A stretch of 64,000 nt of DNA, from the NCBI GenBank assembly GCA_020543525.1, contig JAHYIO010000007.1, forward strand, positions 620,001-684,000, written 5' to 3'. The position numbers were made by a program, and so were the translations under genes. Source of the stretch: Coriolopsis trogii (lineage: Eukaryota; Basidiomycota; Agaricomycetes; Polyporales; Polyporaceae). Below are positions 1 through 64,000 of this stretch, piece after piece. The notes beneath the pieces were generated by a model. It did no database searches. It saw only the letters and a program-made list of their open reading frames with translations, and had not been told where the DNA came from. Within the stretch, counting starts at the first letter, position 1, and the number at the start of each line of letters is the position of its first letter.

Positions 1-1019
1 GCTCATGTCCTGCTGATGGCCTGTATGTGTCTACATCTTGTGCACCGAAGCGTCCACGTCCTGGTAGCCTGCAGACTCTCGACTCTACGCGTGGCAAGTG
101 CTCGGTGTACGGTATGCGTACAGATAATAACGCCGGTGGGATGTTAGGGACTCGAAGGCCTGCATGCAATGCTGATTAGATCAAGGTGGCGAGCTTGAGA
201 CCATCCGTTGAAGACGATATCTAATCGCGAAGCCAGTCACTCCAGCTCCATAAATGCATATATTCCGAGCGTGTTGGTCCGTGCGCAGGCCGTATTGTAC
301 GTACAAACAAAAGATTAGAAGGATAATGCACGAGAACAATGGAACGTGTTTCCACCGAAGTGGCCCAGGGAACCCGTGTGTATCGATTGTGGTGCGTGCG
401 CACTTTATCATTCCAGTCATCCTGGCAGCGTACAGCAAGAGCAGCGACTGCTGGCTCTCGAACATGAGAAGATATGCGCATGTCAGCGCTGCGCACTGTT
501 CGATGTGTTCTGCTCGGTGCCGGAGGGAGCTGCAGGTTTGTCAACGCGCGGCGCGTATCTGAGAGATCCGGGAATGGTAACTGCGGATGCGTCGGTCGCC
601 CAAACAGGGAATGCCTGGGTGAGTTCAGAGGAGCATGGCCAACCGTCCTGGCCTGTCGTCCTCGTCGTCGTTGTCGTCGTCGTCCGAGCATGTAGGAGGG
701 TCGAGAGGAGGAGCGGGTCGGAGGATGCGGGGAAATCGGGGCAGGCGAAGGGCTCGTGGCGTGGAAGCAGTGCCGTCGCTCAAGCGTGTGAGTGCGTCTG
801 CCACAACGCGACTCAACTTTCCCTTCCTCTCCTCCCCGTCGTCCCTCGACGTCGTCGACGTCCTTGAGGCCTCCTGCCCCTCCGTCTTCACCCTCTGCGT
901 TGCTGGCATCTTCTATCTCGCCGCCGTCCGTCTCCTCTCCAGGCCCTGACTTCCTATCTTCTGCATGCAACAACACGTCCTTGCTCTCGCGTCGGTGACC
1001 TCACTCTCCGCAAGCCACC
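1..1019. other. Intergenic, upstream of LIM-binding gene
   Basis: No gene recognised. Open frames here are short, overlap on both strands and match no family I know. The last 200 bases are pyrimidine-rich, as expected for a fungal promoter and 5' leader of the gene starting at 1020. Confidence 0.5.
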
Positions 1020-4000
1020 ATGGACGTCCAACAACAACATGGCATGATACGCCCCAGCGTTCCAAGCATGCATCAGGGCCTCATGAACCAGCAGCAGTTC
1101 TTGCCACCGCAGCCACCGCAAGGTCAGCAAGCCTTGCAGCATAACATGATACTCTCGAGCAATCAGGGCGGGAACCCCGGCCTGAGTCTCATGGGCGGCC
1201 AGCCTGGCGCTTCCAATCCCAATTATTCTCTCGGTATGCAATCCGCCGCCGCTCCACGTCGTCCCGTCTTCATGGGCCAACACCCTAACGGTGTCATGAA
1301 TCCCGCCGGCGGCGCGGGTCCCTCTCACATGGCTAGTCTCACTCCTAACCAGCTACAGGGTATGACCTTCCCTGGCGCGAACATGCCCATCCGACGAGTA
1401 CCCTCGCAGCCGATGGGACAGGCGGGAGCACACGGGATGTCCGGTATGCCTCCAGGGATGCAGCCAGGAATGCAGCCAGGTATGATCGGCGGCGGTGGGA
1501 TGGGTCTGAACGGGCCGCATATGGGCGCGATCCGGAGTGGTATGCCAACTCAGCAGCAGATGCACATGCAGATGCGCCAACAGCAACAACAACAGCAGCA
1601 GCAGGGAGGCGGTATCTCTCCCGACATGGGCATGCCGATGAACAGGCCGACACATATGCAGCCGCATGCGCGGATGGGTTCGGGACAGCTCATGCCTAAC
1701 CTATCCCAACCGTCAAGTCTGGGGCCGTCGCATGGGATGTCACAGCCGATGCAACCACACGCTTTTGGGAATGCTATGTCGATGCAGCATCATCAGCAGT
1801 CGCAAATGGGCTCGTCTCAACTTGGCTCGTCGCAGCTGGGCCAGTCACCACATATCGGACCCTCGGGACAACAGCAGCCGACCATGGGTGGTGGTATGGC
1901 GGGTAGCCCGATGCCTCCACAAGCAGCCACAAACCGCCCGCAGATGGCCCCCGACAATGCGATGTTCATGGCTTTCCAGAACCCGCCCATGCAGCCACAG
2001 CTCTCCCACAACGTCCCTAGGATTCCTGGCAATCCCATGGGCCAGCCACCCTTCAACATGGCACACTCGCCGACACCAATGAACTCTGTGGGTGACATGG
2101 GCCAGCAGAGGAATGTACCGATGGACGCATCTGGCCCTCTTACCCCAGCGCAAGTCATTGGTATGGGCGGTGGTGGTGAAGGTTACGGCGGTACCTTCCC
2201 TGGCATGGGCCATCCATCGACATCCGCTCCTCCTCGACCACCCTCTCACAATGGTCCTCCCAACCCGTTCCCGATGTCACAGTCTCAACCCTCCTTACAA
2301 CCCCAACAATCTCCCCGTCAATCCGATCGCCTCCCTAATCAGATGCACGGCGGTCCAGGCCCCATGCGCCCACAGTCACAACCACAAGTCCAAGCCATTC
2401 ACCGACAGTCACCTCTACCTCAAGGGCAGGTCCGCACACCCCGCGTCGCCCAACAACAGCTACCTAGTGTGGCAATGCCTCCTCCCAGGGCACCTGGTCA
2501 GAGTCCTCAAGGCCCTTCTCACCAGTCTGTCCAACCACCCGCGAGCGCGCCTCCAACAGCAAACCCTATGCAGATCGCCCCTAGGCCGCAAGCGGGGCCT
2601 GCTACTACATCAACTGCTCGTCCACCTTCCGCAGCGAGCAGTACGGCGCCGGCAGCAGCGCAGTCCGCCCCTGTCGCAGAGCCTAGCCAGCCAGCTGCGA
2701 ATGCGCCACCACAACCTGCGCCTGCGCCTGCACCTCCTCAACCTGCACCTGCACAAAGATCAACGTGAGTGCGCACTATCTGAATTTCTCGCCCGTTCTC
2801 ACACACCCTTTTCGGTTGTTTCAGTGTATATCCAGTAGGCTTTGGTCAAGGTCTAGCGCGACTCTTGCAGTTCAGTGGGCAGCTAGGCCTAGATAGTAAA
2901 GAAGTAAAGATACACACTCATCGCGTTGATCGTAGCTTGCGCTGACAATCATTGCAGAGGTTGACAATGCAGTACTGGGGCGGCTTGGTGCAAACATACT
3001 TTTCCGAAAAGGCAACGATGAAGCTCACTCTCTGGAAAGACAACCAGCAGATCGAGGCCAAACCATTCGGTGAGCAGCGACCTCTTCCATTCGCCAAACC
3101 TTGGATCCTTACTTCGACTCCGGCTTTAGAAATCGGATTTCCGATTTTTCCCCGATTCTTCCTCGTCACCGCTCAGTCAGGGGTCAAAAGCCAGACCATC
3201 ACACTCGACGGCGCTCGGGAACGGGTGGTCAACCCCTCCCGTGCGGTCGTCGAGTGTCCCAATGCCGCGTGGACGTTCCGCTACACGAACGGGTACAGTA
3301 TCACCCTCCGCGGGCCTTTCACTGCCGAAATTGTCGTCCTCCCCCTGCTCAACGCCCAGCCACAACCTGTCCCCGGGGGCCATGTGGCCGTTAACTACGC
3401 GTTGATGTTCGAGCGGATACAGTTCGACGCGTTTTACCATGACAAGTATCTCGCGTTCGACGCCATCCAAGGCGAGCGCATACCAGACTCGCCGCGAATG
3501 GTGAACTCCCCAACGGGCAACCCCAATGGCGTCGACGATCCGAGCCGCTACGACGAGCCGCGGTACTTGATTGACCATGCTATCATCCCCGCAGAACCTA
3601 TCAATGCGTTTGGCATTCCACAGGCGACGATGAGATGTCTAGAGGTACGTGGCCCTGTCCTGGTTTTGTCTCTCATTCCCCAGGCTCAATTCCGTACGTG
3701 ACAGCTCGCGGAAAGCGTGGCGCAGATGACCGACCTCATACAGTTCTCCATCACGAGCAAGCTTGGTCCACAAGGTGGGCTATTCATTCACACATGTCCG
3801 CGGGGTCAGCAGGACTGACCCAAAGAAATTGACACTTAGCCGCTCTAGCCGCCTTTGCGCACAAGCTCCGACAAGAGCGAAGTCACCACATGGGTCTGAA
3901 CGGAGTTGACGGCTTTCCTGTCGCAGGTCCCTCGTCCCGCCCGGACGGGCCTAACGGTATCCCATCTGCAGGCCCGTCAACATCCTTCGGCGCGCCTGGG

Positions 4001-4378
4001 AACATGCCTGGTCCGTCGCATGCACAAGGCCCGCCTCCTCACCCCCCTCATCCACAGAACCAAGGTCAAGGCCAGAATCAAGCTCAGAACGACGCGCAGG
4101 GTCCCCCTCCCCAGCCGGAGGGAACGCCCAAGCAGGGAAAAGGTTCGCAGCCACAACAGAGCGGTCAGGCAGGCCAAGCGTCTACACCGGCACAGGCGTC
4201 GACACCAGCGTCAGCGCCGACACCTGGGGGCCCGACGACACCATCACTGCCGAACGCGTCGCTGAAGCGCAAAGCGCCCTCGAGCAATCGGACTGGCGAG
4301 GACTCGCCGACGACTGCCAACGGGGAGCAGGCGCCGAAGCGCCCGAATCGAAAACGAGGGAGGACACAAGGGTCATAA
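1020..4378 (+). CDS. LIM-domain-binding protein (LDB1/PtaB-like transcriptional co-regulator)
   Basis: Model: join(1020..2764, 2960..3644, 3705..3774, 3840..4378), 1012 residues. The first 580 residues are low complexity, rich in Gln, Pro, Met and Gly with poly-Gln runs. Exon 2 carries the recognisable domain (about residues 582-810), with segments such as YWGGLVQTYF, ILTSTPALEIGFPIFPRF and LVTAQSGVKSQTITLDG that fit the LIM-binding (LDB1/CLIM) dimerisation domain. The tail is Pro/Gln-rich and ends in a basic stretch, KRPNRKRGR, that looks like a nuclear signal. In fungi this family (PtaB, Mfg1, Adn1) pairs with SOM1/Flo8-type factors to control adhesion and development; that role is known for the family and inferred here. 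The exon 2 acceptor is the second AG of the CAGAG at 2955-2959, because only it keeps frame. The start is the first ATG of the frame in good context. Confidence 0.8.
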
Positions 4379-5265
4379 AGCTGGCTGCATGGACGGTCGT
4401 TTGTCTGTCCTCGCACACTGATTGCGGATGTGTTTCTCTGAGCTCTCGGGTAGTTCCCGTCCCTCTTCTTGCCCTCCCCCAGCCTACATCCCGCCTGCCC
4501 CCGCGTCCTTGCAAACCCCCCCTATGTTATCCCCCAGTGCGCTCGCTCCCGATCTGTCCTGCCTGTTCTTTTTTCCGATGTGTTATCTGTTCTGTTGGAT
4601 CTCGCTGCAATCATCGCTCAGCTCAATCGATATTTTACTCAGCATAGCATATACGTAGAATTTTGTATCTTAGTACTACTCTCTCGGGTCGCACTTGGCT
4701 AGGGCGGAGGACGGTTCGTGAGTCTGTCTGACTTGTCTCTCTTACCTCTATCTCTCTCTCGCTCTCCCTTTCGCGCGAGGACGAGGCTGCGGGTACCGTG
4801 TTGTCTTATCACTTTTCTATTTAACCCACCTGTTCTGTAGTGTATAGTAATCATCTATCGCCGCCTCTGCTGCTGCTCTCCAAACTCGCCAGCGATGTGA
4901 GGATGGTCCGGTGCCTTGCTTGATGCTCGGATGCAACGATGCCAGATGATGGCTGAACTTTAGATAAGTAGCCCGTATCAGAGGAATTCAAAGACTGACG
5001 TCTCGGTACATGTATATTACGTCTTCGCGCACGCTGGGCCACAATGCAGGCGACCGTACCGACCCTGGATGAGTGTATTGCAAAGTGCAGAGCAAGATGA
5101 CATGTATAACGACGCATGCGCCATACTGGCATAACATGGAATAAGGGAGAGCGCAATAGGATAAAAAGTACACACGTGTGTCCGGCCGAGCAAACCCTCC
5201 AACGTTGGACGGACGTGCCCTGGCCTGGCAGTAGTGACAAGTGGTGGCAGGCGAGAGGACCGAAC
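4379..5265. other. Convergent 3' region
   Basis: Lies between the stops of two convergent genes. It holds pyrimidine-rich, AT-containing sequence suited to 3' UTRs. No coding gene seen. Confidence 0.5.
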
Positions 5266-8200
5266 TCAATACGGCAGAATCTCGTGGCTGAAGTCGCACT
5301 GATCTCCATATCGGCATCTGTGGGGCGAACAAGGGGCAAGGGAGAGTATAGATCAGCTTTCCCGTTTCGGACAGTTCACGGCAAATTTGGGCTCGCCTTC
5401 CTGCCTGAAAGAAACTGCATGGTTTTCGTTTCGTAATTCTAAACCCGCCGTCGCCCCGACCTCGTCCCCGCATCGGGGGCCCTCCCCGGCCGCCCAGGCC
5501 CCGCCCCCCGCGCGGACCCACCGGTGGCCCCCCGCGCTCTCCCGGCCCGGGTCCCCAGCTGCCGTCCTCGTTCCACCGCCGGTTCGGTCCGCTCAGATCA
5601 CCTCCGCCTCGGCCGCCGCCGTTCCCGTTCCCGTTCTCGTGGTATCCTCGATCATACTCAGAGTACTGGTTCCCGGCCCCCCAGTCGTGGCGTGCGTCGC
5701 CCACCGGCGGCGGAGCACCAGGACCCACGCTGCTGTTGAACGCACCCCCAGCCTGCGTGAGTGCCTGCGCCTGCTGCAGAATGTGCTGGATGTGCTCGGC
5801 GTTGATCCCGGTGAGCGTCGGGTACGCGCTCGACACCGCCGCCGCCGTCTGCGACGCGTCGCCCATCATGACGTCGGGCCCAACAGCCGCGAGCTGCCCG
5901 ATGAGCTCTCCTACCGTCGCGGAGGGATGGACAGTGTCTACCAGTGCGGGCACCTCGCCATTCCAAAACGCTTCGTCGCACTCGGGCCCGATCAACATGC
6001 GGTGCGCACCCTCGTCGACCTGCTCCTCCGGGATCTGGTTCAAGGGCTCGGCCGGGCTGTCTGGGATCTCCGCCGGAGAGCTGTAGAGGACGAGCAGCGC
6101 ACTCTGCTCCCGCTCCTCCTGAGCCGCACGCTCTTGACTCTCGCCGCCTCGTGGTGGGATTACGATCTCCGGGGGTATTTCGAGTGCTGTAACGTTATAC
6201 GATAGCGTCATTAGTCACGAGATCCACGGAACACGATGTGGTTGCGTGCTCACGTTGCGGCTCCGCCCATTCGATCTGTTCGTCGAACAGGTGGGCGTGT
6301 AGCGCCGCGCCCTCGTCTCGGTCAAGATCGCGGATGTTATGCGTCGGATGCGAACCCTGTGTAGTGCCGCAGCCCGGCGTCTAATTAACAGACAGTACAT
6401 CGACTGATAAGAGCAGGAAGTGCTGACAGTGGCGGGATCGTCGTCATAGACCGCACGCTCAATGAGCTTGACTTGCTCGAGCTTCCCGTCCGCGGCCCAC
6501 GTTACCGACTTCTTCGGCTTTCCCGACTTGCTCAGCCCCGACGGTCCTGCAGTCGCCGATGTCGAGGCCGCTGATGTCCCTGGTGGTGTTGGCGTGGACG
6601 TCGACGGCCCTGCGCTCGTGCTTGACGATGAGCCAAACGACTTCAAGATATCCTCGAATGGATTGAACGACGACGGTTGTGCTACACCCGGATCGCTCTC
6701 CTTCTTCACAGACGCCGTTGCTGCAGCTGCTGCGGGAGGGATCTTCTTGAAACTAGGCATCTCCTTCTTCGTTGGCTTTGGCTTCGAGAAGAAAGACGAG
6801 TCAGACTTGGCGTCCTTCACTACCGGTTTCGTCTCCTTCTTGACAGGAACGGCTTTGGGCGTGGTCGCACTCGCACTGGGTACAGCCGCTTTCTTGACCG
6901 GGGGTGCACCTTTGGCCGTGACTCCCTCTGCCCTTCGCTTCTTGCCCTTTGCGTCTGTTATTTTATTCGTACTCTCGTCAATAGCCGAAGGCGTTTCGCA
7001 CAGACTGACGTGACATACCCTCCGCATTTTCGGTATCCATTTTCTCAGACACCTCGCTGTTGAGCATGTTACGCCACTTTCGTTCCAGGTTGGCTGCCAT
7101 GTCCTTGATCGCTGATTGTTTTCGAGGCACATGCAAAAACAGTAGTTAGATACATATAATTATCCGACGATTGGCTCAGACTCGGTCGCGCAGCACTCGT
7201 TTCTACGGGTTCAATGCGTATATGCGATAAGTTCAATTCGGGTATGTTTTGCACGCAGCTTTCACTTTGCCCGTAGCAGACGCTCACGGCAGTCTTTAAC
7301 GGCGAAGATTTCAACTCACCCGGAGTAGGAGGTTCCTTCATTAGCCGCATGATCAATCGTCCCAGCTTCGACACCTTCAACTTCTCAATTGTGAGTGGTA
7401 ATCGGTCGATGATCTAAGCCGCAAACATCAACAGCCCAACACCAGACAATTGGAACCAGCCCAGACTTACGTGGAGGATAGGCATAATCGTCTCAACCAT
7501 CTGTGCGTCGTTCCTGCCAACAAAGGCGAGCTTGAGCCACTCTCGGATGATCTCCATCGCAGTTGCGTTGTCGACCCATGCCCTAAAGTAATGGTTTCCA
7601 GCGTTATCCCTGATTTTGGTGAGAACATCAAGCCGGATGGACGTTTCGACGTCGGTGAGCCCATAATCGTCAAGAAGGTTCACTAATTGTGAGACTGCTC
7701 CTGCGCCAGTGAAGGACGAGGGTTGGATAAGAGGCTTTATACCTCGAGCCAATTCCGCTCGCCGTTGTTCCGCAGAGAGGGCAGGTACTGGGGAAGGCCC
7801 GGGCTGGGCAGCCTGTTGAGTTGGTTGCGGGGTCGGCGGTTGGGGTTGAGGTTGAGGTTGAGACTGAGACTGAGACTGAGAGGTCGGCGGTACAATTTGG
7901 GGCTGGGGCTGACCGTAGAAGGAAGACGGCGAAATGCCAGGATAGAAGGCGCTGGTAGGCGAGTGCAAGACGTATGGCGACAAGGTTCCTTGACTCTGTG
8001 GTTGTGGCGGTGAGTGCGAATGTCGAGGAAGGGACATCGAATGCTGCTGCTGTGATTGGGAGAAGTGTTGTGAGGCTGTATGCACGAATGAGGGGTTGAT
8101 GGATAATGCTTGAGGATGAGACTGCTGCGTGAGGTGATACTGGATACGAGGCTGTTGTTGCGAGGACAAGAAGGTGGAATGCTGGTATTGTGGGGGAGGA

Positions 8201-8770
8201 CTGGCGGCTGAGCCGTTCATAGTCAACGCCGGGCTGTGGCGACGTGTTACACTCTGAATGCTCTGTGATACTTGGGCTACGCACTCGATGACCATATGAC
8301 TGGAGCCCTGTCCCTGCGACTGCCCATGCGAAGAGGAGCTGGTCGCACCATTGAGGGATGAGTAACTTGAAAGTGGAAGTGATTGCGCGGTAGAGGGTGA
8401 GGGCCAGGAGCTGGCTGCACCATATGACACGGTGTTGAAGGGGTTGGCCGTGGGAGTGAGATACAGGTGTGGGATGAAGAAGGTGGGACCGGGGGAGTTT
8501 GACGAGCCAGCAGGGCCACTGGGGACTGGACAAGGGGAATGAGCATGGCAGGAGGAGGGCGAGAACGCGTCGTGGATGACGGGCGTCTGTTCCAAGGAGA
8601 GTGTCGTGCTCACCCTGTAGGTCGCCGAGCAGGTCGTTTATGCCACCGCCTTGCACGCTACCAGCCTGGTCCTTCCAGTCATCGTTTGTCGCGGACGTCC
8701 TCTCGTCATGGACGGACTGCAAGTCCGGGATTTGTGGTGCCTGTAGCCACGCTGCATTCGTATATTCCAT
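5266..8770 (-). CDS. PNUTS-like protein phosphatase 1 regulatory protein (TFIIS-N domain, RVxF motif, CCCH zinc finger)
   Basis: Model: complement(join(5266..5317, 5397..6186, 6254..6356, 6428..6954, 7019..7111, 7320..7413, 7471..8525, 8614..8770)), 956 residues. After a Ser/Pro/Gln-rich N-terminus comes a TFIIS N-terminal (LW) domain at about residues 320-450, with segments such as LLDDYGLTDVETS and IIDRLPLTIEKLKVSKLG. A basic Lys-rich linker leads to KKSVTW near residue 615, an RVxF-type PP1 docking motif, followed by HNIRDLDRDEGAALHAHLFD. The protein ends in a CCCH finger: Cys-x7-Cys-x5-Cys-x3-His. This domain order is that of animal PNUTS (PPP1R10), the PP1 partner that acts on RNA polymerase II at termination. 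The last intron (5318-5396) starts with GC; read through instead, the finger would be lost. The role is inferred from architecture. Confidence 0.85.
5318..5396 (-). other. GC-AG intron in the PNUTS-like gene
   Basis: The donor reads AAG|GCGAGC and the acceptor CACAG, on the minus strand. Joining here completes the zinc finger: CSFFQAGR is followed directly by CRYGDQCDFSHE. No GT donor nearby gives the right phase. Confidence 0.75.
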
Positions 8771-9703
8771 GCGCAAAGCTCGACGACGACTCTTTTTGCA
8801 CAGGGCGCTCTCAGGCGATTACTGCAAAATCTACGGGCTTATTTGTGTGCACAGCGAGACAGAATGGAGGGCAAGAGAGCTGCAGTCGACCGCAACTGTC
8901 GATGTTCACCTTGCCAGGGATTTCAAGGCTACGTTCGCCGCCGTTTGTGATGATGGTCAGAGGTCAGGCTGAGAGTCCGCCTTTCAGTCTCCGCTTTCAA
9001 CCCCTACCCGCGCCAAATCCGGTGCCGGTTCCCACGACTCCGGGCCAACGTTCCATGGTCCATGTCAACATCCCAACATCCTCAAGGATTCCACAAACCA
9101 CCACCACTCAGATTTACCAAACGGCCGACAATGTCAAGTTCGGCGACCCGTGTGCTGGGTAGATTGTATCATACAGTCGGCCAACCAGCTGCCCCGGTTC
9201 CTTTGTCTGCAGGTTGTCGGAAACGGCAGTCCTTGTATAAATGTCAGGTGCATGTCATGCATGTCATGGTCACCGGTCAGGCTTTCCAGCTGGTCGTATT
9301 AGATCTGTTTACCTGATACAGTGTTGTGTAGGGACAATTGAGCGAGGCAGATCTGGTGATGGTACAAGCACCGTGATTTATAACTTCCATAAGTGAAGCA
9401 TAATAACTGGGGCTAGCGCGCCATGGGAATATGATAACAAGGGGTCGATAAGGGTTTCAAACCCCGACATTAGTTCTAGTCCTGATTAGTCCTCGTTTCT
9501 AATGGGATCGATTAAACGAACAAACAGTCAATTCAACCAAACAAGAACAACGTCTAGCCCTTATCACTACCTCATCAACAAGTTTTCAACCCCCATTACC
9601 CCCCTTTCAACCCTCTTCTTACTCCCGCAGTATACGAGACGCGTCGCGTCGCGTGTACAAACCTGATAACCGCAACACTTTCGCCTTCTATTACGAGTCC
9701 AAC
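8771..9703. other. Divergent promoter region
   Basis: Lies between the divergent PNUTS-like and HMG-box genes. It contains no recognisable coding region. Several short frames on the plus strand lack family resemblance and are probably chance. Confidence 0.5.
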
Positions 9704-10648
9704 ATGAGTCCGGAGAACTTTGCGCACTTCGAGTACCACAAGATGCAGGTTCGTGGTCGTCGTCATGTGCTGCCATGCTGTCATGAACGGTCTCCATTCT
9801 GTAGCTCATGGGCAGTTTGACTTCACTTGCGAACAATCTCCGTGAATGCGCAGGCTTTGCCGACCAGTTCGCTGGAATCGTCAACAACTTGACCTACGGT
9901 GGTAACGGCGTCGCCTTCTCTCTCGGGAACGGCCAATACCCCATGCCCGTCGCACCACCAATGATCCAAGACGATGGCAGCAAAAAGCGCAAGGCGCGCG
10001 GAGACGACCCGGACGGCAAGCGCAAGGCGAAGAAGCTCAAAGACCCGAACGCACCGAAACGTCCTCCCTCGTCATACCTCCTCTTCCAGAACGACATCCG
10101 CCAGCAGTTGAAGGCGAAGAATCCGGGGTTGAGCAACAATGAGCTCTTGGGCGCTATTTCCAAGTTGTGGGCAGAGATGCCGAAGGAGGAGAAAGACGTA
10201 CGTCCCCGCTACTGTACGCGTTCCGCCGAGTACTCATGGATTGTAGCAATACGAGCAACGCAACAAACTCGCGAAGGAGGAGTGGCTCGCGCAGAAGGCT
10301 GTCTACGAGACAGGGCACGGCGCAGCCCCGGGCATCCCGGTGAGCTTATCGCTGCTTGCCCCTCAGACGATCTGACACTCACCGTCAGCAATCTCCCAGC
10401 ACATTGCCTCCCCGGTAGTAGCACCCGCCAAAGTCGCGCCTCCTATCATACCCCCTCCAGCCGCTACTACTTCGCCCTCCTCCGATGACGAAGACTCCTC
10501 CCCGGAAGAAGATCAGTCGAGCTCAGATTCTAGCTCTGAAGAGGAGTCGAAACCTGACCCCCCGACGAAGAAGTCCAAGAAGGAGTCCGCGGCGGCTACC
10601 ACCAAGGAGGCGAAGAAGGAGAAGAAGCATAAGAAGACCAGAGACTGA
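9704..10648 (+). CDS. HMG-box chromatin protein (HMO1-like)
   Basis: Model: join(9704..9748, 9805..10197, 10247..10339, 10400..10648), 259 residues. A single HMG box spans about residues 83-155: DPNAPKRPPSSYLLFQNDIR, then the SKLWAEMPKEEKD segment continuing across an intron to QYEQRNKLAKEEW. It is preceded by a basic KKRKARGDD..KRKAKKLK stretch. The C-terminus is Pro/Ser-rich, then acidic (SSDDEDSSPEED), then Lys-rich. Such proteins bend DNA in chromatin; HMO1 in yeasts acts at rRNA and ribosomal protein genes. The HMO1 assignment is tentative because the N-terminal 80 residues were not matched. Exon 4 must begin at 10400; the earlier AG at 10388 shifts the frame into a stop. Confidence 0.8.
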
Positions 10649-11429
10649 GCATGTCTACGGTGTGTTGTATGTTATGCTCTTGGTCCATGCACGCCATTTG
10701 TCGTCTTCTGGGTTGTCGTGGTTGGAACTTTCAAGTAAGATAGTGCTCGCCTGTAATGCCTTGACCTGACCCCAATGCGTATTCCCGATGTTGATTGACC
10801 GCGATGACCACATGCTCGATAACCAGATACGTTGCATAGGCCGGATGACAGGAGAAGGGATTCTGAGGTTTGTGTATGAGACCGCGTATAGCCATGGGAG
10901 AAGGGCGAGGACGGTGAAGATGGGCGTTGCAGAGAACGTGAGATGACGCCCGCGGTGGGGTGAACGATCGCGCAAGCCGTCGCAAGGTTGTCCTGCTCAG
11001 GTCCATCTCTCTCCCATGCCCCCACATGCCGAGACAAATCCGGATGACGACGCGATTGCAGACCGTCCAGCTCGGAATGTTGTCGTGCTTCATCCGACGG
11101 CTTCCACGTCTGCTTACGCACAGTTGACTGCACTTGCCTCAACCGTGCCTCAAGCCTGCGCATGGCGGTACTCGTGTCCTACCCAGGCCTCACCGCATCT
11201 CGGTTTGAGCAACGCCTTGCCTGCATGGATATCCTCCACATAAGCATAGCGCAGCTCAGGGCATCTGACAGGATACATTTGGTGGGATAACTGGCCATTG
11301 CTTACCCTGACAGTGGTATCGGACGCCCCGGGAGGCCACGGCGGGCCAAGTGCCGAGCCTATATATAAGCAGTCAGCGACCATCCGTCGCTTTCCTCCTC
11401 CACATTCGCACTATCGCAGCCTTCCATCG
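10649..11429. other. Intergenic between HMG-box and WW genes
   Basis: On the minus strand a frame stays open over 10672-11163, and another over 10655-10975 includes a hydrophobic stretch (FTVLALLPWLYAV). I could not join them into a convincing gene. The right end holds the TATA box of the WW gene. Confidence 0.4.
11362..11369 (+). promoter_or_regulatory. TATA box of the WW-domain gene
   Basis: TATATAAG lies 61 bases upstream of the ATG at 11430, a usual fungal spacing. Confidence 0.55.
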
Positions 11430-12378
11430 ATGTCCCAGCCACCACCCTATGGCACTCCCAGCGGACCTCCGCCGAACCCTGACACGCGGCCACTTCCTCC
11501 GGGCTGGGTCCAGAGATACGATGAGAAGTGAGTGGCCCGTTCTCGTCAGACAAAGTTGAAAGGTGACCCATCTCCCTGCAGCTATCGTACTTGGTGCGTG
11601 TCCATCTCTTTGACCTGCAGCTAAAAGCATGCGCTTACGCGATCACCGCGATCCTGCAGGTTTTACGTGAACACAAGTGAGAACCCTCCACGCTCATCTT
11701 GGGTGCACCCCCTTGGCCCTGCGCCTCCCACCCCGAGTCCGGGCGGTTACGCCCCACCCTCCGGGCCTCCTCCACCCAACAACTCATATAGCCCTTACCC
11801 GCCACAAGGCGGGTACAACCCGGGTCCCGGTTATGGTCAACCGTCTCCTCAGCCTGGATGGGGACAGTCGCCTCCACCTCCCGGACCTGGATACTTTGGG
11901 AGCCCGCCGCCACAGGGAGGTTACCCCGGTTACGGCCAGCCCCAGGAGAACAGGGGTGAGTTTTTGTATACAAAGCATGAAGAGACCGCCAACAAAGTGT
12001 CGGATACCCGGGTCCATGTAGGCTGGTTCGGGTCTAACAGTCCACAGCCGGCCTACGTGCAACAACAGGCACCTAAGAAGTCGGGTCCTGGCATGGGAAC
12101 TGCTCTTCTGGCTGGTACGTAATTCAACTGTAACTATTAGAGCAGTCCTGACTCGACAATACACGATCAGGTGGTGCTGGTCTGGTGGGTGGTGCTCTGC
12201 TAATGGACGCGATCGACGACCATGAGGACCGTGAGCGGGAGGAAGCGTATGATGCTGGTGAGTTCTGCCGGCCTGACGCATGCATGTCGGCCCGCTAATT
12301 GAGATCGGCTTCGAAGGCTACAATCAGGGATACGACCAGGGCTACGACCAAGGAGATGACGGGGGCGGTGACTGGTAA
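11430..12378 (+). CDS. Small WW-domain protein (Wwm1-like)
   Basis: Model: join(11430..11527, 11582..11593, 11660..11955, 12022..12114, 12171..12257, 12317..12378), 215 residues. A WW domain occupies about residues 22-58: LPPGWVQRYDE, then YRTWFYVNT and SSWVHP. Two introns split it and leave a 12-base exon between them. The middle is Pro/Gly/Tyr-rich. A Gly-rich segment (GGAGLVGGALLMDAIDD) precedes a Tyr/Asp/Gln-rich tail ending in DW. The layout resembles yeast Wwm1, a WW protein that binds the metacaspase Mca1; this function is only inferred. The third intron (11956-12021) is 66 bases and in frame, so its retention would add 22 residues without a stop. Confidence 0.75.
11582..11593 (+). other. 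12-base microexon inside the WW domain
   Basis: It encodes YRT plus parts of the flanking Asn and Trp codons. It is bounded by a CAG acceptor and a GTGCGT donor. Skipping it breaks the WW fold but keeps the frame. Confidence 0.75.
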
Positions 12379-12962
12379 TTCAGACGTCGATTCTCTTCCC
12401 TTGGGTTGCTACGACATGCGTTCTCTTGAACGTGAGGTAATATCCGTATGCTTCGAATCCCAGCTGTGTCACTCCTGTAATTCGTCCCTGTACCATTAGC
12501 GGTCGTTTGTATTGGTCGCTGTATATACCTGATGGGACAGCTGTGTGAGATGGATTGTTGTCCTCGGGCTCCAATTGACTTCTATATGCATGTCATGGTA
12601 TAACCCAATAAGCTCGCATAAGGACCGATGAGTACTCACTCGACGCGGGGGAGACCTCGATGCTGAGCGTCTCTTGGAATTCGACTCCGATGCCGCACGC
12701 GGAGTCGTACCAATCGAATACGGCAACCTCCATCCCACTCAACAATTCAACAAATCCTAGTCTGCGCACAACGCTTTAGCTCGCAATCGTCAAGTTCGTA
12801 TATGCGCGCCCGAGTCTGGCAAACTTCAAATCCATGAATGTCGAAGCGCTCATGAAATGCGGGAATGAAGATCTCAATGCACAGATCTCTACGTACTCAT
12901 ACCATATGCGCGGGAAGCCGTTTCTTCAAAGTTCAAGGACTCAACTAACACTAATGACGCTA
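12379..12962. other. Convergent intergenic region
   Basis: Lies between the ends of the WW gene and the methyltransferase-GT8 gene. No coding gene seen. Confidence 0.5.
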
Positions 12963-14591
12963 TCAGGTCAGGGACGGTTCCACATCGCCAAGTTTCTGCT
13001 GAAATGCCTCGATACCTGCAGCAATAGTTGATTCTTTCGTCCTGGCGCATTGCTCCCTAAACTCTTCCGACGACCTCCATTCTCTCCAAGCGGTCTCCTC
13101 GCAGGTCCTCCACCACTCCTCAGTGAACGGGTGGCCCGGTGCTCCAGCATACCCCCATGGCTTCCCGCCGTATGGCTGCACGAACGGGTTGATCACCTCC
13201 GCAAGACTGGGGTGCAACGCTCCCGTGAAGTGAACGATAGCTGGGTCGTCCATGTCCTTCAGGTCGAGGGCTGCACGCTCGGGCGTGTGGTAACGGACGT
13301 ACGTCCCAAGCCCTTGCGCATTCCACTTCAAGCTGAGTGGGCGCCAGTTGCCCTGAAAATGCGCGTTCAGCGCGTCCTGGTCCTTGTGCGTGGACTCCTT
13401 CATCCTCGCGGCCGTCGCGAACAGCGGGAACTGGCTGTTACGGATGGAAGCGAGGTTCATGAGCATGACACCGGCGTTGAAGTACGGCTTGCTGCTGAGC
13501 TCGCTCGAACCGTGGCCCATGGGAAGCCCGACGTCGGGCGCCGCAGCAAGTGGTTTTCCTTCGAGGTCGGTATCCCAGAGCTCCTTCAAGTCGCGTCTAA
13601 CTAATGTATCCGCGTCGAGGTAGATAACTCTCTCTACCGGAAGGGAAGGGATCATGGAGATCTTCGCCCATGTGAGTCCTGCAGGACACGAGGCATCCAG
13701 AGTGACTCGGAGTAAGTCGACGAAAACGAGCGTAGCGTTCGCATTGTGCTCGATGGACTGCCGTAGCTTCGTCTTAACTTCACCCGACAGATCCCCAACG
13801 ACGTAGAAGGTGATGCGGCCCCTCGTGTGCGTTGCGGCGCTGCGTATCGCGACGGCCGCAGCGATGGCGTATTCAGAGTCGATGGTGAGGGCGACGTTGA
13901 TGCCGTACCCGAGTGCGTCCTCCAGTTTGTCCCCATCCAGTGCTAGCTCCTTGACAAGGAAGCCAATCCGCATGTCCACCGTCTTCTGCAGGACCAGCTG
14001 GTACTGCGTGTTGGAGGAGAGGAGAGTGAACTCCCCGACGTGGAGGGTGAGGAATGCATCGATCCCCCGCTTCGGGTGGTGAATGCTGTCCTCCGGCTCC
14101 CGGTCCCAGCGGTAGTCGTCGAAGATCATGATCGCACCCTTGCGTGCGAGTCGCCACGCCAGCTCCCCGTCGAGGAAGGTGTCATCCGCCTCGTGCGAAC
14201 CGTCGATGTAGAGCCAGTCGAAACCCGGCGTCGCGACAACCATCTCCTCCTTGAGGAGGGTCATGAGGCCCGGGACGCTGAACTCGTCGACGATTCGGAA
14301 GGGTTTGCCGGTGAGGGACAGGTTGTGGGTCAGCTTCCGGTGGCGCTCGCGTCCTGCAGCGGTGCGCATGAGGTCAAAATGGTCGATGCAGACGATCTCG
14401 CCGCCGGTGCGGCAGAGCTCTGTCAGCAGGAAGACGGCGGAGCGACCCTCCCATGAGCCTATTTCTAGAGCACGCGGCTGTGGTGCCTCGACACGCTTGA
14501 AGAGGGCGCGCCATACGTCGATATTTCCCGAGAACCAGTCCTGGCTGTCGGTGAAGTCATAGCCTGGATCCATGGCCGGAGACTTGGACAT
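12963..14591 (-). CDS. Methyltransferase-GT8 glycosyltransferase fusion protein
   Basis: One uninterrupted exon, 542 residues. The N-terminal half (about 25-205) fits a class I SAM-dependent methyltransferase of the Methyltransf_24 type: ALEIGSWEGRSAVFLL is the SAM-binding loop, followed by IVCIDHFD, WLYIDGSHEADDT and GAIMIFDDYRWD. The C-terminal half (about 225-470) fits a GT8 glycosyltransferase: NVALTIDSEYAIAAAVAIRS, the metal-binding DxD in YLDADTLVRRDL, YFNAGVMLMNL, HKDQDALN and IVHFTG. No signal peptide or membrane segment is evident. The sugar donor and acceptor cannot be read from the sequence. It diverges from the epimerase-glycosyltransferase gene 868 bases away, which suggests a shared promoter and pathway. 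The absence of introns contrasts with most neighbours and may point to transfer from bacteria, which is inference. Confidence 0.85.
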   Translation of the reverse strand: MSKSPAMDPGYDFTDSQDWFSGNIDVWRALFKRVEAPQPRALEIGSWEGRSAVFLLTELCRTGGEIVCIDHFDLMRTAAGRERHRKLTHNLSLTGKPFRIVDEFSVPGLMTLLKEEMVVATPGFDWLYIDGSHEADDTFLDGELAWRLARKGAIMIFDDYRWDREPEDSIHHPKRGIDAFLTLHVGEFTLLSSNTQYQLVLQKTVDMRIGFLVKELALDGDKLEDALGYGINVALTIDSEYAIAAAVAIRSAATHTRGRITFYVVGDLSGEVKTKLRQSIEHNANATLVFVDLLRVTLDASCPAGLTWAKISMIPSLPVERVIYLDADTLVRRDLKELWDTDLEGKPLAAAPDVGLPMGHGSSELSSKPYFNAGVMLMNLASIRNSQFPLFATAARMKESTHKDQDALNAHFQGNWRPLSLKWNAQGLGTYVRYHTPERAALDLKDMDDPAIVHFTGALHPSLAEVINPFVQPYGGKPWGYAGAPGHPFTEEWWRTCEETAWREWRSSEEFREQCARTKESTIAAGIEAFQQKLGDVEPSLT

Positions 14592-15459
14592 GCTTGGGAG
14601 GGGTGTCTGTGCATACTTCGTGTAAGGATTGGGTGCACACGGAAAGGTTCTGACCGCTTACTGGTGTCTAGGAATCGTGGCGATGCGTGTGGGTATATCC
14701 CCGCGAGCAAACCGATAATTATATGGTGAACGACATCACCCTCGGTGCAGCTGCGTCGGCGATGCTCACAGTCAGTTGACCATGTTCCTCGCTTCCTAAC
14801 ATCCTGCAGTAGAAGAGATCTGGTGATGTGCTTGGTTGAGGGTGGTACCCCGTGTCTGCTTCCGCTACTTCGTCCGGTACTATGTCATACAGCCTTGGGC
14901 GTGCCGATGACCCGGATCGAACACTCCACCCCCTGATTTATCGAATAACGCCCTGTCTCCTTCCAAATCGCCATAGAGGTATCGATATGAGCCGTTTACC
15001 AGGACCATACGCGCCCCGACATATTAGGTTTGGATACCACGGTGGTCAGAAGAGAGGCAACAGTGCTGCGGTAAGCGCTTCTTCCTGCATCTCAACCACC
15101 CTCCTTTCCTCGGCGGCGACCACACCGGTGCGATACCACTACCTCAGAGGGGGATATGTATCAAAGTTTCGTCAGCTCGTTCTGGTAGAGAAGCTCTACG
15201 GCGCATCTTACTGATCCTGTGGACCACCAGAGTACAGATACGAGTCATCGGAAGGACCTAATGCTGCAATATGTGACGTCTTTCCATCGATACGGGTCCT
15301 TCGGAAAGGTCAGGAGCAGGACGTGCCAAAGGATGGGAGTCGGATCCGGTGCGCTACTTTCCGAATATCGTCCTTGGGTACATTAACCCCTTCGGCGAGC
15401 CATGCTCCCTTCACAACCCACTCCCACACATCGACCATCCCCTTAGCTCTCGTTGCGAC
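14592..15459. other. Divergent promoter of the sugar-enzyme pair
   Basis: This 868-base gap separates the two divergent start codons. It holds an ATATAATTAT element on the minus strand at 14715-14724, about 124 bases upstream of the methyltransferase-GT8 gene. An unsupported 75-residue plus-strand ORF lies at 14987-15214. Confidence 0.5.
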
Positions 15460-18400
15460 ATGCTTGACAAGTCCCAACTCATTCTCGTTACCGGTGGACA
15501 CGGGTTCATTGTGAGTACCTTGCCCATGTCGCATAGAGCGGTGAAGATAACCATATGCAGGGCGGTCACGTCGCACGCCATTTGGTCGCCCTGGGCTACA
15601 GCGTCAGAGTTACTGATATCATTCCCAAACCCCCCTTTCACGCTCCCGAAGTCGGAGAGGTCATCGTAGGTAACCTATGCGACCCTTCATTCTGCGCCCG
15701 TGTCGTGCAAGGCGGCGTGGATGCAGTACTCCATTTCGCTGCCACCATGGGCGGGATGGGGACCATCCATGCGGCCAACGACTTCATCATCTACAAGGAG
15801 AATTCCACCATGACCCTTAACATGCTCGACGCCTCTGTCGCAGCTGGGGTGCGGGTGTTCTTCTATGCGTCGTCCGCGTGCGTCTACCCGGAGTCTCTGC
15901 AGGCTCCTGGGTCAGACGTCTCGCTTGCGGAGGACGACGCGTGGAAGAACCCTCCCCCTCATCCCCAAGGCCTTTATGGTCTGGAGAAGCTCGTAAGCGA
16001 GCTTGTACTACATCAGTACGCCGCCTCTGGCCTCCAGCTCAGGATTGCTAGGTTCCATAACGTCTATGGAACTCTGGGATCCTGGTATGGAGGACGGGAG
16101 AAAGTACCAGCCGCTTTTCTCAGGAAAGCTTATGCGGCAAAGCTTTCTGGAGACTCCCCTGTTAGATTCGAAATATGGGGCGACGGGTCGCAACGACGGA
16201 GTTTCTGCTACATCGAGGACGCCGTGGAGGCCGTCCTCCGCCTTTTACAGTCGGATTACTCGGGGCCGATGAACGTTGGCTCCGAGCAAGCTGTCTCCAT
16301 CCAGCAGCTCGCCGACATGGCCCTCCTTATCGCCGGTGTCGAACCCGAGACTGTGACTTTCGTCTACGACCGCGAGAAGCCGGTGGGCGTCGGATCACGC
16401 AACTCCAATAACGCTCTTGTCCGCCAGACGTTAGGCTGGGAGCCGGTGCACTCTCTGCAGGATGGCATGCGTCTCACGGGCCGGTGGATTCGGGAGCAGA
16501 TCGAGGCGTCAATGCCCCTCAATGCCCCGGAGAGGAGGAGCTATCTTCGAGCTCTTCAGACCAGCGACTTGGTGGATCTTGCAGCGGAAGTTATCACATT
16601 TGCCATACTCCTCCCCATCACTTCACGCGGCTCAAGCTCCCCACAAGACTGCCTTGACAGCCTCACCGGTTTTGCGGACTCTCTCGCAGAAACGACGAAG
16701 GACGACACTGCACGCCTTGGAGAACGGTACCAGATACGCATGTACCTGGCTATCGATGCCGACGACACATTTCTCTGGCGGCCGAATGGTGAGAACGCTG
16801 CGGAGCCTATCCTGCGAGCACGGGGCTTCCAGAGTATCGTCACGCTTCCGCCCTGCACGCATCCGCGTGGACATGTCTGTGCTCTCTGGCGGGACTGCGC
16901 GCGTCGAGCGTACGAGGACCAATGCGACTACTACATTCTCATGGGAGACGACGTCGTTCTCCAGGATGCGAACTGGATGTCCGCTATTCACCGCGCTTTC
17001 ATCCAACTCTCGTCAGAGGAACGTGCGCCATTCGGTATCGGATGCGTCGCCTTCGAAGATACGTCGTTTCCTGGTATGCCGACCTTCCCTGTGGTACATC
17101 GCCTCCACATGGAGATCTTCGATGGAAACATCATTCCCGACTGCTTCGTCAATCAGGATGGCGATCCTTTCCTGTTTCAGCTCTACCGTCGATGGAATTG
17201 CTCACGGATGACTCCGTCGCGCATACACAATAAGCTGGGCGGGAGTAACGCTGCGCGCTACGACAAGGTGCACACAGCGGATTGGACGCTTGGGCCGCTG
17301 AACGACGCGACGAAGACGGTGGAAGCGTGGCTCAGCCGTCGTGCTCCTGACATCTCCCGCAAGGTGACGCTGGACGTCATTATTCCTTGCTACCGAGTCA
17401 ACATGCAGTACCTCGACGCTTTTCTCGCCCTTCGACCTTCGCGGACTTGTACTGTGATGTTCATCATCATCATTGACAATCCCCTGTCACCTCGGATCGG
17501 CGAGCTGTTGCAGAAGTACGGCAAGCGGTCGGACGTCCGCATCCGCGTCAACGAACGGAACCTTGGAGCGTCCGCATCACGCAATAGAGGGCTGCAGGAG
17601 TCTGCTGCGGAATGGGTCCATTTCCTTGATGACGACGTGACTCCAGAAAGGGACTTGCTCGTCGAAGCTGAGAAAGCTATACGCGCACATCCAGATGCCG
17701 CGGGCTTCGTCGGAAACGCGCATTTCCCTTCTGCCAATAGCATCTTCACTGCCGCAGTCCATCTTGCCGGGGTTACCTACTTCTGGAACATCGCGGAGAA
17801 AATCGAGGCGGACGTGCCGTGGGGCGTCACGGCAAACCTTCTCGCGCGTCGCAACGTCGGCGACCATGTTGTGTATGACTTGCAGTTCCCAAAGACAGGT
17901 GGCGGCGAAGACATCGACTACTGCCGCAAGAAGAGGGCATTTTCTCTCGCACAGGGCCGAGAGGGTTTCTACAGCGCGCCGAAGGTCAAGGTCACCCATC
18001 CATGGTGGAACGGAGGCCGTAGGTCCTACTGGAGATTTTATATGTGGTCGAAGGGAGACGGAGGACTGGTCAAGCTCTATCCGGAACACTCCTACCGCGA
18101 CCTATCGCCAAATGCGGCCGAGACATTACTTCTATGCTGCTTAGTGCTCGTGGTCGGTGGCGTTGTGGCCGTGGCAGACGTTGTGCTAGCCCTCCAGATT
18201 GTGCGCTTCGGCATCCTTTTGGCGACCTCCGTTATGTTGGCTAACATCGCATTCGACCTTGCTCGTCACCTCGCCCTTCATCCCGAGAGGAATGCGGACA
18301 TGAAGACAACGCTTAGTGGGGCGAAGTGGGTCTGCGCCATGGTAGAGGGTACGCTCATTCGCGTGTTCTCAGAGTGGGGTAGAGTGGTGGGCTTACTTGA

Positions 18401-18548
18401 CCGTGGTGAGTATGGGCATATCTTTATGCGGTTCGACTGGTTTTGCGGAGTGTGGGGAGAAAGGCCGCGGCGAGAGGAGATGGCGAACAATCAAGTGAGG
18501 ATGGCGCTGACTGCAGTAGTGTTTGCTGTGATATCTCAGTTCATATGA
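15460..18548 (+). CDS. GDP-mannose 3,5-epimerase-like / dual glycosyltransferase fusion with membrane tail
   Basis: Model: join(15460..15510, 15561..18548), 1012 residues. Residues 1-340 are an SDR-family epimerase close to GDP-mannose 3,5-epimerase: NAD motif TGGHGFIGGH, AATMGGMGTI, SSACVYPE with the catalytic Cys, YGLEK (YxxxK), NVYGTLGSWYGGREK with the catalytic Lys, and RNSNN. About 360-600 looks like a GT-A-type domain (LPITSRG, YYILMGDDVVLQ). About 618-860 is a GT2-like transferase: LDVIIPCYRVNM, NERNLGASASRNRGL and HFLDDDVTPE. Hydrophobic segments follow at about 870-925 and at the C-terminus. GME-type enzymes turn GDP-mannose into GDP-galactose or gulose. Carrying this with two transferases in one chain suggests donor synthesis coupled to transfer at a membrane. 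The only intron falls inside the NAD loop. Confidence 0.85.
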
Positions 18549-18863
18549 TCCGTCCTCATATGCGTCGTCCGTGTATGTTGCGTTTTCTCCGATAGCTAGG
18601 AGTCATATTATGTCGAGTTCCATCTTTGAACCTCCATGATAGACGAGAGTCGGACCAAATATGGCAGCTCTTACCATTGGTGGGTAGACGCCGGAGAACA
18701 GTCAGCACGCGTATCACGTGGACGGGCTCACGAAACTCCTCGGCGCTCGGCTAAACGCGACCATAAATAAGGTTCAGGCGCGTCTTGTCGCGTCGCGTCT
18801 CCGTAGCCACGCAAAACTTGTTCCCAACTCCTCACTCCCCCCTGTCTGTCCGTGTGGCTCGCC
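18549..18863. promoter_or_regulatory. RAD16 promoter with TATA-like element
   Basis: This gap follows the epimerase-fusion stop. It contains ATAAATA at 18763-18769, about 95 bases before the RAD16 ATG, and a pyrimidine-rich leader. Confidence 0.45.
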
Positions 18864-21800
18864 ATGCCAGTCACTCGTCGTAGCGCAAGAATAGGCCACT
18901 CAGCGTCGACGACACCAAGCACTACAGTTTCCTCATTGTTTAGTGCCGGAACGTCAAGTCGCTCGACTCCTGGCACCTCTGTCATCGACGAAGACGACAC
19001 TGTGCTCCAGCAAGTCGAGGAGAAAGCGAAGAAAACCGTCACCAAAAAGCGTGTGCTGGAAGATGTGTCTGAGGAAGAGCTTGAGGAACCTGTAACCAGG
19101 AGGGGTGCCAAACGTCGCATGGTGCAGCATACTGCATATGTCGAGATCACACCAAAGAAGGTCGCGAAGGTCATTCGATATTAGAACCCTTCTTTTGCTG
19201 CCACTGACATCCTGACTCTAGCAGCCCGAGACTGTTCCATCAGCAGTAGCAAGGACTAGGCGTGCGAGCAGAGTTCAAGCCGTTGATTCCCACGTCGATG
19301 ATCCCTCAGATGACTCTGAGGAGCTCCTAGAGTCGGACGACAGTGGGTCTGACTTTGACCCACTCGAGGCAGACGCGGAATCTGATTTCGGAGAGGATGA
19401 CGAGGATGTCATGGTGGACGATGCTATACATCAGTCTCTTCGTACCGCGCGGCAGGATGAGGAACGAGCTGCGGGCCTCAGCAGCGCCGGTGCAGGTTCG
19501 TCCAAGTCCCGTCCTGCCATCACTAAGGCTGCTGCAGCAAGAGCCGCTGCGGCAGAGCGACGCCTTGCTCGAGAGAAGGGTGAACCCCTTCAGTCCGACA
19601 GCGACTTGGAGTTCCTGTCTGACCCTGACCCTGAAGACGCTGAGGAATCAGACGATAAGCCACTCTCCAAGGGGAAAGGCAAGCAAGTCGTGAAGGCGAA
19701 GAAGCCTGCAAAGGGCAAGGTCATGACTCTGCAACAAATGAAGAAGCTAGGCAAAGAGGAACGCAAGATGGCACGCTTACGGAACAAAGGGATCGCCAAG
19801 GAGATTGCTGAGATGCGCTCTCAACTGGGGCGCAAGCTGACCTACGTGAGGAACGCCACACTCCTACTGCTCGTTCCTGGATTAATCATGTTGCAGGCCG
19901 AAAAGTCGACTATCGCCCTCCACAAGTATCACCCCGAGCTTAGAGACGTTTGGGGTGACCTCGAGCGAGATATTAAGGTTGTCATACCCAAGAAAGCGGA
20001 ACAACCCCCCAATCTCAAAGTCCAGCTACTTCCTTTCCAGCTTGAGAGCTTGTACTGGTTCAAAGTCCAGGAGAATGGTCCATGGAGCGGTGGGATGCTT
20101 GCGGTACGTCCACCTCGCACCGTCTGTCAGACCATTAGTCTTACATTGATGCTCAACCACGCTTAGGACGAGATGGGGTGAGTTCAGAAGTATTTTCTGG
20201 GTACCAAGCAGCCAACTTATCCGACGGACAGGATGGGAAAGACCATCCAGATGATTTCGCTCTTGTTGTCCGATTATGGAGCGAGACCGAATCTTGTCGT
20301 TGCGTACGTGCATATTCTTTCTTGTTATGGTCACGCTCGCTCATCGAAGCATTGAAGGCCCACCGTGGCTATCATGCAATGGCGCAACGAGATCGAGACC
20401 CATACTGACAAACTGCTCAAAACCTTAGTTTGGCATGGGTCCTCGAGGGAGTCTAGCATCACGGAGCTCAAGAAATTTGATGTTGTAAGTTAATAAGGCC
20501 GTTCTATGTATATCCGGACTTGTCTTATGCTTCCTCATAGATTCTGACTTCGTACGCCGTGCTGGAGAGCTGCTTTCGCAAGGAGTACAGCGGTTTCAAG
20601 CGTAAGGGGAAGATCCTCAAGGAGAAGTCCCCGCTTCACGCTATTGACTGGAACAGAATCATAGTCGGTCTCTCCCGTTCGAACTACGCTCGTTGCTGAC
20701 TGCATATTCTGTAGCTTGATGAGGCGCATAACATCAAGGAACGCTCCACGAATACCGCCAAAGCTGCCTTCGAATTACAGGGCAAGTATCGATGGTGTCT
20801 CTCGGGCACCCCTCTGCAGAACCGAGTGGGCGAGTTGTACAGCTTGGTTCGCTTTTTGGGAGGCGACCCGTTCTCGTATTATTTCTGTGAGTGATTCGAT
20901 ACCAACACGTCTATGCCTGCTCACACTTCAATAGGCAAGCTATGTGACTGCAAGTCCCTCCACTGGAAATTCCAGGACAAGCGGACCTGCGACGGTACGT
21001 ACGTCCATGAGTCATCACGCGTTCGACCAATGCGTCTTGACATGCCGATTCTCAGATTGCGGTCACAGCCCCATGCAGCATGTGAGTCCTCCTGCGTATC
21101 TCTCAATGACATCTTCTTACTTTGACCACCCAGACGTGCTTCTGGAACAATGAGATTTTGACCCCTATACAGAAGAACGCGATGGTCGGTCCGGGTGTCA
21201 TTGCCTTCAAGAAGCTGAAGATTCTGCTGGATCGAATGATGCTCCGTCGTACGAAGGTTCGTCTTTCGACTGTCGTACAACCTCATCAAATCTCGATTGG
21301 TCGTCATCTGATCGACGAATCCCATTCAGATTGAGCGCGCGGACGATCTTGGACTCCCGCCGCGTACAGTCGTCATTAGGCGCGACTACTTCAGTCCGGA
21401 GGAGAAGGAGCTGTACCTGTCTCTGTTCTCCGATGCCAAGCGGCAGTTCAACAGATATGTCGACTCAGGAACTGTTTTGAACAGTACGTTCTCTGTTGCA
21501 GCCGTGCTGCGCGATCTCTGACTTGCCGTTGGCAGACTACTCCAATATCTTCAGCTTGTGCGTATGTGATTTGCATGAACGCCTGATAGTGCTCACCCAG
21601 TCTTAGACTTACTCGGATGCGACAAATGGCCTGCCATCCAGACTTGGTCCTGCGGAGCAAGAACAACGCAGGAGTCTTTTTGCAGGATGAAGATGGCGAA
21701 GGCACCGTCTGCCGACTCTGCCACGAGTTTGCAGAGGACGCTATACAGGCAAAATGCCGACACATCTTCGACCGGGAATGCATCAAGCAATACCTTGAAG

Positions 21801-22800
21801 CGTCGTTGGAAGAACATGTACGTGGCATCCTCGAGATTCGGTTGAATACTTCTGATGGTTCATATAGCCTGCTTGTCCCGTCTGTCATGTTGCTCTCACC
21901 ATCGACTTGGAAGCACCCGCTATCGAACCCGACGAACAGACCGTCAAGGCTAGACAGGGAATACTTGGTCGGCTCGACTTGGACAAGTGGCGATCGTCAT
22001 CCAAAATCGAGGCGCTTGTGGAGGAGCTGTCGAATCTACGTCAGCAAGATGCGACCACGAAGAGCATCGTGTTCAGTCAGTTTGTCAACTTCCTGGATCT
22101 CATCGCTTACAGGCTGCAGAAGGCGGGCTTCACGGTATGACACCCGAGACTATTCTACAAATACATCTAGCCAACACTGCTCTTTAGATATGTCGTCTTG
22201 AAGGCACGATGAGCCCTCAAGCCCGCGACGCCACAATCAAGTACTTCAGTGAGTCAGGTTTCAATATGACAATGTCGCGCATCACCGAACGTTTGTTATA
22301 GTGAACAATGTCCATGTCACGGTGTTCCTCGTTAGTCTGAAGGCTGGTGGTGTGGCACTAAACCTCACGGAAGCGTCACGAGTTTACCTCATGGACAGCT
22401 GGTGGAACCCTGCCGTTGAATACCGTCAGTCTTCTATTCGCATAATCCACTCTCGTGTCGCTGACTTGGGCGTGTTCCGCAGAGGCCATGGATCGTATTC
22501 ATCGTCTCGGTCAACACCGGCCAGTTCAGGCCATCAAGCTGGTCGTAGAAGACAGTATCGAGAGCCGTATCGTCCAACTGCAGGAAAAGAAGGCTGCCAT
22601 GGTGGATGCCACTCTATCAAGGGACGACTCGGTGCGTGCATGTGTCCTCAGTTCTCTGGCCTAAACTGAGACTTATCGCTGCCTCGGTTATCAGGCAATG
22701 GGTCGCCTCACTCCTGAAGATGTGAGTGCACTGTCCATATTTACATCCTAATATACTGACTCTTGTGGACGCACAGCTCGGATTCCTATTTCGATTGTGA
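18864..22800 (+). CDS. RAD16: DNA repair protein RAD16 (SWI/SNF ATPase with RING finger)
   Basis: Twenty exons: join(18864..19169, 19222..19845, 19897..20103, 20167..20177, 20232..20303, 20358..20484, 20541..20663, 20715..20886, 20935..20994, 21056..21081, 21134..21256, 21330..21483, 21536..21557, 21607..21817, 21868..22134, 22188..22248, 22302..22424, 22483..22631, 22695..22721, 22777..22800), 962 residues. An acidic and basic N-terminus precedes the SNF2 ATPase: DEMGMGKT (motif I), [10 protein letters not shown] (II) and SGTPLQNRV (III). A Cys/His segment ([15 protein letters not shown]) and a C3HC4 RING (CRLCHEF..CPVC) sit between the ATPase lobes. The C-lobe has [23 protein letters not shown] and [14 protein letters not shown]16 acts with RAD7 in global-genome nucleotide-excision repair in the nucleus. 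Exon 4, only 11 bases, encodes DEM and part of the Gly of motif I. Confidence 0.92.
20167..20177 (+). other. 11-base microexon in RAD16 motif I
   Basis: It encodes DEM plus two bases of Gly of the conserved DEMGMGKT Walker A loop. It is flanked by a TTAG acceptor and a GTGAGT donor, with introns of 63 and 54 bases. Confidence 0.8.
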
Positions 22801-23096
22801 GGTCGACGACGTTGTCCTCTCTCCGTCTACATACCTCTTCTTGACCTGTGTATCAATTGGCTAAGTTGCTGTTCATGTTTGTCGTGTCGTGTCGTGCCTG
22901 TCTCCTCTTCTGGTATTTGGCCTCAGATTCTTGCCCTCAGTTTGGCCATAGGCTTGCTTGTCCATAAACCAATTCGTTGTATTCGCCTCACTTCATGTGT
23001 ACCGCCGTCCGTCTCCGTGTTGATCATATATATTCTTATATTGTACGCATGATGGCATTTGATACAGGTGCGCTCCGGCAACGACGATCGAGTGGA

Positions 23097-24994
23097 CTAC
23101 AAACGGGCACGGTGGCCTCTTACGGTTCCAAACAATGCTGGCGTGTGAGCGAGGACTTCATCCAGCCGTCGCATCGACACCTTGTTCTCTTCCATGATGT
23201 CGGTATGATCTCGCCAATCCCTCAGCCTCTCCATCATCTCCCCGACCTCCCAAAGCTGCTCCTGCGAGAGTGCCTTGCCCGACGCGCTGTCCTCCACAGA
23301 CAGGTCCGCGAGCTCGGGGATGCGCAGGTGGTGGCACTGCGCGCTCTTTGTCGAGAGCTCCATGATGTGCTGGGAGAATGGCCGCCTGATCTCGTCGTAC
23401 ACCTGCAGCGCGACGTGCACGTTCTCCTTTCTCACACCCCGGTGGCCGAGGTACTGGGCGAGGAGGAAGGCATCCTGTAGGTTGGATTCGTGTGAGCAGA
23501 CAAAGACGCGCCTGCACCCGAGGTCGTCCTCACCTCGAAGCATTGGCCGGCGCCGGCTCCGAGGTGATGTTCCATAGCGTGCGCCTGGGCGAAGGAGGTG
23601 GGGTGAGAGGACGGCAGAGGACAAGCGAGGGGCGAGACGTCTTACCGAGTCGCCCAGGAGGGCCACCCTGCCGTCGATAAAAGTCGGCAACTTCGTGGTG
23701 ACGTGGATGGCCCACTTGATGCCGCCCTCCATGTGCTGTAGTCCGAGGGATGGATGAGCGTGGAAACTCGTGGCGAAACGTACCCGCGCAGACCTGAACG
23801 CGTACCTTGAGGATCTCCTGTACATCCGCCTCCCACCCCGTGAACAGCTTCGTGATCTCGTCCTTGCTCGCATACGACATCCACGGCCCGTCGTACACCG
23901 TGCCTTCCGTGCCCGGGAAGCTGACCCCGCAGCCCACGTTCAAGATGCGTCCATTGGAGATCGGGTACGTGACGAGGTGCTAAAACACAAAAAAACCAAC
24001 CGACGCGGGAACCGTCAGCGATCGCTCGTCTCTCGTACGCACCCGGCGCCATACACGATTCTTCCCGCAGTACAATATCATCGCCGTCTTTGTGAGCGCA
24101 GGGCGCGCCGCGACGTCCTCCGGGAGCGTTTCCTTTCTGATCAAGCTCCTGTACACCACCGCGCCCGAGAAGCGCGGCGCGATGTGCGCCCTCAGCGCCG
24201 CGGCCTCGTCTTCCTTCCCCGCGCCCTGCGCCGCGTCCGCAAAGGCAGTATACATGGCGCCGCGCACGGACGACTTGATCCCGTCGCAGCCGATGAGGAC
24301 GTCGCACGTTGCCGCCGTACCGTCCTGGAAGCGCAACACGATCGGGCCGGACGCGGACTGCGAGTAGGACGCGAGCCGCTTCCCCAACTGGACGGCTTCT
24401 GGCGACCTCAGGTTTTGCATGAAGACCTTCTGCAAGTCCGCTCGGTGGAACGAGTAGACCGTCTCTGAGAGACCCCGTGACGGAATCAGAGGGCGTACCA
24501 ACGAACGAACCTGAGACAATCTGGAGCAACGCACCCAGCATGATCTTCTTGTTGAACAGCATCGCGTCCGCCTGGTCCGACTTGCGGTGCTCGATCGTGA
24601 TAGCTTCCGCAAACAAGCGAGATCGTGAGTCCGCACGCACACGCACCGACACAAGCTCAAACCATGCATACTTGAGCGTTTCCCATCCCCCGCGACCTTG
24701 AGCAACGGCTCCTCGAGCCCGAAAGCCTGCATGACCGCCCACGACCGCGGCTGGATCCCGATCCCAGCGCCGATCTCCGAAAGCCGCGCCGCGCCCTCGT
24801 ACACGGCGAACGACACGTCCGGCGCGAGCTTCTGCAGCGCGTTCGCCAACGCGAGGCCACTCAGGCCCGCCCCCCTGTCAGCGTCAAAAATCGCATCAGT
24901 CGCTGGAGATGACGTAGTAGCGACAGTCACCGGAACAGTCGACAGAAGAGGAGGATACGGACACGATCGCGACCGTGAACTTCGGTGTCGACAT
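23097..24994 (-). CDS. FAD-dependent monooxygenase (salicylate hydroxylase-like)
   Basis: Model: complement(join(23097..23474, 23534..23584, 23646..23735, 23806..23979, 24043..24464, 24535..24603, 24672..24874, 24963..24994)), 472 residues. The N-terminal FAD loop is VAIVGAGLSGLALANAL. The family's second FAD motif is CDVLIGCDGIKSSVR, and its GD motif is LLGDSAHAMEHHLGAGAGQ. This is the PF01494 group that includes salicylate 1-monooxygenase and relatives acting on aromatic acids or secondary metabolites; the substrate is unknown. A paralogue at 36592-38461 shares six intron positions. The GD motif reads AHAMEHHLGAG rather than the more usual AHAMTPHQGAG, so the Thr-Pro pair is replaced. The exon 2 junction was set by the GxGxxG loop. 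Confidence 0.85.
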
Positions 24995-25758
24995 GGATGT
25001 CGTTCCAGTCGGGTGGGTGAGCTATAGAGGCCCGAGAGAGTGGGCGTGGGCCCCGTCTGCGACTGTCTTATACGCACGTACGGGCTTCCAGGTCGGCTCA
25101 GGACGGTGGCTTCGCGAATTCTCCTCGCGTCGGGACTAGTACGCCCCAAACTTTACGGGCACGAGATCTAGGGAGGTCATGAGAACTCGCGTGTGCGCTA
25201 TGGCCGCCTGTCGATGAGAGAATGATCTGTTCATGCGCGTATGCGCTGGTGTGCGAAGTAAGTAGAGCGATTCAAGTCGTAGCCTGTGTGGGAGAACATG
25301 GAGCTATGTGGCGAGCAATAAGCACTTGTGCCGCGCCCGCATGGAATCGTGCGGGAATCCGCCCCCAAGAAACTGGAGGGAATTGAAGCGGCCAAAAGCA
25401 GCGCTGATACGTAGGCCGTCCCTAAATAAAGAAAAATTGGGAATCGTCGCTGAGACACTCGACGGGTCTCGATAAGTAGTCGCACTGCACTCATACCTGT
25501 AACACCCATTAGACCGCGCAAGAAGAGCAACGACATACACATACCGCGTCCCTCTTCCAGAACGGGCGAGCACACCCTCACCCACACGAACGGTTCAAAC
25601 GAAGCAAGTATCCATGTCATTGCAAAGCCTATTCACAGCAAGCTTACCGACGATGCCCGAGGCGACAAGATGACTACCGGAAGCATCCCAAGTAAGCAAA
25701 ACAGCAAAGTTCGGCGCCATCAGCAACCCTATCGATGAGCAGGAAGGGGGAACGGATA
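24995..25758. other. Intergenic between monooxygenase and POP genes
   Basis: Upstream of the monooxygenase and downstream of POP. A 129-residue minus-strand frame (25231-25620) has a hydrophobic patch but no recognisable family and is not called as a gene. Confidence 0.45.
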
Positions 25759-28700
25759 TCAACCGTCGCGCGGGCGGAGCCCCATCGACTGGGAGATGAA
25801 GCCGTACTTGTCCGCATACTCTTGGATCCTGCACGAGACGTCAAACAACATTAGGCGTTCGGGATGCACATGGGAAGGCGAGAGGGAACGTACCGCTTCT
25901 CGGTAGACTTGCCTGCCCCATGCCCGGCCTTCTTGTCGATACGGATCAGGAGCGGGTGCGGGTTGTCAGGCTTCAAGTGCTGGAGCGTTGCCGCATGCTT
26001 GAACGAGTGCAACGGCACGACGCGGTCATCGTCTACATATCGTGCGCGGCACCCGTCAGCTCTGCGACTCAGCACCGAGATCAAACAAGACCGAACGTAC
26101 GGTCTGCGGTGGTGAGCAAGAAGGGCGGGAGGACCTTGTCGGTCGGGATGTTGTGCAGAGGGGAGATGGGATAGATGAAGTCAAAGTCGTGCGGATCGTG
26201 CGGGTCGCCATAGTCCGATGTCCAGGCCCGGCCTGAGTTGAGCCCGCGAAGCCCGAGTCAGCCGAGGGCGGTCAACTCTGAACCGTAGACGGCGGAGGTG
26301 TGCTGCTCACCGATAGTGAAGTCCGCAAACTGCATCGGGCGAGGTGAGTGATGTGAGGACGTGCAGAGCGCAGCGGAGGACTCGCCTTGAGAAGGTCGAG
26401 CACCCCGACGTCAGCGACCGCGGCGCCGAGCAGACCCTCGGGCGCACGGTTCACACAGGCGGCGACGAGGAGGCCTGGCGGCCGGGGGCGCGGTGAGCGA
26501 GAGGCGAGAGCCAATGATGAGCGTGGACGGCGCACCTCCGTTCGATCCGCCGTTGATGGCGACCTTGCCGGGCGCCGCGTACTTGTTCTCGACCAGATAC
26601 TGCCTAATGCGACCACAGCGTCAGCGTCCGCGCCCGATGCACGGCGGCATTTCAGACTCCGAATGACGTACGACGCCGCAATAAAGTCGTCAAAGCAGTT
26701 CCCCTGCGTCCCCGCCCCGTCAGCGCCACGCATCCGCCCAGGGTTAGTCACGCACCTTGCGCTCCCGCGTCCCCGCCAGGTGCCATTCCTCACCAAACTC
26801 GCCCCCGCCGCGGATGTTGGCAACCGCAAGGATCGCGCCGTACTTCTGCATCCACGTCATGATCGCCGGGCTGAAGAACGGGTTGATGGAGATCGTGAAG
26901 CCACCATACCCTGTAGGCGCGCAATGGTTAAATCACCCGGATTCGAGCACGCAACATAACCCGGGTACCCACCGTACTGCAAAGCGGGGGCCGTGCCGTC
27001 CAGCTTGGTGTCTCTGTGTCGTACAATAAACATGGGGACACGAGTGCCGTCCTTGCTCGTGTACCAGACCTCGCACACAGTCAGCTTTGGCACCCGTCGC
27101 CTGATCGAGCGACGCTTACCTGCTCCGCCGAGAAGTCGTCGGGATTGAGACCGCTGACGAATGTCGTCCGATACGTGCTCCACCGCTTTTCCTCGTCCTT
27201 GACCTCGAAATCATACTTGGTCACGATGCCGGGGTTAGTAAAGCCCGTGAGGGTCGTGAAGAACGCAGAGCGACTCCGGCGACCAGTCACAGACGCGGCT
27301 CCGACAAAGTCCGGAGCGAGTCGTTGCAGCTGCTTGCCGGTCGACAGCTGGTAGACGTAGATCTCGTCCTTGACCTGGACAGGAAGAGGCTATTGATAGA
27401 CAGTCCTGAACAAGACAACATGATGCACCTACATTCCGCTTGTACACGACCGCCGCATAGTCGCCGTTCACGGCCAGAACGTCCTGAAGATGCGCGTTCT
27501 TGTCCTCCGGTATCAGGTCTTTGAACACGCGCTTTTCGGGAGGATCGGCGATGTCCACGGTGACCAGCTTGTATTGAGGCGCGTCCTTGTTCGTCAGCAG
27601 GTAGAACTTGGTGCCGTCGTTGGCAATGCTAGAGGCCGCAGGCGTCAGCAGCAGCATGACTAAGCGGAGTATAGAAGAACATGACTACGACAATGCCGCC
27701 TCCGTGCCCGACACTCACTACTCGTAGTTGGCCTGGAATTCGTCGACGACTTTGTCCCACCGCAGGTTCTGACCGATCGTGTCCTTTTCCAGGTCGGCGA
27801 TCCAGAGCAGGTTTTTCTGCGCCGGGGGAGCGGATCGTGAGAGTCAGGACACGTCCAGACCCTCACAGGTTTCATGTACGTACTCGCGAAGTGTCTCGCC
27901 GAATGGAAAGCAGGAGATAGCGGCCGTCGAGTTCGGTAACCTGAGTGCCCCACATGTATTCGGGGTTGGACTCGTCCTTGTGGACAAGGACATCTTCCGC
28001 TAAGGGTCGTGTCTATACGTCAGTAAGCATGCCAGCAACCAGGCAAGGTAAATGCTCTGACACTGCTGGGTGCCCAACCGGTGATAGTAGAGCATTGCAT
28101 TTTTGTCGCTTTGGGTCTCCGTCCCTGCGAGATCGTCGGCTGCCGAGCCATGATCGCGTGACGGGTACCGCTGATATAGTTTATGATACATCGGGGGTGC
28201 GTACGTGCATAAGTAGCGGTCAAACGTCAGTCGCTGACACGAGAAATGGTTCGGTCTGGCTTACCTGGTAGAAAAAGCCCTTGGAGTCGTGCGTCCACGA
28301 TATGCCGGAGAACTTCACGTAGCGGATCTCTTCAGGAAGCCGTTGGTCGTCGTGAGAGGCAGGGGCGCCATCTATGGAAGCGAGGGGGGCAGACGTGGGC
28401 CGGACATAGATGGTGAAAAAGTCACTGCCCTAATGAGCAAAGGACCCGTCTTAGAATGTCCGCTGCACAAAGTTGCAGGCGAGACCCACCGAACGAGATA
28501 TGCCGTAAGCAAAGTGCTCGCCAGAGCGAGCGAATGCGGTTGCCGCGAGTGCTGCGGTACCATCTGAGGATAGCAGGTTGGGCTAGCGAACGCGAGCCCG
28601 AGACTCTTGTCAGGAAGGCGCGGTCACGTGACGGCAAAGGGCGGGACATACATCAAAGAAGACCTCGCCTCCCGCGTCTTTGACTTTGGAGAAGTCTGGT

Positions 28701-29430
28701 AGGGTGCCGTCCTTGGAGCGATAGAGGACTGCGAGGGTTCCGAGGGATGGGTAACCAGTCAAAATTTAGACATGACACGCGGTCAAGGAGAAGGGCGACC
28801 GCCGGGGACGAGCACACGCCAGTGGGTAGCAGGAACACACTGACTGGTGCCCAAACTCACCGTCCGGCCGCCGACATTGTCCTGACCAATGCGAATGGGG
28901 GAAACAGACCTGACTGAGCCTGGAGACCGGTGTTGTAGTACCAGTACCAGCGACCATCGTCCTTGAGCGATGGGGCGGAGAACTATGGGTGGTCGAGCAC
29001 GGTCAGTAAATGCTCGCTGATAGGCCGACGCGTCGTACGCGCATATACGCGTGCACACCTTGGCGTAGTCCATGTTCGTGCGGATCTGGTCCTCCAGAGC
29101 CTGTCGCTCTGGGTTCTGGTCGAGGTATGCGCGCGTGAACTGCTCCTGGGCAGTCGTCCATTGCTCGGTCTCGTCTGTGTTCTGCTCGAGCCATTGGTAG
29201 GGGTCCGGGACGCGGACCTCGCCGTTCTTCTCGCTCTTGTAGACGTCTACGTGGTCGGAGCGGCGGGCCGGGGGGTAGCGGTTGGGAGTCCAGGGCGTGG
29301 GGGTGGAGGGCATGGCTCGGATGTGGGAGGTTGAGAGTGGGCGGAAGGAGAGACGAGGGAGACGTCTTATAGCAGACGTTGCGGGTGGAGCGCGGAGAGA
29401 TGTTGCCACGGATGCGAAGAGGGAGAGCAT
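25759..29430 (-). CDS. Prolyl oligopeptidase (S9A)
   Basis: Nineteen exons: complement(join(25759..25828, 25894..26032, 26101..26232, 26311..26329, 26386..26474, 26536..26603, 26672..26703, 26756..26910, 26973..27069, 27120..27374, 27433..27628, 27722..27816, 27884..27999, 28062..28170, 28265..28429, 28490..28582, 28652..28728, 28910..28982, 29059..29430)). Starting at the inner ATG (29313) gives 744 residues, the family's normal size; the outer ATG at 29430 gives 783. The catalytic serine is in NGGSNGG (Ser593, short numbering), the acid in DHDDRVV (675-680) and the histidine in KAGHGAGK (His713). Seven-bladed propeller segments fill the middle. These cytosolic enzymes cleave after proline in short peptides. 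Intron 26330-26385 starts with GC. The 39 extra N-terminal residues are Arg/Ser-rich with no acidic residue, like a mitochondrial presequence. A 19-base exon lies at 26311-26329. Confidence 0.92.
26330..26385 (-). other. GC-AG intron in the POP gene
   Basis: The donor is AAG|GCGAGT and the acceptor GCAG. The join gives DLLK followed by [16 protein letters not shown], as expected for POP. No in-frame GT donor exists nearby. Confidence 0.8.
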
Positions 29431-29982
29431 GTGCTTTGTGTGTCTGTATCGATGCGTGCCCAGACTGGGGAAGTCGATCTCTGCGCCAGGAACATGTCAG
29501 CATCACTGGCGCGGATGAGACACACAGGCGGCGGCGCGTGTGGACAAGAGCGGAGGCGTACATCGTTGATCACGCACGGCGGATTAGAGCAAGCAAGCCC
29601 CCATCGATGGACGCCGTCGAGGCGTGGAGGCGGTGACCAAGACCAAGACGCTGGGGCAAGGGTGCTCACGCCGTCCTCCGCGGTCTCTGGGGCGTGTGCA
29701 GCGTCGTCGAGGTTCAAGTCCAGCGACGTGTCCGACGCCGAGACAGTCCAGCACGCGCACGTCCACGGTCCTCGCGCCCTTCCCGCCGGCCCCGCGCGTC
29801 GGTCCGCCAGCGTCTATCTAATCTCCTCTGCAGGCGCCCGACATTCACGTCACATCTCCTGACCAACTTTGCCGCCTCGACTCACTCGCCATCGTCGACG
29901 TCTGACACCCCGAGCTTGCCTTCCTGTTCCTGCTCGTCGTCGTCTTCGACGTCTCCCCCCTCGCGCACAGAACCGGGCGTGC
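29431..29982. other. Divergent promoter of POP and carrier genes
   Basis: 552 bases between the divergent starts, GC-rich, with no coding region supported. Confidence 0.5.
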
Positions 29983-31391
29983 ATGTCCCAACACGCCGCT
30001 CCCCAGCCGAGCTTCTTCCCAACCTCTGCTATCGTACGTCTTACCCGTCCCACTGCTCCCTTCCCCAACTAATCATGCACCCCAGGACCATGCCTTCGCA
30101 GGGCTCGGTGCAGGCGTCGTCGCCGTCCTTTGCATGCACCCGCTTGACCTCCTCAAGGTCAAGTTCCAGGTAGCGACCGAGAAGCCGCAGGGAGGGGTCG
30201 GTAGGGCCATCTGGACATCCCTCAAGGACATTCAGGCTCGCGACGGGTGGAAGGGTCTCTACCGGGGTGTGACCGCCAATATAGCTGGAAACGCGTCCAG
30301 CTGGGGCTTTTACTTTCTCTTGTGAGTGTCCGTCCGCACCTGCATCCCGCACGCAGCCTCGTTGTCTGATAGCCTATCCGACCTTGGCCTTGAATGACTG
30401 CAACCTGCGTCATCTTACGTCCCCCGCCGCACGCAGCTACCACATGCTCAAGCAACGCGCTTCCGGCGGCGACCCGAACTACAAGCTTTCCCCGGGGGCG
30501 TATCTGCTCTGCTCTGCACAAGCGAGTTCGCATGTCTCCCGTCTTACACGACGCTCGTCCCACTCATAGACTCGTGCTCTCCCTGCAGGCGCGGTGACGG
30601 CAATAATGACAAATCCCATATGGGTAGTCAAAGTTCGCATGTTCACGACTCAACCTTCGGACCCCACGGCTTATCGCGGACTATGGCGTAAGTACGGAGT
30701 CCTTCGTCGTAACGCGTAGGGAATTGACCGGCCGCTCTCGATTTTATCTGATAGACGGCTTGACGTCTACATACCGCAACGAGGGCCTGTCCGGTCTGTA
30801 CCGCGGCACAAGTCTGGCGCTCGTTGGAGTCAGCAATGGCGCCATCCAATTCATGGCATACGAAGAGATGAAGCGATGGGGCTTTGAGCGCAAGAGAAAA
30901 CAGTTTGCCGCCGCCGGGAAAGACTACACGACAAATGACGATAAATTAGTACGTTGGGTACGTTCCACATCTATAGTGATACGCTCAACTCGCCTCCAGT
31001 CCAATACTGCCTATACAATAATGTCCGGGGCGAGCAAAATATTCGCGCTGGCTTCAACTTACCCTTACCAGGTCGTCCGTTCTCGAATACAAGTAAGCGT
31101 TGACCATGACGACATCCCTCGCTGCCGGCATGGCTGACAGGACACGTTGCTCCTCGACAACAGAACAACACGACCGCGCACCTGTACCCTACGATCCCGG
31201 TCTGCATCAAGAAGACGTGGGCTGAGGAGGGCATCCGGGGCTTCTACCGTGGGCTCGGGACGAACCTCGTGCGCGTGCTTCCCGGCACTTGCGTCACTTT
31301 TGTCGTGTACGAAAACCTTGCTTGGCTCCTTCGGACGAGCGCGGCCGCCCGAGACAGAAGGAGACGACTCGCGGCAGGAGAAGTCGTCTGA
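29983..31391 (+). CDS. FLX1: Mitochondrial carrier, FAD/folate type (FLX1-like)
   Basis: Model: join(29983..30033, 30086..30321, 30437..30525, 30589..30687, 30755..30948, 31000..31092, 31164..31391), 329 residues. The three carrier repeats each show the signature PxD/ExxK/R or its usual variant: HPLDLLKVKFQ in the first, NPIWVVKVRM in the second and YPYQVVRSRIQ in the third. Repeat ends such as GWKGLYRGVTANIAGN, GLSGLYRGTSLALVG and GIRGFYRGLGTNLVRVLP also fit. The PIWVVK form is characteristic of the inner-membrane FAD/folate/NAD carrier branch, so FLX1-like is the best call, but the substrate is inferred. Exon 3 ends at 30525, which keeps SAQASAVTAIMTNP in frame. Confidence 0.85.
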
Positions 31392-32336
31392 CGCTAACTC
31401 GGCGCTGCATATATTGATATATTGACTTCGGCGGGACGACTCCGCGAGCAAGGAAGCTTTCATACCTCAACCCCGCTCCACATCGAACCTCAAGCACCCT
31501 CTAATGAACGACGTTCGTGCCTCACGACGAAGCTTCCTATGGGGAAGAACATTACGGGCTTCAGAGCGCGACCGGCCATGCTGCTTGCTGGTATCTCCCG
31601 GAGCGCAGATGAAACGCAGATGGACACCATAGATCTACACCACTCACACCTAGATACCTTGCCGCGTTCTCTATTGTACGTTCATCACACGCTGCCGCGT
31701 ACAGCTGTGTATAGTACCCGCCGCACTCGCCCTTCGGGGGCGCGGCGTCTATCGCAACCCCACCTCTCATGAGGATATTTGCCATGCGGCCAAGGTGTGG
31801 TTGATTTGTGGACGCAAGGGTGGGAACAGGGTGCGGAAGGCAACATTCGAGATGCACCTTTTCCTTGATGCTCGATGTGACGTCGAACTGCTATCGTTTG
31901 GATCGCCTTCGAGACGCCGGACGGGAGGGTCTTGAGCTCGAGCTTGAGTTTATGCTAGAGCCCGTCTTTCGGCATCGACTTGCACTTGCTTTGCACGCTG
32001 GAACGCCGCATGGCCGGGCACGGGTCCGCGCGGCTCGGTACTTGCGGGGTCTGAGCTGACGGCAACTCTCGCGGTTCGCATTAAACGGGAGTACAGCATT
32101 CATCGATCTCTCAAGTGTCAGAGGGACTTCTAATAGCGCGGCGATCGTTCTTGTGATGGGGCTAGTCACGGAGAACTTGGAGGACTTTGCGCGGCCTTGG
32201 TGCAGGGCGCAGGGTCGCGGGGCGTCGCGGCGCTCTTGTGTGTCGATCGATACGACGGATTGATCTGCGGCGCGGGGAGGCGCGCGGCGTACTACATGAC
32301 AAGAGGCGAGATGGTGTATAGCCCCTGTATAGCGGT
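31392..32336. other. Convergent intergenic region
   Basis: About 945 bases between the carrier and TAD2 stops. No gene, RNA or repeat recognised. Confidence 0.45.
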
Positions 32337-33186
<850 letters not shown>

Positions 33187-33645
33187 GATACTTCTTCCTG
33201 GGTGCCGGTTTGAGTCAGATTACGGTAGCAAAATTTCTTACAATAAAATGAGTTTGACAGAGAAAACAGTGGTTATTATGCGCTTTTCCTCATCGGAGCC
33301 CACACAACGACGTACTCACAAGTGCCAACGTCCCAATTTTCCCTATGATCTCGACAAGCAAGATGTACAAGGCGTTCAAGATGACTGGTGCCGCATTCGG
33401 ACGAACTTGAGAGGGCGTTTTGAGATGCAGAGCACGGGATTGGACAGGGCAGAATCATATGCCTGGGTAGACGCCCGGGCTTCATCCCGGTTACTTCGGA
33501 ACGGTTAATAGAGTACGCCGTACCTACCCCAGTCTCCTCCCCAGTCTCTCCGGATCCCCGCACTCCGCATTCCTCCTGCTCTACCTGTCCCTGACTTTGG
33601 TACACCCCACATCGCACGTCGAACACTATAGTCAACGTACAAGAA
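33187..33645. other. Divergent promoter of TAD2 and b5-ACAD genes
   Basis: 459 bases between divergent starts. Nothing else recognised. Confidence 0.5.
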
Positions 33646-35794
33646 ATGACCGGAAAGAGCTACACCGTCGAGGAGGTCGCGTTGGTATGTTGTACTCTCA
33701 ATAGTTCAGAAGGCCAAGTGGTGACAAGCAGCTCCATAATAGCATAACAAGCCCGGAGACTTGGTGAGTCATAGATGCATAGTGTGGCACGACAGGGGTG
33801 ACTGATGACTGCATGAAACAGTGGATCATTGTCGACGCCAAGGTCTACGACATCTCGAAGTTCGTGAACCTACATCCTGGAGGTGCCGGGGTCCTGCTGG
33901 CGAAGAACGTTGGTACGTGACAGTCTCCTATCGTACCGTTAGGTCCCTCAACACGGTTTATACAGCTGGAAAGGACGCGACCGAGGCGTTCTTTGGTTTA
34001 CACAGGCATGAAGTCCTTCTCCGTCCACAATACGCCCGGCTACAAATAGGGACCGTCGTCGGGCAGAACGAATACGTCAAACCACTTGCGCCGGGAGAGC
34101 TCTCAGGAGTGCCCTACGGAGAGCCCGCCTGGCTCGAGCCCGGGTACCATAGCCCCTATTACACTGACAGCCACCGGAGGTTCCAGAAGGAGGTGCGCAA
34201 GTTTTTTGAGGAGGTCGTACAACCAGATGCAGTCAAGTGTGAAGAGAACGGGAAGCGCATTTCACAAGAGGTTTTAGACAAGCTCTGGTAAGTCCTGTAC
34301 GCTAAATCAAACGGAACGGTAAGATATGAACCACTCCTGTTTTAGCGAGATGAACATACCTGCAATGCGAATCGGTCCTGGCAAACACCTCAAGGGACGC
34401 AAACTCATGGGAGGTATTGTGACCCCAGAGGAGTTCGACCACTTCCACGAGGTATGGCTGTTCCTTGCCTGTGTGTCGCGATGCATCATGACTGAGATGC
34501 CTTGACCTCATTGAACGTGCAGCTCATCATCAACTTCGAGGTCGGTCGGCTTGGTACGCGAGGATACGTCGATGGGCTCCTGGCGGGTGAAGTCATCGGC
34601 CTCCCTCCCGTGCTCAACTATGGCTCGCCTGAGCTGCAGGCGAAGGTCGTACCTGAGGTTCTTGACGGCAAGAAGTTCATCTGCTTGGCTATCAGCGAAG
34701 CTTTTGCCGGCAGCGATGTTGGGGGCCTGCAAACGTACGCGGAACGCGACGGTGACGAATGGGTCATCACTGGTACTAAGAAGTAGGTCCTTTAGCAACG
34801 CATCTTAGCTGTGCCGTCATACTGACTTGATAATCTGCATAGGTGGATCACGAATGGCACATTTGCCGACTACTTCACTGTAGCATGTCGCTCGGATGTA
34901 TGCGCTACTTTTCGTACTTGCGTCAGACTCAGCCTTGCTCACACCTCGTACTTACAGAAAGGTTACGTCGTCGTCCTCGTTCCTCGGCAAGACGCCGTCT
35001 CGACGAAGGCGATCAAGACCGCATACTCCTCCACCGCCGGCACATCCTACGTCACGTTCGACGGCGCGCGCGCACCCGTCGCGAACACACTCGGCAAGGT
35101 CGGCCAGGGCATGCAGGTCGTCCTGAGCAACTTCAACCACGAGCGCTGGATGATCGTGTGCACGAGTCTTGCGGCTCAGAGGCGGATTGTCGAGGAGTGC
35201 TTGAAGTGGACCGCGCAGCGCATCGCGTTCGGAAAGCCGCTGAATACTCAGCCGGTCGTACGCGCGAGGCTGGCTGCCATGATCGCTCGGGTCGAATCCG
35301 GTCAGAACTGGCTGGAGTTCGTGACGCATCAGATGAACAATGTGAGTTGTGATGCGCGCCGAAGTCGGGGTGTGTATGGCTCACGGAAATCTCTCTCCGC
35401 AGATGTCGTACAATCAGCAGTCAGACAAGATTGCCGGTACCATTGGACTCCTGAAGCAGTGCGTAGTGCGCCCGGCACTGGATGTTGCGCATAGGACTCA
35501 ATTCGTATCCCCCACAGATATATCACTCGCACAGGTCGCGAGACCGCAGAGGATGCAACCTTGCTGTTTGGCGGTCGGGGCATCACAGCGACCGGTATGG
35601 GTAAGCTTGTTGAAAACGTAAGTGGCTAAAATCACGTACTATATCAGCGCTGCTGATCATCATACTGTATTTCTACTGTGCAGTACCACCGAACGTCGCC
35701 GTATGATGCCATCCTCGGCGGTTCTGAAGACGTGCTTGGAGACTTGGGCGTACGACAGGCGATTAAGAAGCTGCCCAAACATGTCCGCTTGTGA
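33646..35794 (+). CDS. Cytochrome b5-acyl-CoA dehydrogenase fusion
   Basis: Eleven exons: join(33646..33684, 33743..33763, 33822..33912, 33966..34287, 34346..34451, 34523..34782, 34843..34897, 34958..35341, 35403..35458, 35518..35617, 35684..35794), 514 residues. Residues 1-80 are a cytochrome b5 haem domain: [30 protein letters not shown] with one haem-ligand His, and a second His in LHRHEVL. Residues 100-510 are an acyl-CoA dehydrogenase: [53 protein letters not shown] and [13 protein letters not shown]. This fusion is known in fungi; the b5 part probably passes electrons to or from the flavin. The acyl substrate is not evident. Exon 2 is only 21 bases. Confidence 0.9.
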
Positions 35795-36230
35795 CCGTCT
35801 TGGCGGGCCTCGTATCTGGGACCATACCCTACATACTGCCATGTACTACTAACAATCGCATAATATGCACGTGCATGCTCAGTACCCTCAGACGGTCGTC
35901 CGATATGTCAACGCACTCGAGTCGTCAACCTTCTTCCTTGCAACTTCCGGGACAGAGGCGTTGAGCACTTCCAGTATTGACTACTCCATTGACGATATCA
36001 GCCTACTTACAACGACACCTCTGAATATGTTACGCATGCCATTGAGGATTGAGAATCGTAAGTACCCGCGAGTGTCCGAGACATATGCAGACTCGCTGAG
36101 TTACGATCCAGGTGGATTTTTCAATGTCTTGTGGGTACTGCTCAGAGATGCTCTTTATGTACCTTGACGAAATTCCTGGTCACTACCCGTGGATCGCCGA
36201 GGGACCGTCTTACTCATTCTACGCTCTGAA

Positions 36231-36247
36231 CCCCCCCCCCCCCCCCC
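36231..36247. repeat. Poly-C homopolymer tract (17 bases)
   Basis: Seventeen consecutive C residues on the plus strand in an intergenic region. Length may be imprecise because homopolymers are error-prone in sequencing. Confidence 0.9.
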
Positions 36248-36534
36248 GGTTCTTTAGTGATTCTTTCGTCAACCCAGGCTTATGCATCACTATCAAGCTC
36301 TTGCGTTTTCCCGCCTCAAGCCAGCTCAAGCCGTCCAGTGACCACATCCATATGACATTTTGCGAGAGGATCGCTTGAGCGCCTTGGAACCTCCCGAAAA
36401 CGGAAGCCATGTTCCACCCTCAAGCTCGTTCTCATGACCTCGTGCGGTTCACTTCGACAGGCTCCTCTTGTCACTGTACGAATATGAATATTTTGCAGCT
36501 TGCTCAGTGCGGCTTCGTCGGAGAGGCGAGCACT

Positions 36535-36542
36535 TATAAAAG
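36535..36542 (+). promoter_or_regulatory. TATA box of second FAD monooxygenase gene
   Basis: TATAAAAG sits 50 bases before the ATG at 36592. Confidence 0.6.
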
Positions 36543-36591
36543 GGCCATAATTTTACGGTGACATGCACATCACAACTCGCTTCGAGTCGTC

Positions 36592-38461
36592 ATGGCCACT
36601 GGCAAGCTCAACGTTGCTATCGCGTAAGGGCTTTCCTCATTCATCCCTCGATGCTTCTGATAGTCTCTTCTTCCTTCTCAGAGGTGGGGGCATGACGGGA
36701 CTGGTTTTTGCGATCGCTTTGCGGAAGTTGGCTCCGGACGTGGAGTTCACAATATATGAAGGTGCCTCCAAATTGACCGAAATAGGTGCTGGCATCACTA
36801 TCCAACAGCGCGCGTGGCACATGCAGGCCATCGGGCTTGAGGATACTTTGATGAAGATAGCTGGTTCGGACGATCACGGGAGTACGCCGTCGCCTTCGAG
36901 TTACTTTGGTAGGACCAACAGCTGATCGTCGTCGTTTCCTTGAACTACACAGCTTCATGTTTCGAGTACCGCAAGTCCGACCAGAACGAAGGCGTCCCGT
37001 TGATCACTTTGCCCGTTCACGGTGAGCGCCTCCACCGCAAGAGTAAAGCAATTTAATTGATCTACCTTGACGGTCATGACTTCCGCAGACGACAGCTTCA
37101 CGTTTCATAGGGCAGAGCTCCAGAGAGCACTGCTAGAGCACTTCGGGGAGGCTCTCGTCAGGACGGGCAAACGACTTGTCTCCTATACGCAGCCGGACGA
37201 CGGTATCAATCCCATAGAGCTTCGCTTCCAGGATGGGTCGACGGCCACATGCGACGTCCTAGTTGGCGCGGATGGTGTGCGCTCTGCCGTCCGCGAGTCC
37301 CTGTACTCCCAGCTAGCGGACGCAGCTGCCGCCGCGGGAAAGGACGAGGAAGCAGTCGAATTGCGGTCCCACATATTGCCCGTGTTCTCGGGGTTCGTGG
37401 CGTACAGGACATTGATCCGCAAGGAGGACCTGTCGACGGAAGATGCGAAGAAGCCAGCCTTGAACAAGACGAATGTCCAGCTCGTGAGTGGCTTATGTCT
37501 TCGCGTGGAGACGTTCGCTCATCTTGTACGACATGCGATCCGCTGTAGTACTGTGGGAAGGGCAAAGTGCGTTGATTGTCACAACATTGAATTGTCATGA
37601 TGCTGATAAACTTTGTGCAATTGTAGCATCTGGCTGTGTACCCTATTGCTAGCGGACGTATCATCAATGTCGCAGTATTTCAGACCTGGAGGGGACAATC
37701 TATCAAGGACCCTGGACGGCAGCTGCAGATCGGGAGGAGTGGTTGGGGGACTACGCGCACTGGGAGCCCGACGTCAAGGAGGTCTTGAAGGTTCGTGATT
37801 CTGGGCATCGTACATTTCGTGTCGCTCTGGACTGAACCTGCGATGTTTCACTGTGTCCTAGCACGTCGACGGGGCGATGAAATGGGCCATCAACGTTGTC
37901 ACCGTACTGCCAACTTATGTGGACAGACGTGTAGTGCTACTAGGGGATGCAGTGCGTTTGCCATTGCTCCATATTCAATTACCAGTTGTATGCTTACCTC
38001 ACCATCGCAGGCTCATGCGATGACACCGCATATTGGAGCTGGCGCAGGCCAAGGCTTCGAGGTGCGCAGACTCGTATTCAAGTATTCCTCGATTGACTCA
38101 CTGCAGCAATGTGAATTTGCAGGATGCATTCTTCCTCGCGCAGATGTTGAGCCGTCAGGACGTCATCAAAGAGAACGTTTCGATTGTTCTGCAAGTCTAT
38201 GACGCGGTCAGACGGCCGTTCTCGCAGACCGTAGCCCTCAACTCTCAAATCAATGGGAAGACGCTTCACCTCAACACACATTATGCCGCTATGTCGGCGG
38301 AAGAGAGTGCCACGGGGCGCGCACACTCTCTGGAACAGCTCGAGCATGTGAAGGTCGTCATTCAGGAGACCGCGAGATGGCACACGGCCACAAGCATCAC
38401 TGAGGATAAGGAGGTTATATTTAAGCGGCTGGATGAAGAGTTGCAGAAGGCAACGAAGTAG
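36592..38461 (+). CDS. FAD-dependent monooxygenase paralogue with probable one-base frameshift
   Basis: Exons: 36592..36623, 36682..36881, 36953..37021, 37089..37483, 37549..37566, 37627..37790, 37862..37951, 38011..38061, 38123..38461. The summed length is not a multiple of three. All family motifs are present: NVAIAGGGMTGLVFAIAL (FAD loop), CDVLVGADGVRSAVRE, VLLGDAAHAMTPHIGAGAG (GD motif). In exon 6 the frame changes at about 37684: HLAVYPIASGRIINVAVF is read in one frame and LEGTIYQGPWTAAADREEW in another, as if one base were missing. Uncorrected, translation stops near 37790 and the GD motif is lost. The remaining exons are well preserved, so this is either a recent pseudogene or a sequence error. 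Intron positions match the paralogue at 23097-24994 except one extra intron here. Confidence 0.75.
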
Positions 38462-38887
38462 CGTACCCGTCACTGTACTCAGAGCCGTTGGAATGATGAT
38501 TGCCAGTAGCGAGGTTGTTGTTACTTAGTCGAAAGTCTACTGTCTGGAACACTCTGGTGACGGCCCACGTGTCTTTGTGAGACTATGTGTTGTGGTTTGC
38601 TAGCATTCCATGGGCTCAGCTTCCGATGAGACACTCACGTTGTTTCTACCGGGCAGCTAGTAGCAAGAAGATAAAGAACCCATACAGCCTTGACCACACC
38701 ATATCACGTAGCTAGATGTAGTAAGTACTAGTGACGTACCTGAAAACGATGGGCGCTACTGGACTTCCGTGACGATCTCGGTGTAGACGCTTGACGCGAC
38801 TTCTGCACTTCCACTCCGAGTTCCGCTCTGTTCTACGCACCCCATGTCCTGCCAGTGAACAACCGAAATCAAGATTATCGGAGAAGA
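38462..38887. other. Intergenic between monooxygenase and IF3 genes
   Basis: 426 bases with no recognised feature; presumably terminator and promoter. Confidence 0.5.
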
Positions 38888-40029
38888 ATGAGTGTAGTGG
38901 GTCGTAGCGGTCTACCGTCTCTGGTGCGGGGGAGGTATGTCCCAGATCACGTATACTGGCAACATACCATCTGACGCACCTCTCTGCAAGTGTACATGCA
39001 AGGGTTGCCTTCGCATCCCTTCCGATGCTACACGCTTGCAGAGCCCAATCTTCAATTGCATGGCCCAGTCCAGTGGAACCACTCCACCCCGCGCGTATCG
39101 AACCACGAGCCAGCACATCCCGCGAGCAGCAGCCAGCCCCGCAGAACGAGAAGGACGGTGAAAAGAAAGAGGAGAAGGAGGAAAAGAAGAAAGAAAAGAA
39201 GGAGAAGCCGCTCATGAACCCCCGCAACGAGTCCATCGCGTTTCCCTTCGTCCGCCTGGTCAACCCCCAGACACGCGTGCTCGACCCGCCCGCCCGGCTG
39301 CGCGACATCCTCGCCACCGTCAACCGCAAATCACAGTATGTCGAGCTCGTAGTCGAGAAGCCGGAACCTATCGTCAGGATAGTGAACCTCAAAGAGCAGT
39401 ACCAAAAGAACAAGGTCAAACACGTCCAGAAGGTGCTCGGACGCGCCCCGGAGGAGAAGGAGGTGCAAATCACTTGGGGAGTTGGCATCGGCGATCTCGC
39501 ATTCAAGCTGCGCAAGGCGCGCGAGGAGCTGGAGGACGGAAACAAGGTCACACTCGTCTTCGCGCCGAAGAAGGGACAGAAAGTCCCTGCGCCGGCAGAC
39601 AAGAGCAAGATCGTGGACGAGGCCGTGCGACTTATGGAGGATGTGGGGCGCGAGCGGAAGGAACGGGTGGACGAGAAGCAGGCAGTCGCGGTTTTCCTGG
39701 AACCTATCCGTCCTAAGCGGGTCATCGACCTGACATGGCAGTATACCGGAGAAGGTTCGTGGGTAGGGCTCAAGGGTGTCTTCGGGGCGTTGCAGGGCGG
39801 GGCGCGGACAGATGTGGTGTTCCTTCTACCTCCTCCGAAAGTGTCCAAACATGATCCGGGATCTGCAGACAAGGTTGTAGATCCTGCAGTGGTCCAAGAA
39901 CGCCTTGAAAAGACGATACAAGATCTGTTAGAGGTCGCACGAGAGTGGAAGCCTAGAGACACTCGTAAAGGCACCGTCATAATGCACCTGGAGGCGATAC
40001 CAGCTTCCAACGAAGCTTCACCTTCATAG
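38888..40029 (+). CDS. Mitochondrial translation initiation factor IF-3
   Basis: Model: join(38888..38934, 39003..40029), 357 residues; an acceptor at 38990 gives an equally in-frame 361-residue version. The N-terminus (MSVVGRSGLPSLVRG) lacks acidic residues and suits a mitochondrial presequence. A Lys/Glu-rich linker precedes the IF3 domains: VRLVNPQTRVLDPPARLRDI, YVELVVEKPEPIVRIVN, then a Lys-rich hinge and the C-domain EVQITWGVGIGDLAFKLRKA with NKVTLVFAPKKG. A C-terminal extension of about 120 residues is not matched. IF3 binds the small mitochondrial ribosomal subunit and favours correct start selection. An alternative single-exon model starts at the ATG at 39025. Confidence 0.8.
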
Positions 40030-40128
40030 TTTGGCACACACACAATATATACTAGTACTAATTTCAATCATTCTGATTCAGTCCCAAGCGGACGCGTAAG
40101 ATTCATCAAATTCTATACTTTTGAGTGA

Positions 40129-42999
40129 TTATACGGTATATGATACAGTGGCAGCAGTCCCTCTGCGTTTCCTGCGCCTCCGAAGCAACCACCACGCCGG
40201 CTTCGACCTCTTACGCCTCAATGGCAACCCTTTCATCTTCAACGTCGGTAGTGTCGTTGCCTTGAACGTCTCCGGCGGCTTCGGCGGGAACATGAGCGGA
40301 CGGCGCGCTGACTCCTTCCTCGGCTTCCTCGTTGTCATTGGCCCTCGCCACCTCCACACCAACAGATAGTGGTACGCTTCCGGTATGCTGTATCCGTTCA
40401 GGACCATACTCAATGCGAGCTTATGCAGCATCGGCGTCCAGCCCTCCGCCTTGGTTCCCTTTCTCCTCTGCTCCTCTAGGCGCAGTCGCCAGTACGCGCG
40501 TGAGCGCTGGCCTTGCCTCAGCGGGGCGAAGAGCTTGAGCGCAGCATTGAAGAACCGTGCGTCAGGTACGACCGTCGACCTCCTCAACCCATCTGTCGAG
40601 TCTTCATCCTCGGTCCAGAACGGCGGCGCGTCGGGGGCGGGGGCGGGGTGTGCGTTGTACAAAATCAGGGTCTTCAACAGCGCGCGGCCTCCGGAGACCA
40701 TCGACTGATAGAGCAGCATCGCGTTCCGCCTGCTCGTCTGGTGCCTCGTGAACGTCGGTGCCGTGCGCCGGGTGCCCAGCCTGAACACGTAGTGTGCGTA
40801 CCCGGTGCGGTAATGCGAAGCCTTGGGCTGCCAGGTCCCGTGTGTTTGCAGCAGCTCGCTGCCCGCGTGGTACTTGGCAAGCTGGTGCCGGGGCAACCGC
40901 CGATGCGCAAGTCGCATGTAGCCCTGCATCATCGAGGTGTAGGCGTGGATGGAGAGCCGCCACGGCTTGACGCCCTCTACAAAGTCCGGGCTGTGGCTCG
41001 CGCGCTGGGCCTGCTGAGCGAGAATGAAGACGCGCTCGGCGAGGCCAATCTCTCCTGCCTTCACGAGGGCGTTGATTAGCGCGCCATAGAAGTATGGTCC
41101 GTACTTCACGGCATGCTGCAGCGCCTGCTTGCGGCTGCGTTTGAAGAGACGCACAGGTTCCCCGTTTGTCGCGGGGTGGTCGATGAGGTGCAGCTCGGGC
41201 AAGATGGTGAAAATCGCAGAGGCGATTTGTTCCGGACGACCGGAAGATGCAATATGAGTGACATAGGACGTGAGCGTCGAGCTCCCCGGCCTCAACCTGA
41301 CGTTAGGTGTCGCAACTTGCTGGGGAAGGTTGAGCTCTTCAGAGTCGAGTCTGGCCAATGATGAGGGTAACTGTGAAGATGGAATGGACACTGAACGGCT
41401 GGGAACCTCCTCCGTTCTTTCTGATCCCCTCGACACTGGGCTGGAGACTGGCGCACTGGAGCCTGCAGACACGGCGATGTCGCTTGGCAGCATCTCCTTC
41501 CCTAGCCGCTGACCGGCAGCCTGGAGAGCGGCCAACGCCTCCTCGCTGATACGAAGCTTCCGCAAAAGGGTTCCCGAACGAATCAGGATATTGTAGGTGA
41601 CGATATCCGGTTCGAGCGGCGGGTTGCGAGCGACACACATGTGGTGCAGAACTGTAGAAGCCATGGTAGGAGATAACTGTTGTCTCAGCGCGTAGGACAG
41701 GAGTGTGTTATATGCCCGCCTGTACAGAATCGGCGGAGGGCGGTCGGAACTGCCCAACCTGCGGATCAAGCGTTCGAGGACCTGATGGAAGTACGTGTAG
41801 GCTTTGACCTTGACCATTTGACCGTCCCGTATGATCCAGACTTGTGTCTTGACCTTCGGACAGTTGGAAAGGGTGCGAATGATGGCAGCAACGCGGTGCG
41901 TATGTATCTGACCAGTGTCCAAGAGCATCGCGAAGACTGCCAGACTCTGCAGATACTGGAACATAAAAGGGCCTGACTCTGTGTCCGTTGGCCGAGCAAT
42001 GTATCCATCGATTGCGTCCAGAATGTTGGCCATCGACTTCAAGTCGGGGTATGGAGCAGCCGCAAGGTTGTCTCTGGAGGGCTGGGGGACACCCAAATGG
42101 TCGTACGAGATATGATCGTTCTGCGACACGTGCGCAGCGCCATCCTGTAGCTTCCTCAGTTCCCAATCTTTGATGAGCATCACAAACAGTAGCGTCGCGA
42201 CGATGATCTCCCCTTGCATGAGAAGGGTGGAGACGAGGACGCGATACATACGCTCCGTACGTTGCTGACCAAAGGTCCTCGCAGCCTGCAAGAGCTCGAC
42301 AGCAGCGCGTGCACATTCGTCACTAACCAGCTTGGTCTGCAATTGAAGAATCGATGGTTCACTGGAAACTTGCTTGCGGGGTATGACGCGCGCGAAAGGA
42401 CCAAAACGGGGGATGACTGAGGATGGCTGAGGAGGAGCAAGGATAGACTCGAGAGTCTTACTCTTGATAGGGATGCCGACTTGCATCATCAGCCGAGCAT
42501 ACGTTTGGGCCTTTGAGGAATGCCCGTGACGGATGAGACCATGGAGGAAAGCATGCGCTGCAAGGCGAGGGGAGACTGGCCGTCCGAAGTCGATAGGTTC
42601 AAGTTGTGACGCGGATTCTTGGCTCTCCTCTTCATGAAGCGATCCACGAAGAACAGAGTGGCACGCGGAGTTGACCACATAGAGTGCGTCGCCGAACTCG
42701 CCTTCGCGGATGGATAGGCGGACAGTTCGAGCTGCGACACGTGACACTTGTGCGTCGCTCAAAGAAGCAGTAGCAGAGGCGAAAGTGATGGAAGAGGAAT
42801 CCGGAGGGAAACTGGTTGTGGGATTGGAAGGGGTGGTCCGGGCTACAGCAGAGAAATACCGGAGGCTCAGGGACGTGGGTCGACTGCATCCCAGAGTGTT
42901 GCGAGAAGTCAACTTCGTCGCGACGTGATGTGGGGTCGTAAAGGAGCCAAAAGACCTGCGCAGGAAGAAGCTGGCCGTCGTTGACCAACTACATTGCAT
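40129..42999 (-). CDS. Large mitochondrial PPR-like protein
   Basis: One exon, 956 residues. The N-terminus is rich in Ser, Arg and Thr with few acidic residues and fits a mitochondrial presequence. The body has helical repeats resembling pentatricopeptide units, for example PDIVTYNILIRSGTLLRK, YGALINALVKAGEIGLAERV and SIHAYTSMMQGYMRLAHR. Such proteins bind organellar RNA; no specific target can be named. The C-terminus is basic (MKGLPLRRKRSKPAWW). It is convergent with IF3, with only 99 bases between stops, and divergent from CBP80. It has no introns, unlike most of its neighbours. Confidence 0.7.
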   Translation of the reverse strand: MQCSWSTTASFFLRRSFGSFTTPHHVATKLTSRNTLGCSRPTSLSLRYFSAVARTTPSNPTTSFPPDSSSITFASATASLSDAQVSRVAARTVRLSIREGEFGDALYVVNSACHSVLRGSLHEEESQESASQLEPIDFGRPVSPRLAAHAFLHGLIRHGHSSKAQTYARLMMQVGIPIKSKTLESILAPPQPSSVIPRFGPFARVIPRKQVSSEPSILQLQTKLVSDECARAAVELLQAARTFGQQRTERMYRVLVSTLLMQGEIIVATLLFVMLIKDWELRKLQDGAAHVSQNDHISYDHLGVPQPSRDNLAAAPYPDLKSMANILDAIDGYIARPTDTESGPFMFQYLQSLAVFAMLLDTGQIHTHRVAAIIRTLSNCPKVKTQVWIIRDGQMVKVKAYTYFHQVLERLIRRLGSSDRPPPILYRRAYNTLLSYALRQQLSPTMASTVLHHMCVARNPPLEPDIVTYNILIRSGTLLRKLRISEEALAALQAAGQRLGKEMLPSDIAVSAGSSAPVSSPVSRGSERTEEVPSRSVSIPSSQLPSSLARLDSEELNLPQQVATPNVRLRPGSSTLTSYVTHIASSGRPEQIASAIFTILPELHLIDHPATNGEPVRLFKRSRKQALQHAVKYGPYFYGALINALVKAGEIGLAERVFILAQQAQRASHSPDFVEGVKPWRLSIHAYTSMMQGYMRLAHRRLPRHQLAKYHAGSELLQTHGTWQPKASHYRTGYAHYVFRLGTRRTAPTFTRHQTSRRNAMLLYQSMVSGGRALLKTLILYNAHPAPAPDAPPFWTEDEDSTDGLRRSTVVPDARFFNAALKLFAPLRQGQRSRAYWRLRLEEQRRKGTKAEGWTPMLHKLALSMVLNGYSIPEAYHYLLVWRWRGPMTTRKPRKESARRPLMFPPKPPETFKATTLPTLKMKGLPLRRKRSKPAWWLLRRRRKRRGTAATVSYTV

Positions 43000-43491
43000 G
43001 TGTCTTGCATACTGCCCAACAGCGCGACCATGAGTCCCCTGAGGCAGACAATTTGGACCGGAGGGAGTGAACTGACCAGGGCACCTGTGAGCTCCAAGAA
43101 CAGGAGACGTTCTGATGCAGGAACGCCCCTTCGAGAATCAGCAGGAGTTAGAGATGATGAGGACGAAAGAAAAGCAGAAGGACGCGGTCGCGGACGTCGA
43201 CGAACAACGGGGGAAGCGCGAGCTCGACCTCGACGAGACCTGGCGAGACACCGGCGGGATAAGTGCGGGATATGCCCATATATAGGACTTATCTCGGCGT
43301 AATTGTGCACGAGCGTCTGGCTGTCCATTCCCTTTCCCAGCGCTTACCTCAAGTTGCTTGAGGTCATCTCCAGTCTTCGACCACGACGAATCCAGTGTTT
43401 CTCGTTCGCTGTCTCCTTGGTGGGCTTGGTCTTACAACAGCAGCTTGAGCTTGTACGCTTGCACCAGACTCGCTGCGTCTACGGTCTCAGT
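43000..43491. other. Divergent promoter of PPR and CBP80 genes
   Basis: 492 bases between divergent starts. TATATAG at 43279-43285 could serve either gene at a long distance. No gene supported. Confidence 0.4.
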
Positions 43492-46400
43492 ATGAGCTAT
43501 CACGGCCATGGCCATCGTCACGGGAAGAGGCACCCCAGAGGTGAGCTTCCGTTCGCCTCACCCAGTCGACATAGGTGGATGAACATCATGGGCGACAGAA
43601 AACTTTGAACGACACGAGTATTATGAGACTCCGGACCAGAAGCTGAGGAAAAACATCATCCACTACGGCGAGGTGGTGGGTCCGACTCCAACAGAGGACG
43701 ATGCGTTTGCAGTGCTTACCTCCCACACCCAGGACCCCGTGCAAGAGCTGCCCCGCCTCGCTAATCAGATCTTTGAGCACACACCTACTAACATTCCAAC
43801 CGTCACTGAGGGTTTCCGGATAGGGTATGTTCGTTCATGTCCATGCAGTGGTCTTGTTACTCACAAGTGGTTAGTGTCACCGAGCAACCGTTCAAGATCC
43901 CGTACTATGCTGCTCTCCTTCGTCTCCTGCATGACCGTCCAGCTGCCGAGGGCGTACCATCATCGTTAGGAAGGCAGGTTCTCGAAGAATTCTGGAAGGG
44001 TTTCCAGGCATTCCTTGACAAGCAAGCTTGGCGAGAGACACGGCTTTGCGTGCGTTGCCTTTTGCTTCTTCCTTTGTGGACTTGCGTTTTCATGTATTGT
44101 CAGGTACAATTTTTTGCTCACTTGACTATGGCTCGAGTCATCTCGGCCCAGTCGATGTTTGAGCTTCTGAAATCATTCACCGCTGTCCTGGAAGAGTTCG
44201 GTGTCTCTCATGGCCGTGCGTCGAGAGCTGGGCTTTGCGCCGCCGAAGGCCTCATCATCGTAAGTTGCTCATAGAGTGATCTGAACATAACACTCAACTG
44301 CTGGTAGGCCGGATCAGTCATCAAGGAAGATACCAAGTTGGCGGTTCAGGAAATTATCGACAACCTGAACGTGTATATACACTCCACGAACGATAGCAGG
44401 ACACTCGTACAACCTATCGTCCTGTTGCATTCCAGTAGTCCATCGTTGGAACATGCTGAAGAGGTATGATGTTTGGCCGTTGTATTTGCTATTTTGCTCA
44501 CACCACCACATAGTGGCTGGACTGCGCTGTTGCCGCCTCGCAAGTGCTTAATAACAGTGCATTTGCGCAGATAGGCGACAGCATTCCCCAACCTTATCAG
44601 GATTCTCCCCCTCTGAGCGATGCGCCTTTCGACCTACCTAGTGTCCTTGTCCCACCGGAGATTGTTGAGCTGGACACATTGACCACCGAGTCAGGCGAAG
44701 ATGCTCAAGTCAAAAAAGAGGAGTGGCCGCAATGCCACATCCGCCTGTTTGATGACGACGTGAGTGATTGACCATCAACTGCTCTCTGACTGGCTTGACA
44801 TCGGTTCAGATTACCCCTGACCCAACAACGCCGGCTGGATTCATCCTCCGCTCAAACATCCTAGACATCATCGATATCTTTGAAGTTAACCGGAAGGAAT
44901 GTGCTCGCCTATTGTTGGAATACCCCAAATGGACTTTGCCCGGGACGTTTAGAGCAAGACCCGGCGCTCCGCCTCAATCTCCTGTTGAGGGAAAAGGATG
45001 GGATCTCGACAATACTCTCATTGAAGTTAGTACAGGTCTTGCTCTTTCATTGTTCATCTCAGCTGATGATAAGCAGAGTATTCTCAGCGCGTCATTCATA
45101 TTGCCTGAAGCAACGCACAAGGGCATCTACTACATCACACTGATTACTGAACTGTGCAAATCTTCGCCGACAACAGTAGGCCCGGCTGTAGGCAAGTCCA
45201 TCCGTAAGCTGTATGCTCTTCTTGCGGATGGATTGGACGTCGAAATCGGGCACCGTTTCGCGGAATGGTTCTCTGTTCACATGAGCAACTTCGGATTCCA
45301 ATGGCCTTGGAAAGAATGGTGCGTCGAACAATCCATTCCAGTTCGTCCGAACCGATTCTGAACGTTACTTGTCCACAGGATCCCGGATCTGTCGCTTGTG
45401 CCTCAGCATCCGAAGCGTGCTTGGATGCGTCGCGCAATCGAATACGAGATTAGGCTATCCTACTACGACAGGATATTGCGGATCGTCCCAGAATCCATGG
45501 CAGAGCCTGAAGCTCGCGTCATGCCAGACCAAGCCCCTGGTCCCGAATTTGAGTACGAGGACCCCAGTGAGTTGTAGCACTACTTCTCCCAACCACACGC
45601 TTGACTAACCATGGTCACCTCAGGCAACCCGTACCATGAAGCTGCCCAGAGCGTGCTCAACCTCTTACGCGGACGTGCAAAGCCCGAAGACGTGATCACA
45701 CATCTCGACAGCCTGCGCAACACACTCTCTGAGACCGTCGAAGGCGACGTCAACATCAGCACGCTCCTGCGTTCCATCACGGTGCAGTCGTTGCTCTCGA
45801 TTGGCTCGCGCTCCTTCTCGCACTTCCTCAACGCGATCGAGCGCTACCTCCCTCTCCTCCGCAACCTCGCCACCGGCCACACCTCGACGGGCGGCGCATC
45901 CCAGGGCGATGCCCGCACGGACATCATGAGTGCGGTTGCGACCGTCTGGCGGCGAAGCCGGCACATGATCCTCATCGTGTTCGACAAGCTGATGCAATAT
46001 CAGATTGTGGACCCAACGGACGTCGTCGCGTGGACGTTCACCCATTGCGCGAGCGTTACTGAGGGCCAAGCGAAGGCGACGTTCAACGCGTTCCAGTGGG
46101 ACCTGCTGCAGTCCGCGTTGGACAAGGCGAACGGACGTGTCATGGTCCAGAGGCGGAAGGTTGCGGCGCTGCGCCGGGAGGCGGACGACAAGGCTGCTCG
46201 CGCGATCGCTGGCGAGGGAGCCGCGATGGAAGTTGACGCGGATGCGCAGACGGGTATGTATGAGTATGTACTGGTTTTCCATGTGGGATGCTGAGCGTTT
46301 CTGGCTTCCACAGACGTCCTCCCGGCTGGAGAATCTCCTCAGCTAACGTCGGCTATCAAAGCGTTTACTGTCTTGACTCGAGAACAGAAGGCGGCGCTCT

Positions 46401-46752
46401 CACGGACGCTGACCGGTTTCGTCGACTACCTCGCTGCAAACGATGTGAGCCCGACGGTGCGCGAGGTTATTACCGAACATTCCTGGCACAACCGCGCGAA
46501 CTGGGAGGACGACGCGTGGGAGTGTTGGGAGACTTGGGGTTGGTACCGTCATTGGGGCCGGACGGTGCGTATATTGCGATACGCTCTTCTACATGCGACG
46601 CTGACTCGTTGTACGACCAGTACTCGCCCTATCTGAAAAATTACAAGGAAACAATAGGTACAGTCGCGTTCGAAAAGGTGATCGACGGCGACAATCCGGC
46701 GGTGGAACTGTTCCGCAAGACCTGGAATATCGCCACGGGCCAGGAGGCGTGA
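43492..46752 (+). CDS. CBC1: Nuclear cap-binding protein large subunit (CBP80/NCBP1)
   Basis: Eleven exons: join(43492..43540, 43599..43824, 43875..44049, 44104..44259, 44308..44463, 44514..44759, 44810..45318, 45379..45566, 45624..46253, 46314..46564, 46621..46752), 905 residues. The N-terminal MIF4G region includes ETPDQKLRKNIIHYGEV, PYYAALLRLLHD and FFAHLTMARVISAQSMFELL. The middle carries IPDLSLVPQHPKRAW, and the C-terminal MIF4G-like domains carry LRNTLSETVEGDVNISTLLR and WHNRANWEDDAWECWETWGW. CBP80 with CBP20 forms the nuclear cap-binding complex, which stabilises capped transcripts and promotes splicing and export. Exon 3 starts at 43875, the only acceptor joining FRIG to VTEQPFKIP in frame. 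Confidence 0.9.
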
Positions 46753-47917
46753 GTGATTGTTCCATAGCCACCGCCCTATCCACATATATTGCATCCACGA
46801 TTGTTGTCCTTTATCCTCTACATATGTACCCCTACTGTACCGCCCGCTCCCGCTCCCGCTTCGTTTCGACTCTCTCTTCTCATGCGAGGTCACGAATCGA
46901 TAATGAACATTCTGTCAATGCAAAAGGTGGATGCTCTCTCCTCTGGACCTGGTGCTCAACCTGCCTCCGGCCCTGGGCGGTCTATTTGTCACCTTCCTCC
47001 CGTACCGGTGGTGACCGACTTTCGGCATCCAACAACAAGCTCAAGGTTCTAAAGTCCCTAATCTGGTTCACGGTTCAGGCTTCAATGTTTCCCAGGTTCG
47101 CGATTTCGGAAGGATGCGCCACGGGCGGGCGAAACGCGCGTGCATAAATCAATGCATGCTGTTTGCCCCCTGGACCGCATACGGATACGGTAGACGTCCA
47201 CCAGCGATGCGGCCAGCGTTGACGTCACGACATTAGTATGTGCCTCACTCTTGGCCCGGATTCTCTCAAGCATATTCAGCATACATATAACGACCAACTG
47301 GAACGTAACGATATATACCCATCCATCTGGCCAGGTCTCCGGACCTTTGGATATATCAAAGTCAAGGCGAAGAACCTCCGCCCCCTGCTCAACCATGTAA
47401 ACTGACACCGAGTTGTCCGAGGATCCTCGTGGCTGGCCCCTGGAACTGAGAAGCCATACATGCATGGCTCGAAAACCCCATGCGTGCTTTCACCTTCTCT
47501 CGTTTGTTTCCACTCACTATCTGGATGTCGTTCACTTATCTAATTCGACTCTCGTCCTCCTCGTCTCGCTGTTGACTTTGCGGTTCTCCTTGCACATGAA
47601 TGCAACCTTTGATCGTGCCGCTCTGTTCGCTATCATGCCGCTCTCTGCCCTCGTCTCGTATATGACGTACATTCTATGTTGTCTGCGAATCCCGCTGTGT
47701 TGCTGTTGTCACTCATATCTCAATGCTTTGTAACCCTGTACGTTGTCGGTATGTGTTGTTTGCAATCTATCACGAATGTATTCGATTACCTTCCTGTCTC
47801 CAGCCGAGGATCCGTCTTCTATACTTCACAAATGTACAATATTGTCCAATCTAGGGTGCAGAATTCACAGAAACACGACCAACGCAAGACAAACGCTCGA
47901 AATCCATTCGAGTCGAC
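46753..47917. other. Convergent intergenic region
   Basis: About 1.2 kb between CBP80 and the transporter. One plus-strand frame (47413-47733) is hydrophobic but has no family resemblance and probably reflects T-rich 3' UTR sequence. Confidence 0.45.
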
Positions 47918-49497
47918 TCACTCCTTCTTCTCCTTCTTCTCCTTCATCCCCGCCTTCCCCCCACGCGAGCCAGCAGCATACCCCATCGTGCCCACGAACA
48001 CGCACGCCGCGCCGGCCCACATCATGCGCGCGTCGACCTCGGCGCCCTTCTGGGAGAAGAGGACGAGGCTGACGAGCATGGACACCGCCTTGCGCACGAC
48101 GAGCACGAGCGTGACGGTGAGCGAGGACACGCGCGCCGTGAGCCGGTTCACGCCCGCGACGCAGACGAGCGAGGTGAGCGTCGTGAGTGCGAGGGGGATG
48201 TACCCGCTCGGGAGCTCCACCGAGAGCGCGCTCGGAGTCCAGAGCGGTTTCTCGAGGCCGAACGGAGGGTGCAGGACGGGGGTGATGGAAGGGGGGAGGG
48301 AGAGTCGGAGGGGCGGGCTCGCGCGAAGCGCTGTGGCCTGCGCGCTGAGGTCGCGGCGGATAAACAGGAACATAGGGAGGGAGAGGAAGTGGAGGTAGAA
48401 CATGCTCTCTTGCCACGGCTGGATGTCGGTGTTGTCGTCGGGTGCGGGACGACTGGAAGTCGCAGCGGATCCATTTGCGACCGGTTTGGACGCTGTACCA
48501 TTTGCGCTTGACCGTAACGGCCCCGTAGTGGAAGGCTTAGCTGGTAGGTTTCGTGTATAGCTGCTGTACGTCCAGTCTTGCGCTAGACCCAGAGCACCCC
48601 CGAGCAGGAGTGCCAAGGAGAGTATCGCGATGCCGATCGCGTACTGTGATGTGGAGGCCACGCTGGTCGTTGAGGGCGCCGACTTTGGCTTCGCATTCGA
48701 TGCGGACAAGGTCGTGAGGACGACGCCTGCGGTGACAAGGAGCACGGATGCGACTTGCATCCTGGTATACCTGAAGAACTCCTTTATCAGCACACTCGGC
48801 TGAATGTCATACGCAATGGAGGCATTGCTAGGAGTAGGGGAGTCACTTGTCATCAATGCGCATTAGCACAATCGGGGAAGAGCGTATCTGGGACACATAG
48901 CCACAAGCAGGCACTTCGCTCCACACTGTGCATGCATGAAGCATTGGTCTAGCGACGAAGGATGACTCCCCAGAACTTCCATGATGGTGCACAATCTCGA
49001 AGTGGCAGTACTGACCTCTTCTTAGCGAAGGCCCATCCCATCACCATGCTTACTACTAAGCCGCCGCTCCTGAAGATGATATGCACAGGCATCGGTATCT
49101 TATACGCGAATGCCATATTGTTGAGCAGCGAGATGCCATAAAAGAGTCCGACCTGGATTAGGTACGGCGCAATGGGTATCTTCCTCTTCCTGAGGCGCGG
49201 AATGGGTATCCTATGCCACCGCGATGTGGTCAGGAACTTGGGGAGCCCATGGAGGGATATGAGGACGAATTGGGCGAATGTAATGAGCGAGCCTGCTTGG
49301 GGGTGTGCGCGGGTGAGTTGTTCGAGTGTAAGGGCGTTGCTGCACAGATACGTTAAGCACTTCTAGCAAGCGATTGCCCCCCGTTATGATACGTGCCTGC
49401 AGCACCCTCCGAAAATCAAGGCCAAGATAGTCGCCCATTCCGAGATGACGGCTAATGAGAGTGCACGAACACTGGTGTGTGCTGCGAGATCGGCCAT
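47918..49497 (-). CDS. UAA-family nucleotide-sugar transporter (YEA4/SLC35B4-like)
   Basis: Model: complement(join(47918..48770, 49016..49339, 49397..49497)), 425 residues. It is a multi-spanning membrane protein. ILALIFGGCC joins SNALTLEQLTR at an exon boundary, matching the conserved GCCSN.xLE motif of the family. GSLITFAQFVLISLHGLPKF, GGLVVSMVMGWAFAKKRYT, LQDWTYSSY-like and MFYLHFLSLPMF are further family segments, and it ends in a Lys-rich tail (KEKKEKKE). Family members move UDP-GlcNAc or UDP-xylose into the ER or Golgi. UDP-GlcNAc is the likeliest cargo for a fungus, by inference. The first intron (49340-49396) starts with GC. Confidence 0.88.
49340..49396 (-). other. GC-AG intron in the nucleotide-sugar transporter gene
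   Basis: The donor is CAG|GCACGT and the acceptor TGCAG. The join restores GGCC-SNALTLEQL. The nearby GT donor (six bases further on) would put exon 2 in the wrong frame. Confidence 0.8.
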
Positions 49498-50218
49498 GGA
49501 GAATATGGTACGTAGCTGAAGAGAATCGGATGAGGGGGCGGAAGGAAAGACATGGGGGCGGACGATGTGGCTGCATGTAGCCGCAGGCGCAGACACGTTG
49601 CCGGCTCCTCGCGCCAGCCTCTCGCTCATTCAAACGCGTGATGAAACGCGTGATGTCACGCGTCCTGGCGTCACTCTCGCACTCCAAGCAGCTCCGCTTC
49701 ATGCTTCATTCACACTCGGGATACCAACGGCCTCGCATTCAGAAAATGAGCCTCTGCGTGATTCATCTTGTATACACGATGAAGACATGAGGTTGCGAGA
49801 CATGGAGTCGTACTACTTGTATAGAGGTCGACTTTGCGGGATCGAGGCGCATGTAGGTTTCCCTGCAAAGCAGGTACTTATCCCGAGGACCGCGAAAAAG
49901 TCTGCGCCAGGACGTACATATGCACACGTTTTGTGTTCCGCCTGGGCATACTCGTAGCGCTCGTCACCCACAGCTCGCAGAGTGCTAGAACTCGAAGAGA
50001 GCGACAGAGACACAAGCCAGTTTTCGCAGCGCAGAGATTGCCAAAGTTCAGTAGATACAGCCAGAAAGGGGAGACGAGCTTGCAGAGTGTCATCCGCTTG
50101 GGTCTTTTGCAGATCATTCCAAGGGCAGGCGGAGCCAAGAGAAACTAGAGAGACAAGAGAGGCGTATAGGTTGTTTTTCTTCCGTTGGTGTCTTGACTCC
50201 AAAGCAGGGATACACGGA

Positions 50219-50246
50219 CCCCCCCCCCCCCCCCCCCCCCCCCCCC
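50219..50246. repeat. Poly-C homopolymer tract (28 bases)
   Basis: Twenty-eight consecutive C residues. The second such tract in the window; both are C on the plus strand. Confidence 0.9.
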
Positions 50247-51362
50247 GAGAGAAACATACCATCGAAGGTGCGCTCGCAGATTTGAATTCTCCGGCAAAGT
50301 GGTGAAGCTAATCAGAGATGCGAGATGTGTTTTGAGAGTGTCGCCACTCCAGGGATTACTTCGGCATAGGAGTAAGGTCCGACTCGGTCAGAGCGCTGAA
50401 GAGACGAAGACGAGCTTGAACAGTTCAAGTTGCGCTTGCAGATTGTCACCCATTCGAGGCCCCTTCGGCGTTGTGTGAGATACCACATGCAACAAGAGAC
50501 ATATGTGGAAAGATGTGCTTTTACATACCCGCAAGGTCCCCTCGATGTCGACGATATATCAGGAGCAGAAGGGAACGGAAGACACGCTAGAGGATGGTGG
50601 CCCTTCTGGAGTCCTACTCTTTGGCGATGCGGAGAACAGGAAGGGAAATGGTGGTGGTGGGGACATGGAAGAAGTGGCGTGCAAGTGAAGTTGATATGTG
50701 GGAGTGGCTGACCGGGCGTAGACCTCTTGACAACAACACACACCAACAGCCGCTACCTGAGGGTTACTATTGATAGCATGTCATCCGAGGTATTCCTTCC
50801 GAATACGGTATGCAACCTGAGCTATCCAATGTGTATTTCTACTGTTTCGTCTGTTGTAATAGTCAATGAGAAGAAGTGACTTGTTTTGCCACTCACTACA
50901 CTTGCAAATGACTCAGGCTCCGTGATCGTGTCGGCCTGATATGACGGGCTTATGAGGTTCTGATGCCTCGTGTCCTCATGGATACATGTTTTAAACGATA
51001 ATAGAGGTCGATATGGAGCAAGAATGTCAAGATAATGACCGCTGATTGGCCCCTAGACCTGAGAGTGATGGCGTTCAGTAGCCACGAGGACGGGCGCCTG
51101 TGAGTTTCATCTTATCGGATGTCGGGTCGGATATCCGAGGCCTCAAGCGGGCTGCAAGTTCAAGTCCAACTTCATGCGTCCAAGTCACGGTGGAGAGTTT
51201 AATGGTTCAAAGGCATGTCTCAGCGTAACTACTACTGCCACCTTGACTCACTCCTTCAAGGTTCCTCTGCCTTGCTACCTGCCGCCACGGCAGCAGCGGT
51301 GTGAAGCGGTGAAATGACAGGGTTGCGGTGACACGCGAGGTTTCCATGTGCCAGCTCAACAT

Positions 51363-51369
51363 TATATAT
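51363..51369 (+). promoter_or_regulatory. TATA box of the HET gene
   Basis: TATATAT lies 63 bases upstream of the ATG at 51432. Confidence 0.45.
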
Positions 51370-51431
51370 CCTCAGCGGAGCACACTCGTTGCAGCCTCTG
51401 AGCCAGCTCCTTCCCGAGGTGCACTGGCACT

Positions 51432-53709
51432 ATGCCTTGCTTACCACCCTTCTGTCCCTCTGTTCGTCGATATCTACACTCTTTGTTCAAGTGGTCCGGA
51501 CAGAAAGGACCCGCGCCTTCCGAGTCCGACTCTGTCTCGGTAAAGGCGGTTTCGCCCACGACAGATCACAAATTTGGAAGCCCCAATCCTGAAGACAGCG
51601 AGCTATACAACAATGGCAGCGCAAACGTGTCGTGAGTGCTGTAGTTTAGTGGTCTGGGCTATTCCAATGCTCACCAGACCGTAGGTCATCTAGGTCACTC
51701 GTTTGTGCCTTCTGTTGGGATTCCGGCCTCTTTGCGCCAGGTCCCTTCCAGGAAGCTTGGGAGGCTCTCATATCCTACACCGGCTTCTCGTACCACACAA
51801 CATGGAGTCAGGTCAAATTGTCTGCCGAGGGAGGCTGCCACTGGTGCAAGCTGCTCCTCGCCACGAGAATCGAGAACGTTCCCGGCGAGGCACTTCAAGT
51901 CACCGCCGGCTTTCGACCTAGCTCAGCAGATCACAAAGCCAATCCGAAAGGGGTGCAGACTCTCAGGCTTATGCTCAATGAAAGTCCGCATTCGGTTTAC
52001 TACGTCTCTACCACCTCAGGTCTGCGGTCACCATAGACGATTCAGGTGGATGCTGACCATGAACCTCAGACGATGCTGCGGCACCTCATATTATTGCCAG
52101 ACCTCGCACACTGCAGGTCAACTCACCTTCCGTTCGGTCTATGGCTTCGGACTGCATCATGGACTGTATCCGCACTCACGAGCGCTGCCCCCCGCCGCAC
52201 AACACAGCCCTACCGACCCGTGTTATTGACTGTTCGGATCCCGCACATCCCAGATTGCTATGTCCCGATGGCGAAAAAGCATCATACCTTGCTCTCAGCT
52301 ACGTGCGAGGCACAACCAGCTCGGGGTATCATACAACCACGAAGAACATAGAAACTCGTCTGCAGGGCCTCGACCCTAGCATCCTTCCACAGACAATCCG
52401 AGACGCCATCGAGACAACGCAGGGGTTCGGAGTGCGCTATCTCTGGGTGGATGCGCTGTGCATTCTTCAAGACACCGAAGAAGACAAGGCGCGCGAGACA
52501 GCCCAACTGCCCGCGATCTTTGGCAACGCCTACTTCACGATCGTCGCAGCGAGCGCACGCGATGTCGAAGCTGGCTTCCTGCAAGATCGAGCACCGCCGT
52601 CTCCTCCAGATGTTCTCCTCCCCTTCCGCTGTCCTGATGGCCAGGTCGGCACCATGTCTCTGTCCCCTGTGTGGCGTCAGTATGATGGCTCAGGGGAGCC
52701 CGTGAATGAGCGTGCGTGGTGCTTCGAGGAGCGACTCCTCTCAGCCCGCTCCCTCGTGTATGCCTCGCACACGCTCCAATATCACTGCCGGCATTCCGTT
52801 CTCAACGTAGGCAACGCTGTCTGTGGGCCCATGATCGGACAGCGACTTCCAGACCTTCTCTTCCGCTCCGCTGCTGATCCTGGAGCCTCGGCCGTCGCGT
52901 TGTCCCCCAAAGACACGAGGACGCTGCGCTGGGCGTGGGTCGAAGCCGTCGGAGAGTACACGCAACGCGCACTCACAGAGCCGGGCGACAAGCTCATCGC
53001 GTTCGCCGCCATCGCCGAGCTCTTCCACCGCGCCTGGCGAGTTGACTACCTCGCCGGACTCTGGCGCTCAACGCTCCTCCAAGACCTCCTCTGGTACACG
53101 AACCCGAGCACGCGCTGCACGCGCCCGGCCCAATACAGAGCGCCCACGTGGTCCTGGGCCGCCGTCGACGGCCGCATCCTCGCCTCCTCCACCGACGACA
53201 GGCTCGACCCGGACGCGAAGGACACCCAGACGTGCGCGGTCGTGAGCTGCGACGTCGCCCCCGTCACCCCCGTCCTGCCTTTTGGCGCCGTCGCCTCCGG
53301 CACCCTCGTCCTCCGCGGTGTCATGGTCGAGGCCGTCTGGAACCCGGGCTCGCCCACCCCGGATCTATACGCGCAACCCGACTCGGACGCGTACGCCCCG
53401 GGGGCGTTTGGGGAAGGGGAGGAGGACTCCCCGGTCGAGCCGCCGTACATCGGCTGCGCGTACCCCGACAGTAGCGCGGAGGCGGACGTGGACGAGGTGT
53501 GGGCGGTGCCCTTGTTGTGGAACAGGGCGTCGCAGCACACCGCGGGGCTCATCGTGGCGCGAGCGGACGGGGGTGCTGATGGTAGAGCTGAGGGCAGCGC
53601 CCCTGAGGAGAGGTATCGCCGGGTGGGGTTCTTCCACTCGCCGGAGGACGCCTCTGGGGGACTGGCGTGGATGTCGGATGGAAAGGAGCGGGACATTGTT
53701 CTCATATGA
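51432..53709 (+). CDS. Heterokaryon-incompatibility (HET) domain protein
   Basis: Model: join(51432..51631, 51694..52019, 52070..53709), 721 residues. An N-terminal Cys-rich region (CAFCWDSG, GGCHWCKLL) precedes HIIARPRTLQVNSPSVRSM and CIRTHERCPPP, the usual lead-in of basidiomycete HET proteins. The HET domain follows (about 230-400): YLALSYVRGT, LPQTIRDAIETTQGFGVRYL, WVDALCILQDTEEDK and ERAWCFEERLLSARSLVY. In ascomycetes such domains trigger cell death on fusion with non-self; in basidiomycetes their role is mostly unknown. The family's YxWG is here YVRG, Trp replaced by Arg. The acceptor of exon 2 could also be 51684, adding three residues. The N-terminal exon is the least certain part. 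Confidence 0.82.
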
Positions 53710-54208
53710 TGATGGACGCGGAACGTCGTGTGGACTAATATGACATTCATTCACCATTGGACTTTTGCTGTCACCGTTACTTACTTGCATGCACGCTGCT
53801 TGGTGCTGTTCTAATCCACATACTCCCAAGCACCACCGTTCCATGCGGACTTAATGATCTACGTATTGCATATTAGCACTCAGGATCTCATACCATACAA
53901 TGCATCTTACGCCGTTTCCTCTCGAATCGCGAAGCAATGAATGATTCGACAGGAAGGTCAATGTAGTACGGAAACAACAAGGACTGCAAAACATGGAACG
54001 TCAAGAAACACAGAAAGATGAACAACATTTAAAGGAGCATGCTATACGCATGCTCGTCAGAATCACACTGCAGTACACGAAATTAATGGTGGAGGGCAAC
54101 CGTATTATCGGATTACGAATGTACGAAACACGGACACAGGCGCGCCAGAGCGGCGCGTTCGGTCTATGGAACGAATGCTCTAAAGGAATGACTGTCCGAA
54201 CGGGGCCC
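53710..54208. other. Convergent intergenic region
   Basis: 499 bases between the HET and DUF6534 stops. Nothing recognised. Confidence 0.5.
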
Positions 54209-56168
54209 TCACACGAGCTCCCCGCCCTTGAACTTTTTCATGTTGTACTCCTAGACGCGAGAAAACGGGGTCAGTACTGTCCAAGCCAGACCCGAGAAGC
54301 CAAGGCAGGGAAACACCCGGACTCGGTGAGGGGCATGATACTCACGTCTGATTCCACCTCGGTCACCTGTTTGTTCATGTCGTCTGTGACGACAGTGTGC
54401 CGGAACACTTCGACTTTGGGCTGGGACAGTAGACACCAAGTAAGGTCCAGTCCACGCGGTGTCGATAACGAATGAAAGACTTACGAGGGTTGTAGGCCCG
54501 TTGGTCGAGCGGAAACCGTGTTGGCTGTAGTTCTCCGAAGGGTACTGGCTGGAGGAGTTCTGGTTCCGGATGTACGAGCGGGCGTTCAGACTGGTGAAAA
54601 CGCGGGAGACAGCGAGGGGAAACGTTAGCAGTCTTCTCATGAGTGAGTGATAGTCACTGAACATACCTGCCAAGGAAGGAGTTGGAGTAGACTGGAACAG
54701 GGTGAGGTTAGCTGGGGAACGTGCGCGAGCGACGATGACTCACGTTTGCCCTGAATCTCGACGAGCCCGAGGAAGATCAGGCTGTGCTCCTGGATCGCAA
54801 ACAGGATGACCACGACGATCGAACAGAGGCTGCAACATCATAACAGTCAAACTCGGCAAGTCATGATGGGATGTCGTGTTGACGCGTACCACGTGATCGC
54901 GCCAGTGTTGACAGCATACGCGATGATCTTGTTGACTCTGCTGTTAGACTCCCTGTTTGCGGACAGACGCGTTGATAGGTGTAGGCATGCGACGAGCCAG
55001 ACTGGGTACGTACTTGTGCCACTTGGTACGCCCCTTCATGAGGTAGTATGACAGTGTGACCGCCACCAGAACATCGACGACAACCGCAGCTCCCAGACCA
55101 CCACTGACAGTCACCTGGGAAGGGACGGTGCCTCAGCACACAAGACCAAATTACGCCGTAATGCTAGGAACACAAACCAAGGATGACTTGATGGCCCTGA
55201 ACGGTATCCACTCAGGGTAGGTGTAACTGCACGAATCTAAGTATTTAGTAGTAAGCAACGCGACCCAAGCGAGACGAACCTGAGGACACCGGAGCCGATC
55301 CCGAAGCCGATCCGGCATAGAATGAAGACGCTCTGGAGAAGAGCTTCAGCGGCTACGCCATCAGGTGAATGAAGCCGCGACACCCACGATACCAGCAGCA
55401 AGGAAGTAGTTCTTGCTGCTCACTTGCAAGACTGGTCAGCATCACATGCTTTCGAGGAAGCACCGAATACGAGACTTACTGATCCACACTCTGCGTACGT
55501 AGAACAATTGCACTATGCAGGAGATCGCAAGCTACAGCAGAGATTGAGGATGTCAGACCGAAGAGTGAGTGGAGAAGTGGAAACCATACCTCTGTTAGGA
55601 CAGTCACCTATTCAGGTCAGATAGAAAAGGTGAAATAGAGACATAGTGGTGAGCGACAGACAACATGCTAAGAATCGAGGATGATCCTCACGCCCATTGC
55701 CCTAGAAGACGATGAGCGTCAACGTACGACGTATCTGCGGTACTCGGAGGAATCATAACGCACCAGTCGATCTGCAGGAAATACGCGAAGTTACCGAATT
55801 GGTTGATGAGGTACTCGTAGCAAAAGGAGATGCAAAAGGCCGTGTGCGCGGCTTCCAACACCCTACAGGAGTTGAACACTCAGACCACGAAGGGACACCG
55901 CCAAACTCACCACACGAGTGCTACGGTAGCCCTCATAAAGGCACCGTCATGTTTGTATGTCTGGAAGTAGAAGAAGGTCTGCAGTGTTGTGATGCCGAAC
56001 AGACTTACACGTTCAGTCAGCGGCGCCGTGCAAAGGGTGGGATAGACAGACGCACATGCAGGCGATGAATATCTCAATCAAGAGACCACCGAAGAACTCA
56101 ATCGCGGGATTCTCTGTGACCGCGGCGGCGGCGCTCCCTGCGCTGGCTGTAGACGCCGTGCTCTCCAT
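54209..56168 (-). CDS. DUF6534 multi-pass membrane protein
   Basis: Sixteen exons: complement(join(54209..54250, 54346..54420, 54485..54590, 54667..54691, 54744..54829, 54890..54940, 55014..55114, 55178..55226, 55280..55352, 55384..55422, 55480..55531, 55590..55607, 55692..55701, 55764..55862, 55911..56003, 56056..56168)), 343 residues. About seven hydrophobic segments alternate with short loops, for example ILFGITTLQTFFYF, LEAAHTAFCISFCYEYLI, SCIVQLFYVRRVWI, AAVVVDVLVAVTLSYYLM and SIVVVILFAIQ. The SFLGSLNARSYIR stretch and the overall order match the DUF6534 family, which is expanded in Agaricomycetes and has no known function. The C-terminus is a hydrophilic cytosolic-type tail. Exons average about 65 bases, with one of 10, one of 18 and one of 25. 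Confidence 0.82.
55692..55701 (-). other. 10-base microexon in the DUF6534 gene
   Basis: It completes a Trp codon and adds Ala-Met-Gly. It is bounded by a CTAG acceptor and a GTGAGG donor. Without it the frame meets a stop directly after IDW. Confidence 0.65.
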
Positions 56169-57843
56169 GGTACCTGCTGGTGTCGCGCAGCGTCACTGAA
56201 CCGAGGGGGGGAATCGGAGAGACGACAGTGAAAGGATGAGGGAGGGAGGAGCGAAACCCAACGGGTAGCTTTCTTTTGTCTCCGACGAAGGCTCCATATG
56301 TATGTGTGAGAGAAAGCGTGGGTTGTGGCGCGCGGGTACGCTGCGAAGGCTCTGGATGGTTTCGTTGGAAAGCCACCAGAAGCGACCTTTCCTTCTGGGG
56401 TCGGGGCCTCAAGGGAGCAGGTGCCAGGTGGCACTGGATCGGAGACTGTGAACAGTCGCGATGTTGAGATCATGGGCGTTGCTACGCGGTCCGTGTGCGG
56501 ACCCATGTTCAGAGTGAGACAGAGCCGAGATTCCATGTTCAAATTTGAACCGTGTGTGCCTATGATGCTTCTCTGTGGGGGTTTTGATGAGCTCTCTTAA
56601 TGGGCGTCAAGGGAGTGGGGTCTCAACGATCACTCCGTTCCATGAGCAGTCGAGTCGTTGGTGCCACCTCGCAGTGCGTAGGAGGTGAATAGAACCCCGG
56701 ACGATGCAGTCGAGCAAAATCCGAACGTCAGAACGACTGCACCTGTCAACCGTCTGTCGTCCGAGCCAAGCTAGCCAAGATGCGTCCGTCCGATGGCTCG
56801 TCCGGCGAATCCCCGCCCGCCGTATGGCTAATTGTTACATCCTTCCAGGGACTCGGAAAGGCGAGCACCGCACCTTTTGCCGAGTCCGATGGCGAGATTC
56901 TGGTCAGACAATGCTTATTGGGCGCACTCGGCTCCGGCGATAGTGCGTCCAGTTTCGCATACTTACTATACTGAAGTCTGATCAGTCACCGCGCGACTGA
57001 CGAGCTCAGCAACGTCGTGCGACGACTGACCGGGACCTGCCACGACCTGCCAGGACGTCCGTGTGTGGGACCTGGCGTAACACGATCGACGCCACCGCCT
57101 CCGTCGCCCGACGGCCACCTTTTACCAAGTCCCTGGCGGCGGTCGTTGACGTTTGAGGGAGATTCTGGGAGATCTAATTCAAATTCCGGACCCCAAAAAG
57201 CTGGCTATGTCATGAGGCGATCACGCGTGTGGGCGCTGCTGCGGCGGGCGAGTTCGAAGCTGGTTCAAGTTAGATATTGTTGTTGGATGTCAGACCAGGG
57301 GCCGAAAGTCTCTCACGACTTTGATCTTCACGGTCAGAGACCGATGAGAACCGCTCAGCGAAGTCATCGTCGAACTTCGCACTCTCTGCGTTCCTCTGCG
57401 GCATAGATATACCGAGCATATCGTGTGAGGAAGGAGTGCCGGAAAATTGACCCAGACCTTTGTGGATGCATAGTAAGAGCGGATAAGCTCCGCGACTCTC
57501 AGCAGATTTCCAGAACGATGAACTAACTTTAGATGCAGATTTGGAGTTGCTGCCGCGCAGTCGGACAATCCGCAGTCGGCACCGATCACTGTGCACGCGT
57601 ACACACGCAGAACGGTGCACGAACGCACGCTCGAGCGCACTGTGACTGTCAACAGTGTCAAGACATACTCCCCAGCCTGGCGTATCGTGGCGCCTGGGCA
57701 GGCATTCGTTGATATCTCAGGTGTGGATTAGTCGTGGGCATACGCACCGCAGATAGCTTCTATATCGCAGTAAGTACTTTCAAGTCACCAAGTTGTCGGC
57801 AAGGCCGACGAGGTGTTTGTTACACAGGTGAGTCGGCCATGTA
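56169..57843. other. Intergenic region without recognised gene
   Basis: About 1.7 kb upstream of DUF6534 and downstream of the ICP55-like gene. A 64-residue plus frame at 56780 and frames near 57.3-57.6 kb match nothing I know. Confidence 0.45.
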
Positions 57844-60004
57844 CTAAAACGCCGTCAACCCAAGTAAACCTTGGCATGACCCTTCGATGTCGGCGATCTA
57901 TCAACGCAAGGACGGTTAAATCAGAAGTCAAGACTCCGCCCGGTTGCGCGAGACGTAATGGTCAAGATGAGGGATAGTTTACGCACCTCCTTCGGCGCGT
58001 TCACGCTCAGGACCCTGGGATGCTTCTTCCCCACGAGGACCTCGTCCTCAATCCTGATGCCAATGTTGTGATAGGCCTTGGGGAACTCCGACAAGGGCGG
58101 GACGTAGACGCCTATAGGATGTTTAGTCTTGTTGCACCGATCTTGTAAGAACACTGACCTGGTTCAATCGTAATGACCATGCCCTCCTTCAATGGCCCAC
58201 TCCTATCCAGGTAATTGGACTCATGAAGGTCTAGAAGGGTTGAGCTGAGCATGAAACGTCAGGGTACGCCAATTGGAACATACCGATCCCTACAGGGTGA
58301 CCCACAAGGTGCGGATATAGTGTATCAAGACTGCCCGCGCCGAGCGGGAAGCGGAAACCAATGCGCTCGAGTTCCTTGCGTAAGAGAGTGCAAGATTCTC
58401 GATGGATGTCTAAAATGGACATCCCGGAGGCCTCAGTGCACAGCGTGATCAAACGTTTTTGGACCGTCAGAACAGCTTGGTACAGCGTGGCCTGCTCCGA
58501 CGAGAACTGCCCATTGGCTGGATAGGTACGTGCTGCACGGTTGAGGCTTGTTAGTACTTGTTTCACGTTGAGTAATACACACATACTGATATCAGAGGCA
58601 TAGCCACTATGGAAAGTAGCGTGAGATAGGGTCTTAGCCAGGGGGCGTCGGGTGCACTCACTTGTACTCACAACCTGCGTCGATCAAGACCATCTCACCA
58701 TCCGATATTAGCTGATTATTGGACGTATAATGGATTATCAGCCCATTCGGACTGAAATTACACATATCGTCAGCACAAAATGGTAACAGGACCAGTACAC
58801 GTATGACAAACCCTGATGCTACGACCGGCACATACGCGGGTCGTTGGGCCCCCTCGCGAGCACATAAGTACTCGAAATGAGCAGCTACGGTATGTTCCGA
58901 AAGGCCAGGCTCAGTGAACCGCATCGTCTGATGTGCGAACGCGTTAGTGCCATGCCCTTCGAGTATGATCATAATCGTAGACGTGCCTTGTTGTGTGCTC
59001 GTGCACTGACATCGGCCGCTTGGCGCATGACAGCTTGCTCGTATTTGCTCTTAAGAGAACGCAACCGACCCACTTCAGGCGCTAATGGTCTGGGCTTCGG
59101 ACCCAAGGAGTCAAGCAGGCTGTCGTACTCTGACCGTGACATCCCACCGGACGGCGAGAGATACTGAATGGCCAACGAATGTCTGAGTTGTAATTTACGC
59201 CGATCCACTACGAGCACACACCTTAAGTAGGGTTTTCGACGAAACATTCCGACTACGCTTCGAGTGGCCCGGCACGTCCAGGTATATGTCCGACGCATTT
59301 GCAGCGATTTTCCTGAGCGCGGTTGGGAAAGCGGCGATGGGCTCAGCCTCGTCTGCACCGAAGAGTCGCACGACGTCCTCGGGCGGCGTCCGAGCGCCAT
59401 CCCATTTCTCCTTGGCGGTGTCGGTTCCAACTGAGAACATTCGCATGTAGTAACCTCGAGGGCTTGAGGGCCGCTTCTCGAGGACGACCGCTGCCTCCGG
59501 CTCCTCGAAGCCGGTAAGGTACCAGAAGTCCGACGACTGGCGAAACTTGTAGCTAAGCGTCTTCGCAGTCAAAAAGAGTACCTATATGCACGACGCAGGA
59601 CACGCACAATATCTCTAACATAGGCAGGCTTGGTGTTCAGGACAACATGTTCACACAGGAGGACGCTATGACTCACGACCGCTCATGTACTTGACTTGTC
59701 CCGCAACACACACCACCACACTACCATCAGGTAGGCTTTCCATCAACTCCCGCCGCCTCCTATCATACTCCGTCTGCGGTATCCCCGGGGTGGTCTCCTC
59801 GGGTCGAATCAAATGGGCATGGGAAGAAGCGAGCGGTTGACCATACGTTGTCGGTTTGAGCTGGGCAAATCCATTGACAGTTACAGCAGTAGCATAGCTG
59901 CGAATAGAGTAGCGTAGAGCAGAGGAAGAAGAAGAGACAAGTGTCGAAGCAGAAGCCGCTCTCGTCGCTGCTCGTCGACAACTTGGCAGTGAGCGAGCAA
60001 ACAT
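57844..60004 (-). CDS. ICP55: Mitochondrial Xaa-Pro aminopeptidase (ICP55/XPNPEP3-like)
   Basis: Eleven exons: complement(join(57844..57897, 57987..58111, 58159..58230, 58284..58532, 58587..58606, 58662..58751, 58812..58927, 58987..59182, 59220..59552, 59608..59614, 59677..60004)), 529 residues. An Arg/Ser-rich presequence precedes the aminopeptidase P N-domain (EYDRRRRELMESLPDGSVV, FRQSSDFWYLTGFEEPEA). The M24B domain keeps all five metal ligands: Asp in VLIDAGCEY, Asp in GYASDITRTYP, His in HLVGHPVGI, Glu in VITIEPG and Glu in GIRIEDEV. In yeast, Icp55 trims one residue from imported mitochondrial proteins after MPP and stabilises them. Exon 2 is only 7 bases. The intron 58928-58986 begins with GC. 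The 3' end of the exon at 59220 is less certain by two bases. Confidence 0.9.
58928..58986 (-). other. GC-AG intron in the ICP55-like gene
   Basis: The donor is AAG|GCACGT and the acceptor CATCAG. The join gives SARAHNK followed by TMRFTEPGLSE, the conserved order in this family. No GT donor gives the right phase. Confidence 0.8.
59608..59614 (-). other. 7-base microexon in the ICP55-like gene
   Basis: It links KYMSG to FYKFRQSSDF, giving KYMSGQIFYKFRQ as expected for aminopeptidase P. It is flanked by GTTAG and GTGCGT, with introns of 62 and 55 bases. Direct joining of the neighbouring exons fails in phase. Confidence 0.72.
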
Positions 60005-60212
60005 GGGCTAAAACCTGGTTTAGGGTTATGACCTTGAACAGTCGCGTGGGGCATCCGGCCCGGCTTTCCGAGACGTGTCTCTGACAGTGAGCGTTCGCAT
60101 TCACTCTAAGTCTCTAACTCCCAGGTCTCTTGACTTAGCTCCCTCTCAACTGCGACGTTCACGCCTGCCCCCAGGCCTTTAGACACGCTTCAGCCGCGAT
60201 ATTTGACTCAGG
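60005..60212. promoter_or_regulatory. Bidirectional promoter of ICP55-like and SSL1 genes
   Basis: Only 208 bases separate the two divergent start codons, so the genes must share promoter DNA. No TATA box was seen. Confidence 0.55.
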
Positions 60213-61858
60213 ATGCCGCCTACAGGAAGACGAATTGGCGACGACTTTGTAGACGACTCGGATTCGGATGTTTCTATCACAGGACTGCATGATGACACTG
60301 GCCGTAGTAAAGGCAAGGGCAAGGGCAAAGCCATAGATAGGCAGAAAAAAGACAAAGGGAAGTCTAAGGCAAAAGAGGTACGTCTCGTGAAGTCTGCTCC
60401 CTCCTATCATGAAGCTAAGTCGCGCGTAATACCAGCAACCTTACGCATGGGAAGCTACGTATACTCGATCTTGGGATACCGTGCAAGAGGATGAGGCGGG
60501 GAGATTGGAGGGCGCCGTGCAAGATCTCATTGCACGGGGGCGGAGAAGAAGGTGTGCTCTCCCACTCGTTCACCAGTATCTAATATCGCTGAACTTTACT
60601 TGGCTAGATTGCTTGCACCTGCTGCAGCTATAAGGCGAACCATCATCCGACACCTTGTACTTGTCTTAGACCTTTCGTCTGCTATGATGGACCGCGACAT
60701 GCGCCCCACGCGGTTTGACCTCATGCTCCAATACGCGCGAGAGTTCGTCACCGAGTGGTTTGACCAGAATCCACTGGGACAGATCGGTGTTGTGGGAATG
60801 AGAGGTGGGCTCGGCGAGCGAGTCGGGGAGATGTCTGGTACGTTCAGTACATGTCGTCACATCAACACCGATGTCTATACCATGGAAGCACAGGCAATCC
60901 CCAAGACGTCCTCAAGGCCATATCCGAACGCCACAAACTTGAACCAAGCGGCGAACCGAGTCTCCAAAATGCCATTGAAATGGCACGGAGCAGCATGAGC
61001 CACTTGCCGACACACTCGTCTCGAGAGATTCTCATCATCTACGGGTCACTGACAACGTGCGACCCTGGCAATATCCACGACACTCTCGACGAATGCCTGA
61101 AAGACCGTATACGCATCTCCATAGTTGCACTAGCGGCAGAGATGAAAATATGCAGAGACCTTTGCGAGAAAACTGGCGGTACGTGAGCATTACGAACCTG
61201 CCACGCATGTGGCTGATTAGGACTTACGACGTTTTCACAGGCCAGTTCGGCGTTGCGATGAACGAGGGTCACTTCAAAGACCTTCTCTTCGAGCTCATAC
61301 CTCCTCCAGCTCAACGCGCCACCCGCACGGGCGCCCCAGGTGCGAACCCTGCCGCAGACCTCATGATTATGGGCTTTCCGATGCGCCTCCCGGATACCTC
61401 TCCGCCGTCGCTTTGCGTGTGCCATTCGGAGATGAAGAGCGAGGGCTTCCTGTGCCCTCGTTGTCTCGCCAAGGTCTGCGATGTACCGACCGACTGCGAC
61501 ATCTGCGGGCTCATGATAGTGAGCTCCCCTCATCTGGCACGAAGCTATCACCACCTCTTTCCTGTAAAACCTTATGCCGCAGTGTGAGTGTCCTCCATTC
61601 TCGTGTCACAGTTGTTCTGACGAGGCCGCCTCGCGCATTCGTAGGATGTCGCTGGAGGACACGCCGAATCCCAGCAAACGCTGTCATGGGTGTTCGCTCG
61701 CATTCCGAGAGACACCTTCTGCGATGTTGGGTGCCGCGGGAGAGGGCCTGAGTCCGTTAGGACGATATCGTTGTCCAGAATGCCACAACGACTTTTGTAC
61801 GGACTGCGACATATTTGTGCACGACGTTGTCCATTGTTGCCCCGGATGCGGCAAATAG
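60213..61858 (+). CDS. SSL1: TFIIH subunit SSL1/p44
   Basis: Model: join(60213..60377, 60436..60551, 60608..60837, 60894..61178, 61241..61583, 61645..61858), 450 residues. A charged N-terminus leads to PYAWEATYTRSWDTVQEDE, then a von Willebrand A-like domain: HLVLVLDLSSAMMDRDMRPT, QIGVVGMRGG, NPQDVLKAISE and REILIIYGSLTTCDPG. The C-terminal half has the zinc-binding CVCHSEM..FLCPRCLAKVCDVP..CDIC and the C-terminal C4-type unit RCHGCSLAF, YRCPECHNDFCTDCD and CCPGCGK. SSL1 is a core TFIIH subunit that activates the XPD helicase in promoter opening and nucleotide-excision repair. Length is normal for the family. Confidence 0.93.
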
Positions 61859-61956
61859 ATGCACCGTCGTCGTCGAGACATTGATCTGGATGCATCCTTT
61901 CGGTCTTCAAGCTTCATGTTCCATCGTAAGTCCCACCGAGGCGCTCAGGTGATAGT

Positions 61957-62381
61957 TACAGCTGTTGCCGAAATTCGTGACCGCACGACTCCGCACGACG
62001 CGCGCGCACTTTTGCCGCGCGAAAATCGAGAGAACAAGAAAAATTGCTCACGGCTTGGCATTTGCTCGCAGCCCCGAACAAACAATACAGGATGTGTGCT
62101 ATATCTCTTGGGAACACGTACGAGCTTTCCGCGAGGCGATAGACCGCCTGGTTGTAGAGATACATATGCCAGGTCATGTGAATGGACAAGCCTGTCTGCC
62201 TCATTGTTTGCGACGATGATTTAGCACCAAATGCCACGAAAGCTGTATAAACGTTTGTTGATACGCTCATATAGCTGTTCCAACTGTTTCCAGATTTTTG
62301 CTGGCCGTTCTCCATGAGATGAGAATGTATCTATGTCGAGTAGCGTAGGCGCCCAAGCAGTCACACTCAGGTGGCCCTTCC
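61957..62381 (+). repeat. Left arm of a diverged inverted repeat
   Basis: It matches the reverse complement of 62641-63076 along its whole length, with roughly one difference in ten by eye and a few small gaps. It begins about 100 bases after the SSL1 stop. On the minus strand it holds an open frame (61956-62315) that resembles the frame in the other arm. Confidence 0.85.
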
Positions 62382-62580
62382 GACACGAACACTTGGTCGA
62401 TTTGCTCTGATTTTGTGCTCATGAGTGCAGTAAAGTCAATACAAGGCGCAGCAAACAAATCATGAGGCCACGGGTGACATTCGCCTGCACTCAATCCTCT
62501 GAAGTTTCAGTGCACTAGGAGGAGGTAGGTAACAGTGTGCGGTCACAGATATCTCCGATATTTTTATATATATCAACTCG

Positions 62581-62605
62581 TAGAATCCATATTATGTGGA
62601 TTCTA
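62581..62605. repeat. Short perfect hairpin in the inverted-repeat spacer
   Basis: Nine-base arms (TAGAATCCA and TGGATTCTA) around a seven-base loop, in an AT-rich part of the spacer. Confidence 0.7.
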
Positions 62606-62640
62606 GTCAATTTGGAGGAGTGTGTTGGGTTTGTTGACTA

Positions 62641-63076
62641 GGAAGGGCCACCTGAGTGTGACTTCTTGGGCGCCTACGCTACTCCAGACATGACCTGACA
62701 TAGATTCACTCTCATCTCATGGAGAACGGCCAGGAAAAATCTAGAAAAAGTTGGAACAGCTATAAAAGTGTATCAACCAACATTGATGAAACTTCTGTAG
62801 CATTTTATGTTAAATCATCGTCGCAAACGACAAGGCAGGCAGGCTTGTCCATCCACATGACCTGGCATACGTATCTCTACAACCAGGCGGTCTATCGCCT
62901 CGCGGAAAGCTTGTACGTTTTCCTAAGAGATATAGCACACATCCTGTATTGTTTGTTTGGGGCTGCGAGCGAACGCCAAGCTGTGAGCAATTTTTCTTGT
63001 TCTCTCGATTTCTGCGCGCCAAAAGTGCGCGCGCGTCGTGCGGAGTCGCGCGGTCACGAATTTCGGCAACAGCTGT
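62641..63076 (-). repeat. Right arm of a diverged inverted repeat
   Basis: Reverse-complement partner of 61957-62381. The spacer between the arms is about 260 bases. On the plus strand it holds an open frame starting at 62719 whose first 118 or so residues align without gaps to the frame in the left arm; here it runs on to 63213. Confidence 0.85.
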
Positions 63077-64000
63077 ATTTACTCCCTGCGAAGCTGTGTC
63101 TGTACATTCTGTCTGTCTGTCTTCCCGTTCTAGACTCGCTTCCAAACATCTTCGACCATCGGCTTATAGGCTTAGGTGGTACATACTTCTGCGGGGTTGA
63201 TCCTTTGGTCTGAAAGCTGACAGCAAGTCATAAAGTGGTGAAATCTAACCATGTGGGAAGGCGTTACATAACCTTGGGCAGATAAAGAGCGCGATCGAGC
63301 AGATTGAGTCCGATTGCTTCTTCCGCTTCCTTCTCTCAGCACGCGGTATACGCAAATCACAGCAAGTGAATATGTCCGCGCACAACGAGGCTATGGACCG
63401 CCCGACAAACGGACCAGACGCGGAAAGGTCCTCCGTCGAGGGTATGGACGAAGACGAACTCAAGCTGGTGATTACGCATCGCGGAGACATGGAGGGATGA
63501 ACTGGGCAGGGATGGAGCATGCTGAGACTTACCTTCGGTAACGTCGTCTTCTAGTTGTGAACTGGTGTGGCTACGGGTATCCTTGCATGACACCCTGCTA
63601 TTAAGCAGAGGATCGTCGAGGATTGAGATTACACCGTTCGAACCTGATCAGCGCTCAGACCTGCGTAGGGAAGCCCCCAGTGTCGCCCTTCTTTCGTCCC
63701 CTGGCTTAGCCGGGGGACCCCAGCAGATGTACTGACCTTCGTTTTTCTTTCATGCTCTTCAGCACAGGCTTGGGTACAAGCAGGTAGGTCTCTTCGAGCG
63801 TAAGTCGTGAATGAAATTGACCAATCCCTGTGTAGCAATTGCATAGAAGCTGGCACTTCGTAGAAAGCTTCGCCGCCAGCTTTGTCGCCATGAACTTTAT
63901 TGGCGGCGTCCGGTAATTTGGCCTCTGTGAGCGGGCTCAAAATAATCATCTCATTAGCATTACATAGATCTGGGTTCTTCCTTGGCCTTCTCGCCGGCGG
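63077..64000. other. Right edge, possible partial gene on the minus strand
   Basis: Minus-strand frames at 63629-63949 and 63706-63891 are open, and a plausible intron (GTAATG..CACAG) lies near 63925-63963. One frame reads KFMATKLAAKLSTKCQ and LTLEETYLLVPKPVLKSMKE. I recognise no family. If real, the gene begins beyond the window. Confidence 0.25.

Follow-up and report, generated by a model that had tools for sequence, protein, structure and literature searches.

A GME-like epimerase fused to two glycosyltransferase-like domains and a hydrophobic tail in Coriolopsis trogii and other Agaricomycetes

Does a mushroom-forming fungus carry, on a single polypeptide, both an epimerase that forms a GDP-hexose and the glycosyltransferases that would use it? 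An initial annotation of the window, the whole 64,000-nucleotide stretch of a Coriolopsis trogii contig analysed here, had described an open reading frame at 15460-18548 in which a GDP-mannose 3,5-epimerase (GME) was fused in frame to two glycosyltransferase-like domains and a membrane tail. Its coordinates and the fusion stood, but the frame is not uninterrupted, as a single frame requires the removal of a 50-bp intron. The gene lies on the forward strand and its exon 1 (15460..15510) begins with the ATG at 15460 and comprises 51 nt or 17 codons, an assignment based on the sequence and the N-terminus of an ortholog; it encodes the first half of the NAD-binding glycine loop (TGGHGFI). The intron (15511..15560, forward strand), predicted from sequence and homology, is in phase 0 with the form GTGAGT...CAG, and exon 2 (15561..18548, forward strand) has 995 codons plus the stop, with 15561-18545 open in frame. 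Because the intron cuts the NAD loop between TGGHGFI and GGHVARHL, the mechanical ORF list began this ORF only at 15555. The spliced product of 1,012 aa agrees at its N-terminus with the annotated Trametes cingulata ortholog P0001, which is also 1,012 aa long and 73% identical. Shuffling the mononucleotides of the window 20 times and reading three frames of one strand gave a longest stop-free run of 325 codons, as against 995 in exon 2. The exon-2 protein is single-copy in the 38.8-Mb assembly, where the window lies on contig C7 and the sole other match, at 30%, lies in the epimerase part. That separate genes have been read as one, through an artefact of the gene model or the assembly, is scarcely credible: the gene does appear divided in some database models (P0122 and P0148, both from Lentinula aciculospora), but exon 2 has its 995 open codons and the fusion recurs as single proteins in many species. 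As a predicted product the three-domain protein is confirmed as real at these coordinates, and conservation supports its being a single chain.

The fusion is not singular. A full-length search, in which 7,994 proteins were scored, returned 401 at E 1e-3 or better, and the best 120 of these 401 were 54-73% identical to the spliced protein over at least 851 aligned columns. A search for the same three-domain order in other fungi had been proposed in the initial annotation, and the best-scoring domains were ordered GME-middle-GT2 in 120/120 of the best 120 homologs, using profiles built from those same homolog sequences. Counting the earliest match instead gave 115/120; in the other five a GT2 match of ~0 bits fell within the epimerase. 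Inspection by eye of the precomputed Pfam annotation of the listed homologs showed PF01370 and PF00535 in their rows, and many are annotated as 'NAD-dependent epimerase/dehydratase', 'glycosyltransferase family 2 protein' or 'hypothetical protein'. Among the named members are Tulasnella (Cantharellales), Rickenella (Hymenochaetales) and Ramaria (Gomphales), and others come from the Polyporales, Russulales, Boletales, Agaricales, Gloeophyllales, Amylocorticiales and Atheliales. The closest named relatives are Polyporales, among which the window protein groups. A full-length tree of 43 proteins (the window protein and 42 of the best 120) placed the Polyporales, Russulales, Boletales, Gloeophyllales and Cantharellales each on one side of a branch, with two changes required for the Agaricales. 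The tree agrees for the most part with the orders and so fits an old fusion that would have been inherited mainly by descent. Contrary to expectation, an Atheliales protein (P0068) groups with the Cantharellales (98/92), which may represent a transfer, a mislabel or a weak placement.

GME itself is common in bacteria and viral contigs, from which the best 80 of at least 586 bacterial loci and the best 80 of at least 600 viral-contig loci were taken. In none of these 160 loci, all with a strong GME frame, was there a C-terminal partner, the frame ending no more than 34 aa beyond the domain. Together with two weak epimerase loci they make up 162 loci (L003-L164) with 7,803 stop-to-stop frames of at least 80 aa, among which the middle-domain profile gave 0 matches and the GT2 profile gave 21 at E <=1e-3 (best 2.1e-10), which we read as probably ordinary GT2 genes. 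A profile of the glycosyltransferase half picked out 131 stretches in viral contigs that matched a pattern, none of them a relative; the two weak epimerase loci counted above came from a search with the window sequence alone.

The first domain (15460..16514 on the forward strand, intron included; residues 1-335) has the hallmarks that had been listed for a GME, all of which were found: GGHGFIGG, split by the intron, SSACVYPE, YGLEK, GREK and RNSNN. It scored 122.7 bits against the Pfam model Epimerase (PF01370; cut-off 20.9), and the first five PDB matches were all GMEs, with E values from 5.5e-71 (2c59) to 3.8e-70. PMC8787198 gives the diagnostic residues of GME, including the catalytic triad S143/Y174/K178 and the acid/base pair C145/K217. 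When residues were mapped through the PDB-hit alignment, with numbering set on the catalytic Cys, eight out of eight were present: S122, C124, Y156 and K160 correspond to Arabidopsis S143, C145, Y174 and K178, and N184, K198, R230 and R297 to N203, K217, R243 and R306. Conservation was counted over 121 rows, the window and the best 120 of the 401 homologs. In the triad the serine is kept in 117/121 with threonine in 3/121 and one gap, and the tyrosine and lysine are each kept in 120/121 with one gap; in the acid/base pair C124 is found in 120/121 (one gap) and K198 in 121/121, and R297, R230 and N184 are identical in 121/121. The case for a GME-like epimerase, as the domain had first been named, is strong on this homology.

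A close match to another sugar-nucleotide family had been named as the finding that would tell against this assignment. In the PDB search GDP-L-fucose synthase came only second, following the GMEs at E 2.2e-19, but in the fungus's own genome the GDP-fucose-synthase model peaks on the gene itself, with 87 bits against 66 and 36 for pieces on contig C36; this search was six-frame and exon by exon with introns ignored, and none of the scores was near the cut-off of 500. According to PMC8787198, a Lys base and the Cys-acidifying Arg306 mark GME, whereas GDP-fucose synthase has His and Lys at these positions. Identity as a GDP-fucose synthase was rejected on the residues found, Lys as the base and Arg as the Cys-acidifying residue, and on the score of 83.8 bits against the cut-off of 500 for NF047922. 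Contig C36 has GMD-like matches in three neighbouring groups together with fucose-synthase-like pieces, none over the curated cut-offs; at ~662-672 kb (L165-L172, L174-L175) the two kinds of match lie within ~10 kb. The region is a likely GDP-fucose gene cluster and is read as a separate GDP-fucose pathway.

The closest known system for the first domain is the Arabidopsis GME (2C54/2C59/2C5A/2C5E), to which it is homologous throughout with 48% identity and the eight diagnostic residues, but from which the fungal protein differs in its fusion to two glycosyltransferases and a tail, its changed glycine loop and the replacement of R304-G305. Over the stretch compared, the window epimerase was 48% identical to the Arabidopsis enzyme; identity to a green alga was 46%, and to bacteria it averaged 44%. 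While 59 columns that are at least 95% fixed in 80 bacterial GMEs are at least 90% kept in 104 fungal domains, another 14 such bacterial columns are kept by <30% of the fungal domains. The changed columns include the bacterial glycine-loop A-G, Arabidopsis D101 and R304-G305 beside the catalytic R306; the fungal loop retains G-x-x-G-x-x-G without the A-G pair. In an epimerase tree of 75 rows the 16 rows labelled fungal clustered together, with one unlabelled environmental row among them (100/100), and the stem leading to this group measured 2.17 changes per column. The branch that joins the group to green plants lacks support (44/96); two viral-contig rows are very long, and the bootstrap of the tree had not settled. 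Since 14 columns that are nearly fixed in bacteria have been replaced and the stem is long, the substrate or product may have shifted. A descendant of GME that now mainly makes GDP-L-gulose, GDP-D-altrose or another GDP-hexose for use by the glycosyltransferases would account for the long stem and for replacements that partly adjoin the catalytic Arg, and PMC8787198 describes L-gulose and D-altrose as by-products of known GMEs. We consider this unlikely, given the full set of diagnostic residues and the 59 columns that stay at least 90% kept in fungi. An inactive epimerase, retained as a scaffold or sensor for the glycosyltransferases, is very improbable; the long stem is compatible with relaxed constraint, but the catalytic Cys, Lys, Tyr and Arg hardly vary, which would be unexpected after loss of catalysis. 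The product is taken, with moderate confidence, to be GDP-L-galactose.

Both later thirds of the protein were borne out as glycosyltransferase-like, the last by its score above the Pfam cut-off and the middle one as a GT-A domain by structure prediction. The GT2 domain (17352..18089, forward strand; residues 615-860) scored 49.4 bits against 23.3 for PF00535. It contains the DDD motif that had been pointed out earlier, as LDDDV (17625..17639, forward strand; residues 706-710), with LDDD in 121/121 rows, and GGGEDID (17898..17918, forward strand; residues 797-803), with GGGEDI in 121/121; these presumably act as the DxD motif and the ED-type catalytic base, as in the GT2 family. The middle domain (16572..17309, forward strand; residues ~355-600) had no Pfam family above cut-off and no NCBIfam match among 25 of the 30 rows of that search; by sequence nothing in the PDB matched it below E 0.23, and its best PHROG match, a glycosyltransferase, was weak (E 0.027). 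It carries GDDVVL (16944..16961, forward strand; residues 479-484), a putative DxD-like metal or nucleotide motif whose first D is found in 118/121 rows (E in 3) and whose second D is found in 121/121; in the predicted model it adjoins the end of a strand. A catalytic base is proposed in NQDGDP (17151..17168, forward strand; residues 548-553) from conservation and position in the model, where it would occupy the loop-before-helix place of the GT2 ED motif. Both domains have confident GT-A predicted models with conserved DxD-like and base-like motifs. That the middle domain is a sequence-level duplicate of the GT2 domain was rejected on a profile-profile probability of 0.3%; the GT-A fold shared by the models leaves a deep homology of the two possible. 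Searched alone, against proteins 0.55-1.75 times its length, the middle domain found 17 proteins, read as pieces or split models of the same fusion family. Two proteins, P0131 (~42% identical in the glycosyltransferase part) and P0152, appear to be pieces of a divergent family member in an environmental contig whose source may lie outside the sampled orders.

Two GT-A domains in one chain, as seen in the predicted models, recall polymerases of the K4CP kind. K4CP (E. coli K4 chondroitin polymerase), heparosan synthase 2 and LARGE1 each have two GT-A domains per chain, and we know of no fused epimerase in any of them. In a Foldseek search with the glycosyltransferase half K4CP took ranks 1-6, with a global TM of ~0.3, and LARGE1 and Pasteurella heparosan synthase 2 first appeared at ranks 9 and 16; across these dual-domain polymerases sequence identity to the half was 11-13% and TM-scores were 0.22-0.33. 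The membrane GT2 synthases (hyaluronan, cellulose and chitin synthase) are also among the closest known systems. The GDP-L-fucose transferase WrtF (9OMx entries) was 8% identical, its score lying within 1 Z of those of several other enzymes, and no paper on WrtF was found in the literature searched. By analogy with the dual-domain enzymes the fusion protein may polymerise. Against viral models the best Foldseek match to the half was an uncharacterised 304-aa protein of the giant virus CeV-01B (E 2.5e-14, 21% identity), and a Cafeteria roenbergensis virus protein also ranked high. GT-A folds are common to many donors and acceptors. The fold does not reveal the donor, and the UDP-sugar enzymes TarP, K4CP and hyaluronan synthase are among the structures closest to the half, so it is conceivable that the glycosyltransferases use other donors, such as UDP-sugars, and that the fusion only co-localises or co-regulates an uncoupled pair. 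This we hold to be quite unlikely, as the domain order is kept in 120/120 of the best 120 homologs and an epimerase on a glycosyltransferase chain would most simply supply the donor.

The hydrophobic tail expected after these domains was also found (18090..18545, forward strand), with four long predicted helices following the GT2 domain. In the window protein two of its stretches exceed the Kyte-Doolittle cut of 1.6, and helix three, read by eye, is polar on one side. The number of hydrophobic stretches among the best 120 homologs was 0 (1 protein), 1 (36), 2 (53), 3 (29) or 6 (1). Two hydrophobic windows that precede the tail in the window protein, at residues ~351-373 and ~637-656, were rejected as membrane segments on their position, since for the most part they coincide with or adjoin beta strands of the glycosyltransferase model. 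A hydrophobic stretch within the first 45 residues was present in only 2/120 of the same homologs. The part of the NAD loop encoded by exon 1 is covered by letters in only 73/120, and some homolog N-termini may therefore be incomplete. A signal peptide is unlikely, so that the catalytic domains would lie on one side of the membrane, most simply the cytosol. GDP-mannose is made in the cytosol. That the domains should face it is also argued by the three catalytic domains preceding the tail and by a protein that starts directly with a Rossmann fold, and the membrane location itself is suggested by the tail. Plant GME is cytosolic according to PMC11066809.

We incline towards a membrane-anchored, cytosol-facing make-and-transfer enzyme in which the product of the epimerase is used by a glycosyltransferase on the same chain. 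In the first step, which is strongly supported by the conserved residues, GDP-mannose would be oxidised at C4 by bound NAD and epimerised at C5 and C3 by the Cys124/Lys198 pair. The GDP-sugar would then reach one of the two GT-A domains, which would add its sugar to a growing or lipid-linked glycan, and the other domain would add a second sugar in alternation, as in dual-domain polymerases; this transfer of the epimerase product we infer from the arrangement of the domains. The C-terminal hydrophobic helices would hold the enzyme at the membrane. Fusion would also draw the reversible epimerisation forward.

Next to the gene, head to head on the reverse strand (12963..14591), is a single-exon gene for a 542-aa protein that fuses Methyltransf_24 (MT24) to an LgtC-like GT8 domain, the two start codons being separated by 868 bp. 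One weak match aside, it is single-copy in its own genome. That two chimeric sugar enzymes lie side by side suggests a shared product, and the MT24-GT8 protein is a possible partner of the GME fusion. Elsewhere in the window there are a HET-domain ORF (52141-53709, forward strand), a weakly PPR-like ORF (40129-42999, reverse strand) and an HMG-box ORF (9808-10488, forward strand).

What the product might serve can be approached through what fungi are known to make. PMC8787198 records GME activity in green plants and algae, in a snail and in bacteria, and no word beginning 'fung' occurs in that GME review. No paper on a fungal GME or a GME-glycosyltransferase fusion appeared among those listed by the literature searches, which took in few subscription journals; the initial annotation had likewise known of no described fungal enzyme of such a build and none turned up. 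According to PMC11066809, fungi produce D-erythroascorbate in place of ascorbate, and a GME fused to glycosyltransferases across the Agaricomycetes therefore probably serves glycan synthesis. An ascorbate-like use is possible, since a review on vitamin C notes that a number of fungi draw on L-galactose, along with other sugars, for analogues of ascorbate (PMC9602106). No report of L-galactose in a named mushroom glycan was found among the papers listed: mentions of 'L-galactose' or 'L-Galp' in four of them concern red algae, a sugar inhibiting a Rhizoctonia lectin and a general monomer list in a review of bacteria and fungi, and a term search of two Ganoderma polysaccharide papers gave no epimerase and no L-galactose. 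A more tentative and, in our view, doubtful extension is that there is an unrecognised mushroom glycan containing L-galactose (or L-gulose or D-altrose), whose donor is made, and polymerised with a second sugar, by one cytosol-facing tandem-glycosyltransferase chain, and whose extension or methylation may fall to the MT-GT8 neighbour.

The components are of known kinds and it is the combined build that, judged on sequence, seems new. An epimerase and transferase naturally united in one chain would open a direct way to glycans with rare sugars, and it offers a clear gene-deletion target in laboratory mushrooms and a testable function for a large, conserved and apparently unstudied mushroom family. 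The fusion suggests that mushroom-forming fungi may produce a rare sugar, for instance L-galactose, and transfer it.
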